From Leisingera sp. ANG59 (GTDB lineage: Bacteria; Pseudomonadota; Alphaproteobacteria; Rhodobacterales; Rhodobacteraceae): DNA of 60,570 bases. The stretch covers positions 1 through 60,570 of the forward strand of contig NZ_WLCM01000015.1 in NCBI RefSeq assembly GCF_013317235.1, in the 5' to 3' direction. Position numbers and translations under genes: made by a program. Every line of letters begins with the position of its first letter. Position 1 is the stretch's first letter. Shown here in pieces: positions 1-60,570 of this stretch. Below the pieces are notes generated by a model. It made no database searches. It worked only from the letters and a program-made list of their open reading frames with translations, and had not been told where the DNA came from.

Positions 1-3000
1 GCATAGCCTGACAATTCAGACGGTAACCATTTGTAAACTTCGAGTAAACAAACAGTTCATAACCATTTTCATTAGCTTCTAACTTTACCAGCGCCTCGCG
101 CGGGCTGCCTGCTGCCGCAATCAAAGGACGCAGGAAGTAGAGGTCGCGGATCTCGAACGGGTCTTCGGCTCCAATGGAAGCCAGTGCCTCGGCAGCCATT
201 TCGATATAGCCGGTCCCGGGCACCAGGGCGGTGCCATCCTTGGTGCGGTGCTCGTCCAGCAGCCAGTCGGCGGTGCTGAAACGGGGGGTGAAGATGCGGT
301 TGCCTGCGGCATCAAAGGCCTGCTGCTGCAGCAGCGGCTGCGGGCAGGGTTCCGGTTCGCTGGCGCCTGCGTTTCCATTGCGGCCCGCCATCGCGTCGGC
401 GGCCATGCCGGTGTCGGCCCAGACGCCCCAGTCCACGGCAATGACCCGGGTCTGCCCGCCCGCGCGGTGCTTGGCCCAGGCGTTGAGGTATTCGTTGGCG
501 GCGATGTAATCCACCTGGCCGGCGGGACGGGTCACGGTGGAGGAGGAGGAAAGCAGCACCAACAGTTCCAGGCTGCCGTCCGGGAACACGCTGTCCAGCG
601 CCCGCAGCCCGCTGACCTTTGGCGCCAGCACCCGGGCGATCTGGTCCTCGTCCTTGGCCAGCAGCGGGCCGTCGTCGATGACGCCGGCCCCGTGGATCAC
701 CCCGGTGATGGGGCCAAAGGCTGCCTCGGCCTGGTCCCGCGCCTTGCGCAAGTCGCCGCTGTTGCAGACATCGGCGGCCAGCGGCAGCACCGCGCCCTTG
801 CCATCCGCCTCCAGCGTCATCACCGCGCGGATGCGCTGGGCGGTGCGGTTGGCCGGGCTGTGGCTGGCGAGATACCGCTCCCAGGCGCCGCGCGGCGGCA
901 GGCCCTCGCGGGAGATCAGCGAGATCCTGGCCCCGTAGTCCCGCATCAGATGGCCGGCAATGGCCAGGCCGATGCCGCCATAGCCGCCGGTGATCAGGTA
1001 GTGGCCGCCCTGTTTGAAGGGCGGTGTTTCCGGTGCGGGCAGGGGCTGCGGGCGCCAGCTGAGTTCGAACCGCTTGTCCCTGCGCCAGGCGGCGGAGGTA
1101 TTGGCGGGATCCGCCATCAGCTCTTCCAGCAGGCGGTGGGTGATGTCAGTGTCCGCCGGTTTGCGGGCAAACAGGCCCTGCGGCGCCTGAGGCAGTTCGA
1201 TATCCACGGCGGTGCAGGTCAGCCCCGGCAGCTCGCGCGGGATCACGCCCAAGGGGCCTGCGATCATCGCCTTCTCCGGATAGGGCAGGGCCTCATCCCG
1301 CACCTGTGCGGCGCCGGTGGTGAAGACGGTCAGATGCACCGGGCCGGGAAAGTCGGCGTTGCCCAGCTCCTGCGCCAGGGCGGTCAGGGCGTGGAAGCCC
1401 ATCTCCAGATTGCGGTCAAGGAAGGAGGATCCGGGGCGGAAGCGTTCGCCCTCCGTCACCAGCCAGAAATGCGCGATCCGGTCCGGCAGCAGCCCAGCTT
1501 CGGTCAGGTCCGCCAGCAGCGCGCCATAGGCGGCACGCCCCTGTTCCGGCGGCAGAACGTAGGAGTTCGGCGTGAGCTGCGCATAGGTGTCTCCGGCACG
1601 CACCCTTGCGACGGAATGGCCCGCGGCCTCCAGCCGGTCTGCGGCGCGGGCGGCATGGCCGCATTCGTCCTCGAAAAACAGCCAGCTGTGCGGCTCCTGA
1701 CCCAGTTCCTGGGCCACATCCAGAGTGCAATCGGCCAGACGCGGGCGCCAGGCGGGACGGTAGCCCCAATCGGTCATGTCGTCGTAGCGGGCAGGAGCGG
1801 GTTCTTCCTTGGCCGCGGCCGTTCCCGGTTCGATGAAATAGCGGCTGCGCTGGAAGGCGTAGCCGGGCAGGGGCAGGCGGTTGCGGCGCGCCTCGCCCCA
1901 GATCTGCTCCCAGTCTGCCTCCACCCCGCAGGCCCAAAGGCGGCCGATGACACCGAAGAAATAGCTGTCGTCCATCACCTCCTGATTCGGATGGCGCAGC
2001 GAGCTGAGCACCTGGCCCGGCTGCACCTCGGGCGACATCTGGGCCAAAGCGCTCAGCGCCTTGCCGGGGCCGACCTCCAGGAACACCCGGCCCGGCGTCT
2101 TGGCCAGGGTTTCGATGCAATCGGCATAGCGCACGGTGTTGCGCAGCTGGCCGGTCCAATACTCGGCGCTGGTGGCCTGCTCCGCCGTCAGCGGCGCGCC
2201 GGTGCGGTTGGAGATCACCGGCAGCTTGGGCGCTTTCAGCTTCAGGGAGCGGAGGAAATCGCCATACTCCTGCAAGATGCCGTCCAGCATCCGGGAGTGG
2301 GCGGCAATGTCGATCTGGATGCGCTGGTGCTCAACCTCGCGGGCAGTCAGCTCTGCGGCCAGACGGTCCAGCGCGTCCTGCGGACCGGAGACGGCGGTGA
2401 GGGCGGGGGCGTTGACGCTGGCGATATCCAGGTCATCGCCGATCAGGGCCTCGACCTCCTTGAGCGGCAGGGCGATGGAAAGCATCCCGCCCGCAGGGAC
2501 GGTATCAAACAGCCGCCCGCGCAGCAGCACCAGGTCGATGCAGTCCTCGAAGGGCATCACGCCAGCCAGGCAAGCGGCGGTGTTTTCACCCATCGAATGG
2601 CCAACCAGCGCGGCGGGTTTCACGCCCCAGCTGATCCACAGCTGCGCCAGCGCGTATTCCACGATCATGATCAGCGGCAGCTGCACCGAGGGCTGCTGCA
2701 GGCGCGCATTGGCGGCGTCCTTTTCGCCGTCCCCGGGCAGCCAGATGGCGCGGATGTCGTAGTCGAGGCTTTGCTGCAGGTGGTCCAGCCCGCGGTCCAT
2801 CCACTCGGCAAAGACCGGCTCGGTCTCATAAAGGTCGCGGGCCATGCCGGCATATTGCGCGCCGCCGCCGGGGAACATGAAAACCACCTCGGGATTGTTG
2901 CCGAGGCGGTCGTGGGTGAAGACCTTGCGCGGATCGTTTTCTTCTATCAGGTCAGCAGCTTCGGCAACGGTCTCCGCCACCAGCACCCGCCGCTTGGCAA

Positions 3001-4513
3001 AACCGCGGCGGCCTTCTTTGAGGGTGAAGGCCACGTCGGCCAGGTCCGCCCCGGGGTTGGCTTTCAGGTACTCTGCAAGGGCCAGGGTGTTGGCGTCCAG
3101 CGCCGCCTTGGACTGGCCGGAGATGCAGAGGATCTGGAACGGGAAGTCGCTTTCCTCAGACGGTGCCCGCTCCGGTGCTTCCTCCAGGATCACATGCGCA
3201 TTGGTGCCGCCGACGCCGAGCGAGTTGATACCGGCACGGCGCCGCCCCTTGTGCGATGCCCATGGGGTGAGGGCGGCATTCACCTTGAACGGCGAGGTCT
3301 CGAAATCAATCGCCGGGTTCGGCGCCTCAAACCCCAGCGAGGGCGGGATTTCCTTGTGGTGCAGCGCCAGCGCGGTCTTGGTCAGGCTGGCAACCCCCGC
3401 GGCGGTGTCCAGATGGCCGATGTTGGTCTTGACCGAGCCGATGCGGCAATAACCGGTGTCCTGCGTGGTGGCCCGGTAGGCGTCGGTCAGCGCCGACACT
3501 TCGATCGGGTCGCCCAGGTAGGTGCCGGTGCCGTGGCATTCGACATAGCCGATGGTGTCCGCCGGGGTGCCTGCGGCCTCCAGCGCGGCTTGCACCGCCG
3601 CCGACTGGCCGCCCACCGAAGGAGCGAGATAGCCCGCCTTGTCCGCGCCGTCGTTGTTGATGGCCGAGCCCTTGATCACCGCCCAGACGTGGTCGCCATC
3701 GGCAACCGCATCGTCCAGCCGCCTAAGCGCCACCGCACCAGCGCCGGAGCCGAAGACTGTGCCCTGCGCCCTATGGTCGAAGGCGTGGCAGTGGCCGTCG
3801 GGCGACAGGATCTCGTTTTCCTTGTAGAGGTAGCCGCGCCCCTGCGGCAGCTCGATGGTGACGCCGCCCGCCAGCGCCATGTCGCACTCGCCCTCGCGCA
3901 GGGCTTTACAGGCGTAATGCACCGCCACCAGCGAGGTGGAGCAGGCGGTCTGCACGTTGACCGACGGCCCATGCAGGTCGAACACATGGCTGACGCGGGT
4001 CGACAGGAAGTCCTTGTCGTTGCCGGTGTGGCGCAGCAGGAACATGCCCACGTCATCGACCAGAGCGGGGTTCGAGCAGATGTTGAAATAGAAATAGCTG
4101 CCCATGCCGCAGCCCGCGTAAACGCCGATGGGGCCGTTGATGCTTTCCGGCGGGTGGCCCGCGTTCTCCATCGCGCCCCAGGCCACTTCCAGGAACTTGC
4201 GGTGCTGCGGGTCGAGGATGGCGGCTTCCTTGGGGCTGAAGCCGAAGAATTCCGCGTCGAATTCGTCAAACCCCTGCAGCCGGGCCGATGCGGGCACATA
4301 GTTCGGGTCCGCCAGCACGGATGCCCGCTCGCCGTTGGCCAGCAGGGTGTCCCGGTCCAGCACCTCAATCGATTCAATGCCGTCGCGCAGGTTCCGCCAG
4401 AACGCCTCGGCAGAGCCCGCGCCCGGCACTGTCACCGACAGCCCGACAATGGCAATGTCACCGGGCTTTGTCTTGTTTGCAGCGCCCCCGGCTGCGGGTT
4501 TCCCATCCTGCAT
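1..4513 (-). CDS. Type I polyketide synthase, KS-AT-KR-DH, 3' end outside window
   Basis: Multidomain megasynthase that extends acyl chains from malonyl-type units. Only the first 1504 residues are in the window. The ketosynthase spans about residues 18-445, with the active-site Cys191 in TACSTS and His327 and His367 in ECHGTG and NIGHLD. The acyltransferase spans about 545-860, with Ser640 in GHSMGE. A ketoreductase follows, with GGYGGIG near 1175, a Ser cluster near 1321 and Tyr1336 in YIAAN. A dehydratase-like segment then begins, with His1422 and the PGTGY motif. No acyl carrier protein is seen between AT and KR, and the KR-before-DH order differs from canonical modules. The ATG at 4513 has only a weak ribosome site. 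The last 30 or so codons become AT-rich. The gene lies 261 bp downstream of a polysaccharide-polymerase-like gene in the same direction, so a glycolipid or modified surface polymer is a reasonable product class. The actual product cannot be read from this part. Confidence 0.93.
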   Translation of the reverse strand, partial: MQDGKPAAGGAANKTKPGDIAIVGLSVTVPGAGSAEAFWRNLRDGIESIEVLDRDTLLANGERASVLADPNYVPASARLQGFDEFDAEFFGFSPKEAAILDPQHRKFLEVAWGAMENAGHPPESINGPIGVYAGCGMGSYFYFNICSNPALVDDVGMFLLRHTGNDKDFLSTRVSHVFDLHGPSVNVQTACSTSLVAVHYACKALREGECDMALAGGVTIELPQGRGYLYKENEILSPDGHCHAFDHRAQGTVFGSGAGAVALRRLDDAVADGDHVWAVIKGSAINNDGADKAGYLAPSVGGQSAAVQAALEAAGTPADTIGYVECHGTGTYLGDPIEVSALTDAYRATTQDTGYCRIGSVKTNIGHLDTAAGVASLTKTALALHHKEIPPSLGFEAPNPAIDFETSPFKVNAALTPWASHKGRRRAGINSLGVGGTNAHVILEEAPERAPSEESDFPFQILCISGQSKAALDANTLALAEYLKANPGADLADVAFTLKEGRRGFAKRRVLVAETVAEAADLIEENDPRKVFTHDRLGNNPEVVFMFPGGGAQYAGMARDLYETEPVFAEWMDRGLDHLQQSLDYDIRAIWLPGDGEKDAANARLQQPSVQLPLIMIVEYALAQLWISWGVKPAALVGHSMGENTAACLAGVMPFEDCIDLVLLRGRLFDTVPAGGMLSIALPLKEVEALIGDDLDIASVNAPALTAVSGPQDALDRLAAELTAREVEHQRIQIDIAAHSRMLDGILQEYGDFLRSLKLKAPKLPVISNRTGAPLTAEQATSAEYWTGQLRNTVRYADCIETLAKTPGRVFLEVGPGKALSALAQMSPEVQPGQVLSSLRHPNQEVMDDSYFFGVIGRLWACGVEADWEQIWGEARRNRLPLPGYAFQRSRYFIEPGTAAAKEEPAPARYDDMTDWGYRPAWRPRLADCTLDVAQELGQEPHSWLFFEDECGHAARAADRLEAAGHSVARVRAGDTYAQLTPNSYVLPPEQGRAAYGALLADLTEAGLLPDRIAHFWLVTEGERFRPGSSFLDRNLEMGFHALTALAQELGNADFPGPVHLTVFTTGAAQVRDEALPYPEKAMIAGPLGVIPRELPGLTCTAVDIELPQAPQGLFARKPADTDITHRLLEELMADPANTSAAWRRDKRFELSWRPQPLPAPETPPFKQGGHYLITGGYGGIGLAIAGHLMRDYGARISLISREGLPPRGAWERYLASHSPANRTAQRIRAVMTLEADGKGAVLPLAADVCNSGDLRKARDQAEAAFGPITGVIHGAGVIDDGPLLAKDEDQIARVLAPKVSGLRALDSVFPDGSLELLVLLSSSSTVTRPAGQVDYIAANEYLNAWAKHRAGGQTRVIAVDWGVWADTGMAADAMAGRNGNAGASEPEPCPQPLLQQQAFDAAGNRIFTPRFSTADWLLDEHRTKDGTALVPGTGYIEMAAEALASIGAEDPFEIRDLYFLRPLIAAAGSPREALVKLEANENGYELFVYSKFTNGYRLNCQAM

Positions 4514-4774
4514 CGTCACTACCTGACCCCACTGGCCCTTCGCAAACAGCCCGGCACGCCGCAGCCAATCCGCATTGCGGAAATGGCAGGGCCCGCCGGA
4601 CGGGTTAATTTTCGGGTGCCGGGGTTCTCCCCGGCTGCTGGCCCGGCTTGGCGGCTTGGATCCCCATCTGTTCCGCGGGGCCGGGTGAACTCAAATTTAC
4701 TTTCGTCAATCCATGCGGCTGTCCTGTGGACGCATTGTGTCAATTTCGGCCGGAAAAGCGGAAACATTGCGGCA

Positions 4775-6238
4775 TCACAGGATGCTGCGCCGTTCAGGCC
4801 CGGCGGTGTCAGGCATCAGCGCCTGCGCCCCGCCGAATAGCGCGGGTTTCCGCTGGAACAAGCCCGGGTAGAGCAGCCTCTCGGCATAGCCCAGAACCGA
4901 TCCAGCGCACATCCAGGTGATTGGAATGAGTGTGGCATTCAGCAGCATGTCCACCATGGTGGCGGCCAGCATCAGGGCAATCGGGGCAGCATAGGGCGAC
5001 ACGCTGCCCCGCGGGGCCCGGCGGGCCGCCAGGGCCAGCAGTACCAGCGGCGCCGCCAGCAGCCCCATCTCGGCGATATAGCCGAGCCAGCCGAAAGTGC
5101 CGAATACGATGATCCAGCGGCCATCCGGGATCGACAGGATCTGACCGGTTTCCTCGTGCCGGACCAGGTTGCGGCCCCAGCCGCCCCAGCCGAACCAGGG
5201 TTTCTCGGCGGCGCGCGCCAGGAGCTGCGCCTCGTTCTCGAAGCGGTAGTTCAGCGAATGCGCCCGCTCGGCGCTGATGGTGCCGGCCTGGGCCACCAGT
5301 TCCTCGGTTGGGACCAGCCCGGTGTTGCGCAGCATCGGATAGACCACGGCAACCGAAGCCAGCAGCAGGGCCGCACGCAGCTGCCAGCGCAGCGGCGCCA
5401 ACGCAACAACCGGCACAAAGGCCAGCGCATAGGCGAGCGAGGCGAGGCTTTTGCACAAAACCAGCACCGCAAACAGGTAACCGGCGGCCAGCGCCAGGCG
5501 GATGCGGTCCCCGCCAGCTGCGGTGCGGGCCAGCGCGGCGGCCGCCAGCAGCGCTGACAGCATAAAGAACGCCAGCCACAAGGCATGCGGCAGGAACACG
5601 ATGGGGCGGAAGCCGCCCTGGCGGATCATCTGGCTGAAATCATGCTGGAAAAAGCCGTAGATCCAGACATTGATCTGCGGGCTGAAGCGGATCTCGATCA
5701 GCGACGGGACGGTATAGGCCAGCGCGCCGATCATCAGCGCCAGCAGCAGTTCGCGCTGGGCCTCGGGGGTGGACAGGTAACGGCGCGCCAGCAGGAAGGG
5801 GATCAGCACGATCATCTGGTTGATGATCACCGAGCCCAGGTCGCGCCAGCGCAGCCCCGGCAGCTGATCGGTCAGAAAGATGATCGGGTCGGAATTGGCG
5901 ATCTGGCGGAACAGGATCGGCTCGCCATTGGTCAGAACGGTGGGGATGACCCCGAATACGAACAGCAGGACCAGCATCCGCAGCGCCGGGTGCCGCGGCA
6001 GCAGCGGCACCGGTTTGCGCAGCAGGAAAACACACAGCACAAAGGCCATCACCGAGGGAATCGCGAACTTGTCCATGTCCGGCACCAGCGGCAGGTCGAA
6101 CTCGGCCAGAGGCGGCAGCAGCAGGTAGCCCGCAATGAAGCACCACAGGATTGCCCGCTCCAGCGGCAGGCGCCGGAACAGGATCAGGCTGGCCAGCGGC
6201 CAGGCCAGCAGCATCAGATAGGCCAACGCGTTGGGCAA
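4775..6238 (-). CDS. O-antigen ligase/polymerase-like integral membrane protein
   Basis: Protein of 487 residues with about ten to twelve hydrophobic helices along its whole length. A large loop near residues 320-380 carries the sequence ENEAQLLARAAEKPWFGWG, typical of the Wzy_C/WaaL (O-antigen ligase and polymerase) superfamily. In that family the periplasmic loop transfers undecaprenyl-linked glycans. The start is a TTG at 6238 preceded by GGGAG. It is transcribed toward the polyketide synthase and is divergent from the WecG-like glycosyltransferase, so the roughly 190 bp between the two coding starts probably holds both promoters. Family assignment rests on topology and the loop; whether it polymerises or ligates cannot be told. 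Confidence 0.8.
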   Translation of the reverse strand: MPNALAYLMLLAWPLASLILFRRLPLERAILWCFIAGYLLLPPLAEFDLPLVPDMDKFAIPSVMAFVLCVFLLRKPVPLLPRHPALRMLVLLFVFGVIPTVLTNGEPILFRQIANSDPIIFLTDQLPGLRWRDLGSVIINQMIVLIPFLLARRYLSTPEAQRELLLALMIGALAYTVPSLIEIRFSPQINVWIYGFFQHDFSQMIRQGGFRPIVFLPHALWLAFFMLSALLAAAALARTAAGGDRIRLALAAGYLFAVLVLCKSLASLAYALAFVPVVALAPLRWQLRAALLLASVAVVYPMLRNTGLVPTEELVAQAGTISAERAHSLNYRFENEAQLLARAAEKPWFGWGGWGRNLVRHEETGQILSIPDGRWIIVFGTFGWLGYIAEMGLLAAPLVLLALAARRAPRGSVSPYAAPIALMLAATMVDMLLNATLIPITWMCAGSVLGYAERLLYPGLFQRKPALFGGAQALMPDTAGPERRSIL

Positions 6239-6430
6239 AGCCCCGTGCTCCCTCAGTTCCCCGGTATTTGCGTCAAAGTTTACCTGTTGCGCGCGGCGCT
6301 GTCGCGCGGATTTGCAACAACGGGTTAACAGTGTGCAGCGATGCCACGCTGGCCGCGGGGATCAGCTTCCTGCGCTGGCCTGACACGGGCGCGGGATGTA
6401 TCAGGGAGCCGTCAAGGACCGGGGGATGGA

Positions 6431-7183
6431 GTGCATTTCGAATTCAACGGCCGCCGGGTGGCGGTGAACATGCCCCGCCGGGCGCTTCTGGAGGCGGAGA
6501 TCCGCGCCCGGCTCAAGGCGCGCCAGGGCTTTGCGCTGGCCACGGTCAACCTCGATCACCTGGTCAAACTGGGGCAGTCGCCGGCATTCCTGGCCGCCTA
6601 CCAGGCGCAGGATCTGGTGGTGGCGGACGGGCGCCCTATCGTCTGGCTGTCGCGTCTCGCCCGCCGCCCGGTAGAGCTGATGCCCGGTTCCGACATGGTG
6701 CTGCCGCTGTGCCGCTTGGCGGCTGAGGCCAAGGTGCCGGTGGTGCTGGCGGGCAGCACGGAAGAGGTGCTGCAGGATGCCAAAGATGCGCTGACAGAAG
6801 CCGTGCCAGGGCTGGAGGTCGCATGGGCCCATGCTCCTGCGGGCCGCTTTGACCCCGATGGTGAAGAGGCGGACCGGATCCTGCACCGGCTGGATGCCAC
6901 AGGCCCCTGCCTGTGCTTCCTGGCGCTGGGCGCCCCCAAGCAGGAGCGGCTTGCCCAGCGCGGCCGCAAGCTGGCGCCGGCCGCGGGCTTTGCCTCGGTC
7001 GGCGCCGGGCTGGATTTTCTCGGTGGCCATCAGAAACGCGCTCCGGCCTGGGTCCGCGCCATTGCGATGGAATGGCTGTGGCGGGCGCTGTCCAGCCCCG
7101 CCCGGCTGCTGCCGCGCTATATGAAATGCCTGGCCATCCTGCCCGGGCTTGCTTTCGCAGCCTGGCGCATCCGGGGCCGCTGA
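6431..7183 (+). CDS. WecG/TagA/CpsF family glycosyltransferase
   Basis: Glycosyltransferase (GT26) of 250 residues, of the family that adds N-acetylmannosamine(uronate) or a related sugar to a lipid-linked acceptor during surface-polymer synthesis. Family motifs are visible in order: TVNLDH near residue 37, VADGRPIVW, PGSDM, and LGAPKQE near 165 followed by VGAGLDFLGG. I chose the GTG at 6431 because GGGGGATGGA lies just upstream and homologous domains begin about there. An in-frame ATG at 6341 would add 30 residues of unconvincing sequence. The gene is divergent from the polymerase-like gene and convergent with two other glycosyltransferases. The sugar specificity is not readable. Confidence 0.85.
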   Translation: MHFEFNGRRVAVNMPRRALLEAEIRARLKARQGFALATVNLDHLVKLGQSPAFLAAYQAQDLVVADGRPIVWLSRLARRPVELMPGSDMVLPLCRLAAEAKVPVVLAGSTEEVLQDAKDALTEAVPGLEVAWAHAPAGRFDPDGEEADRILHRLDATGPCLCFLALGAPKQERLAQRGRKLAPAAGFASVGAGLDFLGGHQKRAPAWVRAIAMEWLWRALSSPARLLPRYMKCLAILPGLAFAAWRIRGR

Positions 7184-7190
7184 TGTCGGG

Positions 7191-8141
7191 CTACTTGTAC
7201 TCCAGTATGCCGCGCGCAGAGCCGCGCCAGCGGTGCCAGTAAAACTCCAGCGCGCCCGCGGCCTCGGCGAACTTTCCGAGCACTGAAAACAGAGCACGTT
7301 CGAAGCCCATGCGGCGGGACAGGCGCAGCACCTGCGCCGGATAGATCAGCGCCGCCAGCAGCAGAACCGGGTTTATCAGCCCGGCCATGAGGATGACGGC
7401 AGGCAAAGCCGCGCCCCACAGCAGCGCGCGGCGGGTCTCCGCAACCCAGTGGCGCTCCGGCCTGGCGCCGTGCAATGCGGCGCCTTCGGCAAAGGCGTGG
7501 CCTGCGCGGCGGCTGCGGTTCCACCATTGGCTGAGTCGCAGCATCTGCGCATCATGCAGGGTCATCTCAGCCTCCAGCCGCCAGACCTGCCAGCCGGCGC
7601 GGCGCAGCCGCAGGCACAATTCCGGCTCCTCCCCGGCGATCAGCTCCTCGCGGTAGCCGCCCGCGGTATAGACCGCCGCGACCCGCATCAGGGCGTCGCC
7701 GCCGCAGGCTTTGGTCTCGCCCGCCGGGGTATCCCATTCCGCATCGCACAGCCGGTTGTAGACGGAGGCCTCAGGAAACCGCTCCCGCCGCCGCCCGCAG
7801 GCCACCGCTGCCTTGGGGCTGGCTTGCAGGAAGCCGGCGGCGGTGGCAATCCAGTCCCGGTCCACCTCGCAGTCGCCATCCACGAATTGCACAAACTCGA
7901 TCCCGGTCTGCAGCGCTGCCAGCCCGGCGTTGCGGGCGCGGGCGGCGGTGAACGGCCGGCTGAGCTCCAGGTCCACCACCTGTGCTCCCAGATGCCGCGC
8001 CGCCGCCGCCGAGCCGTCCGTCGAGCCGCTGTCGACATAGACCAGCTGCTGCACCTGGCCTTGCAAGGATCGCAGGCAGCGGATCAGTCGCTCCCCTTCG
8101 TTGCGGCCAATGACCACGGCGGCGATGGCGGCGGCGCTCAT
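7191..8141 (-). CDS. Family 2 glycosyltransferase with C-terminal membrane segments
   Basis: Protein of 316 residues with a GT-A fold. IAAVVIGRNEGERL starts the nucleotide-binding half, DSGSTDGS follows, VDGDCEVD supplies the metal-binding DxD-like site, and the acceptor-side residues are in GEEPELCLRLRRAGW. A hydrophobic stretch near residues 235-270 probably anchors it to the membrane. The ATG at 8141 overlaps the stop of the upstream gene by 4 bp (ATGA), so the two are translationally coupled. The longer frame that starts at 8246 would overlap the upstream gene by more than 100 bp and is not favoured. It probably adds a hexose or hexosamine to a lipid-linked glycan; donor and acceptor are unknown. 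Confidence 0.85.
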   Translation of the reverse strand: MSAAAIAAVVIGRNEGERLIRCLRSLQGQVQQLVYVDSGSTDGSAAAARHLGAQVVDLELSRPFTAARARNAGLAALQTGIEFVQFVDGDCEVDRDWIATAAGFLQASPKAAVACGRRRERFPEASVYNRLCDAEWDTPAGETKACGGDALMRVAAVYTAGGYREELIAGEEPELCLRLRRAGWQVWRLEAEMTLHDAQMLRLSQWWNRSRRAGHAFAEGAALHGARPERHWVAETRRALLWGAALPAVILMAGLINPVLLLAALIYPAQVLRLSRRMGFERALFSVLGKFAEAAGALEFYWHRWRGSARGILEYK

Positions 8142-9175
8142 GCGGCCTCTCCGGCAAGAAAGGCGCGGTACGCTGGCGAGCTGCGCAGGAAACCCTGGCG
8201 CTGCAGCTCCGCGATCCCGGCGTCCTCGGCCGCGTCCGCCGACCACAGGCTCAGCTCCGGCTGCGCCTGCATCGCATTGCTGCGCTGGCGGTCCTCGCCG
8301 TGCTGGGAGACTGTTTCGGCTTGGATCTGCAGATCCCGCGCCAGACAGTCGCCGGCAAATTTGTAGTGGCGGATAAGCCCTTCGAAATCCGCAACCCGCA
8401 CCCCGGCTGAGGCATGCGGATGCACCGCCGCCTGCACGCCCGGCCCGTTGAACACCAGCGGGTGCTTGCTGAGGCAGCAGGTCTCGCCAAAGACCTTGCC
8501 CCGCACCCCGCCGAACAGCATCTGCGCGCCGCCGGGCGGCAGCGAGTTCTGGCGCAGGTAATAGGCAAAACCGGTGTCCTCAGACGTATAAGGGACCGCC
8601 CGCACTGCGCTGACATCTGAGAAACGGAAACGCTGCACAGACTCTGCGTATGAAAGCCCGGCTGCCCCAGCCAGCGGGCCCTTGGGAAACATCTCCAGCA
8701 TCTCGGCTTGCAGTGCGGTGTATCCCTGCCGCGCCAGGTAGCGGGTCAGGCCTGCCAGCCCGGCGCTGCTGCTTCCTTCGAAATCGAACAGCTCATCCAT
8801 GTCGGCAAACAGGCACCATCGGTCCCGGCCATAGCGGTCCGCTGCAAAGGTGCGAAAGGTGTTTTCAAACTCCAGCCAGGGCAGGGGGGACTGCAGCAGC
8901 GCGGTGTCCGGCTCCTGCCGGATCCGTTCGATTGTGCCGTCGGCAGAGCCGTTGTCGAAGAACACGAAAGCAGAGACGCCAAGCCGCCGGTAGTGCTCGA
9001 AAAACACATCCAGGTAATAGGCGCCGTCGCGCACCAGGGCGATCAGCACCACCTGACCGGGCGCCGCAAAGCGGCGGGCAGGCCCGTGCAGATGGCCAAG
9101 TGAGGCGCGGAACCTGGCGCGGTGCGCGATACGGCTGGCGCGGCTTGCCAGCTTCTGGGTGAATGTTCTGCCCAC
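8138..9175 (-). CDS. Glycosyltransferase family 2-like protein (DxD, PF13704 type)
   Basis: Protein of 345 residues. VVLIALVRDGAYYLDVFFEHY and FFDNGSADGT, followed by LFADMDELFDFE, match the Glyco_tranf_2_4 family (related to GT92), in which the DxD pair binds metal and nucleotide sugar. The first 40 residues are basic and not part of the fold. The start is GTG at 9175. It is the promoter-proximal member of a two-gene unit with the following glycosyltransferase (4-bp overlap). An 87-bp gap separates it from tamB, which runs in the same direction, so read-through from tamA-tamB is possible. Substrate unknown. Confidence 0.8.
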   Translation of the reverse strand: MGRTFTQKLASRASRIAHRARFRASLGHLHGPARRFAAPGQVVLIALVRDGAYYLDVFFEHYRRLGVSAFVFFDNGSADGTIERIRQEPDTALLQSPLPWLEFENTFRTFAADRYGRDRWCLFADMDELFDFEGSSSAGLAGLTRYLARQGYTALQAEMLEMFPKGPLAGAAGLSYAESVQRFRFSDVSAVRAVPYTSEDTGFAYYLRQNSLPPGGAQMLFGGVRGKVFGETCCLSKHPLVFNGPGVQAAVHPHASAGVRVADFEGLIRHYKFAGDCLARDLQIQAETVSQHGEDRQRSNAMQAQPELSLWSADAAEDAGIAELQRQGFLRSSPAYRAFLAGEAA

Positions 9176-9262
9176 AGCGTCCCCGATCTGCGGTTGCCCG
9201 GAATACCGCTGGCAGCTTGCCGGCTTATTCCGTCCTCTGCAAGCCCCGCTCAGGCAGCACGG

Positions 9263-12200
9263 TCAATAGTCCCGCTTGATGAACAGGCCGACTCCGGTTT
9301 CCCCCTCGCTGTCCACGGTGCCCTGAACGGTCAGGCTTTTGGTGACGTCCAGGTTGATGCTCAGCTCGCTGTCGCCTTGGGTGTTGACGTTGAAATCGGT
9401 ATAAACGTTTTCCGCCACATAGCCGCCCAGCCCCAGCTGCCCGGTGCCCAGGTTGTCGGTGCCGATATCCACATCATCCGCACCGGTGGCCTGGCGCAGC
9501 TTGCTCTGGGCGCCACCTCCGCGGCCGCTGAGGGTCAGCGCCGAGCCGGCCAGCCGCGCCAGCGCCAGCGGCGAGATATCCCCGATATTGTCGCCGAACA
9601 GCAAAAGCGCCAGCGCCTCTTCGCTGGGGCGCGGCGGGTCGGAGGTCACCTTGATCTCCGGCGCATCGACCCGGCCGGAGATTTCCAGCGTCGCCGTGCC
9701 CTGTTCCGTGGCAGCGGTGGATTTGAACTCCAGATAGGGTTTCAGGTCGCCCAACAGGGTGATGCGGCCTTCGTCCAGTTCCAGCCGCCGTCCGAGGATG
9801 TCAAAGGTCCCGCGGATCAGGCTGATCTGGCCGGAGGGCGAGGGCCGCGCGGTGGTGCCGCGCAGGTGGATCTGGCCGCCCAGTTCCGAGCGCAGGCCGC
9901 GCCCGCGGGCAAAGATCCGTGATGGCGCGCTGATCACGATGTCCAGGTCTGTTCTGCCGGGCGGGCCGCCTGCGCCGCCGCTGCCATTGCCGGTCAGCCC
10001 GGCACGGGCGAGCGTTTGGTGCACCTCGCGGGGGGCGCCAACGTGGCGGATCGGCGGGATCGGCGCAGATGAGACCGAACCGCCCGCCGTGTTCAGGTTG
10101 ATGTTGGTCTCACCCACATTGATCTGACCGGCAATCCGGTTGCTGCCCGCCATGGCGCCGGACATCGCAAGGCTGCCATCCAGCAGGGTTTCAAAGGACA
10201 GGTGATCTGTAACCACCACGTCGCCAATCGCGATCTGCAGGTTGCCGTTGAACGGCGGCAGCAGCCCCACCGGGCCGCTGATCCGAACCGTGCCGCCGTC
10301 GCGCGGGCGGGCGGAGAGCTGCACTTGCGCGCTGGAACTGGCGATGGAAACCGTCGCGCTGATGTCATCCACACGCTGCGCCGCGGCCGGGATCGCCAGC
10401 GAGGCGCCGGGGACGGAGATGGTGCCGCTGACCCCGTCCAATGCCGGAACGCCGCGCATCGACATGTCGAAGTTCGCAGGCCCTTGCATCAGGTTGGGGG
10501 AAATGAACGGGTTGAGCCCCTCCAGCCGCAGCGTGCCCTTGGCGGTCACATCTGCGGTGCCCTTGGCTTCGTTCCAGCTGCCCTCGATGCGGCTGTCGAT
10601 GCCGGCCGGGCCGCTGGCGGTGCTGTCCACCATCCAGGTGCCGTCGCGCCGGGTGGCGGTGCCGGCGGCCGCCAGCCGGCCGGGAAGATCAGGCACCAGC
10701 CGCTGCAGCTCTGCCATCACGGCTTCGAACTTCAGATCGGTGCTGCCGTTGCTTTCGGTGAAACGGGCTTCGGCCTCCACCGCAATTCCGGCAGGTCCGG
10801 AGGCCTGGATCGTGGCCTGCCACTCGCCATTGCGCCGTTCCGCCATGCCCTCGGCGCTGAGCCGGCCTGCGAGCTGCGGCACAAAGCGTTCCAGTTCGTT
10901 CCAGGCCGCGGCAAAGGTGAAATCGGCGTCGCCCTCAAGCGTCACCGAACCGTCCAGTTTGGCGCTGGAGCTATGCGGCCCCTTCAGTTCTGCCACGCCA
11001 CTGAAGGTGTCGCCTGTCCGGCTGAAGGTGGTGGCCAGTTCCAGCGTGCCGGGCGCCTGCGGCACCAGCACTTCCAGCCGGTTCAGACGGGCGGTGATGT
11101 CCAGTTGCCCGGCCTGGTTGTTGAGCGTGCCCCGTGCCGTGGCCGCCAGCGCGCTGCCGGCCAGGTCGAAATGGTCTATGGCAATGCCGTTCTCATCCCG
11201 TGCGGCCTTCAAAGCCAGCGAGGTGGTGCCCGCCAGCAGCTCATCCACCTGGGCAATGCCCGCCGACAGATCCTGCGCCTGCAAGGAAAGATCAGTGTCG
11301 AACCCGCCGGTCAGCGGCGTGAAAGACCCCTTGACCGCGGCCTGCACGGCACCGCCCAGCGGTCGCCCTGCCAGATCGGAAAAGCGGCCCAGATCCGCGG
11401 CGCCCGCTGTCAGGTCGGCGGTGACCTTCAGCCCCTCTTCCAGCCCGTCAAAGGCCACGTCGCCCGTGGCTTGATAGTCGCTGCCGCGCAGCTCCATGTC
11501 TGTGACATGCAGCGCGCCGGGCCCGTCGGTGCTGAGCGTGCCCTCAAAGCGGATCTCGTTGCCGGTGGCCTTGGCCAGCGCCGGGTCGCGGGGCCGGAAC
11601 CCGCTGAGGCCGGCCGTCAGGCGGCCCTCCAGCGCAAAGCCGCTGGTCTGGTCCACTGTGCCGCGGCCCGTGATTTCGGCGGTATCTACCAGCGCTCCAG
11701 GGTGGCTCAGCTGGTTCAGCACCCCGTCCAGCACCCAGCGGCCTTCTAGGGTTTTCTGCAGCTGCAGGTCGGCCTTGGCCAGCGTGGTCTGGCCGTCGCT
11801 GGTCGGCAGCGTGACCGCAGCCTGGCCGGCGGGCGGGGTGATCGCGGTCTTCAGGTTGGCGGTGGCCAGCTTGCCGCCCGCATCCAGCGCTGCGGCGCCA
11901 GTGATCCGCAGGGCGTTGGTGCGCAGGACCAGCGTATCGAGCGTCAGCGCGCCGCTGCCCTCGCGCAGGCCCTTGACGTTCAGGCGCAGGCCGGGGCCGA
12001 AGAACGGCCGGTGCACCGGTGGCAGCAGCACGTCAATGTTGCCGCCCAGGTCGGCAGAAAACCCGATGTCGCGCGGTGTCTCAGGCGCGGCATCTGCAGG
12101 CAGAGGCCGGGCTGCCAGCACCACCTGGCCGCCCAGTCGCTCAGTTCCATTGGTGCTGAAAGCGATATCGGCGGTGAAATCCGTGACCGGGCCGCTGCCC

Positions 12201-12895
12201 TTGGCCGTCAGCTGCAGATCGGGATTGCCCGGCAGGTCCAGGCCGCGTGAAATCAGCCCGCCCGCAGCCTCATTTGCCGACAGGTCCAGGGTGATCTGCT
12301 GGGTTTCATTGGCATAGGCAGCCTCCAGCCGGATGTGGTCGCCGGGCTTGTCCAGCCGTGCGGCCTCCAGCTTGGTGTCCAGCGCGCCGTCCGCCAGTTT
12401 CAGCGTGCCCTCGACCCGCAGGCTGGCGGCTGTTCCGGTCAATGCCTCGCCCAGCTCGATCCGGGCGGCCTTGATCTGACCCAGTTCGATGGCCACCGGC
12501 AGCTCCGGCAGGGCAAAGGGGGTGGTTTCCGCTTCCGGCAGCTCCGGGTCCGGCGGCAGCGGCTCAGGCGCGCGTTCGATCGCGATACGCTCTGCCGACA
12601 GCTCATTGACCGAGAACCGCCCGCGCAACAGGTCCAGCCGGTTCCAGTCCAGCACTGCGCCCTCGACCGTCAGCCAGATGCCTTCCTCGTCGGCCACGGT
12701 TATCTTCCTGATCTTGGCCTGCGAGGAGAACGCGCCCTCCAGGCCGCTCACGCTGATATAGCGGCTGTCGCCGGACAGCGTGTCCTCCAGGAAATCAACC
12801 AGCAGCCCGCCGGCGTCTTCCTCGGTGGTCTCCTGCGCCGCAACCGGTGCCAGGGTCAGGCCCAGTGCGAGCGTATAGCCAAGAACCTGTCTCAA
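9263..12895 (-). CDS. tamB: Translocation and assembly module subunit TamB
   Basis: Very long protein of 1210 residues with a signal peptide or membrane anchor at 1-20 (cleavage-like APVAA-QE). A long series of short beta-rich repeats follows, typical of the AsmA/TamB bridge proteins that span the periplasm. The C-terminal DUF490/TamB domain occupies roughly residues 850-1210, with GRRLELDEGRITL, PSEEALALLLFG and a final strand-like end in KRDY. It works with the outer-membrane protein TamA in outer-membrane protein insertion and, by recent models, phospholipid transport. The start codon is TTG at 12895, overlapping the tamA stop (TTGA), which implies coupling. The length is normal for the family. 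Confidence 0.95.
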   Translation of the reverse strand: MRQVLGYTLALGLTLAPVAAQETTEEDAGGLLVDFLEDTLSGDSRYISVSGLEGAFSSQAKIRKITVADEEGIWLTVEGAVLDWNRLDLLRGRFSVNELSAERIAIERAPEPLPPDPELPEAETTPFALPELPVAIELGQIKAARIELGEALTGTAASLRVEGTLKLADGALDTKLEAARLDKPGDHIRLEAAYANETQQITLDLSANEAAGGLISRGLDLPGNPDLQLTAKGSGPVTDFTADIAFSTNGTERLGGQVVLAARPLPADAAPETPRDIGFSADLGGNIDVLLPPVHRPFFGPGLRLNVKGLREGSGALTLDTLVLRTNALRITGAAALDAGGKLATANLKTAITPPAGQAAVTLPTSDGQTTLAKADLQLQKTLEGRWVLDGVLNQLSHPGALVDTAEITGRGTVDQTSGFALEGRLTAGLSGFRPRDPALAKATGNEIRFEGTLSTDGPGALHVTDMELRGSDYQATGDVAFDGLEEGLKVTADLTAGAADLGRFSDLAGRPLGGAVQAAVKGSFTPLTGGFDTDLSLQAQDLSAGIAQVDELLAGTTSLALKAARDENGIAIDHFDLAGSALAATARGTLNNQAGQLDITARLNRLEVLVPQAPGTLELATTFSRTGDTFSGVAELKGPHSSSAKLDGSVTLEGDADFTFAAAWNELERFVPQLAGRLSAEGMAERRNGEWQATIQASGPAGIAVEAEARFTESNGSTDLKFEAVMAELQRLVPDLPGRLAAAGTATRRDGTWMVDSTASGPAGIDSRIEGSWNEAKGTADVTAKGTLRLEGLNPFISPNLMQGPANFDMSMRGVPALDGVSGTISVPGASLAIPAAAQRVDDISATVSIASSSAQVQLSARPRDGGTVRISGPVGLLPPFNGNLQIAIGDVVVTDHLSFETLLDGSLAMSGAMAGSNRIAGQINVGETNINLNTAGGSVSSAPIPPIRHVGAPREVHQTLARAGLTGNGSGGAGGPPGRTDLDIVISAPSRIFARGRGLRSELGGQIHLRGTTARPSPSGQISLIRGTFDILGRRLELDEGRITLLGDLKPYLEFKSTAATEQGTATLEISGRVDAPEIKVTSDPPRPSEEALALLLFGDNIGDISPLALARLAGSALTLSGRGGGAQSKLRQATGADDVDIGTDNLGTGQLGLGGYVAENVYTDFNVNTQGDSELSINLDVTKSLTVQGTVDSEGETGVGLFIKRDY

Positions 12896-14694
12896 AACGC
12901 CTGTCCTATTCCGATATAGAATTGCAGCCCGTCCTCGCTGCCGCCGTCCACCGGATAGGCAAGGTCGAGCCGAATCGGGCCGATGCCCGCCACATCATAG
13001 CGCAGGCCGAGGCCGGCACCGGCATGGCGCGCCGAGGAGCCGGAGACAAAACTGTCCGCATCGACAAAGCCGAGGTCGTAAAAACCGACCAGGGAAATCT
13101 TGTCGGTGACCTTGCCGCGCACTTCAGCGGACAGGGCGGCAAAACTGCGCCCGCCCGCGGTGCCGCCGTTCGCCGGCACGCCCAGCGACTGGTACTCATG
13201 CCCGCGCACGGTGCCCGCACCGCCGGAGAAGAACAGCAGGGTGGGGGAGATCTCGCTGAGAGACGGCCCCACCACGGAGCCCAGCTGCACGCGGCCTGCC
13301 AGCACGATCCAGTCATCCGCGCCCAGCCCGTAATAGGCGCGCCCGTCGCCTTTCATCTGCAGACCGGACTTGCTGCCGCCGTATCCGATGAACGGCGTGG
13401 CAGAGCCTTGCAGGAAGTAGCCGCTGGCCGGGTTCACCCGGCTGTCGCGGGCGTCATATTCGGCGCGGAAGCGGCCGGCTACGTATTTGAACCGGCGTTT
13501 GCCGAACACGTCCTCCGCCAGCGTGGAGGAGACCCCCAAAGCCGCCTCGGCAAAGAACGTCTCGGAGAACGTCCGCCTTGCCCCGATGGCGCCATAGACG
13601 CGGGTCGCGGAGTAATGCTCCTCGTCCAGCCGTTCGGCTTCCGCGAGGTAGAAAATGCTGTCATCCGGCCCCAGCTTTGCCGGCCGGTCCAGCCGCACCG
13701 CGATGCGCCCGTCGATGTCGTTGCTGCTGCCGATGCCGCTGACGCGGGCTTCGATCCGCAGCTTCTCGGCATTGCCGAACAGGTTGCGGTGCATCCAGCT
13801 GCCCGACAGCTCCAGCCCGTCGGAAGAGCTGACCTCGGCGCCGAAGGTCAGGCGGCGGGGCGGCAGGTCCTCAACCTGCGCCACGAAATCCAGGGTGCCG
13901 TCCGGGTTCGGCTGCTCTGCCTCGCGCAGCACAACGCTGGAAAACGTGCCGGTGCGCCGCAGCCTTGTGGCTGATTTCGAGATCAGGTCTGGGTGGAATT
14001 CTTCCCCCGCCGGGAAGCCTGCGATGCGGCGGATGGCGTCTTCTGTCACACTGGTCTCGCCGGTGATCCGCATCTGCCCGAAGCGCAGTTTCGGGCCCGG
14101 CGCCAGCCGCAGCGCTGCATCCAGCCGCGCCTGCAGGTGGTTTGCGGTGATGTTCTGGTCCGACACTTCCGCCTTGGCATGACCGCTGCGGCGCCACGCG
14201 CGCACGCCCGCAATGGCGGCATCCCGGATCACCCCGGTGCCGGCCGGCTTACCGGGGGCGAAGCCTTCGGGGATCTCCACATCGCTGTTCTGCGGAAAGG
14301 GTGCCAGCTCCGCCCTGCCAAAGGCGAACTGCGGGCCGGGTTTCACGATGATCTCGACCTTCTGGACGTTCCGCGGCGGGTTCAGCGGCTGGATCAGCGC
14401 CGCCTCGCGCCCGTCGAGGCGGATATTCACGACCGGCGAGAAGTGCCCGGCGTCATAAAGCACCTGCACCAGCGTGCGGTAATCCGACAGCGCGGCCGCC
14501 AGCAGCTCCTGCACGTTGGTCTCGCCGCTTGCCGCAACCGAAGCCGATGCGCCGCGCAGCCGGTCCGCCAGTTCGTCGCCGGCGCCAGGGGCTTGCAATG
14601 TGGCTTCTGCTGCATGGGCGGCAGGCGGCAGCAAGGCCGCAAGGCTGAGGGCAAGGCTGCGCGCCAAGCTGCGCGGGCGGATCGGAAAAATCAT
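12892..14694 (-). CDS. tamA: Outer-membrane assembly protein TamA (Omp85 family)
   Basis: Protein of 600 residues: signal peptide at 1-28 (ending PPAAHA), POTRA repeats at about 60-275, and a 16-stranded barrel region from about 280. The chain ends in Phe (GIGQAF), the usual C-terminal signal of outer-membrane barrels. Other family features are FFSGGAGTVRGHEYQSLG, the loop-6 type RGY/RGH motif, and GLRYDVAGIGPIRLDLAYP. It is the outer-membrane partner of TamB, whose gene begins inside its stop codon. Promoter sequences must lie in the 436-bp gap upstream. Confidence 0.95.
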   Translation of the reverse strand: MIFPIRPRSLARSLALSLAALLPPAAHAAEATLQAPGAGDELADRLRGASASVAASGETNVQELLAAALSDYRTLVQVLYDAGHFSPVVNIRLDGREAALIQPLNPPRNVQKVEIIVKPGPQFAFGRAELAPFPQNSDVEIPEGFAPGKPAGTGVIRDAAIAGVRAWRRSGHAKAEVSDQNITANHLQARLDAALRLAPGPKLRFGQMRITGETSVTEDAIRRIAGFPAGEEFHPDLISKSATRLRRTGTFSSVVLREAEQPNPDGTLDFVAQVEDLPPRRLTFGAEVSSSDGLELSGSWMHRNLFGNAEKLRIEARVSGIGSSNDIDGRIAVRLDRPAKLGPDDSIFYLAEAERLDEEHYSATRVYGAIGARRTFSETFFAEAALGVSSTLAEDVFGKRRFKYVAGRFRAEYDARDSRVNPASGYFLQGSATPFIGYGGSKSGLQMKGDGRAYYGLGADDWIVLAGRVQLGSVVGPSLSEISPTLLFFSGGAGTVRGHEYQSLGVPANGGTAGGRSFAALSAEVRGKVTDKISLVGFYDLGFVDADSFVSGSSARHAGAGLGLRYDVAGIGPIRLDLAYPVDGGSEDGLQFYIGIGQAF

Positions 14695-15013
14695 GTTTGC
14701 TCCCGGCAGCGGGCTTAAAAATCGGGCCCGGAACCGCGGCAGGTTTCAGGCGCTTCCGCAAACCTAGCACGGGAAAATTGCCGGATGGAACCGGCAAAGC
14801 GGCGGCAATCCGCCGGCGTTCGGCAACGGCGAAATGCCGCGCATGTTTCCGCCGTGCCGAGGTGGCGGGCAATGAGCATTGGAAAGCTGAATACGGTATG
14901 TGGTAGGCTTAATCAGCTCCAGCGGGTAATCCCGCCAGAGCTGTCACTGTTTAACAAAGAACAAGACTAACGTCAGGCACAGCCACCACTCACAAAGCAG
15001 CCAGCCTGACTGG
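14695..15013. other. Intergenic region upstream of tamA, no gene supported
   Basis: Together with the repeat pair to its right, this forms a 436-bp gap between tamA and the winged-helix regulator. It becomes AT-richer from about 14870. Short open frames on both strands lack ribosome sites and coding-like composition. It must hold the tamA promoter, but I see no convincing -35/-10 pair. Confidence 0.5.
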
Positions 15014-15079
15014 AATGATACCACGCATGATTTTACTGTCCATATAATTGTCAGTTTGATAAAGTTGTGTGGTATCATT
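15014..15079 (+). promoter_or_regulatory. Inverted repeat pair flanking an AT-rich promoter region
   Basis: AATGATACCAC at 15014-15024 is repeated as its perfect reverse complement at 15069-15079. If two flanking bases on each side are included the match is 15 of 17 (TGRAATGATACCACRCA). The 44 bp between the arms are AT-rich and contain TATAAT-like sequence (CATATAAT), unlike the surrounding DNA. The arrangement suggests two operator half-sites around the promoter of the winged-helix gene that begins about 50 bp downstream. Confidence 0.5.
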
Positions 15080-15130
15080 TCACCCTGCCCCCGCCGGGGG
15101 GGCAGTTTTCGAGGACCCGGGAGAGCGGTT

Positions 15131-15433
15131 TTGGACCGGTTGAGACCAATATTCGAACTTCGCGACATGCTTCACCAGATGGAGCGGGATCTTGGCCTGG
15201 ACCGCCTGAGCCGGTCAGAGCGCGATGTGCTGCTGGCTGCAAATTCGCTGACACAAGCGCCGGGGGAACCGGTGCAATCCGAACAGATCCGCAATCACCG
15301 GCTGGTCAAGGGGCTCGCACAGGCCACGTTCCACCGCACGCTGAAGTCGCTGCTGGAGCTGGGGCTGATCAAACGGGCCGGCGGAAGCAAGGCCAAGCAT
15401 TACGTCGTCTGCTTCGATCCTGCGGCAAAATGA
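15131..15433 (+). CDS. Small winged-helix DNA-binding protein
   Basis: Protein of about 100 residues, almost entirely one winged-helix domain of MarR-like type. A helix pair in LDRLSRSERDVLLAANSL is followed by a recognition-helix region in LAQATFHRTLKSLLELGLI, then a wing in KRAGGSKAKHYVV. I chose the TTG at 15131 (GGGAGAG about 8 bp upstream). The ATG at 15056 would put the right arm of the inverted repeat inside the coding region and add 25 non-conserved-looking residues. Autoregulation through the flanking repeats is likely but inferred. A membrane protein gene follows 61 bp downstream in the same direction. Confidence 0.7.
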   Translation: MDRLRPIFELRDMLHQMERDLGLDRLSRSERDVLLAANSLTQAPGEPVQSEQIRNHRLVKGLAQATFHRTLKSLLELGLIKRAGGSKAKHYVVCFDPAAK

Positions 15434-15494
15434 CGGTGCCCGGCTGGGTAATCAATTGATTGCAACGTTTGAATGTGATGTCTAAACGGGCATC

Positions 15495-16103
15495 ATGATA
15501 CGAGTGCTGCAGCGTCTGGCTGATATTCAGAGTTTTGCGGTCATCACCGCGGTTTATGTCGTCTGCCACGGGCTGACGGCTTGGGTGGTCACGCCTGTGC
15601 AGGGCCTGTTCCTGCCGGAGGTGACGGTCTTTGCCAGCCTTGTCTACCTGCCGCACGGGGTGCGGGTGCTGGCGGTCTGGCTGTTCGGCTGGCGGGCGGT
15701 TCTGCCGCTGGCTGCGGGCGCTTTCCTGTCAGAGATGATGTTCACAGACGCAGGCGTGCGGCAGCTGATGGAGCCGGTGCTGCTGGAATCCATCGCGGTA
15801 GGCGCGGTTTCGGCTTTTGCAGCCTTTGAAATAGCAGGTCTGTTCGGCTGGCAGCTGTATGTCGGCCAGTCACGGCGGATTGCTTGGACCAGTCTTCTGG
15901 CTGTTGGTGCACTGGCCTCCATGATCAATTCGTCAGGGCAGTCCGTTGTGTTCTCGGGCCTTATCTTTCCCGGTGACCAGCTGCCGGTGATGGCGGTCTA
16001 TGCCGCCGGCGATCTGCTCGGCCTCGCGGTCTGCATGCTGATGCTGACGCTGATCTTCCGCTGGCTGCGCCTGGCGGCCGGGAAACGCTCCTCGCAGGAG
16101 TAG
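15495..16103 (+). CDS. Integral membrane protein, unknown function
   Basis: Protein of 202 residues with about five or six hydrophobic helices (for example residues 15-35, 42-60, 68-85, 95-115, 130-150, 165-190) and short polar loops. The arrangement faintly resembles the MASE1-type membrane sensor domain, but no signalling output domain follows. It lies just downstream of the winged-helix gene, perhaps co-transcribed, and is convergent with the gap-like gene. I do not recognise the family. Confidence 0.65.
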   Translation: MIRVLQRLADIQSFAVITAVYVVCHGLTAWVVTPVQGLFLPEVTVFASLVYLPHGVRVLAVWLFGWRAVLPLAAGAFLSEMMFTDAGVRQLMEPVLLESIAVGAVSAFAAFEIAGLFGWQLYVGQSRRIAWTSLLAVGALASMINSSGQSVVFSGLIFPGDQLPVMAVYAAGDLLGLAVCMLMLTLIFRWLRLAAGKRSSQE

Positions 16104-16149
16104 CAAAGCCCGCCGGGGGCGGGCTTGCAAGAACGGCGGCAGGGGGGAC

Positions 16150-17133
16150 TTACCCCGCCATCATCCGCGCCACATCCAGCATCCGGGCGGAAAAGCCCCA
16201 TTCATTGTCATACCAGCCGAACACCCGCACCTGCTGCTCTCCGGCCATGCGGGTTTCCGGCCCGGCAATCACCAGCGACTCGGTCCGCGCCCGCAGGTCG
16301 GAGGAAACCAGCGGCATGTCAGTCCAGCCCAGAACGTTCGAGGCAGCAACACCTTCGCGAAGGGCTGCGCTGAACTCTGCCTCTTTCATCGGGGTTTTCA
16401 GATGTGCGACCAGATCAATGGCGGAAACGCTGGCGGTCGGCACCCGCACCGCGGCGCCGCTGACGCGGCCCTTCAGATGCGGCAGCACCTCGTCGATCAG
16501 ATGCATGGCAGAGGTGGTGGTCGGCACCATCGACTGCGCGCCGCCGCGCGAACGCGCAAAATCGCCCCGCGGCGCGTCCACCATCGGCTGCGAGTTCGTA
16601 TAGCAGTGGATGGTGGTCATATGCGCGGTGTCGATCCCCGCGATCTGGTCCAGCAGCTTGACCAGCGGCGTCAGCGCATTGGTGGTGCAGGAGGCGTTGG
16701 AGACAATCCGGGTATCCCCCAATGCGTCCTCGTTGGCACCCAGCACCATGGTCCGCTCGGCGGCTGGGGAAGGGCCGGAGATCAGCACCTTGGCGGCCCC
16801 CGCCTTCAGTCCGCGCTCCGCCACATCGGACGTCCGCGCAATGCCGGTGCACTCCAGCACCAGATCGACGCCGGACAGGTCCACCTTGGTCAAATCGGGT
16901 TCATGGCTGACCGGGATGCTGCGGCCCATCACCCGCAGCGCATCACCCCCATGCTCGACCGGGTGGGCGAAGGGTCCGAAGGTGCTGTCGTACTGGAACA
17001 GATAGGCGCACATGTCCAAGGGCGCGATATCATTGATCCGCACCACCTCGATGCCGTCTCCGCGCGATGTGGTCAGAATCTGGCGCAGGATGGCGCGGCC
17101 GATGCGGCCGAATCCGTTGATAGCAAGTTTCAT
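16150..17133 (-). CDS. gap: Type I glyceraldehyde-3-phosphate dehydrogenase paralogue
   Basis: Protein of 327 residues with the NAD-binding INGFGRIGR at the N terminus, catalytic Cys in SNASCTTNAL, the general-base His in TTIHCYTNSQ, GAAVRVPTASVS, and the C-terminal YDNEWGFS. All catalytic residues of phosphorylating GAPDH are present, so oxidation of glyceraldehyde 3-phosphate is plausible. The phosphate-site segment (SMVPTTTSAMHLIDEVLPHL) diverges from the usual IIPTSTGAAKAV pattern, which suggests a side paralogue rather than the main glycolytic enzyme. The ATG at 17133 begins exactly at the Rossmann strand; a frame extending to 17175 adds unrelated residues. It stands alone, not next to pgk or fba. 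Confidence 0.9.
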   Translation of the reverse strand: MKLAINGFGRIGRAILRQILTTSRGDGIEVVRINDIAPLDMCAYLFQYDSTFGPFAHPVEHGGDALRVMGRSIPVSHEPDLTKVDLSGVDLVLECTGIARTSDVAERGLKAGAAKVLISGPSPAAERTMVLGANEDALGDTRIVSNASCTTNALTPLVKLLDQIAGIDTAHMTTIHCYTNSQPMVDAPRGDFARSRGGAQSMVPTTTSAMHLIDEVLPHLKGRVSGAAVRVPTASVSAIDLVAHLKTPMKEAEFSAALREGVAASNVLGWTDMPLVSSDLRARTESLVIAGPETRMAGEQQVRVFGWYDNEWGFSARMLDVARMMAG

Positions 17134-17183
17134 GCGCAATCTATGGCAGGCGCACCGGCGCCGCTCAATCCGCACTGCCTGGT

Positions 17184-17199
17184 AAAATGATCACATTTT
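17184..17199. promoter_or_regulatory. Dyad upstream of the GAPDH-like gene
   Basis: AAAATG at 17184-17189 and CATTTT at 17194-17199 form an inverted repeat around a 4-base centre, about 50 bp before the start codon of the gap-like gene. It is AT-rich against its surroundings and could be an operator or part of a promoter. Support is only the symmetry and position. Confidence 0.3.
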
Positions 17200-17254
17200 C
17201 CAAGAGGATGTTTCAGATTAATGCGTCAAAACCGCGGATCCGCCAAAGCTGTTC

Positions 17255-17569
17255 CTATTTGCGGCAGATCACCTGGGCGTAATAGGTGCCGGTGATATTG
17301 CGCACCATCGTGTCCAGGTTGACGCTGCAGCCGGTGGCCGTGCGAATGGCGCGGACCGCCTGGCGCGCCGTCAGCACCGCGGGCGGGCGGAAGGCCAGGT
17401 GCTCCAGGTTCATCCGGGTGGCGCTGTAGCGGCCCGGCGCGTCCTCCACCGGCGCCACCACCCAGTCGCGGCCGAGCACGGTGACCTGCTTGCCTTCGAC
17501 GCCCTTGGCCCCGGCTGCCGGGGCCAGCGCGGCGCACAGGGCCGCTGCCAATGCGGTTTGTTTCATCAT
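17255..17569 (-). CDS. Small secreted protein, unknown function
   Basis: Protein of about 104 residues with a clear signal peptide (MKQTALAAALCAALAPAAGA, cleavage about residue 21). The mature part of about 83 residues has two Cys (ATGCSVN and the final VICRK) that could form a disulfide. It fits a small periplasmic protein. AGGAG lies 11 bp before the ATG at 17569; a TTG codon one position upstream is also possible. It sits between gap and the IclR regulator, all on the same strand, with separate gaps. No family recognised. Confidence 0.75.
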   Translation of the reverse strand: MMKQTALAAALCAALAPAAGAKGVEGKQVTVLGRDWVVAPVEDAPGRYSATRMNLEHLAFRPPAVLTARQAVRAIRTATGCSVNLDTMVRNITGTYYAQVICRK

Positions 17570-17635
17570 CAAAATGCTCCTGCGGAAATCTCTGGTTCCA
17601 GCCTAGCGCAGGCCCGGAGCAAAGCAAGACGCAGC

Positions 17636-18412
17636 TTACAGGTGATCCACCGCTTCCGCCTGCCGCAGTTCCGCGGCGCACAGTTGCAACCCCCGCAGCA
17701 GCCGCTCCGCATCCGCCTCAGGCTGCGACCCCCGCGGCGCTGAGCAGCCCGCCACGATCGGCGTCCGGCCGGGGCGCGACACCGGCACCGCATAACCGGT
17801 GATTCCGGCCTCGAATTCGCTGTCCGTCACGCAATAGCCCTGCTCGCGCGCTTTCGCGACGCGCTCCAGGATGGCCTCCGGTTCCGCCAGTGACTGGCCG
17901 GTGTGGCGCGGGATCTCTGTTGCAGCCAGCACTTTCGCAGCCTCCGCTTCCGGCAGCCCGGCCAGCAGCATCCGCCCCAGGCTGGTGTGCGCCAGCGGAA
18001 TGCGGGAGCCGGCGGTGAAGCCATAGGTGATATGGCCGTGCTCGACGGTCGATTGCGCCAGCAGCAGCACCCGGCCCTGGTCCAGCATCGCCAGCGTCAC
18101 TTCGATTTCCAGCTGCCGGGCGTGGCGGTTCAGCACCGGCTGCACCCGGCGGCCGAACTGGTTGGCCTGCAGGAAACCGCCCGCCAGCGCCAGCACCCGC
18201 GGGGTCAGCGACAGCATCCGCCCGTCCTGGCGCAGATAGCCTGCCTGCACCAGCGTCAGCGCGCCTCGCCGGGCGGTGGCCCGGTCCTGGCCGCTGCGCC
18301 GGGCGATTTCGGCCAGGGTCATGCTGGGGGTCTCTGCATCAAACACCGCCAGAACCGCCAGCCCCTTGGCAAAGCTCGACGAAATATTCCTGTCCTGTTC
18401 TGCCGTTGCCAT
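17636..18412 (-). CDS. IclR family transcriptional regulator
   Basis: Protein of 258 residues. The N-terminal winged helix-turn-helix is at about 14-75 (FAKGLAVLAVF, TLAEIARRSGQDRATARR, LVQAGYLRQDG). The C-terminal effector domain has the IclR signature around PLAHTSLGRMLLAGLPEAEA and GYCVTDSEFEAGITGYAVPV. It probably responds to a small carbon or amino acid ligand. It is divergent from the glutamine-synthetase-like gene, and a dyad of the type IclR proteins bind lies in the shared 213-bp promoter region, so that gene is the likely target. The reading frame stays open far upstream, but that part is antisense to the ligase gene and is not coding. Confidence 0.92.
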   Translation of the reverse strand: MATAEQDRNISSSFAKGLAVLAVFDAETPSMTLAEIARRSGQDRATARRGALTLVQAGYLRQDGRMLSLTPRVLALAGGFLQANQFGRRVQPVLNRHARQLEIEVTLAMLDQGRVLLLAQSTVEHGHITYGFTAGSRIPLAHTSLGRMLLAGLPEAEAAKVLAATEIPRHTGQSLAEPEAILERVAKAREQGYCVTDSEFEAGITGYAVPVSRPGRTPIVAGCSAPRGSQPEADAERLLRGLQLCAAELRQAEAVDHL

Positions 18413-18484
18413 CGCGTAGCCGCTCCGTCCTGATCCTGAAAAAACCGCTGCCAGCAGCGGATTTGTGCGAATGCTGGCTACAAT

Positions 18485-18499
18485 GTTCGCTTTGCGAAC
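18485..18499. promoter_or_regulatory. Putative IclR-type operator
   Basis: Perfect dyad GTTCGC-TTT-GCGAAC in the divergent intergenic region between the IclR regulator (start 18412) and the ligase gene (start 18626). Known IclR-family operators are often GTTCG-type palindromes of about 15 bp. Position and symmetry suggest one site controlling both genes. Confidence 0.55.
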
Positions 18500-18625
18500 G
18501 CTGTCAAGTCGCAAAGGCACCGCAATATCCAGATTGCGCAACGGGTTGCGGCAAAAATCTCCGCCGGCTGGACGGCGGGGCATTTCCGGTGCAATTTCAA
18601 GTGGCTCCGCATTACGAGGCCGCCC

Positions 18626-20074
18626 ATGGCACAAGATTTCACATCCGGCAGACTGGCCCGCATGGGGCTGCTGACCTCCGAGGACTGCCGCAAGGCGGCG
18701 GAAATCACCTCCCGCGCCCAGTTCGACGGGATCGAGACGGTGCGGGTGCTGTTCCCCGATCAGCATGGGCTGCTTCGCGGCAAGACGGTGATGGCGGAAG
18801 CCTTTGCCTCCGTCTTTGACCGCGGCCTGAACGTGCCCGCACCCCTGCTGCTCAAGGACACCTCGCACCGCACCGCCTTCCCGGTGTGGGAGGAGGGCGC
18901 GGATCTGGCTGGCCCGATGCAGGGGGCTGGCGACGTGCTGCTGGTGCCGCGCCCTAACACCTGGCGCGCGCTGCCCTGGTCCGGTCATTCCGCCTGGATC
19001 TTCTGCACCCCGGTCTATCAGGACGGGCGGCCCATCCCCTTTGCCCCCTGCGCCGTGCTGCAGCGCCAGGTGGAGATGCTGGCGGCGCAGGGCATGGCCG
19101 CCACCTTCGGGCTGGAGGTGGAGTTCCACCTGTTCGAACTGGCGGATAAATCCGACGCCCATTCCCAGGCCACCCGCCCCGGCGCCCCGGTGCAGACCCG
19201 CAACCTGACCCAGGGCTACCAGTACCTCACCGAAACCCGCTATGGCGAGGTTGAGGGCATCCTCGACCTGCTGCGCCGCAACGCCCAGAAACTGGGCCTG
19301 CCCGTGCGCTCGGTGGAAATCGAAATGGGCCCCAGCCAGGTCGAGTTCACCTTTGCCCCCGACAGCGCCATGGCCCAGGCCGACGCGATGGTGATGTTCC
19401 GCACCATGGTCAAGGAGGTCTGCGCCCGCAACGGGTTGCACGCCAGCTTCATGGCCAAGCCGCGGCTGGACAACGCCATGGCCAACGGCTGGCACGTCCA
19501 CCAGTCGCTGCAGGACCTGGCGACGGGCCGCAACCTGTTCGTGCCGGAAACCGCCGGGATGCTGACCCCGCCTGCCAGCGCCTGGATGGCCGGCTTGCTG
19601 AAATACGCGGCTGAGACCTCCTTGCTGATCGCCCCCACGGTGAACAGCTACAAGCGCTACCTGCCGTTCCAGCTGGCGCCCAGCCGCATCGGCTGGGGCG
19701 AGGACAACCGCGGCGCCATGCTGCGCGCGCTGATGCAGCCGCATGACCCCGCCAGCCGGATCGAGAACCGCGCCCCGGACAGTTCCGCCAACCCCTATTA
19801 CGCGCTGGCCGCCCAGATCATCGGGGGCGCCGCCGGCATCAGGGACGGGCTGGAGGCGCCGAAACCCACCCTGTCGCCCTACAGCGAAGACGGCGCGCGC
19901 CTGCCGCGCTCGCTTGGCCAGGCGCTGGAGGGTTTTGCAGGCTCCGCCCTCTGCCGCGATGCGCTGGGCGCAGACACTGTGGACTACCTGCTGAAGCTCA
20001 AGACCTTCGAATGGGAACGCTACCTCGACACCGTCAGCGAATGGGAGCAGGCGGAGTATTTCAACCTGTTCTGA
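18626..20074 (+). CDS. Glutamine synthetase family protein (GlnA-like / gamma-glutamyl ligase)
   Basis: Protein of 482 residues with the glutamine synthetase fold: an N-terminal beta-grasp region (about 15-120) and a catalytic domain with GLEVEFHLFE (metal-binding Glu), EIEMGPSQVEF, NGWHVHQSL and ENRAPDSSANPYYALAA. The length and the GxHVHQSL segment fit the PuuA-like or type III relatives that ligate glutamate to amines rather than classic ammonia-assimilating GlnA. Substrate is not evident. It is divergent from an IclR regulator and followed after 177 bp by gcvH. Confidence 0.85.
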   Translation: MAQDFTSGRLARMGLLTSEDCRKAAEITSRAQFDGIETVRVLFPDQHGLLRGKTVMAEAFASVFDRGLNVPAPLLLKDTSHRTAFPVWEEGADLAGPMQGAGDVLLVPRPNTWRALPWSGHSAWIFCTPVYQDGRPIPFAPCAVLQRQVEMLAAQGMAATFGLEVEFHLFELADKSDAHSQATRPGAPVQTRNLTQGYQYLTETRYGEVEGILDLLRRNAQKLGLPVRSVEIEMGPSQVEFTFAPDSAMAQADAMVMFRTMVKEVCARNGLHASFMAKPRLDNAMANGWHVHQSLQDLATGRNLFVPETAGMLTPPASAWMAGLLKYAAETSLLIAPTVNSYKRYLPFQLAPSRIGWGEDNRGAMLRALMQPHDPASRIENRAPDSSANPYYALAAQIIGGAAGIRDGLEAPKPTLSPYSEDGARLPRSLGQALEGFAGSALCRDALGADTVDYLLKLKTFEWERYLDTVSEWEQAEYFNLF

Positions 20075-20251
20075 GCCCCGGAAGGGGGGGCAAAATCTCC
20101 GCCTCCGGATGAATTGCCGTCTTGATCGCCCGCCCCGCCCGTTGATACCGTATACCCGCGTATGCGAGGGGCCGCCCCTTGCCATCCGCGGCGCCATTTC
20201 CGGCGGCCCGACACATTGAAAACCCACGCCTCTTCGAAGGAAAACACCCCC

Positions 20252-20611
20252 ATGAAATACACCGAGGAACACGAGTGGCTGCTGCCCGAGGGCGACCTCA
20301 TTACCGTCGGCATCACCGCCCACGCCGCCGAGCAGCTGGGCGAGGTGGTCTATGTCGAGCTGCCCGAGCCGGGCACCGAGGTCTCCAAGGATGACGAGAT
20401 CGTGGTGATTGAATCGGTCAAGGCCGCCTCCGACATTCTCGCCCCGCTGGACGGCGAGATCGTCGAGGTGAACGAGGCGCTGGCCGACGATCCCGGCAAG
20501 GTGAACGAGGACGCCGAGGGCGACGCCTGGTTCTTCAAGATCAAACCGTCGGACCTGTCGCCGATGGACGATTACATGGATGAGGCCGGCTACAAGGACT
20601 TCATCGGCTGA
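20252..20611 (+). CDS. gcvH: Glycine cleavage system H protein
   Basis: Lipoyl carrier of 119 residues that shuttles the aminomethyl group between P, T and L proteins of glycine cleavage. It has the expected start (MKYTEEHEWL), ITAHAAEQLGEVVYVELP, and the lipoylated Lys in VIESVKAASD at about residue 58. The length is slightly below the usual 125-130. The ATG at 20252 fits the family; a longer frame from 20162 would precede it. Neither gcvT nor gcvP is adjacent, which is unusual. A strong hairpin terminator follows. Confidence 0.95.
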   Translation: MKYTEEHEWLLPEGDLITVGITAHAAEQLGEVVYVELPEPGTEVSKDDEIVVIESVKAASDILAPLDGEIVEVNEALADDPGKVNEDAEGDAWFFKIKPSDLSPMDDYMDEAGYKDFIG

Positions 20612-20632
20612 TCCAGTTGCCCGTGTTGTGAA

Positions 20633-20662
20633 ACCGGCTTTTTCCCGGAGGAAAAAGCCGGT
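20633..20662 (+). terminator. Hairpin terminator after gcvH
   Basis: ACCGGCTTTTTC at 20633-20644 pairs perfectly with GAAAAAGCCGGT at 20651-20662 around a 6-base loop. It lies about 20 bp after the gcvH stop. There is no long T run after the stem, so it may act as a bidirectional or transcript-end hairpin, also facing the convergent dehydrogenase gene. Confidence 0.6.
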
Positions 20663-20681
20663 GCCTCCGGCGGGAGTATTT
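20663..20681. repeat. Rhodobacteraceae-type intergenic motif GCCTCCGGCGGGAGTATTT
   Basis: A 19-bp sequence directly after the gcvH hairpin. I recall this motif as a frequent dispersed intergenic sequence in Rhodobacteraceae genomes, usually near gene ends. Only one copy was noticed in this window, so its repeat status rests on memory, not on the sequence here. Confidence 0.35.
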
Positions 20682-20732
20682 GGAACCAGAAAGAAGCCGG
20701 GGAATGATGCCGGGCTGATCTGCCACCCCGTG

Positions 20733-21668
20733 TCAGTAGCCGCGCTCGCGGTCCACTTCGTGCAGCAGCGCCTCCCCGGCCTCCAGACGCCGGTAATTCT
20801 CCACCACATCCTTCAGCGCGTCGCCCAGGTGCCAGCCGGACACATGCGGGGTGATGGTCACCTGCGGGTGCGCCCACAGCGGGTTGTCCGCGGGCAAGGG
20901 CTCCTGGCGCACCACATCCAGCACCGCATGGCCGGGCGTGCCTTTGTCCAGCGCCGCCAGCAGCGCGGGTTCATCCACCAGATCGCCGCGGCCGGCATTG
21001 ATCAGCGTGGCGCCCGGCTTCATCGCCGCCAGCGTTTCCGCATTCATCAGCCCGCGGGTGGCGGGGGTGGAGGGCAGGATCGAACAGACGTAATCGCATT
21101 CGCCAAGCATCTGATGAAGCGCCGCCTCACCGTTGCGGCACTCGACGCCTTCGATTTCCTTGGGCGAGCGGCTCCAGCCCAGCACCCGGAACCGGAGGTC
21201 GCGCATCAGCCGTGCTGTCATGCCGCCGATATGGCCCAGCCCCAGCACGCCGACGGTGGTTTCCGCCGGTCGCCCCGGCGCCAGCGGCTCCCAGGCGCTG
21301 CGGGCCTGCGAGGCCGCGTGCGCCAGCATGTTGCGCTGGCCGCGCAGCACATAGGCCAGGCAGTACTCCGCGATCTCATGCGCAGGCTCCAGCGGTCTCA
21401 GCCGGGCCACCCGCACATGCGGTGCCAGGCTGGGGTGCGCCACGATGGTATCCACCCCGGCGCCCAGTTTCTGCACCAGTTGCAGGTTCGGCAGCTGTTC
21501 AGGCAGATCGCCCTTCAGCGCGGAAACCGCCAGCACGGCAATGTCTTCCAGGTTGCCGGGGGCTGAGACGGGCCGGATATCCGCACCGGGCGCCATTGCC
21601 CGCAGCTGTTCCGCCATCTGTTCCTCTGTGTACCAGCCGTCGTGGCCGATGCTGATCAGCATTGCCAT
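20733..21668 (-). CDS. D-2-hydroxyacid dehydrogenase (glyoxylate/hydroxypyruvate reductase type)
   Basis: Protein of 311 residues of the NAD(P)-dependent D-2-hydroxyacid dehydrogenase family, resembling GhrA. The dinucleotide site is VGVLGLGHIGG at about 139-149. Catalytic residues appear as Arg in NAGRGDLVDEPALL, Glu in RQEPLPADNPLW and His in ITPHVSGWH. It would reduce glyoxylate, hydroxypyruvate or a similar 2-keto acid. GGAGG lies 7 bp before the ATG at 21668. It converges on gcvH; a shared link to glycine/glyoxylate metabolism is possible but not shown. Confidence 0.9.
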   Translation of the reverse strand: MAMLISIGHDGWYTEEQMAEQLRAMAPGADIRPVSAPGNLEDIAVLAVSALKGDLPEQLPNLQLVQKLGAGVDTIVAHPSLAPHVRVARLRPLEPAHEIAEYCLAYVLRGQRNMLAHAASQARSAWEPLAPGRPAETTVGVLGLGHIGGMTARLMRDLRFRVLGWSRSPKEIEGVECRNGEAALHQMLGECDYVCSILPSTPATRGLMNAETLAAMKPGATLINAGRGDLVDEPALLAALDKGTPGHAVLDVVRQEPLPADNPLWAHPQVTITPHVSGWHLGDALKDVVENYRRLEAGEALLHEVDRERGY

Positions 21669-21748
21669 GCGCGTTCCTCCCCGTGCCGCGTCCCTTTGCC
21701 GGGACTAAGCCACGGTTTGCGCGCAAACGAAAGCCAGTAATCGCGGCC

Positions 21749-22483
21749 TCAGTCCAGCCGCCGCACCAGGATCTGGTTGCCTTCGCCGCGCTTGGTCTCG
21801 AACAGTTTCAGTGATGCGATCAGGTCGCTCAGCTTGCGCTTGCCATAGCTGCGGGTGTCGAAATCAGGGGCGGCCGCCGTGATGTACTGGCCGATCTGGC
21901 CCAGGGTGAACCACTCGTCGTCCTGGTCGATTGCATCCATCGCCCTGACCACTAGTTTGGTGGGGTCCGCCAGCTCCGCCGGCGCGTTGCTGCTGTCGTC
22001 TTCCTTCTTGGGCTTCGGCTTGGGTTTGCCCGGCTCTTCCAGCAGGTTCTCCACATAGATGAACCGCTTGCAGGCCTGCACAAAGGCGGCCGGTGTCTTG
22101 CGCATGCCCATGCCGAACACATCCACACCCTGTTCGCGGATGCGGCTGGCCAGCCGGGTGAAATCGCTGTCCGAGGAGATCAGCACGAAACCGTCGAACC
22201 GGCCCGAGTGCAGAATGTCCATTGCGTCGATCACCAGCGCGATGTCCGAGGCGTTCTTGCCGGTGGTATTGGCAAACTGCTGATGCGGCACGATCGCCAG
22301 CGCCGCCAGCTTCTCCTTGTTCCAGCCCTGCGGACTGCCGCCGGCAAAATCGCCATAGATGCGGCGGATGCTGGCCTCGCCGAAGGAGGCGATCTCCTCG
22401 AACATCGCCTCCGCGTATTTGGCGGAGATATTGTCGGCGTCGATCAGGACGGCCAGAAGCGGCGGTTTGGTTGCTGTCGTCAT
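21749..22483 (-). CDS. NYN domain RNase-like protein with C-terminal OST-HTH/LOTUS domain
   Basis: Protein of 244 residues. The NYN (PIN-like, LabA/DUF88) domain at about 8-150 shows the acidic residues of the predicted nuclease site: LIDADNIS, KNASDIALVIDAMDIL and LISSDSDFTRLA. A charged linker rich in Lys-Pro follows (about 155-170). The OST-HTH/LOTUS RNA-binding domain at about 175-244 includes WFTLGQIGQYI and KLSDLIASL. It probably cleaves or binds RNA; the target is unknown. It lies downstream of truA on the same strand, 199 bp apart. Confidence 0.88.
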   Translation of the reverse strand: MTTATKPPLLAVLIDADNISAKYAEAMFEEIASFGEASIRRIYGDFAGGSPQGWNKEKLAALAIVPHQQFANTTGKNASDIALVIDAMDILHSGRFDGFVLISSDSDFTRLASRIREQGVDVFGMGMRKTPAAFVQACKRFIYVENLLEEPGKPKPKPKKEDDSSNAPAELADPTKLVVRAMDAIDQDDEWFTLGQIGQYITAAAPDFDTRSYGKRKLSDLIASLKLFETKRGEGNQILVRRLD

Positions 22484-22631
22484 ACGGGTGCTCTGCCTTT
22501 AGGTATTGGTTGCCGCAGCGGTGCGGAGTGCTGCCGCAGGGGACTGCCGGTTTGCCGGTGTTTGGATAAGTATGAACGTGTGTTGTGGCGATTCAATGGC
22601 GGCTTGGATCCTCCGCCAGGCAGACGGCCGC

Positions 22632-22660
22632 TGCACAGGGGGTGCACAGGGGGTGTACAG
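22632..22660. repeat. Short tandem repeat, 2.6 copies of TGCACAGGGGG
   Basis: Two perfect copies of TGCACAGGGGG (22632-22642, 22643-22653) followed by a partial third copy TGTACAG. The repeat lies in the 199-bp gap between truA and the NYN gene, about 20 bp after the truA stop. No function is apparent. Confidence 0.6.
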
Positions 22661-22682
22661 ATGTCACCCCCCAATCCCGGAG

Positions 22683-23450
22683 TCAGAGGAAGGGGTCGTC
22701 CGGATAGCCCACCCGCGCCAGATACAGGCCATGGCCGGGGCAGACCGGCCCGCAGGCTGCACGGTCGCGGGCCTCCAGAGCGGCCTTCACATCGGCAGGT
22801 TCCCAGGCCCCGGCGCCGACCCGTTCGAGCGTGCCGACAAAACTGCGGACTTGATTGTGCAGGAAGCTGCGGGCGCGGACATGGAAATGGATTTCCGGCC
22901 CGGAAAAGCCCTGCACCCGTTCCACCGTCAGCTCATCCAGTGTCTTGACCGGGCTGGCCGCCTGGCAGATCGAGGAGCGGAAGGTGGTGAAATCATGGTT
23001 TCCGGTCAAATGGTTGGCGGCTTCCTGCATGGCGTCCGCATCCAGATCATGGCTCAGCTGCCAGACCCGGCCCGCGTCATGGGTGGCAGGCGCGCGGCGG
23101 ATCAGGATGCGGAACAGATACTGCCGCTCCACCGCCGAAAAGCGGGCGTGCCAGTCATCTTCCACCCGCGCGCAATCCACGATGGCGACCGGATCCGGCT
23201 TCAGGTGGTAATTCAGCGCCTCCGACAGGCGGAACGGGTCCCACTCCTTGGCCAGGTCGCAATGCGCCACCTGTCCCAGCGCATGCACACCGGTATCCGT
23301 GCGCCCGGCGGCAGCAATGGTGTGCTCCCCCGGCTCCAGCCGCGCCAGCGCAGCCTCGATCGCGCCCTGCACCGACGGCAGGTCCTTCTGCCTTTGCCAG
23401 CCGGCAAAAGGCTTCCCGTTGTATTCGACTTTCAAAGCAAAACGCGGCAT
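22683..23450 (-). CDS. truA: tRNA pseudouridine(38-40) synthase TruA
   Basis: Protein of 255 residues that isomerises uridines 38-40 of tRNA anticodon arms. FKxEYNG-type start ([17 protein letters not shown]), [10 protein letters not shown], the catalytic Asp in [15 protein letters not shown] at about residue 52, [11 protein letters not shown] and the C-terminal PGHGLYL are all present. The family start is the ATG at 23450; the open frame continuing to 23807 overlaps the divergent YcjX-like gene. Only 115 bp separate the two divergent starts. Confidence 0.97.
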
Positions 23451-23565
23451 GGCCGGGCAAGTAGCAATGCAACAGGGCCGGGGCAAGTCCCGTCTGCACT
23501 CTGGTAAGCCGCCAGCCGGCTGCCTATCTTTGTGCGGGAAAGAACAGAGCAGGATCAGGGCCTTG

Positions 23566-24978
23566 GTGATAACCTCCCTTGCAGACGGGGTGATGAGCGG
23601 GGTGGAGAGCGTGACCAGCGGCCTCTCCGCGGCGCTGTTCGACCGGCCTATCCGGCTTGGCGTCACCGGGCTGGCGCGGTCCGGCAAGACTGTGTTCATC
23701 ACCTCGCTGGTCGCCAACCTGATGGACCGGGGCCGGATGCTGCAGCTGAGCGCCGCGCGCGAAGGCCGGATCGAGGCCGCCTTCCTGCAGCCACAGCCGG
23801 ACGACACCGTGCCGCGGTTCGATTATGAAAACCACCTTGCGGCGCTGACCGGGCCGTCACCCCATTGGCCGGACAGCACAAGGGCGGTGTCTGAGCTCCG
23901 TCTCAGCCTGAAAGTGCGGCCCGCGGGGCTCTTGGCAGGCCTGCAAGGGCCGCGCACGCTGCATCTGGACATTGTCGACTACCCGGGCGAATGGCTGCTG
24001 GATCTGGCCTTGCTGGACAAAACCTATGCCGAGTGGTCCGCGGATGTTCTGTCCCGCATTGCCTCCCGCCCGCAGGCGGAACATTTTCTGGAAGAACAAT
24101 CCAAGGCGGTTCATGCCGGGGCACACGATGAGCCGCAGGTCCAGGCCCTCGCCGCGGCTTTCACGCAATACCTGTCAGCTGCCCGCGCCGCCGGTTTCTA
24201 CGACTGCACCCCGGGGCGCTTTCTGCTGCCCGGCGACCTGGAAGGCTCGCCGGTGCTGACCTTTGCGCCGCTGCCGCAGGTCGGCAACCCGCCGCGCGGC
24301 AGCCTGTGGCGGGAGATGGAGCGCCGCTATGAGGCCTATAAATCCAAGGTCGTGAAACCGTTTTTCCGTGACCACTTTGCCCGCATCGACCGGCAGGTGG
24401 TGCTGGTGGATGCGCTCTCGGCGATCCATTCCGGGCCGCAGGCGGTGGAGGATCTGCGCCATGCGATGGCCGATATCCTCAGCGCCTTCAAGCCGGGGCG
24501 CAACCATTTCCTGACCCGGCTTCTGGGCGGCAAGCGGGTGGAGAAAATCCTGTTCGCCGCCACCAAGGCCGACCATTTGCACCACGCCCAGCACCCGCAG
24601 ATGACCGCCATTATCGAGGCGCTCACCCGCGAGGCGCAGGACCGCGCCCGCTTTGCCGGGGCGGATACTGCGGCGCTGGCGCTGGCCTCCCTGCGCACCA
24701 CCACGGAGGAAACGCGCCCGCACAACGGCGCTGAGCTGCCCTGCGTGCGCGGCACGCTATTGGACAGCGGCAAGCAGGCGGCCTTCTACCCAGGTGCTTT
24801 GCCGCAGGACCCGGCCCAGTTGCTGACCCCGGCGCGTCAGGGCGCGGAGCGCTGGCTGGAAGGCGATTATCAGTCGATGGCCTTTGCCCCTGCGCCGCTT
24901 ACCCTGAAACACGGCAGCGGCCCGCCGCATATCCGCCTCGACCGCGCCGCCGAATTCCTGATCGGAGATGCCCTGTGA
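23566..24978 (+). CDS. ycjX: YcjX-like P-loop GTPase/ATPase family protein
   Basis: Protein of 470 residues of the YcjX (DUF463) family of stress-related P-loop proteins. The Walker A motif is [11 protein letters not shown] at about residues 34-44, and [12 protein letters not shown] corresponds to the switch/Walker B region. I chose the GTG at 23566 (AGGATCAGGG upstream); an ATG at 23593 is possible. The three downstream genes overlap by 4 bp in turn (GTGA, ATGA), forming a tight operon. In other proteobacteria ycjX is followed by ycjF, as here apart from one inserted gene. The biochemical role is still unsettled. Confidence 0.9.
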
Positions 24979-25430
24979 CGCTGATCCTGCGCCCCGCTGC
25001 ACCTTTGGATGCCGGCACGGTTGGCGATATCCTCTACCATTTCCAGCAGGAGACGGATTGGATGCCCAAGCTCTACACCTCGGCTGAGGTGATTTCCTTT
25101 TGCGGCACCATGATCGACCGCGGCTGGGTCACGGTGGCAGAAAGGGGCGGGTGCGTGGAAGGTTTCCTGGCCCGCGACGGCGAGGAGGTCTGCGCGCTCT
25201 ATCTCGCGCCAGAGGCGTGCGGACTGGGCACAGGCAAGATGCTGCTGGATGCGGCCAAAGCCGCCGCGCCGCACCTGACGCTGCGCACCTTTGCCGCCAA
25301 TGCAGGGGCGCAAAAGTTTTACCTGCGCGAGGGTTTTGCCGAAACCGGCCGCGCGGATGGCTCCGGCAATGAGGAAGGTCTGCCCGACATTGCTTTTGAA
25401 TGGCGCGCAGCACAGGGGGCGGCCGCATGA
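24975..25430 (+). CDS. GNAT family N-acetyltransferase
   Basis: Protein of 151 residues with the GNAT core. The acetyl-CoA binding loop is VCALYLAPEACGLGTGKMLLDAA (split: LYLAPEACGLGTG at about 75-87). The C-terminal strand-helix LRTFAANAGAQKFYLREGF ends with Tyr in the usual position. The start is GTG at 24975, overlapping the ycjX stop by 4 bp, and its stop overlaps the ycjF start. Its acceptor is unknown; the tight insertion between ycjX and ycjF suggests a functional tie. Confidence 0.88.
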   Translation: MTLILRPAAPLDAGTVGDILYHFQQETDWMPKLYTSAEVISFCGTMIDRGWVTVAERGGCVEGFLARDGEEVCALYLAPEACGLGTGKMLLDAAKAAAPHLTLRTFAANAGAQKFYLREGFAETGRADGSGNEEGLPDIAFEWRAAQGAAA

Positions 25431-26416
25431 CCAAGAAGCCGGTTCTGTTTGACCTGGAGGATGAAGAGAAGGCGCCGCCAGTGGCGGAAGCGCCGCCGGT
25501 TCCCGACCCGGCCCCGCCGGCGGTGCAGCCCCCGGCGATGGAGCAGGCTGCCCGGATCGCCGCCCGCCGCCCGTCGCGGCTGGCGCGCTGGTTCTGGGCG
25601 CTGCTGGCGGCGGTCATCGGCGCCATGGCCTCTGTCGCGGCCTGGGACTTCGCCGCCGGGCTGATTGACCGGGTGCCGCTGCTGGGCTGGGCCGTCACGG
25701 CCGGGCTGGCGCTGCTGCTGTTGCTGGCGCTTGCCATGGCCCTGCGCGAACTGGCGGCGCTGTCGCGGCTGCGGCGTGTCGATGCGTTGCGCCATCAGGC
25801 CGGAGAGGCCGCGGATCTGGCTGCGGCCCGCGCCTTCACCACCCGGCTGGAGGCCTTCTATAGCGGGCGCGAGGAACTCAGCTGGCATCAGGCCCGGCTG
25901 GCGGAGCGCCAGGACGAGGTGATGGACGGCGATGCGCTCCTGCTGCTGGCAGAGGAAGAGCTGCTGGTGCCGCTGGACGCGCTGGCCCTGCGCGAGGTGG
26001 AGGCCGCGGCCCGGCAGGTCGCGACGGTAACGGCGCTGGTGCCGATGGCACTGGCGGATATTCTGACGGCGCTGGTCTCCTCGCTCAGGATGATCCGTCG
26101 GGTGGCCGGGATCTATGGCGGTCGGCCCGGGTTCTTCAGTTCCTGGCGGCTGACCCGTGCGGTGCTGGCGCATCTGGCCGCCACCGGCGCGGTGGCTGCG
26201 GGCGATGACCTCCTGGAGCCGGTGCTGGGCGGATCGGTGCTGTCCAAGCTCTCCCGCCGCTTCGGCGAAGGGCTGGTCAATGGCGCCTTGTCGGCGCGTG
26301 TCGGCATCGCCGCGATGGAGGTCTGCCGCCCGATGCCGTTTTCCCCGCAGCACAAGCCGAGCACCCGCAAGGTGGTGCAGCGGGCGCTGACAGGCCTGTT
26401 TTCCAAGGAGAAATAG
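25427..26416 (+). CDS. ycjF: YcjF/TIGR01620 family inner-membrane protein
   Basis: Protein of 329 residues with a Pro/Ala-rich cytoplasmic start (about 1-50) and two adjacent membrane helices at about 55-77 and 84-106. A long cytoplasmic domain contains VTALVPMALADILTALVSSLRMIRR and the family-typical IYGGRPGFFSSWRLTRAV. It is the partner of YcjX in many proteobacteria (DUF697/TIGR01620). ATG at 25427 overlaps the GNAT stop. Confidence 0.9.
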   Translation: MTKKPVLFDLEDEEKAPPVAEAPPVPDPAPPAVQPPAMEQAARIAARRPSRLARWFWALLAAVIGAMASVAAWDFAAGLIDRVPLLGWAVTAGLALLLLLALAMALRELAALSRLRRVDALRHQAGEAADLAAARAFTTRLEAFYSGREELSWHQARLAERQDEVMDGDALLLLAEEELLVPLDALALREVEAAARQVATVTALVPMALADILTALVSSLRMIRRVAGIYGGRPGFFSSWRLTRAVLAHLAATGAVAAGDDLLEPVLGGSVLSKLSRRFGEGLVNGALSARVGIAAMEVCRPMPFSPQHKPSTRKVVQRALTGLFSKEK

Positions 26417-26493
26417 ATCGCGCGCCCCAGGCTGCAGAGGTGGTCTGGCGCAGCCAGAACACCGGCAGGCGGGGAGTGCCCCGGCTGAGGGTG

Positions 26494-26916
26494 TCAGAAC
26501 AGTTTCGGCGGCTCGTCCTTGGGCTGGCGCATCGCCACGATGCCGGTGCGGAAGCCTTCGCCGATGCGGTCGGCCAGGGTGCCCCATTGCAGCGCGGCGC
26601 GCTCCGGCAGCTCAGCCCGCAGTACCTGGTGGAACAGGCCCAGCCACAGCGGGAAATGCTCTGCCTTCACGTCGGGTCGGCTCACGTGCACCCGCATCGG
26701 ATTGCCGCTGTAGCTGCGTTCGCGCAGGATCGCGTTGCGCCAGAACCCCGCGATCTTTTCCTCATGCTCCGGCCAGTCGGAGACATGGGCGGCAAACACC
26801 GGTCCCAGCACATCGTCTGCGCGCACCTGCATGTAGAACACGGCAACCACGCGGGAAATCTCTTCCGCGGTGATTTCGAACCGCGCCAGCGGATTTTGCG
26901 TTTCGGTTTCGGTCAT
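26494..26916 (-). CDS. Group III truncated haemoglobin
   Basis: Protein of 140 residues of the 2-on-2 globin superfamily. The motif set of group III is visible: FYMQVRADDVLGPVF (27-41), FWRNAILRERSYSGNPM (59-74), likely proximal His77, then HFPLWLGLFHQVL (87-99). These haem proteins bind O2 or NO; the physiological role is generally unclear. The ATG at 26916 agrees with the family; the frame reaching 27354 is antisense to the next gene. It is convergent with ycjF and divergent from the SDR gene. Confidence 0.9.
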   Translation of the reverse strand: MTETETQNPLARFEITAEEISRVVAVFYMQVRADDVLGPVFAAHVSDWPEHEEKIAGFWRNAILRERSYSGNPMRVHVSRPDVKAEHFPLWLGLFHQVLRAELPERAALQWGTLADRIGEGFRTGIVAMRQPKDEPPKLF

Positions 26917-27072
26917 CGTCTGCTCCGGACTGCCTTCGATCGGTAGATACGTCGAAGAAGAGGCCGGAGAAAGGGGGCAGGCGCATCTGCCGCAGCGCAG
27001 CGTTGCGGCCCCACTGGCGCCCGGCGTCCCTGCCGCTATGGTGGGCCGGGAATTTGCCAAGGGTATTGATTT

Positions 27073-28380
27073 ATGGCGGAGAACACCAAGCGGGTCCTGG
27101 TTCTGGGCGCCTACGGGTTTATCGGCGCTGAGATGGTCCGCGTTCTGCAGGCTGCCGGGTGTGATGTTGCCGGCCTGGGCCGCAGTGCCTCGCAGGCGGC
27201 GCGGGTGCTGACTGGCGTGCCGTTTGTGCAGGGCGATCTGACGCGTTTGCTGCAGCCCGAAGACTGGGCGCCGCTGCTGCAGGATGCGGATGCGGTTGTG
27301 AACTGCGCGGGCGTCTTGCAGGACATGGCACCGGGAGAGCTGGAGGCTGTGCATCGCACCGCCATTGCAGCCTTGGGGGCGGCCTGTGCAAAGCGGGGCA
27401 TCGCGGTTGTGCAGATTTCAGCTGCCGGGGCAGGACCGGATACCGGGACGGAGTTCATGCGCAGCAAGGGACGGGGCGACGCAGCCTTGCGGGCCTCCGG
27501 CGCTGCGGTCTGGATCCTGCAGCCCGGGCTGGTGATCGGGCAGGGCGCCTATGGCGGCACAAGGCTGTTGCGGATGCTGGCGGCGGTGCCGCTGGTGCAG
27601 CCGGTGGCGCTGGCAGACGCGCCAGTGCAATGCATCGGCATGGCGGATCTGGCAGCGGCAGTGGCGGCCGCGGTGACGGGAGAGCTGCCGGCCGGCACTT
27701 ATGATCTGGTGGAGGATCAGCCGCAGACGCTGGAGGCGGTGCTGGCAGAGACCCGTTCCTGGCTGGGGTTTGCGCCGGCCCGGAGAGTGATGCGGGCTCC
27801 GGCCTGGCTGCTGCCGCCGGTGGCGGCCTGCGCCGATGCGCTGGGGCGGCTGGGCTGGCGCTCGCCCCTGCGCAGCACGGCGATTGCCGAAATCCGCAGC
27901 GGCGTGCGCGGGGATCCGGAACCATATCGCGCGGCACGGGGGCAGGGGATTGCGCCGCTGAAAGCCATCTATCAATCGCTGCCTGCAGGCCGCGCGCAGC
28001 GGCTGGATGCGCGGATGGCGTTGCTGATGCCCGTCGCGGTTGCGGTGCTAAGCCTGTTCTGGCTGGCCTCCGGCCTGATTGGCCTGTGGCAGCTGGAGGC
28101 CGCAGCCCAGGTGCTGCTGGCCAAGGGGTGGAGCGCTTTCCTGGCCAACTCCAGCGTGGTGTTCTGGTCATTTACTGACATCGCCCTGGGGCTGGCAATC
28201 CTGTGGCGGCCCTGGGCGGCGCGCGCCTGCCTGGTGATGGCGGCGGTCTCGCTGATCTACCTGGCCGCGGCCACTGCGGTCACGCCGCAGATGTGGGCGG
28301 ACCCGCTGGGGCCGCTGGTCAAGGTGCTGCCAGGGCTGATGCTGGCACTGGTCACCCATCAGCTGCTGCAGGAGCGCTGA
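27073..28380 (+). CDS. NAD(P)-binding SDR-like protein fused to a C-terminal membrane (DoxX-like) domain
   Basis: Protein of 435 residues. An atypical SDR/NmrA-type Rossmann domain occupies about 1-290 (VLVLGAYGFIGAEMV nucleotide loop, VNCAGVLQDM). About four membrane helices follow at about 315-430, resembling DoxX-like domains (VFWSFTDIALGLAILWRPWAARACL). The nucleotide loop is intact, but the usual YxxxK pair is not evident, so catalysis is uncertain. It could be a membrane-bound quinone- or lipid-related reductase. A DUF2269 membrane protein starts one base after its stop, so the two form an operon. Confidence 0.85.
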   Translation: MAENTKRVLVLGAYGFIGAEMVRVLQAAGCDVAGLGRSASQAARVLTGVPFVQGDLTRLLQPEDWAPLLQDADAVVNCAGVLQDMAPGELEAVHRTAIAALGAACAKRGIAVVQISAAGAGPDTGTEFMRSKGRGDAALRASGAAVWILQPGLVIGQGAYGGTRLLRMLAAVPLVQPVALADAPVQCIGMADLAAAVAAAVTGELPAGTYDLVEDQPQTLEAVLAETRSWLGFAPARRVMRAPAWLLPPVAACADALGRLGWRSPLRSTAIAEIRSGVRGDPEPYRAARGQGIAPLKAIYQSLPAGRAQRLDARMALLMPVAVAVLSLFWLASGLIGLWQLEAAAQVLLAKGWSAFLANSSVVFWSFTDIALGLAILWRPWAARACLVMAAVSLIYLAAATAVTPQMWADPLGPLVKVLPGLMLALVTHQLLQER

Positions 28381-28381
28381 G

Positions 28382-28870
28382 ATGGATGCGGACCTGATCC
28401 TGCGCTGGCTGCATGTGATCGGTGCCTGCGTTTTGCTGGGCACCGGGGCAGGCATCGCCTTCTTCATGCTGATGGCGCACCGGACAAAGGATGCGCGTCT
28501 GATCGCCCATACCGCGGGCGTGGTGGTGCTGGCCGATCTCCTATTCACCGCCACAGCGGTCATTGCCCAGCCAGTCACCGGCGGGCTGCTGGCCTGGCGG
28601 CTGGGCTGGCCGCTGAGCGAGGGGTGGCTGGCGCTGTCACTGGCGTTATATGTGCTGACCGGGGCTTTCTGGCTGCCGGTGGTGTGGATCCAGCTGCGTC
28701 TGCGTGACCTGGCGCGGGCGGCGGCCGAGGCAGGCGAGGCGCTGCCCGTGCGCTATCACCGTCTGTTTGCGATCTGGTTTGCCTGCGGCTATCCAGCCTT
28801 CGCCGCGGTGCTGATGATCCTCTGGCTGATGCTGGTGCGGCCTGATCTTGGGGTGTGGCTGATACGCTAA
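28382..28870 (+). CDS. DUF2269 family integral membrane protein
   Basis: Protein of 162 residues with four membrane helices. LRWLHVIGACVLLGTGAGIAFFM and the Pro/Trp pattern in the last helix (FACGYPAFAAVLMILWLMLV) match DUF2269. His10 in the first helix and other polar residues could bind haem or quinone, but nothing proves this. It follows the SDR/DoxX-like gene by one base and probably acts with it. Confidence 0.85.
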   Translation: MDADLILRWLHVIGACVLLGTGAGIAFFMLMAHRTKDARLIAHTAGVVVLADLLFTATAVIAQPVTGGLLAWRLGWPLSEGWLALSLALYVLTGAFWLPVVWIQLRLRDLARAAAEAGEALPVRYHRLFAIWFACGYPAFAAVLMILWLMLVRPDLGVWLIR

Positions 28871-28882
28871 AACGGAGCTTTC

Positions 28883-28957
28883 GCCCGGCGGCACCGCCGG
28901 GCTGCGCCTGCCTGCCCCCCCTGCAGGCGCATTCGCGCCAGCCCAGGCAGGCGCAGC
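28883..28957. repeat. REP-like palindromic element
   Basis: Two nested dyads directly after the DUF2269 gene: GCCCGGCGG (28883-28891) pairs with 28894-28902, and GCTGCGCCTGCCTG (28901-28914) pairs perfectly with 28944-28957. The intervening part holds a further CTGCAGG palindrome. Such clusters of GC-rich hairpins resemble REP/BIME elements. It fills part of the 293-bp gap before ileS and could also act as a terminator. Confidence 0.5.
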
Positions 28958-29163
28958 CCGCATCAGAATGCGGCACATCTGCCGCTTTACCCTCCCGCGT
29001 GCCCGTCCTATAAGGCCTGTCATGTCCCTATTCGCGGCCATCATTATTCGAATTATATCCCCGGCGCTCTGAAACCATTGAGCCGCCGGGCAAAGGCGCT
29101 TGAGCCATCGCGCCGAACCGAATATCCCAATTTCCGACCTTGATCATCCAAAGGACGCCCCCG

Positions 29164-32100
29164 ATGTGCGCCGACACACCCCAGACGCCTGACTACAAAG
29201 ACACCCTGAATCTGCCGAAAACCGATTTCCCGATGCGCGCCGGCTTGCCGAAGCGCGAGCCCGGCTGGCTGGAGCGCTGGGCGCAGATCGGGGTCTATGA
29301 CCGCTTGCGCGACAAGGCCGCGGCGGCCAAGGGTTCGGACGCGGAACGCAAGCCCTTTACCCTGCACGATGGCCCGCCCTATGCCAACGGCCACCTGCAC
29401 ATCGGCCACGCGCTGAACAAGACCATCAAGGACATGATCGTCCGCTCCCATCAGATGATGGGTTTCGACAGCCGTTATGTGCCGGGCTGGGACTGCCACG
29501 GCCTGCCGATCGAATGGAAGATCGAGGAGCAGTACCGCAAGAAGGGCAAGAACAAGGACGCGGTGCCGGTTGTGGAATTCCGCCAGGAATGCCGCGCCTT
29601 TGCCGACAGCTGGGTCGATATCCAGCGCGAGGAGTTCAAGCGGCTGGGCATCACCGGCAACTGGGATGATCCGTATCTGACCATGAACTACCACGCCGAG
29701 GCGGTGATCGCGGATGAGTTCATGAAATTCCTGATGAACGGCACGCTGTACCAGGGCTCCAAGCCGGTGATGTGGTCGCCGGTCGAGAAGACCGCGCTGG
29801 CCGAGGCCGAGGTCGAGTATCACGATAAGGAAAGCTTCACTATCTGGGTGAAGTTCAAGGTCGCCGAGGCGGGCGGTTTTGTGGCCGCCGATGGTGAGGA
29901 TGCCGATTATGCCGGTGCCGACTCGGCGATCGTGGCGCAGGACCTGGAAGGCGCCCATGTGGTGATCTGGACCACCACGCCCTGGACCATCCCCTCGAAC
30001 AAGGCGGTGGTTTACGGCGCCGACATTGCCTATGGCCTCTATGAGGTCACCGGCGCGCCGGAGGAATGCTGGGCCGCGGCGGGCGATAGATATCTCTTGG
30101 CTGACAACCTGGCCACCGATGTGTTCAAACGCGCGCGCCTGGGCGAGGACCAGTACAAGCGCCTGCGCGGCGTCTCGGCCGATGAACTGTCCAGCCTGTC
30201 GCTGAAGCATCCGCTGGCTGGCGTCGAAGGCTCGAACGGCGAATGGGACGGCATCCGCGATTTCCGCGCAGCACCTTTTGTGACCGACACCGAAGGCACC
30301 GGTTTTGTCCACTGCGCACCCAGCCACGGTATGGAGGAATTCGAGCTCTACCGTGATCTGAACATGCTGGAGCAGATGATCACCTACAACGTGATGGACG
30401 ACGGCGGCTTCCGGGCTGACCTGCCGTTCTTTGGCGGCACCTACATCCTCAACCGCAAGGGCGGCGAGGGCGATGCCAACAAGACCATCATCGACAAGCT
30501 GGTTGAGGTCGGCGGCCTGCTGGCGCGCGGCAAGATCAAGCACAGCTACCCGCATTCCTGGCGCTCCAAGGCGCCGATCATCTACCGCAACACGCCGCAA
30601 TGGTTTGCCTCCGTCGACCGCAAGCTGGACGACGGCATGGGCGAGATGGGCGACAGCATCCGCGAACGTGCGCTGCGCTCGATCGACGAGCTGGTGAAAT
30701 GGTGGCCGCAGACCGGCCGCAACCGCCTGCATTCGATGATCGAAAGCCGCCCCGACTGGGTGCTGAGCCGCCAGCGCGCCTGGGGCGTGCCGCTGACCTG
30801 CTTCACCAGGAAGGGCGCGCTGCCGACCGATGCGGACTTCCTGCTGCGCAACGAAGAGGTCAACAAACGCATCGTTGCGGAGTTCGAGGAACATGGCGCG
30901 GACGTCTGGTATGAGGACGGCTTCAAGGCCAAGGTGCTGGACGGCATCGTCGATGCGGATGCCTATGACCAGGTGTTCGACGTGCTGGACGTGTGGTTCG
31001 ACTCCGGCTCGACCCATGCCTTCGTGCTGCGCGACCGCGAGGACGGCACCGAGGACGGCATCGCCGATGTCTATATGGAAGGCACCGACCAGCACCGCGG
31101 CTGGTTCCACTCCTCGCTCTTGCAGGCCTGCGGCACCAAGGGCCGCGCGCCTTACCGCAACGTGGTGACCCACGGCTTCACGCTGGACGAGAAGGGCATG
31201 AAGATGTCCAAGTCGCTCGGCAACACCATCGTGCCGGAAGAGGTCGTCAAGCAGTACGGCGCCGACATCCTGCGCCTGTGGGTGGCGCAGACCGATTACA
31301 CCGCCGACCAGCGGATCGGGCCGGAGATCCTGAAAGGCACCGCCGACAGCTACCGCCGCCTGCGCAACACCATGCGCTTCATGCTGGGCTCCTTGGGCGA
31401 CTTCAGCGAGGATCAGCGGGTTGCGCCCGCCGACATGCCGGAACTGGAGCAGTGGGTGCTGCACCGGCTGGCGGAACTGGACCACAAGGTGCGCACCGGC
31501 TACCAGTCGTTCGATTTCCAGGGCGTGTTTTCGGCGGTCTTCAACTTTGCCACCGTGGACCTGTCGGCCTTCTACTTCGACATCCGCAAGGACGCGCTCT
31601 ATTGCGACGGCGACACGCTGAACGCCCGTGCCGCGCGCACCGTTCTGGACATCCTGTTCCACCGCCTGACCACCTGGCTGGCACCGATCCTGGTGTTCAC
31701 CATGGAAGAGGTCTGGCTAGAGAAGTATCCGGGCGAGGGCAGCTCCGTGCACCTGCAGGACATTCCAGTGACGCCTGCCGACTGGCTGAACGAGCCGCTG
31801 GCCGCTAAGTGGTCCAAGATCCGCCAGGCCCGCCGGGTGGTGACCGCAGCGCTGGAGGTGCAGCGCACCGACAAGGTAATTGGTGCCTCGCTGGAGGCCG
31901 CGCCGGTGGTGCATATCCGCGACGGCGAAGCGCTGGCGGCGCTGCAATCGGTGAATTTCGCTGATGTCTGCATCACCTCGGATATCCAGCTGACAAACGA
32001 TCCGGCCCCGGCCGAAGCCTTCCGGATGCCGGAAGTGGACGGCGTGTCGGTGGTGTTTGAAAAGGCCGATGGCGGCAAGTGCCAGCGCTGCTGGAAGATC

Positions 32101-32166
32101 CTGCCGGATGTCGGCAGCCACGGGCATGAGGGCGTTTGCGGCCGCTGCGACAGCGCGCTGGGATAA
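29164..32166 (+). CDS. ileS: Isoleucyl-tRNA synthetase
   Basis: Class I aminoacyl-tRNA synthetase of 1000 residues that charges tRNA-Ile. The HIGH motif is in YANGHLHIGHAL near residue 82, the editing (CP1) domain follows, and the KMSKS loop is GMKMSKSLGN near residue 680. The C-terminal zinc finger is CQRCWK followed by CGRCDSALG. The ATG at 29164 follows AAGGACG; an upstream ATG at 29140 is also in frame. It is a single gene with its own terminator. Length is normal for bacterial IleS with CP1 insertions. Confidence 0.98.
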   Translation: MCADTPQTPDYKDTLNLPKTDFPMRAGLPKREPGWLERWAQIGVYDRLRDKAAAAKGSDAERKPFTLHDGPPYANGHLHIGHALNKTIKDMIVRSHQMMGFDSRYVPGWDCHGLPIEWKIEEQYRKKGKNKDAVPVVEFRQECRAFADSWVDIQREEFKRLGITGNWDDPYLTMNYHAEAVIADEFMKFLMNGTLYQGSKPVMWSPVEKTALAEAEVEYHDKESFTIWVKFKVAEAGGFVAADGEDADYAGADSAIVAQDLEGAHVVIWTTTPWTIPSNKAVVYGADIAYGLYEVTGAPEECWAAAGDRYLLADNLATDVFKRARLGEDQYKRLRGVSADELSSLSLKHPLAGVEGSNGEWDGIRDFRAAPFVTDTEGTGFVHCAPSHGMEEFELYRDLNMLEQMITYNVMDDGGFRADLPFFGGTYILNRKGGEGDANKTIIDKLVEVGGLLARGKIKHSYPHSWRSKAPIIYRNTPQWFASVDRKLDDGMGEMGDSIRERALRSIDELVKWWPQTGRNRLHSMIESRPDWVLSRQRAWGVPLTCFTRKGALPTDADFLLRNEEVNKRIVAEFEEHGADVWYEDGFKAKVLDGIVDADAYDQVFDVLDVWFDSGSTHAFVLRDREDGTEDGIADVYMEGTDQHRGWFHSSLLQACGTKGRAPYRNVVTHGFTLDEKGMKMSKSLGNTIVPEEVVKQYGADILRLWVAQTDYTADQRIGPEILKGTADSYRRLRNTMRFMLGSLGDFSEDQRVAPADMPELEQWVLHRLAELDHKVRTGYQSFDFQGVFSAVFNFATVDLSAFYFDIRKDALYCDGDTLNARAARTVLDILFHRLTTWLAPILVFTMEEVWLEKYPGEGSSVHLQDIPVTPADWLNEPLAAKWSKIRQARRVVTAALEVQRTDKVIGASLEAAPVVHIRDGEALAALQSVNFADVCITSDIQLTNDPAPAEAFRMPEVDGVSVVFEKADGGKCQRCWKILPDVGSHGHEGVCGRCDSALG

Positions 32167-32192
32167 TTCCTGTCTCACCCCTTAATTGAACG

Positions 32193-32228
32193 CAACGCCC
32201 AGCCTGACCGCTGGGCGTTGTCATTTTT
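32193..32228 (+). terminator. Rho-independent terminator of ileS
   Basis: CAACGCCCAGC (32193-32203) pairs perfectly with GCTGGGCGTTG (32210-32220) around a 6-base loop, followed by TCATTTTT. It lies 27 bp after the ileS stop. Confidence 0.88.
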
Positions 32229-32326
32229 GCACTATTTCTGCGTCATTTTCCACACGTTATCCGCGAAATGCCTTGTGTTCTCTTGCAGCGGATTCCTCTA
32301 GATGTTGACCGGTTTTCCACAATTGG

Positions 32327-32341
32327 TTAAGAATTCGTTAA
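32327..32341 (+). promoter_or_regulatory. CtrA-type box upstream of the 32400 gene
   Basis: Perfect TTAA-N7-TTAA (TTAAGAATTCGTTAA), 58 bp before the start of the Ala/Pro-rich membrane protein gene. It matches the binding sequence of the alphaproteobacterial response regulator CtrA and sits in an AT-rich promoter stretch after the ileS terminator. Confidence 0.65.
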
Positions 32342-32399
32342 TTCCATGTAGATTTTTACGTCATTTCAAAAGATGGCATGGGGCAGGGGGCAATTTTCA

Positions 32400-33146
32400 A
32401 TGCTGAAGCTGAAAGCGGATGCACAGCCGGCGGCTGAGCCGGTCAAGGTGCGCAGCGCGGCAATCCGGATTGACGGGGTGTCAGCACCAAAGAATATCAA
32501 AATCGGTCTGGTCGCCGCCAGCACTGGGCCGGCCAAGGCAAAGCCCGCGGCCGGCGGAACTGCAAATGACGCCAAGCCCGGCAGTCCGGTCAGTGCTGCG
32601 AAACCCGCCTCCGCGACGCCGGAGCCCGCCATGGAGCCGCAGCAGTTTGCACCTTTGCCGGCGGAGAGTGGATCTGCGCTGCCAAAACTGGGCCTCGCCG
32701 CCGCAGGGCTGGCGGTCGCTTCAACGATGCTGCTCTACTTCCAGTTCGGCGGCCGTGCTCCGTCGGCGGATCAGCCGGTAGCGGCTGAGCAAGCCGTGGC
32801 AGAGCTTCCCGCAGGGGCCGCGGCTGCAGCGGGTCTTGAAGGCTCTGCTGCCAGCGGCGAGGATGCACTGGTTGCCCGCATCACCGAAGGCACGCTGGCC
32901 GCCCTGCGCAGCAAGCAGGCACAGCCCGCCGCGGCGGTTCAAGCTGCGCCGGCCGCGCCCGCCGAGGGCTCGGCGCTTTACAAGATGGTGCTGACCGCCG
33001 CCGCGCAAGGGCAGTCCGCGGCCTATATCGACCAGCTGGTGAACGGCGCCTATGAACGTCAGGAAATCACTGTTCCGGCCAGCCTGATCGGCGCTGACGG
33101 GCGGGTGGATACCGCAACGCTGCTGGCGCTGTTCGTCGGCAACTAA
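32400..33146 (+). CDS. Ala/Pro-rich single-pass membrane protein, unknown
   Basis: Protein of 248 residues: a cytoplasmic-looking tail rich in Ala, Pro and Lys (1-94) and one membrane helix at about 95-116. A low-complexity Ala-rich linker follows, then a compact C-terminal part (about 190-248) that is predicted to lie in the periplasm if the N terminus is inside. A CtrA-type box lies 58 bp upstream. It precedes the two LysM/solute-binding genes in the same direction by 135 bp. I do not recognise the family. The topology resembles a connector or anchoring protein. Confidence 0.75.
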   Translation: MLKLKADAQPAAEPVKVRSAAIRIDGVSAPKNIKIGLVAASTGPAKAKPAAGGTANDAKPGSPVSAAKPASATPEPAMEPQQFAPLPAESGSALPKLGLAAAGLAVASTMLLYFQFGGRAPSADQPVAAEQAVAELPAGAAAAAGLEGSAASGEDALVARITEGTLAALRSKQAQPAAAVQAAPAAPAEGSALYKMVLTAAAQGQSAAYIDQLVNGAYERQEITVPASLIGADGRVDTATLLALFVGN

Positions 33147-33281
33147 GACCCATCGGCTGCCGCGCCAGAAAGGCGCAGCCGCGCGGGCAGCAGTACTGTC
33201 CGCTGACCTCAACCAATAACAAAACAACAGGCGCCGCCTGCCAATTCTGCGGATCAGGCGCCGTACACTTCCGGGGGGATC

Positions 33282-34361
33282 ATGAAGACCTTTTTCGCTG
33301 CCGCTGCCATCGGGCTGTCCGGCCTCTTTGCCACGTCCGCCGCTGCTGAAACCTGCGGCGGCATCTATACCGTTCAGTCCGGCGACAGCCTGTCGGTGAT
33401 TGCCGACAAGCTCTACAAGGACGCGGGCAAGTGGAGCGCCATCCACAACCGCAACATCGACCAGATCGGTCCCAAGCCGGGTGCAATCCGGGTCGGTATG
33501 AAGCTCTCGCTGGCCTGCCTCGAAGGCCTGCCGCTGGGCCTGCCGGGCGGCAAGGACATCTCCGCCGCCGCCCCCGCATCCGCGGTGCCGGTCAAGGTGG
33601 CGCCGGGCAACGCGGCGGTGCGGCAGAAAATCAACCTGCTGACCGGTGATGACTACGCGCCGTTCACGTCCAAGGCGTCGCACAACGGCGGCCTGATCAC
33701 CGAGGTGGTGAATGCAGCGATGGCCCAGGCTGCCCCGGCTGAGGGCTACGCGATCCACTGGGTCAACGACTGGTCCTCGCATTTCGACCCGCTCCTGTCC
33801 AACGCGCTGCTGGACCTGGGTTTCCCCTGGTACAAGCCCGACTGCGAGACGATGCCGGACAGCTACCGCTGTCAGAATTTCCACTTCTCTGAACCGATGT
33901 TCGAAACCCTGATGCTGCTGTTCGTGCATAAGGACCGGCCGTTTGCGTTCACCAGCGACAGCGACATCGAGGGCAAGACCCTGTGCCGCCCCGCGGGTTA
34001 CCTGACCTTCGATCTGGATGAGCGCGGCCGCAACTGGATCGCCGAGAAGAAGATCACCCTGAAGCAGCCGCACAAGGTGAAGGACTGCTTTGACATGGTG
34101 GCCGCGGGGGAGGCGGACGCCGTGGCGATCAACGAATTCACCGGCCGCAGCGTGATGAAGGAGGCGGGCATTGCCGACCATTTCACCGTGCTGCCGCAGC
34201 CGCTGTCGGTGCTGGGCATCTATGTGGTGGTGCACAAGACCCATCCGCGCGCAGATGAGATGCTGGCGATGATCAACAAGGGCCTGCGGTCGATCCAGGA
34301 GGATGGCAGCTACCAGACCATCGTCGAAGACCACATGGCCCGGATCTGGGCCGGGTTCTGA
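33282..34361 (+). CDS. LysM domain fused to family-3 solute-binding domain (first paralogue)
   Basis: Protein of 359 residues: signal peptide at 1-22 (ending SAAA), LysM domain at about 28-75 (YTVQSGDSLSVIADKLY), linker, then a periplasmic amino-acid-type binding domain (SBP_bac_3) at about 110-355. Cys residues in KPDCETMPDSYRCQNFHF and LCRPAGY are shared with the next gene and may form disulfides. LysM should hold the binding domain on peptidoglycan rather than let it diffuse. No ABC permease or ATPase is nearby, so it may sense or sequester a ligand rather than import it. GGGGGGAT lies just before the ATG at 33282. The following paralogue starts 14 bp after its stop. Confidence 0.88.
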   Translation: MKTFFAAAAIGLSGLFATSAAAETCGGIYTVQSGDSLSVIADKLYKDAGKWSAIHNRNIDQIGPKPGAIRVGMKLSLACLEGLPLGLPGGKDISAAAPASAVPVKVAPGNAAVRQKINLLTGDDYAPFTSKASHNGGLITEVVNAAMAQAAPAEGYAIHWVNDWSSHFDPLLSNALLDLGFPWYKPDCETMPDSYRCQNFHFSEPMFETLMLLFVHKDRPFAFTSDSDIEGKTLCRPAGYLTFDLDERGRNWIAEKKITLKQPHKVKDCFDMVAAGEADAVAINEFTGRSVMKEAGIADHFTVLPQPLSVLGIYVVVHKTHPRADEMLAMINKGLRSIQEDGSYQTIVEDHMARIWAGF

Positions 34362-34375
34362 GGGAGGATGCCTGT

Positions 34376-35398
34376 ATGAGACGGCTTTTCTCACGCCTCT
34401 TCCAGCTGGCTGCCCTGTTCACCCTGGCGCCGGCTGCGGCCTGGGCGATTTGCGACGTGGACTACGTGGCGCAGCCCGGGGACTCCCTGTTCACGATCGC
34501 AGAAACCCATTACGGCGACCGCAACCGCTGGACCATGGTTTACTACGCCAACCAGAAACTGCTGGCCGGTGCCACCGTGCTGCCGGGGCGCAAACTGTTC
34601 ATCCCTTGCATCACTGGCGCCACCGCGCCGGACGCCACCCCGCTGCGCCAGGAAAAGGCGGAGCTGACGCTGCTCACCGGCAGCGGCTACGGCCCCTTCA
34701 CCGACCGCAGCCTTCCCGGGCAGGGGATGGTAACGGAGCTCATCAACGCGGCGCTGGAACTGGCGCCCGCGCCGGTCAGCTATTCGGTCAGCTGGGAGGA
34801 CGACTGGTCCAAACACCTCTTCCCGATGCTGGACAAGAAGGAGTTCGACATGGGCTTCCCCTGGCTCAAGCCCGACTGCGCGGCTGAGCCGGACAACGAA
34901 CGCTGCGTGAACTTCCATTTCTCCGAGCCGGTAATGACCATGCCGATCATGCTGTTTGTGCGGGCCGGCGGCGGGTTTGAATACACCGGGGACGCAGACG
35001 TCGAAGGCAAGACAATTTGCCGCCCGGCGGGCTACTTCACCCACGACCTGAACCGCCCGGGCCGGCGCTGGCTGGCAGATGAGAAGATCTCGCTGGTTCA
35101 GCCCGCCACCCCGGCGGACTGTTTTCGCATGGTTGCCGACGGCCAGGTTGATGCCGCAGCTGTGAACCTGTTCCTTGGCGCCAACACGATCGTTGCCGAA
35201 GACCTGCGCGACACTGTGGTGCCGCTGGAAAAGCCTCTGTCGGAGGAGGGCCTGCATGTGGTGATTTCCAAGCGCCATTGGCGCGGCACCACTCATCTCT
35301 ACCGGATCAACGCGGGTCTTCAGAAGTTGCGGGACAGCGGCCGGTTCGAGGAGATCATGTCACGCCACCTGGAGCTGTTCTGGGCGCAGCTGCAGTAA
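34376..35398 (+). CDS. LysM domain fused to family-3 solute-binding domain (second paralogue)
   Basis: Protein of 340 residues with the same architecture as its upstream neighbour: signal peptide at 1-24, LysM at about 29-80 (YVAQPGDSLFTIAETHYGD), binding domain at about 95-340. Shared landmarks are LLTGSGYGPFTD, MGFPWLKPDC, NFHFSEP, ICRPAGYFTHDLNRPGRRW and DCFRMVADGQVDAAAVN. The two proteins have clearly diverged, so the duplication is old. AGGGAGG precedes the ATG. It belongs to the same transcript as the first copy, separated by 14 bp. Confidence 0.88.
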   Translation: MRRLFSRLFQLAALFTLAPAAAWAICDVDYVAQPGDSLFTIAETHYGDRNRWTMVYYANQKLLAGATVLPGRKLFIPCITGATAPDATPLRQEKAELTLLTGSGYGPFTDRSLPGQGMVTELINAALELAPAPVSYSVSWEDDWSKHLFPMLDKKEFDMGFPWLKPDCAAEPDNERCVNFHFSEPVMTMPIMLFVRAGGGFEYTGDADVEGKTICRPAGYFTHDLNRPGRRWLADEKISLVQPATPADCFRMVADGQVDAAAVNLFLGANTIVAEDLRDTVVPLEKPLSEEGLHVVISKRHWRGTTHLYRINAGLQKLRDSGRFEEIMSRHLELFWAQLQ

Positions 35399-35410
35399 CC
35401 GGCAAAAAAG

Positions 35411-35761
35411 TCAGGCCGTCAGCGACCTGGCCTCTTCATAGCCGTGAAAGGCTGCCTTGGTCTCACCCGGAATGATCCGGTCTCCCGGCCAGGCGCGCTG
35501 CAGCATCAGGTGTTCCGCCAGCACGGCATTTTCGTGAAACACTTCTTCGGCGGACCCGGGCGTTACCTGTACAGGAGTGTCCCAGACGGGGTCGCCGCCG
35601 TCCGGATGCAGGCTATCCTGCGCGTGCTCCTCCTGTCCGCGCGGCGTGTTGTCGGCGGATTCGCTTTTGTCCGGATCGTCAGAGCGGACAACGGGCCGGG
35701 CGGTCAGGAAGCCGCGGTTCGGCTTGATAGGATCTACACGTCCTGAAACTGGTATAAACAT
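35411..35761 (-). CDS. Small protein of 116 residues, unknown, CtrA-box promoter
   Basis: Hydrophilic, acidic protein of 116 residues without signal peptide or membrane helix. It begins MFIPVSGRVDP; its first 21 coding bases are nearly identical to those of the second small gene at 35892-36245 (MFAPVS). It has two CtrA-type boxes 36 and 61 bp upstream. It converges on the LysM/solute-binding pair, its stop lying 13 bp from theirs. Coding status rests on the conserved start, the dedicated promoter boxes and a frame with good codon bias. No function can be assigned. Confidence 0.65.
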   Translation of the reverse strand: MFIPVSGRVDPIKPNRGFLTARPVVRSDDPDKSESADNTPRGQEEHAQDSLHPDGGDPVWDTPVQVTPGSAEEVFHENAVLAEHLMLQRAWPGDRIIPGETKAAFHGYEEARSLTA

Positions 35762-35796
35762 TACAGAAGGTCCTTCGCAGAGGCATTGAACCGATC

Positions 35797-35811
35797 TTAA
35801 AGCGATTTTAA
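35797..35811 (-). promoter_or_regulatory. CtrA-type box, proximal
   Basis: Perfect TTAA-N7-TTAA followed by C (TTAAAGCGATTTTAAC), 36 bp upstream of the 35761 start. With the neighbouring box it forms a tandem pair, typical of strongly CtrA-regulated promoters. Confidence 0.65.
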
Positions 35812-35821
35812 CACATCAGGC

Positions 35822-35836
35822 TTAACAGCCGGTTAA
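35822..35836 (-). promoter_or_regulatory. CtrA-type box, distal
   Basis: Perfect TTAA-N7-TTAA followed by C (TTAACAGCCGGTTAAC), 61 bp upstream of the 35761 start. It lies 25 bp (centre to centre) from the proximal box, so both would face about the same side of the helix. Confidence 0.65.
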
Positions 35837-35891
35837 CGCATTCCGCCGGTGACTTCTGATGCCGTGCCGGCGGCCCGGCTCCGGCGGGCGC

Positions 35892-36245
35892 TCAGCTGAG
35901 GATCCGCTGCACCTTGGCATATTTCGCTTCTGCAGCCAGCGCGCTGACCGGCTTGGGGCCGGCCTGGCAGCCATTCATCAGATCCTGATAGAAAGCATCC
36001 ATGTCAATGCCGTTTGCCGGACGCGGCTCCAGCGATTCCGCCCGGGCGGCTTCGCGGGCCGGGCCGATGTACTGGGACGTCAGGGCGTCCGCGGCGCTGC
36101 CGGCCGGCAGGGCGTCCCGGGCCGGGGTCATGCTGCTGACCAGAGAGGCGTCAGCGGATGCACGGTCTGCGGGGCTGGAGGCCGGTGCCTGGATCCGCTG
36201 CATGGTGGTATAGAAACCGGCAGTGCTGGAAACTGGTGCAAACAT
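35892..36245 (-). CDS. Small protein of 117 residues, unknown, CtrA-box promoter
   Basis: Protein of 117 residues beginning MFAPVSSTAGF, without signal peptide or membrane helix. It is Ala/Ser-rich in the middle, with a more ordered C-terminal part (about 78-117: DMDAFYQDLMNGCQAG, AAEAKYAKVQRIL). The beginning matches the sister gene downstream on the same strand (MFIPVS); the rest differs. A perfect CtrA-type box lies 80 bp upstream. Function unknown; it may be a secreted or envelope-apparatus substrate given the short conserved N terminus, but this is speculation. Confidence 0.65.
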   Translation of the reverse strand: MFAPVSSTAGFYTTMQRIQAPASSPADRASADASLVSSMTPARDALPAGSAADALTSQYIGPAREAARAESLEPRPANGIDMDAFYQDLMNGCQAGPKPVSALAAEAKYAKVQRILS

Positions 36246-36324
36246 TTTATTGACCCTTAGCTCTGTTCTTGAAATTCACTTTAGTAGAATTTGAGACAAC
36301 CTGGTGAGGAACTCTTAGCGCTGG

Positions 36325-36339
36325 TTAACAAGGCGTTAA
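36325..36339 (-). promoter_or_regulatory. CtrA-type box upstream of the 36245 gene
   Basis: Perfect TTAA-N7-TTAA followed by C (TTAACAAGGCGTTAAC), 80 bp upstream of the small gene and 86 bp from the divergent ogt start, so it could also influence ogt. Confidence 0.65.
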
Positions 36340-36424
36340 CGCGCGCTCCCGCGGTGCCGGCCGGGGCTTGCCGTCCTCGCGGCAGCGCAGGAGAATGCAG
36401 CGGCCTGCAGGCCGGAGGAGAAAC

Positions 36425-36877
36425 ATGATATCAGCAAGCCTTGAGACGCCCGTCGGACCGCTCAGCGTGTCAGAGCGGGACGGCGCTATCGTGCGGCTGG
36501 ACTGGACGGCTGAGGCCAGCGGCCAGACAGCGCTGCTGACGCGGGCGCTGGAGCAGCTGCGTGCCTATTTCGCAGGGGAACTTACGGTGTTCGACCTGCC
36601 GCTGCAGGTGGCGGGATCGGATTTTCAGCGCGCAGTCTGCGACGCGATGCTGGCAATCCCCTTTGGCGAAACCCGTACCTATGGTGAAATTGCGAAGGAT
36701 CTGGGGGCGCCGCCGCAGCCGGTCGGCAATGCCTGCGGCGGCAACCCGATCCCGGTGATCATCCCGTGCCACCGGGTGCTCGGCGCCTCCGGGCTGGGCG
36801 GATTTTCCGGCAAGGGCGGGGTGGAGACCAAGGTGGCGCTTCTGAAACACGAAGGCGCCGCCAGCCTGCTGATCTGA
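36425..36877 (+). CDS. ogt: Methylated-DNA-[protein]-cysteine S-methyltransferase
   Basis: Suicide DNA-repair protein of 150 residues that removes alkyl groups from O6 of guanine. The acceptor Cys lies in IPVIIPCHRVLG at about residue 116, preceded by the Asn-hinge region GNACGGNP. The DNA-binding helix-turn-helix is at about 75-98 (GETRTYGEIAKDLG). GGAGGAG lies just before the ATG at 36425. Single gene; no Ada regulator domain is attached, which fits Ogt. Confidence 0.95.
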   Translation: MISASLETPVGPLSVSERDGAIVRLDWTAEASGQTALLTRALEQLRAYFAGELTVFDLPLQVAGSDFQRAVCDAMLAIPFGETRTYGEIAKDLGAPPQPVGNACGGNPIPVIIPCHRVLGASGLGGFSGKGGVETKVALLKHEGAASLLI

Positions 36878-36959
36878 ACCGTTCGGCCGCATCCGGCGGC
36901 CAGCGCGTTCAGTGCCGCAGGACGCGCTATTGCCGGAAGCAAGGCACAGGGCGCGGCTG

Positions 36960-37670
36960 TTAAACCGCGGAAGATCTGCGCTGCCGTTCCGGCACAATCT
37001 GCTGCGCGATGCCGACAAACAGCAGGTAGACCGATGTCACCACCAGCCCCCAATGGGCCCAGCTGGCCGGGTGGAAATCAACCCAGGCGGCCCAGCCGGC
37101 AAAGAAGGTCCAGCCCAGCGCCATCGGCAGCGACACCTTGCGCCAGCGCTCCGTGCGCACCGGGTGGATGAATTTCAGCGGCAGGAACATGGCGATGGAC
37201 AGCAATGTCACCAGCACCAGGCTGGTCCAATGACTGGGTTCCAGAGCAAAGATCACCAGCACCAGCATGTTCCAGCAGCCCGGAAAACCGGAGAAGGAGT
37301 TGTCCTTGGTCTTCATCCGGGTGTCGGCAAAATACATCGCGCTGCCGAAGGTGATCACGATGATGGCGAACCAGCCGGTCCAGCCTGCCATCAGCCCGGA
37401 CTGGAACAGGGCGAAGGCAGGAATGAAGACATAGGTCAGATAGTCGATGATCAGGTCCAGCAGCACCCCGTCGAACTCCGGCGAGTAGCGCTTGACGTGG
37501 TAGTGCCGCGCCAGCGGTCCATCGATGCCATCCACCGCAAAGGCCACCACCAGCCATACGAACATCAGGCTCCATTTGCCCTCCGCCGCCGCCAGCATGG
37601 CCAGCATGGCAAAGACGGCACCGGTAGCGGTGAGCAGGTGAACGGTGAGGGCGCGGATCTGAGGTGTCAT
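36960..37670 (-). CDS. pcs: Phosphatidylcholine synthase
   Basis: Membrane enzyme of 236 residues of the CDP-alcohol phosphatidyltransferase family. It makes phosphatidylcholine directly from choline and CDP-diacylglycerol in the inner membrane. The metal-binding signature is DGIDGPLAR, then FDG, LLDLIID at about 47-78, in the spacing typical of bacterial Pcs. About eight helices follow. A probable 68-residue gene ends 39 bp upstream on the same strand. Confidence 0.93.
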   Translation of the reverse strand: MTPQIRALTVHLLTATGAVFAMLAMLAAAEGKWSLMFVWLVVAFAVDGIDGPLARHYHVKRYSPEFDGVLLDLIIDYLTYVFIPAFALFQSGLMAGWTGWFAIIVITFGSAMYFADTRMKTKDNSFSGFPGCWNMLVLVIFALEPSHWTSLVLVTLLSIAMFLPLKFIHPVRTERWRKVSLPMALGWTFFAGWAAWVDFHPASWAHWGLVVTSVYLLFVGIAQQIVPERQRRSSAV

Positions 37671-37709
37671 GTGTCCCTGATGGCGAATTTGCCCCGGACC
37701 CGCAACCGT

Positions 37710-37916
37710 TCAGTGCAGAATTGGGCGGAATTCCGTACCTGCCGGCAGCAGGATACGGGCCATGCGGCGGCCGTGCGGAGCCGGATCAGTGATTCCGGGA
37801 GAGGAGAAGGGGGGGATTTCGGGCATGTCGCGCTGCCACGGGTGCACATCAGGCGGCGGGGCAGGGGCGGCAGGGGCGCCATCGGCAAACAATACGGCAA
37901 GGCCGGCAGGGGGCAT
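37710..37916 (-). CDS. Probable small protein of 68 residues, unknown
   Basis: Short frame starting at the ATG at 37916, with AAAGGA 7 bp upstream, a strong ribosome site for this genome. Third-position GC is high, as in neighbouring genes. The product is Pro-rich (ADGAPAAPAPPPDVHPWQRD) with a basic, hydrophobic end (GRRMARILLPAGTEFRPIL). It lies 39 bp upstream of pcs and could be co-transcribed. An overlapping frame whose stop abuts pcs has an implausible composition. Unknown function. Confidence 0.42.
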   Translation of the reverse strand: MPPAGLAVLFADGAPAAPAPPPDVHPWQRDMPEIPPFSSPGITDPAPHGRRMARILLPAGTEFRPILH

Positions 37917-38028
37917 GGCAGAATCCTTTCTGGATCGGTTTCTGCCATCTGGCCCGCTGCGGCTTAACAGAGGCTTTCTGTCCGCTGCGGAAGTGGCGCG
38001 CATTTTATTAAATCCGGCAGCTTGCCCG

Positions 38029-38256
38029 TCAGCCGCAGCAGCAGTCCCCCTTTTGCACGGGCGGGCAAGGGGCGGTTCCGTAAGAGCAGAAAACGCAGCA
38101 GTCGCCGGGCTTTGGCCGCAGCAGGGCGCGGCAGGCCGGGCATTCATAAAACCACTGGCAGGCGTCCTGCGGCATCTCCTCGGTTGTTTCGCGCCCGCAG
38201 CCGGGGCAGGTCAAGATACTGGTCAGCACCACTTGCGCAGCTTGTTCGTCAGGCAT
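38029..38256 (-). CDS. GDCCVxC domain small Cys-rich protein
   Basis: Protein of 75 residues with nine to ten Cys. A zinc-ribbon-like start (LTCPGCG, then FYECPAC) is followed by the name-giving GDCCVFCSYGTAPCPPVQ near residues 51-68 and a GDCCCG tail. This matches the GDCCVxC domain-containing (seleno)protein family, whose members elsewhere may carry selenocysteine; here the motif residues are encoded by ordinary Cys codons. A thiol redox or metal-handling role is likely. The ATG at 38256 fits the family; an upstream ATG at 38304 adds 16 residues. Confidence 0.82.
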   Translation of the reverse strand: MPDEQAAQVVLTSILTCPGCGRETTEEMPQDACQWFYECPACRALLRPKPGDCCVFCSYGTAPCPPVQKGDCCCG

Positions 38257-38305
38257 GGTCAGCCTCCCTGCTGACAGCAAATGCCGGCACGCGGCCCGGG
38301 GCAAG

Positions 38306-39226
38306 TCATGCTTTCGGATGGGCCTTGTTGTAGACCTCCAGCAGATGGGTGGTGTCTACGGCCGTATAGGCCTGGGTGGTCGACAGCGAGGCGTGGCCCA
38401 AAAGCTCCTGGATCGCACGCAGATCGCCGCCTGCCTCCAGCAGATGGGTGGCGAAGCTGTGGCGCAGGGCATGCGGTGTGGCGGTGGCCGGCAGGCCCAG
38501 CTGGGCGCGGGTCCTGGCCATCACCCCCTGGATCTGGCGCGGGTTCAGCGGGCCGCCGCGCACGCCGCGGAACAGCGGCGCCTCCGGTTCCTGCGGGTGC
38601 GGGCAGAGGGACAGGTAGCGCTCCACCGCATCGCGGGCGGCAGGCAGGACCGGCACCACCCGCTCCTTCTTGCCCTTGCCAAGGATGCGCAGAACCGGCG
38701 GCAGCGGCGCGTCGGCGCCCGTGAGCCCCAGCGCTTCGGAAATCCGCAGTCCGCAGCCGTAAAGCAGCGTCACCACCGCCACGTCGCGGGCGGCCACCCA
38801 GTCCTGCTGCGATTGCAGCTCGACGGTTTCCAGAACCGCCTTCGCGGCCTCCGGCGCCAGCGGTCGCGGCAGTTTCTTCTGGAACTTGGGGGAGCGTGCC
38901 AGCAGCACCGCGGCGGGTTCGAAGCCTTCGCGCTCCGCCAGCCAGCGGTAGAAATTCTTGACCGCGGACAGCTTGCGCGCCAGCGACCGCGCACCGGTGC
39001 CGGAGTTGCGTTCCGAGGCCATCCAGGCCCGCATGTCCGCAGTGGTGATCCGCGCCAGCGCGCCCAGCCCCTGCGGCCCGCCGCTGTGCTGCGTCATGAA
39101 GGCCAGAAACGCAGTGACATCGCCGCGGTAGGCGGTAAGGGTGTTGGCGGAGGCGTCCTCCAGCCCGCCCAGCCGCTCCAGCCACAGCTGCAGCGCATCA
39201 CGGCAGGCGGGGGAGATCAGCGTCAT
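38306..39226 (-). CDS. xerC: Tyrosine recombinase XerC
   Basis: Site-specific recombinase of 306 residues that, with XerD, resolves chromosome dimers at dif. The N-terminal core-binding SAM-like domain is at about 10-95. The catalytic set is complete: Arg in CGLRISEALGL, Lys in LGKGKKERVVP, His/Arg in HALRHSFATHLL, His in LLGHASLSTTQ and Tyr in AYTAVD. Its ATG overlaps the stop of the DUF484 gene by 4 bp, an arrangement conserved with XerC in many proteobacteria. It is not linked to phage genes, so it is not an integrase. Confidence 0.95.
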   Translation of the reverse strand: MTLISPACRDALQLWLERLGGLEDASANTLTAYRGDVTAFLAFMTQHSGGPQGLGALARITTADMRAWMASERNSGTGARSLARKLSAVKNFYRWLAEREGFEPAAVLLARSPKFQKKLPRPLAPEAAKAVLETVELQSQQDWVAARDVAVVTLLYGCGLRISEALGLTGADAPLPPVLRILGKGKKERVVPVLPAARDAVERYLSLCPHPQEPEAPLFRGVRGGPLNPRQIQGVMARTRAQLGLPATATPHALRHSFATHLLEAGGDLRAIQELLGHASLSTTQAYTAVDTTHLLEVYNKAHPKA

Positions 39227-39930
39227 GACAGCCAGCAGCGCATCGTGCGTTCGAAGACGCCGCCGAAGAAGGTCAGGAGATCCGTGCCCTGCATCGGCGA
39301 GAACTGATGCGGGTCTTCCGACCCCATCACCAGCATACCGGGCAGGCGGCCTTCGCCCAGGTCCAGCATCAGGCAGGCCTCGGACCGGATCCACTCCGCT
39401 TTCATTCCGTAAACCCGCGGGCTGCCGCCCTGGGTCTGGCGCAAGGTCACGGGGCGTTCGCTGCCGGACTGGCCGGCATAGCTTTCGGTGAAGCCGGGGC
39501 CTGCCAGCTTCAGCGCGCCGGACTTGCGCTCCACCTCGGCGCCGCCGGGTTGCGAGGTCTCCAGCACCAGCGCCAGCGCATGCACACGCAGGATCTCCGG
39601 CATGTCCTGCTCCAGGCAGGCGAGGAAAGCGGTGAAGTCCCGCGGCTCCAGCAGCCGCAGCACGGCACGGTGGATAAGGTTGGTGCCGGCCAGGTTGTCA
39701 TAGGCCGCGGCAATCACCGAGCGGTGGGTGTCCTCCAGCCGGTCGAGCCGGGCCGCCATCCGCTCCATCGCAATGCCGCGCAGGTCGACAACATTGGAAC
39801 CCATCGCCCGCTCATTGGCGGCGACCAGGGCATTCATCAGGTGCTGGTCTTCCAGCACTGCATCGGGTTTGGCGAGGATGGCCTCGCGCAGCTGGTCTTC
39901 CAGGCTGGCTGAATGGCTTGAACTGCTCAT
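39223..39930 (-). CDS. DUF484 family protein
   Basis: Protein of 235 residues: a helical N-terminal part with the family sequence FLAKPDAVLEDQHLM-like (REAILAKPDAVLEDQHLMNAL) in split form and a GAF-like C-terminal domain. DUF484 genes sit upstream of xerC in many proteobacteria; the function is unknown. The ATG at 39930 starts the family-like sequence (MSSSSHSAS); the frame extending to 40206 has no homologous character and crosses GC-rich hairpins. Confidence 0.88.
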   Translation of the reverse strand: MSSSSHSASLEDQLREAILAKPDAVLEDQHLMNALVAANERAMGSNVVDLRGIAMERMAARLDRLEDTHRSVIAAAYDNLAGTNLIHRAVLRLLEPRDFTAFLACLEQDMPEILRVHALALVLETSQPGGAEVERKSGALKLAGPGFTESYAGQSGSERPVTLRQTQGGSPRVYGMKAEWIRSEACLMLDLGEGRLPGMLVMGSEDPHQFSPMQGTDLLTFFGGVFERTMRCWLS

Positions 39931-40117
39931 GCGTGAACTCTTGCGGCTCCGGACCTCTGGCGGGTTTGCTACCGTGTATAACACGGGAAATTTGCAATGC
40001 TGCCGAAAAATGCGGAGCGGGCGGAATTCGCCGCAAAACGGAAGACTCCCGCCGGTCGCCGGTGCATGTCCGTGCACCGCTCCCGTTGGGCGTGGCGCCG
40101 GGCCTCCGCCTGGCTCC

Positions 40118-40160
40118 GGCGGCGTGAAAAGCCGCCTTTCGGCTCCGGCGTGAGCCGGAG
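40118..40160. repeat. Paired GC-rich hairpins
   Basis: GGCGGC (40118-40123) pairs with GCCGCC (40131-40136), and CTCCGGC (40143-40149) pairs with GCCGGAG (40154-40160). The second has a 4-base loop. REP-like in character and located between two genes. Confidence 0.4.
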
Positions 40161-40213
40161 AGCCGGGAGGCCCGGGAGAACTGCGCTCATTGAATAACGG
40201 GTTCACAAAGTAA

Positions 40214-40237
40214 AAGGCGCCCGTATAAGGGCGCCTT
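40214..40237 (-). terminator. Rho-independent terminator of the aldolase gene
   Basis: AAGGCGCCC (40214-40222) pairs with GGGCGCCTT (40229-40237). Read on the minus strand, a 9-bp stem is followed by TTTTAC. It lies 27 bp after the stop of the aldolase gene. Confidence 0.8.
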
Positions 40238-40263
40238 CTGCGGTCTTCTCAACAATCGGGCGA

Positions 40264-40917
40264 TCAGAGGATCTTGATCTCAGCCGCCTTGATGTCGGCC
40301 AGGAAGGCATCAAGGCCCTTGTCGGTCAGCGGGTGGTTCACCATCGCCTTGATCACGGAGGGCGGCGCGGTGATCACGTCGGCGCCGATGCGGGCCGAAT
40401 CCAGCACATGGTTCACCGACCGGATCGAGGCGGCCAGGATCTGGGTCTCAAAACCGTAGTTGTCATAGATGGTGCGGATGTCCTCGATCAGCTCCATGCC
40501 GTCCAGGTTGATGTCGTCCAAACGGCCGATGAAGGGAGAGATGAAGGTCGCGCCCGCCTTGGCCGCCAGCAGCGCCTGGTTGGCGGAGAAGCACAGGGTC
40601 ACGTTCACCATGTGGCCGTCGTCGGTCAGGGTTTTACAGGCTTTCAGCCCGTCCCAGGTCAGCGGCACCTTCACCGCGATGTTCTCGGCGATCTCCACCA
40701 GCTTGCGGCCTTCGGCGATCATGGTTTCCGCATCCGTGGCGGTAACCTCGGCAGAAACCGGGCCGTCAACCAGATCGCAGATTTCTTTTGTGACCTCGAT
40801 GATGTCGCGGCCGGATTTCTTGATCAGCGACGGGTTGGTGGTAACACCGTCCACCATGCCCAGATCGTTCAGCTCGGCAATGGCGCCGATCTCGGCAGTA
40901 TCTACGAAGAATTTCAT
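40264..40917 (-). CDS. fsa: Fructose-6-phosphate aldolase / transaldolase-like (TalC type)
   Basis: Short transaldolase-family protein of 217 residues. [10 protein letters not shown] starts the barrel; [14 protein letters not shown], the Schiff-base Lys in [12 protein letters not shown] at about residue 84, and [12 protein letters not shown] follow. The short form occurs either as fructose-6-phosphate aldolase or as a true transaldolase in the pentose phosphate pathway; residues alone do not settle which. It lies upstream of, and divergent from, priA (81 bp between starts). Confidence 0.93.
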
Positions 40918-40998
40918 GGGGCAGTCCTTTGGATGGGTTGGCCTCGGTCGCCACAGCCTTTACCTCATGGACATACGGGCGGCAACACAGGCAGCAGT

Positions 40999-43194
40999 AT
41001 GAGCGGGCAGGAGTTCTTTCAGGCAGGCGAGAGGGTCGGGGTTCTGACCACGCAACCCCTTGACCGTCTTCTGGATTACCGCGCGCCGGAGGGCGGCTGT
41101 TTTCTTGGCGCCTATGTCGAGGTGCCGCTGGGGCCGCGCAAGGTGCTGGGCGTGGTCTGGGGGCCGGGCGCGGGCGATTTCGATTCGGCCAAGCTGCGCG
41201 CGGTGATCCGGGTGCTGGATGTGGCGCCGATGCGGACCGAGATGCGTCAGTTCCTCGGCAAGGCGGCCGACTACACCCTGACACCCATGCCCGCGATGCT
41301 GCGGCTGGCGACCCGTGCGCCGGGGCTTTCCGATCCGCCCTCGATGCGCAAGATCCTGCGCCGGGGTGACGGCGTGCCCGACCGGATGACGGATGCCCGC
41401 AGCCGCGTGCTGGAGGTGCTGGAGGAGTACGGCGGCCTCGCCTTCACGCCCAAGGAGCTCGCCGACATGGCCGATGTCACGCCGTCGGTGGTGAAGGGGC
41501 TGGTGAAACAGGGCGCCCTGCGCGAGGAGGAAGCGCCGCGCGATCTGCCCTACCCGCATCTGGACCCTGAACTGCCCTCTAAACAGCTGACGGAGGATCA
41601 GGCCAAGGCTGCAGCGGTGCTGGCGGAAGGGGTCCACAGCGGGCGCTATGGCACCACGCTGCTGAAAGGCGTCACCGGCTCCGGCAAGACCGAGGTTTAT
41701 CTGGAGGCCGTCGCCGCCGCCCTCCGCGCCGGGCGGCAGGCGCTGGTGCTGCTGCCCGAGATTGCCCTGACTGCCGAGTTCCTGACCCGCGTCGAGGCGC
41801 GCTTTGGCGCCAAACCCGCCGAGTGGCACTCCGGCGCCACCATGACCGAGCGCCGCCGGGTCTGGAAAATGGTCGGGCAGGGGGGCGCTGGCCTCGTGAT
41901 CGGCGCGCGCTCAGCATTGTTCCTGCCGTTTCGCGACCTTGGCCTGATCATCGTCGATGAGGAGCACGACACCTCCTACAAGCAGGAGGACGGCGTCCTT
42001 TATAATGCCCGCGACATGGCGGTGCTGCGCGCGGCCATGTGCTCGGCGCAGGTGGTGCTGGCCTCCGCCACGCCGAGCCTCGAGACCTGGGCCAATGCCG
42101 AGGCCGGCAAGTACAACCGCCTGAACCTGACCTCCCGTTTCGGCGCTTCGGTGCTGCCCGACATGCGCGCGGTCGATATGCGGTCGGAGGACCTGCTGCC
42201 CTCCACCTGGATCTCGCCAACCCTGAAACAGGCGATGAAACTGCGCCTGGAACGCGGCGAGCAATCGCTGCTGTTCCTGAACCGCCGCGGCTTTGCGCCG
42301 GTCACCATCTGCCGCGCTTGCGGGGCGCAGGTGGCTTGCGACCATTGCGACGCCCGCATGGTTGAACACCGCTTCATGAAGCGGCTGATGTGTCACCAGT
42401 GTGGAGAAACCAAGCCCGTGCCCGAGGTCTGCCCCTCCTGCGAGGTGGAGGGCAAGATGGCCCCGGTCGGCCCCGGTATCGAACGGCTGGCGGAAGAGGC
42501 CACCTCGCTGTTTCCCGAAGCGCGGATCGCGGTGCTCAGCTCGGATCTGTTCGGTTCCGCCCGCGCGCTGAAGCAGCGGATCGAGGAGATTGCCGCGGGC
42601 GAGGCCGACATCATCCTCGGCACCCAGCTGGTCGCCAAGGGCCACAACTTCCCGCTCTTGACGCTGGTCGGGGTGATCGATGCCGACCTCGGCCTGCAGG
42701 GCTCCGACCTGCGTGCAGCAGAGCGCACCTTTCAGCTGATGCGCCAGGTGGCGGGCCGTGCAGGGCGCGCCGAACGGCCGGGTGAAGCGCTGATGCAGAC
42801 CTTCCAGCCCGAGCACCCGGTAATCCGCGCGATCCTGTCTGGGGACGAAGAGAGCTTCTGGAAGGCCGAGGCCGCCGAGCGCCAGGCCGCGGGGGTTCCC
42901 CCCTATGGCCGGATGGCCGGGATCATCCTGTCGGGGCCGGATCTGGCGGCGGTCTTTGACCTTGGTAACGCCATGGCCCGCAACGATGGCCCGCTGCGCC
43001 AGATTGGCGCCCAGCTGTTCGGCCCGGCACCCGCCCCCATCGCCCGCGTCCGCGGCCGCCACCGGGTGCGGCTGCTGGTCAAGGCGGCCAAGGGCGCGCC
43101 CTTGCAGGAGGCCCTTGCCCGCTGGACCGCACCGCTGCGCCTGAAAGGCGATCTGCGCCTCAGCATCGACATCGACCCGCAAAGCTTCTTCTGA
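40999..43194 (+). CDS. priA: Primosomal protein N' (replication restart helicase PriA)
   Basis: DEAH-type superfamily 2 helicase of 731 residues that reloads the replisome at stalled forks. The N-terminal 3'-binding domain is at about 10-100. Walker A is GVTGSGKTEVY near 225, the DEEH box is in IIVDEEHDTSYKQ, and eight Cys bind two zinc ions (CRACG, CDHC, CHQCGE, CPSCEV near 435-480). The helicase C motif QVAGRAGR near 580 is present. The ATG at 40999 begins the family sequence; the longer open frame upstream is antisense to the aldolase gene. Confidence 0.97.
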   Translation: MSGQEFFQAGERVGVLTTQPLDRLLDYRAPEGGCFLGAYVEVPLGPRKVLGVVWGPGAGDFDSAKLRAVIRVLDVAPMRTEMRQFLGKAADYTLTPMPAMLRLATRAPGLSDPPSMRKILRRGDGVPDRMTDARSRVLEVLEEYGGLAFTPKELADMADVTPSVVKGLVKQGALREEEAPRDLPYPHLDPELPSKQLTEDQAKAAAVLAEGVHSGRYGTTLLKGVTGSGKTEVYLEAVAAALRAGRQALVLLPEIALTAEFLTRVEARFGAKPAEWHSGATMTERRRVWKMVGQGGAGLVIGARSALFLPFRDLGLIIVDEEHDTSYKQEDGVLYNARDMAVLRAAMCSAQVVLASATPSLETWANAEAGKYNRLNLTSRFGASVLPDMRAVDMRSEDLLPSTWISPTLKQAMKLRLERGEQSLLFLNRRGFAPVTICRACGAQVACDHCDARMVEHRFMKRLMCHQCGETKPVPEVCPSCEVEGKMAPVGPGIERLAEEATSLFPEARIAVLSSDLFGSARALKQRIEEIAAGEADIILGTQLVAKGHNFPLLTLVGVIDADLGLQGSDLRAAERTFQLMRQVAGRAGRAERPGEALMQTFQPEHPVIRAILSGDEESFWKAEAAERQAAGVPPYGRMAGIILSGPDLAAVFDLGNAMARNDGPLRQIGAQLFGPAPAPIARVRGRHRVRLLVKAAKGAPLQEALARWTAPLRLKGDLRLSIDIDPQSFF

Positions 43195-43318
43195 GCCAGC
43201 ATGCAGAAGCCGCGTGGGTGCGGTACTGCCCGCGGTATCTGCGCGTTCATGCGTAGCTCATTGTGCAGGCGGGTTTTTCCTCTCGCCAGACCGGCGGAAC
43301 AGGCGTAAACCCAAGCAC

Positions 43319-44554
43319 ATGTTCAAACCGATGCCCCTTTCCGAGGCCCAGGGCCTGCCGTTCTGGCGCCGTCCCGTGACGCTTCTGTTCCTGATGGCGC
43401 TGGCAATGCCGATTGCCTTCAATACCTGGAGCGCGCTGCTCAACAACTTTGTGATCGAAGCCGCCAGTTTCGACGGCGCCGACATCGGCCTGCTGCACAC
43501 GGTGCGGGAAATCCCCGGCTTCCTGGCCGTTGGTGTGATCGCGGTGATCCTGTTCGTGCGCGAGCAGGTACTGGGGCTGATCTCGCTGGCGCTGCTGGGT
43601 GTTGCCACAGCCGTCACAGCGTGGTTCCCCTCGCTCGGCGGTCTTCTTATGGTGACGCTGCTGAGCTCGATCGGGTTCCACTACTATGAAACGGTGAACC
43701 AGTCGCTGCAGCTGCAATGGCTGCCCAAGGACCGCGCGCCGCAGACGCTGGGCTGGCTGGTCGCTGCCGGGTCGGCAGCCACGCTGGTGGTCTACGGGCT
43801 GATCGTGCTGACCTGGGAAAGCCTGGGCCTCAGCTATAACACCGTGTTTCTGGCCGCAGGCGGGCTGACCGCCGCCATCGCGCTGTTTGCGCTCTTGGCC
43901 TATCCGCAGTTCGACGCACCGCATCCGCAGACCAAGAAGCTGATCCTGCGCAAGCGCTACTGGCTCTACTACGCGCTGCAGTTCATGGCCGGCGCCCGGC
44001 GGCAGATCTTTGTGGTCTTCGCAGGCTTCATGATGGTCGAGAAATTCGGCTTTGAGGTGCATGAGCTGACCGGCCTTTACCTGGTCAACCTGGTGATCAA
44101 CATGACCGTGGCGCCGGTGCTGGGCAAAGCCGTGGCCGCCTTTGGCGAGCGCCGCACGCTGATCTTTGAATACGCAGGCCTGGCCATCGTCTTTGCGGCT
44201 TATGGCGGCATCTACTGGTTCGGCTGGGGCGTGGTGATTGCGGCAGTGCTCTATGTGGTGGACCATGTGCTGTTTGCCCTGGCGCTGGCGCTCAAGACCT
44301 ATTTCCAGAAGATAGCCGACCCGGGCGACATCGCCCCCACCGCCGCCGTGGCCTTTACCATCAACCATATCGCCGCGGTGTTCCTGCCGGTGCTGCTGGG
44401 CCTCCTCTGGGTCTTTGAGCCGGGCCTGGTCTTTGCCCTGGCGGCGGGCATGGCGCTGGTATCGCTCGCCCTGTCGCTGCTGATCCCGCGCCATCCGGAA
44501 CCGGGGAACGAGACCATCTTCAGCAAATACGCGCGGCCTGCGCCGGCCGAATGA
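43319..44554 (+). CDS. Major facilitator superfamily transporter
   Basis: Protein of 411 residues with about twelve membrane helices. The helices are regular, with a central cytoplasmic loop (QTKKLILRKRYWLYY) near residue 205 and C-terminal basic end. No signature of a particular drug or sugar subfamily is evident, so the substrate is unknown. The ATG at 43319 lies just before the first helix; an ATG at 43331 is equally possible. Single gene between priA and prmA. Confidence 0.85.
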   Translation: MFKPMPLSEAQGLPFWRRPVTLLFLMALAMPIAFNTWSALLNNFVIEAASFDGADIGLLHTVREIPGFLAVGVIAVILFVREQVLGLISLALLGVATAVTAWFPSLGGLLMVTLLSSIGFHYYETVNQSLQLQWLPKDRAPQTLGWLVAAGSAATLVVYGLIVLTWESLGLSYNTVFLAAGGLTAAIALFALLAYPQFDAPHPQTKKLILRKRYWLYYALQFMAGARRQIFVVFAGFMMVEKFGFEVHELTGLYLVNLVINMTVAPVLGKAVAAFGERRTLIFEYAGLAIVFAAYGGIYWFGWGVVIAAVLYVVDHVLFALALALKTYFQKIADPGDIAPTAAVAFTINHIAAVFLPVLLGLLWVFEPGLVFALAAGMALVSLALSLLIPRHPEPGNETIFSKYARPAPAE

Positions 44555-44558
44555 CCCT

Positions 44559-44628
44559 TCCGCCCCGCCAAGGGGCGGAGCGCCCGCGCATGAGCTAAGC
44601 GCGGGCGCTGCCTGGCCTGCAGCCAGGC
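44559..44628. repeat. REP-like cluster of three hairpins
   Basis: Three consecutive perfect stems after the MFS gene: TCCGCCCC (44559-44566) with 44572-44579, GCGCCCGCGC (44580-44589) with 44599-44608, and GCCTGGC (44610-44616) with 44622-44628. The right part, GGGCGCTGCC followed by GGCC and CCAGGCGG, recurs after ruvA near 48001-48028. Confidence 0.6.
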
Positions 44629-44690
44629 GGGCGCTTGACGCGGGGCGCGCGGCAGCCTAGGCGCTTGGCAACAGTTTCAGGAGCAACGCC

Positions 44691-45563
44691 ATGCCCACAT
44701 TCACCGCCCTCACCACGCTCACCGCAAAAGCCCAGGCCGAAGCGCTGGGCGAAGCCATGGAGCGGCTGAACCCGGAACCCACTGGCATCGGGGTGTTCGA
44801 GATGGAGGACGGCTCCGGCCTGTGGGAGGTTGGCGGCTATTTCACTGAAGCTCCCGACGAGGCAGGCCTCGCGCTGCTGGCCGCGATGCATGAAGCCAAG
44901 CCATTTGTGGTCTCCGAGGTGCCGGAAACCGACTGGGTCGCCCATGTCCGCCGCGAACTGGCCCCGGTCGAGGCCGGGCGCTTCTTCGTCTACGGTTCCC
45001 ATGACGCGGACAGGGTTCCGGCGGACAAGATCCCGCTGCTGATCGAGGCGGCAATGGCCTTCGGCACCGGCCACCACGGCACCACGCTGGGCTGCCTCAA
45101 GGCGCTGGACCATCTGCTGGACGAGGGTTTCAGCGGCGAAAAGGTGGCCGATATCGGCTGCGGCACCGCGGTGCTGGCAATGGCCGCTGCCCGGGTCTGG
45201 GACGGCACCATCCTGGCCAGCGACATTGACGAAGTGGCGGTTGAGGTGGCCGAGGCCAACCTCAAGGCCAACGGTATGGAAGGCAAGGTCATCTGCCTGG
45301 AGGCGGCCGGTTTCGACAACCCGCAGCTGCAGGCGCAGGCGCCTTATGACCTGATCTTCGCCAACATCCTGAAGGGGCCGCTGGTGGCTCTGGCGCCGGA
45401 CCTGACGGCGAATCTGCGCCCCGGCGGCTATGCGATTCTCTCCGGGATCCTGAACGAGCAGGCCGACGACGTGGTCAGTGTTTATGCACAGAACGGCGCC
45501 AATCCGGCGCGCCGGGATGAAATTGGTGAATGGACAACGTTACTTCTCCGCAAAGCGGGTTGA
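44691..45563 (+). CDS. prmA: Ribosomal protein L11 methyltransferase
   Basis: SAM-dependent enzyme of 290 residues that trimethylates ribosomal protein L11. The N-terminal substrate-recognition domain is followed by AFGTGHHGTT near 122, the SAM motif VADIGCGTAVLAMAAA near 155, and the DLIFANILKGPL motif near 223, characteristic of PrmA. AGGAGC precedes the ATG. Confidence 0.95.
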   Translation: MPTFTALTTLTAKAQAEALGEAMERLNPEPTGIGVFEMEDGSGLWEVGGYFTEAPDEAGLALLAAMHEAKPFVVSEVPETDWVAHVRRELAPVEAGRFFVYGSHDADRVPADKIPLLIEAAMAFGTGHHGTTLGCLKALDHLLDEGFSGEKVADIGCGTAVLAMAAARVWDGTILASDIDEVAVEVAEANLKANGMEGKVICLEAAGFDNPQLQAQAPYDLIFANILKGPLVALAPDLTANLRPGGYAILSGILNEQADDVVSVYAQNGANPARRDEIGEWTTLLLRKAG

Positions 45564-45666
45564 TTGAATTAAGTTTGCGGCAAATTTGAGAGGCTTGCCC
45601 CATTTTCGCCGCATTATTAGCCAATCATGGGCCATCCGCTGGTGGGGGCCAGTTCGGAGACTAGTG

Positions 45667-46011
45667 ATGGTCGAACATCGTGATCAGTTTCAGTCGCGTT
45701 TGAAGCATATCAACCGCAAGCATGCAGCTATGTCCGAAGGGTTTTCGGCGCAGATGCGCCCGGACGGGCTTCTGGTGCTTCAGCCGCGCCGGGTGCAATC
45801 CCGGATCTCGGCCCGGACGGTGCTGTTCTTCGCGGCGGCCTTCCTGCTGTTCAAGGGGTTCCTGATCGCAGCGCTTGGCTCTGCCAGCTATGACGAGCGG
45901 GTTGCGAGACTGTCAGGGGGCAGCGCCGTTGAGCGCGCCGGCGCCTTCCTGATGCAGGCGGAGCCTGCTTCCATGTACATCGCGCAGAAGATCGGACCGG
46001 TGCTGCGCTGA
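45667..46011 (+). CDS. Small single-pass membrane protein, unknown
   Basis: Protein of about 114 residues: a basic cytoplasmic start (QFQSRLKHINRKHAAM), one membrane helix at about 53-77 (TVLFFAAAFLLFKGFLIAALG) and a short outer tail with AGAFLMQAEPASMYIAQKIGP. ATG at 45667 (a GTG codon just before is in frame). Followed by a terminator. No family recognised. Confidence 0.7.
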   Translation: MVEHRDQFQSRLKHINRKHAAMSEGFSAQMRPDGLLVLQPRRVQSRISARTVLFFAAAFLLFKGFLIAALGSASYDERVARLSGGSAVERAGAFLMQAEPASMYIAQKIGPVLR

Positions 46012-46043
46012 CTGGTGGTCTGCCAGGAATGCTGACTGAGAAG

Positions 46044-46072
46044 GGCCGCTGACAGTTCAGCGGCCTGTTTTG
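46044..46072 (+). terminator. Rho-independent terminator
   Basis: GGCCGCTGA (46044-46052) pairs with TCAGCGGCC (46057-46065) around a 4-base loop, followed by TGTTTTGT. It lies 33 bp after the stop of the small membrane protein. Confidence 0.8.
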
Positions 46073-46098
46073 TGCTGTCTGCAGCCAGCTTGGGGCGC

Positions 46099-46136
46099 AA
46101 AAAAAACGCCGCGGCCTGTTCAAGGTCCGCGGCGTT
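46099..46136 (-). terminator. Rho-independent terminator of the DUF1127 gene
   Basis: AACGCCGCGG (46105-46114) pairs with CCGCGGCGTT (46127-46136). On the minus strand the stem is followed by a run of eight T (46099-46106 in complement), an excellent terminator. It lies 47 bp after the DUF1127 stop. Confidence 0.88.
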
Positions 46137-46182
46137 TCCCTGTGCGCCCTGAGGGAGGAGGAGGGCGCAAATCAGGGGTGTC

Positions 46183-46401
46183 TCAGAAGACGGATTTGCC
46201 GGTGGCCACGCCATCGATGTCGCCGCGGCACATGCCGATATCGGCCAGCTCGCGGTCGGACAGGCCGTTCAGCGCGTTGCGGGTCACGCGGGCGTCGTTC
46301 CAGGCGGCGAATGCGCCTGCTGCGGCGGCGAACAGATCGCCGAAACGGCCAAACAGGCCGGTGGAACCATAGGTGGTGCGGGTGGTGTCAAATGCGGCCA
46401 T
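46183..46401 (-). CDS. DUF1127 (YjiS-like) small protein
   Basis: Protein of 72 residues. The C-terminal half carries the DUF1127 pattern: RVTRNALNGLSDRELADIGMCRGDI. Some small members of this family bind RNA and influence phosphate and carbon metabolism in alphaproteobacteria, but the role of this copy is unknown. It has its own strong terminator and a 338-bp upstream gap, as expected of a highly expressed single gene. Confidence 0.85.
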   Translation of the reverse strand: MAAFDTTRTTYGSTGLFGRFGDLFAAAAGAFAAWNDARVTRNALNGLSDRELADIGMCRGDIDGVATGKSVF

Positions 46402-46739
46402 ATCCGTGTCCTCTGATTAGCTGTTAGCATCCGTCGCTTCGTTGCGATGGCCGGCATCTAGTGGTGAAATTTTTGCGCAGCAAGGCCTGAAATTGCATGT
46501 GTCATATGCGCTGTACGCATAGCTTCCGGCCTTGCAAATAAGGGGTTTGCGGCGCGGTCCCGAGCGGTCCCGGAAATGTCGCTCCAGCCAGTGTGAAGGG
46601 TCGTTTCCAGGCCGCATCTGGGCTGTTCCCGGAAACAATCAGCTGCGAAAGCAATTGGACATGTTCGCCTTTTGTGCTAGTCGTGGGTCAAAATAATTTC
46701 CGGCAAACGGGCCGGCACACGGGCAAGGGCAGGCACATC
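46402..46739. other. Divergent intergenic region, DUF1127 to ruvC
   Basis: 338 bp of moderate G+C holding the promoters of the DUF1127 gene and of ruvC. A GTTC-N7-GTGC site lies 63 bp before ruvC. No small gene is supported; the frame from 46593 that continues into ruvC lacks a ribosome site. Confidence 0.5.
46663..46677 (+). promoter_or_regulatory. Possible SOS (LexA-like) box upstream of ruvC
   Basis: GTTC-N7-GTGC (GTTCGCCTTTTGTGC) differs by one base from the alphaproteobacterial LexA consensus GTTC-N7-GTTC. It lies 63 bp before ruvC, a DNA-repair gene that is SOS-controlled in some bacteria. Single-site evidence only. Confidence 0.3.
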
Positions 46740-47237
46740 ATGCGGATTTTGGGAATTGATCCGGGGTTGCGGAACCTTGGATGGGGTGTGATCGAATCGC
46801 GCGGCACCCGTCTCAGCCATGTCGCCAACGGTGTTTGCACCTCGGACGGGGATGATCTGGGCGAGCGACTGCTGTCGCTGCACAATCAGGTCTCCGAGAT
46901 CATCGAAGCCTTCGCCCCGGACCAGGCGGCGATCGAACAGACCTTCGTGAACAAGGATGGCGCCGGCACGCTGAAGCTGGGCCAGGCCCGCGGCGTCGCG
47001 CTGCTGACGCTGGCCAAGGCGGGGCTGGTGGTGGGCGAATACGCCCCCAACCGGGTCAAGAAGACGGTGGTGGGCGTCGGCCACGCCGAGAAGGAGCAGG
47101 TGATGCATATGGTCAAGCTGCAGCTGCCGGGCTGCCTGCCGAAAAACGCCGATGCGGCGGATGCGCTGGCGATTGCGATCTGCCACGCTTATTACGGCGG
47201 CACGCAGCAGCGCCAGCTGAGGGAGAAACGCGCATGA
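46740..47237 (+). CDS. ruvC: Holliday junction endonuclease RuvC
   Basis: Resolvase of 165 residues that cuts Holliday junctions in concert with RuvAB. The catalytic acids are visible: Asp7 in LGIDPGLRN, Glu in [10 protein letters not shown] near residue 65, and the [12 protein letters not shown] end. It is the first gene of ruvCAB; its stop overlaps the ruvA start by 4 bp. Confidence 0.97.
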
Positions 47238-47923
47238 TCGGCAAGCTGACGGGACGGCTCGATTACCGGGCGCAGGATCATGTGCTGATCGACGTGCGCG
47301 GCGTCGGCTATATTGTCTATTGCTCCGGCCGCACCATGGCAGCGCTGCCCGGGCCGGGTGATCCGGTGGCGCTTTATACCGACATGGTGGTGCGCGAGGA
47401 CCTGATGCAGCTTTACGGCTTCACCTCGCTGGTGGAGAAGGAATGGCACCGTTTGCTGACCTCGGTGCAGGGCGTCGGCGCCAAGGTCTCGCTGGCCATT
47501 CTCGGCGCGCTGGGGCCGGACGGGGTGAGCCGGGCGATTGCCCTGGGCGACTGGGCCTCGGTCAAGGCCGCCAAGGGCGTGGGCCCCAAGACCGCGCAGC
47601 GCATTGTGCTGGATCTCAAGGACAAGGCGCCCGGCGTGATGGCGATGGGCGGCACGGTAGTGGATGCGATGGACGGCTCAGGGCTGGAGGTGGTTGATGA
47701 CGCCGATCCCGGACCTGCCGCCAAACCGGCCCGCAAGGCGCCTCCGAAGAAGCCCTCAGGGGCAGCCGCTGCCTCTGCCGGGGCGCTGTCGGCATTGGGC
47801 AATTTGGGTTATGGCCCCTCTGATGCCGCGGCCGCAGTAGCCGAAGCCGCCGCGACCTATCCGGATGCGGATGAGCCGGACCTGATCCGCGCCGCGCTGC
47901 GCCTGCTGGCGCCGAAGGGGTGA
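47234..47923 (+). CDS. ruvA: Holliday junction branch migration protein RuvA
   Basis: Protein of 229 residues that binds four-way junctions. OB-fold domain at 1-62 ([11 protein letters not shown]), two helix-hairpin-helix motifs near 70-125 ([13 protein letters not shown] and [13 protein letters not shown]), an Ala/Pro/Lys-rich linker, and the RuvB-binding domain III at about 180-229 ([11 protein letters not shown]). Overlaps ruvC by 4 bp. Confidence 0.97.
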
Positions 47924-47954
47924 TCTAAGGTGCTGTTGAAAAATCAAGGGCGGT

Positions 47955-48028
47955 GCCCGTCCGCGGGCGGAAAGCGAAGCGCCCGCCCGGGGGGGCGGAC
48001 GGGCGCTGCCCGGCCCATCGGCCAGGCG
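47955..48028. repeat. REP-like hairpin element between ruvA and ruvB
   Basis: GCCCGTCCGC (47955-47964) pairs perfectly with GCGGACGGGC (47995-48004), with an inner stem GGGCGG/CCGCCC. The right flank, GGGCGCTGCCCGGCC then GGCCAGGCGG, closely matches the element after the MFS gene. It lies inside the ruv operon, in the only wide gap between ruvA and ruvB. Confidence 0.6.
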
Positions 48029-48065
48029 GTTCATCTGAATGAAGTCCTGGAGCGGAGTATTGCCA

Positions 48066-49085
<1,020 letters not shown>

Positions 49086-49293
49086 CAGCTGCAGTCACCG
49101 ACATAAGTTGCGGCAGGGGTGCTGACTTGGTTAATTGAACTGAGTTTGATCGCCGCGCCGCGCCAGAGGCGCTTGGCCTAAGGCTGGTTCCGGCGGCCTG
49201 GTGCAGCCAGGAGGCCGGACAGGCGCGGGAGCCGGCCCCCTTGCCGCCGCGCGGCACAGACGGCATAGACGGGGCAGCACCAAGGAGACGCAA

Positions 49294-49959
49294 ATGACCG
49301 CCCAGCTGCCAGACCTGACGCCGGAGCAGATCGAAGCCCTGTTCACCCGCAATGAGGGTTCATATGCCTTTGCCCGCTGGGGGCGGCCGGTGGCGCCGAT
49401 CGTGTTCGGGGTGCAGGATGAGACCCTGAAAACCATCAAGGGCGCGCTGGAGGCGGTGATGACGCTGGCGGGCCACCAAATGGCCGAAACCGACCCGGAG
49501 CTGGGCTCGAACCTGATGTTCTTCTTCTTCCGCGACTGGGACGAACTCTTGGAAGTGCCGGACCTCGGCCGGCTGATCCCGGGCTTGCAGCCGCTGGTCG
49601 CGCGGCTGAAGGAGGCGGATGCCAGCCAGTACCGGGCCTTCCGCTTTGACGATCAGGGCGGCATCAAGGCGGCGTTTGTGTTCCTGCGGATGAAGGGTGC
49701 GATGGCTCAGATGCCGGCCGAGACGCTGGCACTCACCCAGGCAGTGCAGGTGGCGCTGATGTGGGGCGATGCGGCCTTTGCCGAGGCCTCGCCGCTGGCA
49801 GTGCTGCCGGAAACCGGCGCTACCATCCTGCGGCCGGAAATCGCGGGGGTCATTGCCGCGGCTTACGACCGGATGATGCCGGTTGCGGCCGAGGACAAAT
49901 CCCACGCGCTGCGCCTGTTCGCGCGGCTGCAGGCGCCGGCGGAACCGCCGCAGTCCTGA
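49294..49959 (+). CDS. Conserved-looking protein of 221 residues, unknown
   Basis: Soluble protein of 221 residues without signal peptide. It reads well as a real gene: AAGGAG precedes the ATG at 49294, and its stop overlaps the thpR start (TGATG). Recognisable segments are APIVFGVQDETLKTIKGAL, LGSNLMFFFFRDWDELLEVP and FRFDDQGGIKAAFVFLRM. I do not recognise the family. It sits between ruvB and thpR, ahead of the tol operon. The longer frame from 49201 has no support. Confidence 0.78.
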   Translation: MTAQLPDLTPEQIEALFTRNEGSYAFARWGRPVAPIVFGVQDETLKTIKGALEAVMTLAGHQMAETDPELGSNLMFFFFRDWDELLEVPDLGRLIPGLQPLVARLKEADASQYRAFRFDDQGGIKAAFVFLRMKGAMAQMPAETLALTQAVQVALMWGDAAFAEASPLAVLPETGATILRPEIAGVIAAAYDRMMPVAAEDKSHALRLFARLQAPAEPPQS

Positions 49960-50501
49960 TGCGCACCTTCGTCGGCCTGCAAATGCCGGATGCAGCCCTG
50001 GACGCGCTGGAGCGCGTGCAGGAGGGGCTGACCGTCGGGCGGCACGTCCCGGCAGAGAACATGCACCTGACGCTGGCCTTCCTCGACGATCAGCCCGAGA
50101 CCGTGCTGCAGACTCTGCACCAGGTGCTGGCGGAGATCAGCGCACCGCCTTTGCAGCTGACCTTCCGCGGGCTGGAGACCTTTGGCGGCAAGCTGCCACG
50201 GGTCTTGGCGGCTCAGGTGCGGAAAACGCCGGAGCTCACCCACCTGCGCGACCGCATCCGTGGCGCCTGCCGACAAGCCGGGATCGAGCTGCCCCGCGAA
50301 CGGTTCCGGCCGCATGTGACCCTCGGGCGTTTTCCCCGGCATCTGGAGGCGGGGCAGGTGGAAAAAATCGCGCGGTACCTGGCGGAGGCATCGGGTTTCC
50401 GGTTGGACTGCGAAGCGGAGAGCCTCGCACTGTATCAGTCGACGCTGGCGCCGGATGGGGCGCGTTACGACGTTCTGGCGGAGTATCGGCTGGAGGGGTG
50501 A
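49959..50501 (+). CDS. thpR: RNA 2',3'-cyclic phosphodiesterase (2H family)
   Basis: Protein of 180 residues of the 2H phosphoesterase/LigT superfamily. Its two catalytic motifs are HLTLAF at about 36 and HVTLGR at about 122, with the expected symmetric fold. It hydrolyses 2',3'-cyclic phosphate ends of RNA. The ATG overlaps the stop of the preceding gene. Confidence 0.92.
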   Translation: MRTFVGLQMPDAALDALERVQEGLTVGRHVPAENMHLTLAFLDDQPETVLQTLHQVLAEISAPPLQLTFRGLETFGGKLPRVLAAQVRKTPELTHLRDRIRGACRQAGIELPRERFRPHVTLGRFPRHLEAGQVEKIARYLAEASGFRLDCEAESLALYQSTLAPDGARYDVLAEYRLEG

Positions 50502-50562
50502 GCCGCTTGCAGCGGTCTGGCGCCGCTCCTAGGGTGCGCGGGCAAAGGCAGGAGAGCAGGCT

Positions 50563-50946
50563 ATGAACCACCAATTCCCCGTCCGCGTCTATTACGAGGA
50601 CACCGACATGGGCGGGATCGTCTATCACGCCAATTACCTGCGGTTCATCGAGCGCGCCCGCAGCGACTGGGTGCGCGGCATCGGGGTGGATCAGAACGCC
50701 ATGCGCGAGGGCGGGCTGATCTATGTGGTGCGCCGGATCGAGGCCGACTACCTAGCGCCTGCCAGGTTCGACGAGGAGCTGCTGGTCACCACCTCCATGC
50801 ACAGCGTGACCCCCGCCCGGATGACCCTGAATCAGGAAGTCACCCGCGATGGCCAGCCGCTGTTCCGGGCCCGGGTCACCATCGTCTGCATCTCCACGGG
50901 CGGCAAACCGGCGCGGCTGCCGGCAGAGATTCGCGCATTGCAGTAA
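50563..50946 (+). CDS. ybgC: Tol-Pal associated acyl-CoA thioesterase YbgC
   Basis: Hot-dog fold thioesterase of 127 residues. The N-terminal YYEDTDMGGIVYHANYLRF contains the catalytic Asp and the family motif, followed by ERARSDW. It hydrolyses acyl-CoA or acyl-ACP and is linked with phospholipid metabolism. First gene of the Tol-Pal cluster, 107 bp before tolQ. Confidence 0.95.
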   Translation: MNHQFPVRVYYEDTDMGGIVYHANYLRFIERARSDWVRGIGVDQNAMREGGLIYVVRRIEADYLAPARFDEELLVTTSMHSVTPARMTLNQEVTRDGQPLFRARVTIVCISTGGKPARLPAEIRALQ

Positions 50947-51053
50947 CATTTGGCGCCCGCGCGCCTGTTTTATTGGCCTTTGCCATTGAACTGGGCTAGC
51001 GTCTTGCCAAATAAGGCCGGATAAACGGCCGGGAAAAACCGTAGAGCAGGCGA

Positions 51054-51749
51054 ATGGAAGCAGAAACTCTGGCGCTGGCGCAGGAGATTGATTTCTCCAT
51101 GTGGGGCCTTTTCGCGCGGGCCACCGTAACCGTGAAACTGGTGATGCTGATGCTGATCGGGGCCTCGATCTGGTCCTGGGGCATTATCATCCAGAAAACC
51201 ATCAACTACCGTCTTGCCCGCAGGGAAGCGGATGCGTTCGACCGGGCATTCTGGTCCGGCAATCCGCTGGATGAGCTGTTCGACAAGGTCGGCGCTGAGC
51301 CGCCGGGCCAGGCCGCGCGCATCTTTTCCGCAGGGATGACGGAGTGGCGCCGCAGCCACCGCAGCGATGGCGGGCTGATCCCCGGTGCGCAGGCGCGCAT
51401 CGACCGCTCGATGGACGTGGCCATCGCCAAGGAGACCGAAGGCCTGCAGGGCGGGCTGTCGGTGCTGGCAACGGTCGGCTCCACCGCGCCTTTCGTTGGC
51501 CTGTTCGGCACCGTCTGGGGCATCATGACCGCCTTCATCGAGATCGCGGAGCAGCAGAACACCAACCTCGCCGTGGTGGCGCCGGGCATCGCCGAGGCGC
51601 TGATGGCAACCGGCCTGGGTCTGTTGGCCGCGATCCCGGCGGTGGTTTTCTACAACAAGCTGAGCGCGGACAGCGACCGCATCATCGGCGGCTACGAGGC
51701 CTTTGCCGACGAGTTCGCCACCATCCTCAGCCGCCAGCTGGATTCCTGA
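51054..51749 (+). CDS. tolQ: Tol-Pal system protein TolQ
   Basis: Inner-membrane protein of 231 residues with three helices (about 20-42, 132-155, 175-195). The MotA/TolQ/ExbB core reads TVGSTAPFVGLFGTVWGIM and APGIAEALMATGLGLLAAIPAV. With TolR it uses proton-motive force to drive TolA and outer-membrane constriction at division. tolR starts 4 bp after its stop. Confidence 0.97.
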   Translation: MEAETLALAQEIDFSMWGLFARATVTVKLVMLMLIGASIWSWGIIIQKTINYRLARREADAFDRAFWSGNPLDELFDKVGAEPPGQAARIFSAGMTEWRRSHRSDGGLIPGAQARIDRSMDVAIAKETEGLQGGLSVLATVGSTAPFVGLFGTVWGIMTAFIEIAEQQNTNLAVVAPGIAEALMATGLGLLAAIPAVVFYNKLSADSDRIIGGYEAFADEFATILSRQLDS

Positions 51750-51753
51750 GGCC

Positions 51754-52245
51754 ATGGGTGCCGCAGTCCAGCAGCCTTCGGGCGGCGGCGACCGCCGCCG
51801 GGGCCGCCGCCGCCGCCGCGGCAGGCCGATGTCCGAGATCAACGTGACGCCCTTTGTGGACGTCATGCTGGTGCTTCTGATCATCTTCATGGTGGCAGCA
51901 CCCCTGATGACCGTTGGTGTGCCGGTGGAACTGCCCAAGACCGCCGCGGGCGCATTGCCCGGCGACGAGGAAGAGCCGCTGACCGTGACCATGACCGCCG
52001 AGGGCGGGGTGGAGATCCAGACCACGCCGGTGGCGCGCAATGAGCTGGTGGCCAAGCTGCGGGCGATCGCGGCAGAGCGGTCCTCGGACCGGGTGTTCCT
52101 GCGCGCCGACGGGCGGATCGCCTATTCTGACGTCATGCAGGTGATGGGCGCGCTGAACGCGGGCGGTTTTTCCAACGTGGGGCTGGTCACCAATACCGGC
52201 GGCCCGGCGCTGGACGGGCAGCGGGCCGAAAGCACAGGGCAGTAG
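51754..52245 (+). CDS. tolR: Tol-Pal system protein TolR
   Basis: Protein of 163 residues: very Arg-rich cytoplasmic start (RRRGRRRRRGRP), one helix at about 35-55 with the proton-path Asp in INVTPFVDVMLVLLIIFM, and a periplasmic ExbD/TolR domain. Partner of TolQ and TolA in the inner membrane. Confidence 0.96.
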   Translation: MGAAVQQPSGGGDRRRGRRRRRGRPMSEINVTPFVDVMLVLLIIFMVAAPLMTVGVPVELPKTAAGALPGDEEEPLTVTMTAEGGVEIQTTPVARNELVAKLRAIAAERSSDRVFLRADGRIAYSDVMQVMGALNAGGFSNVGLVTNTGGPALDGQRAESTGQ

Positions 52246-52260
52246 GCGGGGACGCGGACG

Positions 52261-53397
52261 GTGCAGACCGGAACTAAAATCTCGCTGGCAGGGCATGGGC
52301 TGTTGATGACCTGGGTTGTCTTCGGCGCCTGGTTCCCGTCCGAACCCTTGCCGTCCAACGTGCAGCAGGTGGCGCTGATTTCCGCTGAGCAGTTCGAGAA
52401 GCTGAGCCAGCAGCGCCAGGCACCGCAGGTGTCGCCGGAACCAGCTCCGCTGGCGGAACCCGCCGAAGTGCAGCCAGCGCCCGAGCCTGCGCCGCAGCCG
52501 GACCCGGAGCCGCAGGTGTCCCAGCCCGAACCGGTTGCCCCGGCAGAGCCCGACCCGCAGGTGACGGAACTGCCGGAACAGCCGCCTGAACCTGAGGTGC
52601 CGATTGAGCTGCCCTCTGCCGCGGAAGAGCCGGATGTGGCCTCGCTGGTGCCGCAGCTGCGGCCCGAGACCGCGCCGCGCCCGGTGGACCGGGTGGCGCC
52701 GGAACCTGTTGCGCCGCCGGAGCCGGACACCAGGATTGACGACATTGTTCAGCCTGAAGTCGCGCCCGAGGAAGGCGCCGAGACCGAGCAGGAGGTGCAG
52801 GAAGCCACCGCGCGCGAGGCTGCCAGCGACCGGATCGTGACCGAGGAGAACGAGGGCGAGGATGTCGCAGCCTCTGCCGCGCCGGCCGTGTCGAAACGGC
52901 CCAAGACCCGGCCCGCCCGGCCCCAGCCGGAGCCGGAACCGCAAGTGACCGAAGCAGCCCAGCCCGCCGAACCGGCAGAGACGCAGCAGGCGGACACTGC
53001 CGATGCGGTTGCCGATGCGCTGGCCGAGGCGCTGGCAGGCGGCGCCGACGTGGAGGCGCCGGAACCTTCCGGCCCGCCGCTGACCCTGGGCGAGAAAGAC
53101 GCGCTGCGGGTCGAGGTGTCGCGCTGCTGGAACGTCGGCTCCCTGTCCACCGATGCGCTTAAGACAACCGTGGTGGTTGGCGTTTCGCTGGCGCAGGACG
53201 GCACCCCGGACACCGGCTCGATCCGGATGCTGTCCAGCACCGGCGGATCCTCCACGGCGGCAAAGCAGGCCTATGAGGCGGCCCGGCGGGCGATTATCCG
53301 CTGCGGGTCCGGAGGCTTTCAGCTTCCCCCTGAAAAATATTCGCAATGGCGCGATATTGAGATGACATTCAATCCCGAAAGGATGCGGATCAAATGA
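52261..53397 (+). CDS. tolA: Tol-Pal system protein TolA (energy transducer)
   Basis: Protein of 378 residues with GTG start. It has an N-terminal membrane helix (about 8-26), a long Pro/Glu/Ala-rich middle (about 55-260, many PEP and PxP repeats) in place of the helical Ala/Lys-rich stalk of enterobacteria, and a C-terminal TonB/TolA-like domain (about 285-378: [25 protein letters not shown]). It spans the periplasm to reach TolB/Pal. Its stop overlaps the tolB start. Confidence 0.93.
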
Positions 53398-54719
53398 GGA
53401 AATTTCTGGCAGCCCTTCTGATCGGTGCCGCCGCGGCGGCAGGCGCGGGCGCGGCCATGGCTCAGGACGGCCCGCTTCGCATCGAGATCGACCAGGGCGT
53501 GATCGAGCCCTTGCCCTATGCGGTGCCGGATTTCGTGCCGGAAACCCCGGCAGCGGCGGAATATGCGGCGCAGATCGCCCGGGTGATCGCGGCGGATCTG
53601 AGCGGCACCGGCCTGTTCCGGGAAGTGCCGGCCAGCGCCCATATCTCCAAGGTGACCGGCTTCGACAACCCGGTGAAATACGCCGACTGGAAAGCGGTGA
53701 ACGCGCAGGCGCTGATCACCGGCGCGGTCAGCGTCAACGGCAACCAGCTGACTGTGCGCTTCCGCGGCCATGACGTCTTTGCCGAAAAGGAGCTGGGCAC
53801 CGGGCTGCAGTTCAACGGCACCACCGACGGCTGGCGCCGGATGGCGCATAAGGTGGCGGATGCGGTCTACAGCCGGATCACCGGTGAAAGCGGCTATTTC
53901 GACAGCCGGGTGGTCTATGTCTCCGAAAGCGGCCCCAAGAACGACCGCCGCAAGCGGCTGGCGGTGATGGATTACGACGGCGCCAATGTGCAGTACCTGA
54001 CCAACAGCGCCTCCATCGTTCTGGCGCCGCGGTTCTCGCCCACCGGCGACCGGGTGCTTTACACCAGCTATGAGAGCGGCTTTCCGCAGATCCATGTTCT
54101 GGATGTGGGACAGGTGCAGCGAAAGGTGCTGTCCAGCGGCGACGGCACCATGAGCTTTGCGCCGCGCTTTGCGCCGGACGGCCGTACCATCGTCTATTCG
54201 CAGACCCAGGGCGGCAATACGGACCTGTACACGATGGATATCAGCACCGGCGCCAAGACCCGGCTGACTTCGGCCCCCTCGATCGAGACAGCGCCGTCGT
54301 TCTCGCCGGACGGCAGCCAGATCGTGTTTGAAAGCGACCGCTCCGGCAGCCAGCAGCTCTATGTGATGCCGGCAGGCGGCGGCGAGGCGCGCCGGATCAG
54401 CTTTGGCGAAGGCCGCTACGGCACCCCGGTGTGGTCGCCGCGCGGCGACATGATCGCCTTTACCAAGCAGAACAAGGGCCGGTTCCACATCGGTGTGATG
54501 CGCACCGACGGCGGCGAGGAGCGGCTGCTGACTGCGTCGTTCCTGGACGAAGGGCCGACCTGGGCGCCCAATGGCCGGGTGATCATGTTCACCCGCGAAA
54601 GCCAGGGCAGTGCCGGGCGGGCGCTGCTCTATTCGGTGGACATCACCGGCCGCAACCTCAAACCTGTGAAAACACCTGACGGGGCTTCGGATCCGGCTTG
54701 GTCGCCATTGCAGAATTGA
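53394..54719 (+). CDS. tolB: Tol-Pal system translocation protein TolB
   Basis: Periplasmic protein of 441 residues. Signal peptide at 1-22 (AGAGAAMAQ), N-terminal domain at about 25-160, then a six-bladed beta-propeller with WD-like PD40 repeats ([22 protein letters not shown], split; also [15 protein letters not shown]). It binds Pal and is released by TolA. Overlaps tolA by 4 bp. Confidence 0.97.
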
Positions 54720-54811
54720 TAGAAGTGAATTGGCGGGGAGACCCGCATGGAACCTGATCCGGGCATGTGTTAATTTCCGGTCAAGAAACGCAAAAGGGAT
54801 AGGCAGACAAC

Positions 54812-55321
54812 ATGAGCGGTATGAAATTGGCAATTGCGGCTGTTGCCGTTCTGGGCCTGGCGGCCTGCAGCAACAACCGGTGGGATGACGCGGCAAACAG
54901 CGGCGCCGGTGCAGGTGCGGGCGCCGGACTGGGGGCAGGGGCGCTGGACCCGGCAAGCCCGGCCTATTTCCAGCAGACCATCGGCGACCGGGTGCTGTTC
55001 GCGGTCGACCAGTCGACCCTGTCTCCCGAGGCGCAGGGCATCCTGCAGGGCCAGGCGCGCTGGCTGACCCAGAACGCCGATTACGTCGTCACCATCGAAG
55101 GCCATGCAGATGAGCAGGGCACCCGCGAGTACAACCTGGCCCTGGGCGCCCGCCGCGCCAATGCGGCGCGGGAATACCTGATTTCCCAAGGGGTTGCCGG
55201 CCACCGCCTCAAGGTCGTTAGTTACGGCAAGGAGCGCCCGCTGGAAATCTGCTCGAATGAGGCCTGCTACTCCAAGAACCGCCGCGCGGTCACCGTGCTG
55301 GCCGGCGGGCTGACGGGGTAA
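54812..55321 (+). CDS. pal: Peptidoglycan-associated lipoprotein Pal
   Basis: Outer-membrane lipoprotein of 169 residues. Lipobox VLGLAACSNN (Cys about 22), a Gly/Ala-rich linker, and an OmpA-like peptidoglycan-binding domain at about 60-165 with IEGHADEQGTREYNLALG and RRAVTV. It binds TolB and the cell wall. The next gene follows by 4 bp. Confidence 0.97.
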   Translation: MSGMKLAIAAVAVLGLAACSNNRWDDAANSGAGAGAGAGLGAGALDPASPAYFQQTIGDRVLFAVDQSTLSPEAQGILQGQARWLTQNADYVVTIEGHADEQGTREYNLALGARRANAAREYLISQGVAGHRLKVVSYGKERPLEICSNEACYSKNRRAVTVLAGGLTG

Positions 55322-55325
55322 GGCT

Positions 55326-56168
55326 ATGAAACGCCTGCGCACCGTGCTTCTCGCCTCCGCAATGCTGCTGCCGCTGCCGCTGGCGGCGCAGGACCAGAAA
55401 ACGCTGGCGGACATCCGCCAGGAGCTGACGGTCCTGCATGTGGAAATCCAGCGGCTGAAGCGGGAGATGTCGACGACAGGTGCGCCTTCGGCGGATGTGT
55501 CGGGGGACACGGTTCTGGACCGGGTTGCCGCGATTGAGAGCGAACTGCAGCGGCTGACGCTGCAGACCGAAGAGATGAACCACCGGATCGACCGCATCGT
55601 CGCCGATGGCACCAACCGGATCGGTGACCTCGAGTTCCGCCTGGTCGAGCTGGAGGGCGGCGATCTCGGCGCGCTGAAGGAAACCACGACGCTGGGCGGC
55701 GGCGAGCTGCCTGCATCCGGCGGTGCGGCAGTGCCCGCCATTGGCGGCGAAGCCACCGGCGGTGAATCCGCAGGCGGTGAGCTGGCCATCGGCGAGCAGG
55801 CGGACTTCGATGCCGCCGAACAACTGCTGGCGGACGGCGCGTTTCAAGACGCGGCAGAGAAATTCGCAGCCTTCAACCAGTCCTATCCGGGCAGCCCGCT
55901 GGCGCCTGCCGCCGAATTCAGCCGCGGCAAGGCGCTGGACGGGTTGGGCGACACCCGCGAAGCGGCGCGGGCCTATCTGGCGGCCTTCACCGGCAACGCA
56001 GCCGGGCCGGTGGCCCCCAAGGCCCTGTTCGAGCTTGGTGCGGCCCTCGGCCGGCTGGGCCAGACCGATCAGGCCTGTGTGACGCTTTCCGAGGTCGGGG
56101 TGCGTTTCCCGGGCGTAGCGCAGGAGGCCGAGGCCGCTGCGGAAATGGCCAAGCTGGGCTGTTCTTGA
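55326..56168 (+). CDS. cpoB: Cell division coordinator CpoB (YbgF)
   Basis: Periplasmic protein of 280 residues with signal peptide at 1-20 (LPLPLAAQD), a trimerising coiled coil at about 25-110, a Gly-rich linker, and tetratricopeptide repeats at about 155-275 (AEKFAAFNQSYPGSPLAPAA). It links Tol-Pal to peptidoglycan synthesis. tilS starts within its stop codon. Confidence 0.93.
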   Translation: MKRLRTVLLASAMLLPLPLAAQDQKTLADIRQELTVLHVEIQRLKREMSTTGAPSADVSGDTVLDRVAAIESELQRLTLQTEEMNHRIDRIVADGTNRIGDLEFRLVELEGGDLGALKETTTLGGGELPASGGAAVPAIGGEATGGESAGGELAIGEQADFDAAEQLLADGAFQDAAEKFAAFNQSYPGSPLAPAAEFSRGKALDGLGDTREAARAYLAAFTGNAAGPVAPKALFELGAALGRLGQTDQACVTLSEVGVRFPGVAQEAEAAAEMAKLGCS

Positions 56169-57418
56169 CGGGGCTGCGGCGCGATACCCTGGGACTGCTG
56201 CGCGGACAGTTCCAGCCTGCGATGACAGGCAAATTGGGTATTGCCGTTTCCGGCGGCAGCGATTCGATGGCTCTGCTGCACCTGATGAAGGAGGCCTTCG
56301 AAGGCGAGCCGGTTGAGCTTCTCGCCGCAACGGTGGACCACGGCCTGCGGCCGGAAGCAGCGGCTGAGGCCAGCAAGGTCGGCGAAGCTGCTGCCGGACT
56401 GGGGATCGCGCATGAGGTGATCCGCTGGGAGGATGGACCCGGCAAGGGCAACCTGCAAAAACAGGCGCGCGAAGCGCGCTATGACCTGCTGTGCGCCTGG
56501 GCCAGGCGCAATGATATCCCTGCCCTCTGTGTGGCCCATACCGCGGACGATCAGGCCGAAACGCTGCTGATGCGGATGGCGCGTGCCGCAGGAGTCTCAG
56601 GCCTCTCGGGCATGCCGCCGCGCCGGGTGCACAAGGGTGTCACCCTGGTGCGGCCGCTGCTGGAAGTGACCCGCAGCGAATTGCGCCAGTACCTGCAGGA
56701 ACGCGGCATCGAATGGTGCGAGGATCCCAGCAACAGCGACTTGCGCTATGAACGGGTGCGGGCGCGCCGCGCCCTGGCGGAACTGGCACCGCTGGGGCTG
56801 ACTCCGACGGTGCTGGCCCGGGTTGCCGAAAACATGAACAAGGCCCGCGAAGCGCTGGATTGGTACGTGTTTCTGGCTGCCCGCGACATGGCGCATGTGC
56901 AGGCAGGCGCGGTGGTCATTTGCCAGCGCAAGTTCCGCACCCTGCCCAGCGAGACCGGCTACCGCCTGCTGGTCAAGGCAATCCAATGGGTGGCGGGCAC
57001 CCCCTATCCGCCGCGCCGGGTGCCGATGGAAATCGCGGTTCTGGCCGCGCGTGGCGGCGGTGCGTCGACCGTGGCCGGCTGCCATCTGCTGACAACGTCA
57101 AAACAGATCTGGATTTGCCGCGAGGCCAAGGCGGTCGCAGGCGCCACTTCGCTTCCCGGCCAGGTCTGGGACGGCAGGTGGAAGGTTTTCGGAGGCGACG
57201 CAAAGGGTTGCGAAGTGCGGCCTCTGGGGCGCGACGGGCTGGCTCACTGCCCGTCCTGGCGGACAACCGGCGTTCCGGGCACCGTGCTGGAGTCCTCGCC
57301 GGCGGTGTGGCGCGGTGCAGAACTGGCGGCTGCACCGGTGGCCGGAATGGCCAACGGATGGTCGGCGGAACCGGTGGCAAACGAAGAAGAGTTCTTTGCG
57401 TCCCTTTTATCGCATTGA
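56165..57418 (+). CDS. tilS: tRNA(Ile)-lysidine synthetase TilS
   Basis: Protein of 417 residues that converts cytidine 34 of tRNA-Ile(CAU) to lysidine. The ATP-binding PP-loop is IAVSGGSDSMALL near residue 26-38. The start is a TTG overlapping the cpoB stop (TTGA); an ATG at 56222 would remove 19 residues. Positioned between cpoB and ftsH as in many proteobacteria. Confidence 0.95.
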   Translation: MTGLRRDTLGLLRGQFQPAMTGKLGIAVSGGSDSMALLHLMKEAFEGEPVELLAATVDHGLRPEAAAEASKVGEAAAGLGIAHEVIRWEDGPGKGNLQKQAREARYDLLCAWARRNDIPALCVAHTADDQAETLLMRMARAAGVSGLSGMPPRRVHKGVTLVRPLLEVTRSELRQYLQERGIEWCEDPSNSDLRYERVRARRALAELAPLGLTPTVLARVAENMNKAREALDWYVFLAARDMAHVQAGAVVICQRKFRTLPSETGYRLLVKAIQWVAGTPYPPRRVPMEIAVLAARGGGASTVAGCHLLTTSKQIWICREAKAVAGATSLPGQVWDGRWKVFGGDAKGCEVRPLGRDGLAHCPSWRTTGVPGTVLESSPAVWRGAELAAAPVAGMANGWSAEPVANEEEFFASLLSH

Positions 57419-57496
57419 ACCTGCCCGAATGATCCTTATTTTAAGCACAACGCAGGCGGCCTGACGGGTGCGCCTAAATGATTGGGAGGCCTTTCC

Positions 57497-59410
<1,914 letters not shown>

Positions 59411-59427
59411 TCTGCCAGGGAATTAGC

Positions 59428-59460
59428 CCCCCGGAAGCCGCTGGCCTCCGGGGGTTCTCA
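59428..59460 (+). terminator. Rho-independent terminator of ftsH
   Basis: CCCCCGGA (59428-59435) pairs with TCCGGGGG (59447-59454), with further pairing of GCC/GGC inside, followed by TTCTCATTT. It lies 18 bp after the ftsH stop. Confidence 0.85.
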
Positions 59461-59573
59461 TTTGCGTTCCTGCAGGACGGCATCACAAAAATGCATCGCA
59501 ACCGGACTGGCCCCGGCCGGCGCGGCCTGTATGCTCGCCCGGCATGAATACTGATTGGCGAGGGAGAGCTGAC

Positions 59574-60149
59574 ATGCCGGTGCTGCGGAAAACGGAATAT
59601 ACAGGCCAGATCACTTGGCTGGGCCATGTGCCGGCGGACAGTGGTCTGCAGGCGGTGCCGGCGGACCGCCTGGACCTGGGCTTTGGCGGCATTGCCGGGG
59701 AACGCCATGAGGGCGAAAACCGCGCCTCCTGCGTGCGGGTGCGCAATCTCCATCCTGAAGGCACCGAGATTCGCAATGTCCGCCAGCTGACCATCCTGTC
59801 GGAGGAGGAACTGGCCCTGATCGCGGCGGACATGGGGATGGAACGGGTCGATCCCGCGCATCTGGGTGCCACCATCGTGCTGCGCGGCATTCCCGACTTC
59901 ACCTTCGTGCCGCCGGCCTCACGCCTGCAAGGGCCGGACGGGGTGACGCTGACGGTGGACATGGAAAACCGTCCCTGCGTGCTGCCGGGGCGGGAGATCG
60001 AAAAGGACCACACGGGTTTTGGCGCCCGCTTCAAACCGGCCGCGCAGAATCGCCGGGGAATCACCGCCTGGGTCGAACGCCCCGGCAGCCTGATGCCGGG
60101 CAGCGAACTCTCTCTCTTTGTTCCCGATCAGCGCGCCTGGGCGCCCTAG
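59574..60149 (+). CDS. MOSC domain protein
   Basis: Protein of 191 residues. The beta-barrel MOSC pattern is visible: GIAGERHEGENR, LTILSEEELALIAADMG, HLGATIVLRGIPDF, and a conserved Cys in ENRPCVLPGREI, the usual site of sulfur handling in molybdenum-cofactor sulfurase-like proteins. Targets are unknown. ATG at 59574 has GGGAGAG upstream; an ATG at 59544 is less likely. Single gene between ftsH and fhs. Confidence 0.88.
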   Translation: MPVLRKTEYTGQITWLGHVPADSGLQAVPADRLDLGFGGIAGERHEGENRASCVRVRNLHPEGTEIRNVRQLTILSEEELALIAADMGMERVDPAHLGATIVLRGIPDFTFVPPASRLQGPDGVTLTVDMENRPCVLPGREIEKDHTGFGARFKPAAQNRRGITAWVERPGSLMPGSELSLFVPDQRAWAP

Positions 60150-60240
60150 GCGGCCTTTTTCGGGGAAATCCGTTTCCTTTAAGGAACCTTGGCAGGGCCT
60201 GCGAAAGACGCCACGCCGCATCAAGGCGTGATAATGTCGG

Positions 60241-60258
60241 AAATCACGCGCGTGATTT
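60241..60258. promoter_or_regulatory. 18-bp perfect palindrome upstream of fhs
   Basis: AAATCACGCGCGTGATTT is a perfect palindrome with no spacer. It lies 79 bp before the fhs start codon in a gap with no other gene. It has no T run, so it is not a terminator; a dimeric regulator's operator is likely. Confidence 0.5.
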
Positions 60259-60337
60259 GCCGCATCTTGGCTAAATCTAACGCCAAACCGGCAACCCTGT
60301 GCCGGCGATTGTATGCAAACTCAGCAGGAACCTTGCC

Positions 60338-60570
60338 ATGAGCTACAAGAGTGACATCGAGATTGCGCGTGAGGCGCAGAAGAAGCCGATCCAGGAGATT
60401 GGCGCGAAGATCGGGATTTCCAGCGATGACCTGCTGCCCTACGGGCATGACAAGGCGAAGGTGAGCCAGGGGTTCATCGACTCGGTGCAGTCGAAGGAGG
60501 ACGGCAAGCTGATCCTGGTGACCGCGATCAACCCGACGCCGGCGGGCGAAGGCAAGACCACCACCACCGT
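60338..60570 (+). CDS. fhs: Formate-tetrahydrofolate ligase, 5' part only
   Basis: The first 77 codons are in the window; the gene continues past the right edge. The start [10 protein letters not shown], then [11 protein letters not shown] and the P-loop [14 protein letters not shown] near residues 65-77, is specific to this enzyme, which makes 10-formyl-tetrahydrofolate from formate and ATP. The palindrome upstream is a candidate control site. Confidence 0.95.

Follow-up and report, generated by a model that had tools for sequence, protein, structure and literature searches.

What do four CtrA-type boxes, crowded into 4 kb of a Leisingera contig, do for the little-known genes that follow them? 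The window, which is the whole 60,570-base stretch analyzed here, contains exactly four matches to TTAA-N7-TTAA (Table 1), and 100 dinucleotide-preserving shuffles of it yield a mean of 0.03 matches, with four in none of them. The first-pass annotation had reported four perfect boxes within 4 kb upstream of three genes, no other such pair in the 60 kb, and a chance expectation well below one box per window. Positions, genes and expectation all agree with our counts.

Predicted boxes for the cell-cycle regulator CtrA, also kept in related marine bacteria, stand before little-known, probably cell-wall-associated genes, and one promoter is laid out in a way that suggests that CtrA turns its gene set off rather than on. 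Specifically, we propose that the four boxes are CtrA sites controlling three transcription units of opposite expected sign, wherein the memb operon would be repressed and the small genes smA and smB activated. We assign this reading a probability of roughly 0.6. Boxes, conservation, fixed spacings and SBP domains were computed; we infer operon structure, transcription starts, regulatory sign, protein function and CtrA binding.

Table 1. Features of the locus in window coordinates
Feature	Position	Strand	Remarks
Terminator-like hairpin	32192..32221	+	behind ileS; stem of 12 pairs; recognized by consensus only, the stretch having 6 sites of this kind versus 3.9 expected
-35-like TTGACC	32305..32310	+	16 bases ahead of box 1
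CtrA box 1 (predicted), TTAAGAATTCGTTAA	32327..32341	+	covers predicted -10/+1 region
-10-like AAGAAT within box 1	32329..32334	+	9/12 match, spacer 18; 1 site found versus 0.7 expected
memb, single-pass membrane protein, 248 aa	32400..33146	+	conserved C-terminal module, residues 188-246
sbp1, LysM-like + SBP_bac_3 periplasmic protein, 359 aa	33282..34361	+	profile search
sbp2, LysM-like + SBP_bac_3 protein, 340 aa	34376..35398	+	profile search
smA, 116-aa protein	35411..35761	-	N-terminal 41 residues strongly conserved
CtrA box 2 (predicted)	35797..35811	-	at -14 of inferred smA start, predicted at 35797
CtrA box 3 (predicted)	35822..35836	-	25 bases upstream of box 2; at -39 of inferred start 35797
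smB, 117-aa protein	35892..36245	-	without confident fold
CtrA box 4 (predicted)	36325..36339	-	upstream of smB
ogt, methylated-DNA methyltransferase	36425..36877	+	divergent neighbor

Conservation of the boxes

An exact box precedes memb in 25 of 29 loci (the exceptions are L064, L069, L094 and L102), and L137, L139 and L150 likewise have no exact box in this position. Among 34 loci without memb, an exact box occurs in L067 alone, 6.5 kb away. Leisingera aquaemixtae and Phaeobacter italicus are examples of species that possess the operon. Six further stretches (L172-L177) carry no exact box and a single one-mismatch match, in L175; four of them contain a membrane-module gene, and L176 and L177 have a LysM match only. 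The presence of boxes at orthologous promoters in related genera was one of two points on which the first-pass annotation staked its reading, and before memb they are indeed conserved. Those of the small genes are conserved as well, with an exact box before smB in 12 of 13 loci (all except L072) and at least one before smA in 10 of 11 (all except L051), in a comparison confined to Leisingera and its close relatives. The two smA boxes lie 25 bases apart in all six loci, window included, in which both are exact.

Aligned promoters reveal which positions are kept, with related loci counted as they stand, kinship included. For memb (14 loci), the box core is invariant at 8 of 8 positions versus 36 of 115 flanking and spacer columns. 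The smB core is also invariant at 8 of 8 positions across 12 aligned loci (L053 and L072 are omitted from this alignment), the spacer at 0 of 7, and spacer and flank together at 33 of 115 columns. For smA, the figures are 12 of 16 core positions versus 22 of 100 spacer and flank columns.

A promoter layout that suggests repression of memb

The memb box holds a fixed position relative to a -35-like element. We surveyed 34 loci, 28 with a box and six without, omitting L102 and L138 (memb broken or unanchored) and anchoring the start codons of some loci by hand. TTGAC lies 16 bases from the box in 27 of the 28 box-bearing loci and 17 bases from it in the remaining one, and it is present in all six box-less loci, where -10-like hexamers follow as judged by eye. 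This TTGAC-N16-box arrangement occurs at one of the 31 boxes of the genome, namely the memb box, which has a weak -10-like hexamer (AAGAAT) inside it. For a promoter match of this quality, the chance expectation in the stretch is 0.7. Transcription of memb is predicted to start near 32341, and the hairpin behind ileS would insulate this promoter from the upstream gene.

A box exactly 16 bases behind TTGAC, and over the predicted -10 region, a position from which CtrA represses in Caulobacter, argues for repression. CtrA-P would bind across the -10 and start of a sigma-70 promoter (TTGAC near -36, box near -14) and thereby shut off memb-sbp1-sbp2. The earlier statement that the boxes drive three genes fits smA and smB, whose boxes are compatible with activation, but is doubtful for memb, whose box overlaps the predicted -10 region of a conserved TTGAC promoter.

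A different outcome, which we find doubtful yet worth serious attention, is that CtrA activates all three units, memb-sbp1-sbp2 included, through a -10 downstream of the box (e.g. TAGATT at 32349), with TTGAC left as a relic. The available text on P. inhibens describes CtrA as predominantly an activator, with loss of the CtrA phosphorelay mostly lowering transcripts (PMC12363192), and this result counts against repression of memb. Caulobacter promoters that carry the full site TTAA-N7-TTAA are expressed in step with CtrA levels, and the Caulobacter repressor class is described in the sections available as consisting of half sites, not full sites (PMC4287350). A relic would be expected to drift, however, whereas TTGAC is retained at its distance from the box in nearly every box-bearing locus and persists with -10-like hexamers in the box-less ones, and no other box of this genome has the arrangement. 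Transcripts are reported to rise for some genes in P. inhibens mutants, such as siderophore clusters and motA2, and for around half of the changed genes in stationary D. shibae.

Repression of memb, which we continue to favor, may be only half of a switch in other genera. In ten related loci outside Leisingera (nine distinct, two being identical over 75 columns), GANTC, as GATTC and GAATC, starts 14 bases ahead of the memb box, and hardly any column outside TTGACG, GANTC and the box is invariant. L060 (Pseudophaeobacter EL27) has a memb promoter of this GANTC-bearing type. Promoter P1 of Caulobacter ctrA, which is activated by GcrA/CcrM and repressed by CtrA, has a repressing TTAA at -14 and GANTC at -28/-29 in the available account (PMC4287350). 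The ten loci share with P1 a -35-like element, GANTC near -28 and TTAA near -14, with the same GANTC-to-TTAA spacing, their start positions being predicted. They differ from it in that memb promoters carry a full CtrA box where P1 has a half site, and in serving an envelope operon rather than ctrA.

The required proteins also appear to be encoded. GcrA is found in 7 of 7 genomes tested, and so is the RAMA domain, which is part of CcrM, by which domain alone CcrM was judged; in the control set, RAMA matches Caulobacter only. In Phaeobacter/Pseudophaeobacter-type relatives, GANTC near -28 might allow the memb promoter to be turned on during replication by GcrA together with CcrM methylation, as at ctrA P1. 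In contrast to P1, the window's memb promoter has no GANTC within 26 bases ahead of the box, and thus the GcrA half of the switch does not apply to this genome. By eye, 13 other Leisingera memb rows have no GANTC between TTGAC and the box, and Leisingera would have the CtrA half of the switch only.

Boxes of the small genes

In Caulobacter, a full site whose position is -39 relative to P2 and -14 relative to P3 likely activates P2 and represses P3, according to the portion available of PMC4287350. At smA, the box near -39 would occupy a CtrA-activating position and the second box, near -14, could damp expression. The smB box, at about -34 to -39, would likewise be in an activating position.

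It is improbable that box 4 acts on the divergent neighbor ogt, a gene of DNA repair, either by itself or together with smB, which would make the cluster in part a CtrA-controlled DNA-repair switch. The box ends 85 bases ahead of the ogt start, and the accounts available describe a drop in dprA, to which they assign a role in DNA repair, when the phosphorelay of two roseobacters is mutated, but Epibacterium (L070) and Tritonibacter (L071) possess ogt without smB (by tblastn) and without a box there. On these box-less loci, ogt was set aside as sole owner of box 4, and it is probably not the target of this box.

The boxes as probable CtrA sites

Four observations bear on the identity of the boxes, which lie in intergenic promoter regions of the locus. 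First, their sequence and spacing match the CtrA full site of Caulobacter, a pattern for which, in the literature available, Dinoroseobacter shibae has been scanned and which has also been investigated in Rhodobacter sphaeroides. Second, the N7 spacing is in excess. The raw count of TTAA-N7-TTAA in the 5.33 Mb genome is unremarkable (31 matches, versus 27 for the reversed control AATT-N7-AATT), but among spacings N6 to N8, N7 makes up 31 of 49 matches for the box pattern and 27 of 86 for the control, and 581 of 919 versus 770 of 2055 across 21 Leisingera genomes, which are related and hence non-independent. Third, further boxes in the genome stand ahead of motB, of a cckA-like gene and of a divL-like gene that is PAS-only; for one Rhodobacterales group, cckA and a kinase-less divL are predicted to be under CtrA control, as far as the accessible text indicates (PMC2877005). 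Fourth, only one gene, scoring 430 bits, exceeds the curated cut-off for CtrA. The N7 excess, the boxes before these three genes and the CtrA gene indicate that the four boxes are very probably CtrA binding sites, and the CtrA-type label given on first inspection holds. Unlike those of the known system, the putative targets here include proteins that go unmentioned in the sources available.

A response regulator other than CtrA that recognizes the same sequence could occupy the boxes, given that many are encoded (43 matches of all strengths to the CtrA model). We regard this as quite unlikely, since the next gene scores 156 bits and the cckA-like, divL-like and motB boxes mark expected CtrA targets. 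Finally, chance in AT-rich intergenic DNA is set aside on footprint evidence as the least credible origin: the control pattern is nearly as common, and with boxes <60 bp apart merged (28 sites) three fall inside 4,013 bp in 152 of 20,000 random trials (~0.8%), but random placement of all 31 sites put four there in none of 20,000 trials, the boxes recur in several genera, and cores kept while spacers change, at memb and smB above all, argue strongly against it.

Proteins of the operon and the small genes

The memb module is confidently modeled (pLDDT about 90-96 over most of residues 188-246), and Ka/Ks for memb is 0.14-0.25 in six comparisons. Neither profile search nor Foldseek (best E 8.4) finds a relative of known structure for this module. 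A search of 295 genomes gave 38 matches in 37 genomes; we examined 28 of these loci further (L136-L163), and in 23 the module is fused to LysM, as recognized by eye. No exact box precedes these 23 fusion genes. Single-pass LysM proteins of Rhodobacteraceae (e.g. L141-L149) share the memb C-terminal module, but there it sits beside LysM, whereas memb has no LysM and LysM-like domains instead occur in the products of the genes that follow it. The idea that memb and the LysM fusion are mutually exclusive was dropped, the comparisons being compatible with it but unclean.

Both genes that had been read as encoding LysM/solute-binding proteins are present and carry the SBP domain, with scores that straddle the thresholds. 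For SBP_bac_3 (cut-off 26.4 bits), sbp1 scores 26.9 and sbp2 23.0. For Pfam LysM, sbp1 reaches 19.4 bits, under the curated cut-off of 20.9, and sbp2 matches LysM-bearing families in NCBIfam- and PHROGs-type searches only. The LysM assignment therefore rests on several weak matches, and a peptidoglycan-associated role, as proposed earlier, is plausible from the LysM-like domains and the module-LysM fusions. In contrast to other family 3 ABC-transporter SBPs, which they resemble in SBP_bac_3 sequence, sbp1 and sbp2 have an N-terminal LysM-like domain, form a tandem pair and have no permease or ATPase gene among the window neighbors, which comprise ileS (named by reading its sequence, not by family search), memb, smA, smB, ogt and phosphatidylcholine synthase. 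The products of the operon would be one protein that crosses the inner membrane once and two LysM-like SBPs in the periplasm, which would probably serve as a sensor or scaffold anchored to peptidoglycan and produced at low CtrA-P.

None of memb, smA and smB matches Pfam, NCBIfam or PHROGs, and for want of such matches we set aside the idea that the small genes derive from a phage or a gene transfer agent; no link to the latter is seen at this locus. Separately, sbp1 and sbp2 match LysM-bearing phage families in PHROGs. The smA search returned 20 matches, its own included, among them Leisingera and one Rhodobacteraceae symbiont. For smB there are 25 relatives, its own included, and among 149 genomes, each of another genus, it is found in its own genome only. 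The smB model is unconfident (mean pLDDT 52), and its three PDB matches all have E values of 0.38 or worse.

A possible wider CtrA circuit

A Ser/Thr kinase gene heads a second LysM-SBP operon, and this operon too has a box, 75 bases ahead of its start codon. We tentatively suggest, as a possibility short of even odds, that roseobacters have a replication-timed, ctrA-P1-like promoter outside ctrA, turned on by GcrA/CcrM and off by CtrA-P, before a peptidoglycan-anchored solute-sensing operon (membrane module plus two LysM-SBPs). Were the paralogous kinase/FHA/PP2C/LysM-SBP operon also wired to CtrA, the regulator might tie the way a cell senses its own wall to its motile/sessile cycle.

If so, unnamed LysM-SBP and membrane-module families would come under a master regulator, and roseobacters would offer a concrete reporter of cell-cycle phase. 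The text available of PMC8116508 suggests that genes in Rhodobacterales may not be controlled to any major extent by methylation state, and a conserved promoter with ctrA P1 spacing before an envelope operon would speak against this. We found no description of the memb-sbp operon or its control in the literature covered, mostly open papers without their supplementary tables. The kinase of the second operon yields PADLOC matches to 34 families, which look like generic kinase-domain matches.

Exact boxes in the window and in the genome

The four exact TTAA-N7-TTAA boxes named in the first-pass annotation lie where it placed them, and the window holds no fifth; 0.03 would be expected. Because the reversed control AATT-N7-AATT is nearly as frequent in the 5.33-Mb genome carrying the window (27 matches versus 31), the raw genome count of boxes proves nothing. 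Among TTAA matches with gaps of N6 to N8, the N7 share is 31 of 49 in this genome and 581 of 919 across 21 Leisingera genomes, as against 27 of 86 and 770 of 2055 for the control. This excess shows that a 7-base gap between half sites is favoured, as expected for CtrA, whose recognition sequence is given as TTAA-N7-TTAA in the cited part of PMC6180460.

The Rhodobacterales CtrA model matches one gene of this genome at 430 bits (cut-off 350; runner-up 156). For many of the 31 boxes, no clear gene start is seen close by. Others precede motB, a PAS-only protein that we read as DivL without a family match, and, by 16 bases, a gene for which CckA gives the best NCBIfam matches (173 bits, below the cut-off of 1000, for a gene piece cut at the locus end). 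The cited portion of a comparative study predicts that in one Rhodobacterales group CtrA controls cckA and a divL lacking the kinase (PMC2877005), and in P. inhibens divL1 is described as repressed when ctrA or cckA is mutated (PMC12363192, in part). We give a probability of about 90% to the boxes being CtrA sites.

Coordinates of the locus and of other features discussed
Feature	Record	Coordinates	Strand	Remark
memb	window	32400..33146	+	membrane protein
sbp1	window	33282..34361	+
sbp2	window	34376..35398	+
smA	window	35411..35761	-	116 aa
smB	window	35892..36245	-	117 aa
Box 1	window	begins 32327		memb
Boxes 2, 3	window	begin 35797, 35822		smA
Box 4	window	begins 36325		smB
memb transcription start	window	32341	+	predicted
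smA transcription start	window	35797	-	predicted
Conserved block	window	36245-36290		between box 4 and smB
Apparently interrupted memb	L102	9170-9775		Pseudophaeobacter leonis
Kinase operon	L110 (contig C69)	779-8409		same genome as the window
Caspase-domain gene	L117	2027-3627		box 44 bases 5' of start
Hint-like gene	L112	2042		box 31 bases 5'
Triple box	L002	1501-1537		C1:380810-380846, same genome as the window
Triple box	G149	C30:322164-322200		other Leisingera genome
Triple box	G150	C1:615486-615522		other Leisingera genome

Conservation of the boxes

A memb relative occurs in 29 of the 63 titled loci that carry an sbp1 relative, and in 25 of them an exact box lies 5' of memb (exceptions L064, L069, L094 and L102). 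Boxed loci come from Leisingera-type records, two Phaeobacter, Pseudophaeobacter- and Roseobacter-named records, Epibacterium, Tritonibacter and two uncultured Rhodobacteraceae. The proposal of the first-pass annotation predicts boxes at orthologous promoters in related genera, and at memb they are indeed present outside Leisingera. Among the 34 loci without memb, an exact box is found only in L067, 6.5 kb from sbp1; kept with memb and nearly absent elsewhere, the box thus tracks memb rather than sbp1. In P. leonis, memb appears interrupted and the exact box is absent.

An exact box is present at smB in 12 of 13 loci (exception L072) and at least one at smA in 10 of 11 (exception L051). These promoters are comparable only within Leisingera and near relatives, because no smA or smB relatives were found beyond it at the sensitivity of the searches used. 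In promoter alignments, all eight core columns are invariant at memb (14 loci; spacer 3/7, rest 36/115) and at smB (12 loci; spacer 0/7, rest 33/115; L053 and L072 are omitted, as their matches stop short of the start), as are 12 of 16 at smA (12 loci; spacer 0/14, rest 22/100). Fisher p values for core invariance, which ignore kinship of the loci, are 2e-4, 6e-5 and 2e-5, respectively. The record of L072, titled Nocardioides marinus DP1N28-1, holds a Leisingera-type locus (ileS 94% and phosphatidylcholine synthase 92% identical), and its title is probably a mislabel.

Predicted sign of control

In a comparison of 34 memb promoters (28 boxed, six box-less), TTGAC precedes every box, by 16 bases in 27 and by 17 in one; TTGAC is likewise present at the six box-less genes, where a -10-like hexamer, read by eye, comes after it. 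Among the 31 boxes of the genome carrying the window, the TTGAC-N16-box arrangement occurs at memb only. With TTGAC taken as a -35 element spanning -36 to -31, the memb box would begin at -14 and cover the -10 region and start. A promoter scan proposes TTGACC-18-AAGAAT at memb, with 0.7 such matches expected by chance.

The consulted part of PMC4287350 describes Caulobacter ctrA P1 as repressed via a TTAA at -14. It also says that a full site, positioned at -39 relative to P2 and at -14 relative to P3, probably activates the former and represses the latter; a statement cited in PMC6180460 (in part) places activating CtrA sites near -35 and repressing half sites over the -10. By these position rules the memb box looks repressive, and repression of memb-sbp1-sbp2 by CtrA is somewhat favoured.

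Wherever both smA boxes are exact (six loci, the window included), their spacing is 25 bases. This equals the distance from -39 to -14, so that a single predicted start would suit both, with the upstream box in an activating position and the downstream one in a damping position. At smB, a conserved TAA lies seven bases past the box, whose position relative to the putative start fits activation. The first-pass finding of these boxes holds, but "driving" is better replaced by "controlling": the signs are probably opposite, repressive at memb and compatible with activation at smA and smB. The block between box 4 and smB is of the TCAAATT...TAAAGTGA type and is partly an inverted repeat.

Outside Leisingera, ten loci (L056, L057, L059-L063, L066, L136 and L178) have a GANTC (GATTC in seven, GAATC in three) that begins exactly 14 bases 5' of the memb box. 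Over the 75 columns compared, pairwise identity ranges from 47% up to complete identity (L062 with L178). TTGACG, GA-TC, G plus TTAA, a spacer AA, the second TTAA and two single bases are invariant. GANTC lies two bases further upstream in Tritonibacter (L071) and is absent from this place in L070, L074, L076 and the Leisingera loci. The ten promoters share the geometry of Caulobacter ctrA P1, which has GANTC at -28/-29 and TTAA at -14, and is activated by GcrA and repressed by CtrA (PMC4287350 and PMC8116508, in the parts cited); the memb promoter of the window, in contrast, lacks GANTC and does not fully belong to this type. GcrA and a RAMA domain are encoded in all seven genomes tested. The odds of a GcrA/CcrM-timed switch at memb in the ten loci seem about even.

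Proteins of the locus

The assigned memb start is preferred to a longer upstream frame that is not preserved in all species. In the protein, an N-terminal stretch is followed by a single membrane-type helix (94-116), then by a linker and finally by a compact C-terminal module (188-246), predicted at a block pLDDT of about 90-96 that falls at the very end; the module has no PDB match. In 23 other Rhodobacteraceae loci it sits within a single-pass protein ending in LysM (read by eye), and in Leisingera the gene order is memb, sbp1, sbp2, the latter two encoding LysM-like N-termini and SBP_bac_3 domains. That module and LysM are fused in some species and in adjoining genes in others lends support to a peptidoglycan-associated function. 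Neither a permease nor an ATPase gene adjoins memb-sbp1-sbp2, and we only tentatively suggest peptidoglycan-anchored sensing or scaffolding. With Ka/Ks values of 0.23-0.47 across 12 comparisons, smA and smB behave like coding genes; they have no known relatives, and smB has no confident predicted fold.

A second LysM-SBP operon and other boxes

Contig C69 carries a Ser/Thr kinase, two LysM-SBP-like genes, FHA, PP2C and a weak dynamin-like match. The same set, with two dynamin genes in addition, is on a plasmid of Leisingera sp. S132, and a rearranged version is on one of Ruegeria conchae; the set resembles a plasmid-type cassette (L110, L179, L180). The C69-type kinase is found in four of ten Leisingera genomes searched (83-94% identical), five more having a kinase of only about 40-44% identity. 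An exact box lies 75 bases 5' of the kinase start codon in the genome carrying the window and in all four others (L181-L184), so both LysM-SBP operons of the former are box-marked. The S132 plasmid, probably the same record as L183, is also boxed before the kinase; the R. conchae operon has no box.

Elsewhere, exact boxes precede genes for a caspase-domain, peptidoglycan-binding protein (L117) and a protein read by eye as Hint-domain (L112). L119 and L122 also have Hint-like proteins, again read by eye, close to boxes; NCBIfam gave no match for the L112 and L119 proteins, the two that were tested. Finally, three overlapping boxes formed by four TTAA in 11-base steps (L002) lie some 100 bases downstream of a tRNA-Pro(TGG) gene, with no plausible gene start within 250 bases, and triples of the same form occur, among the matches listed, in two other Leisingera genomes.
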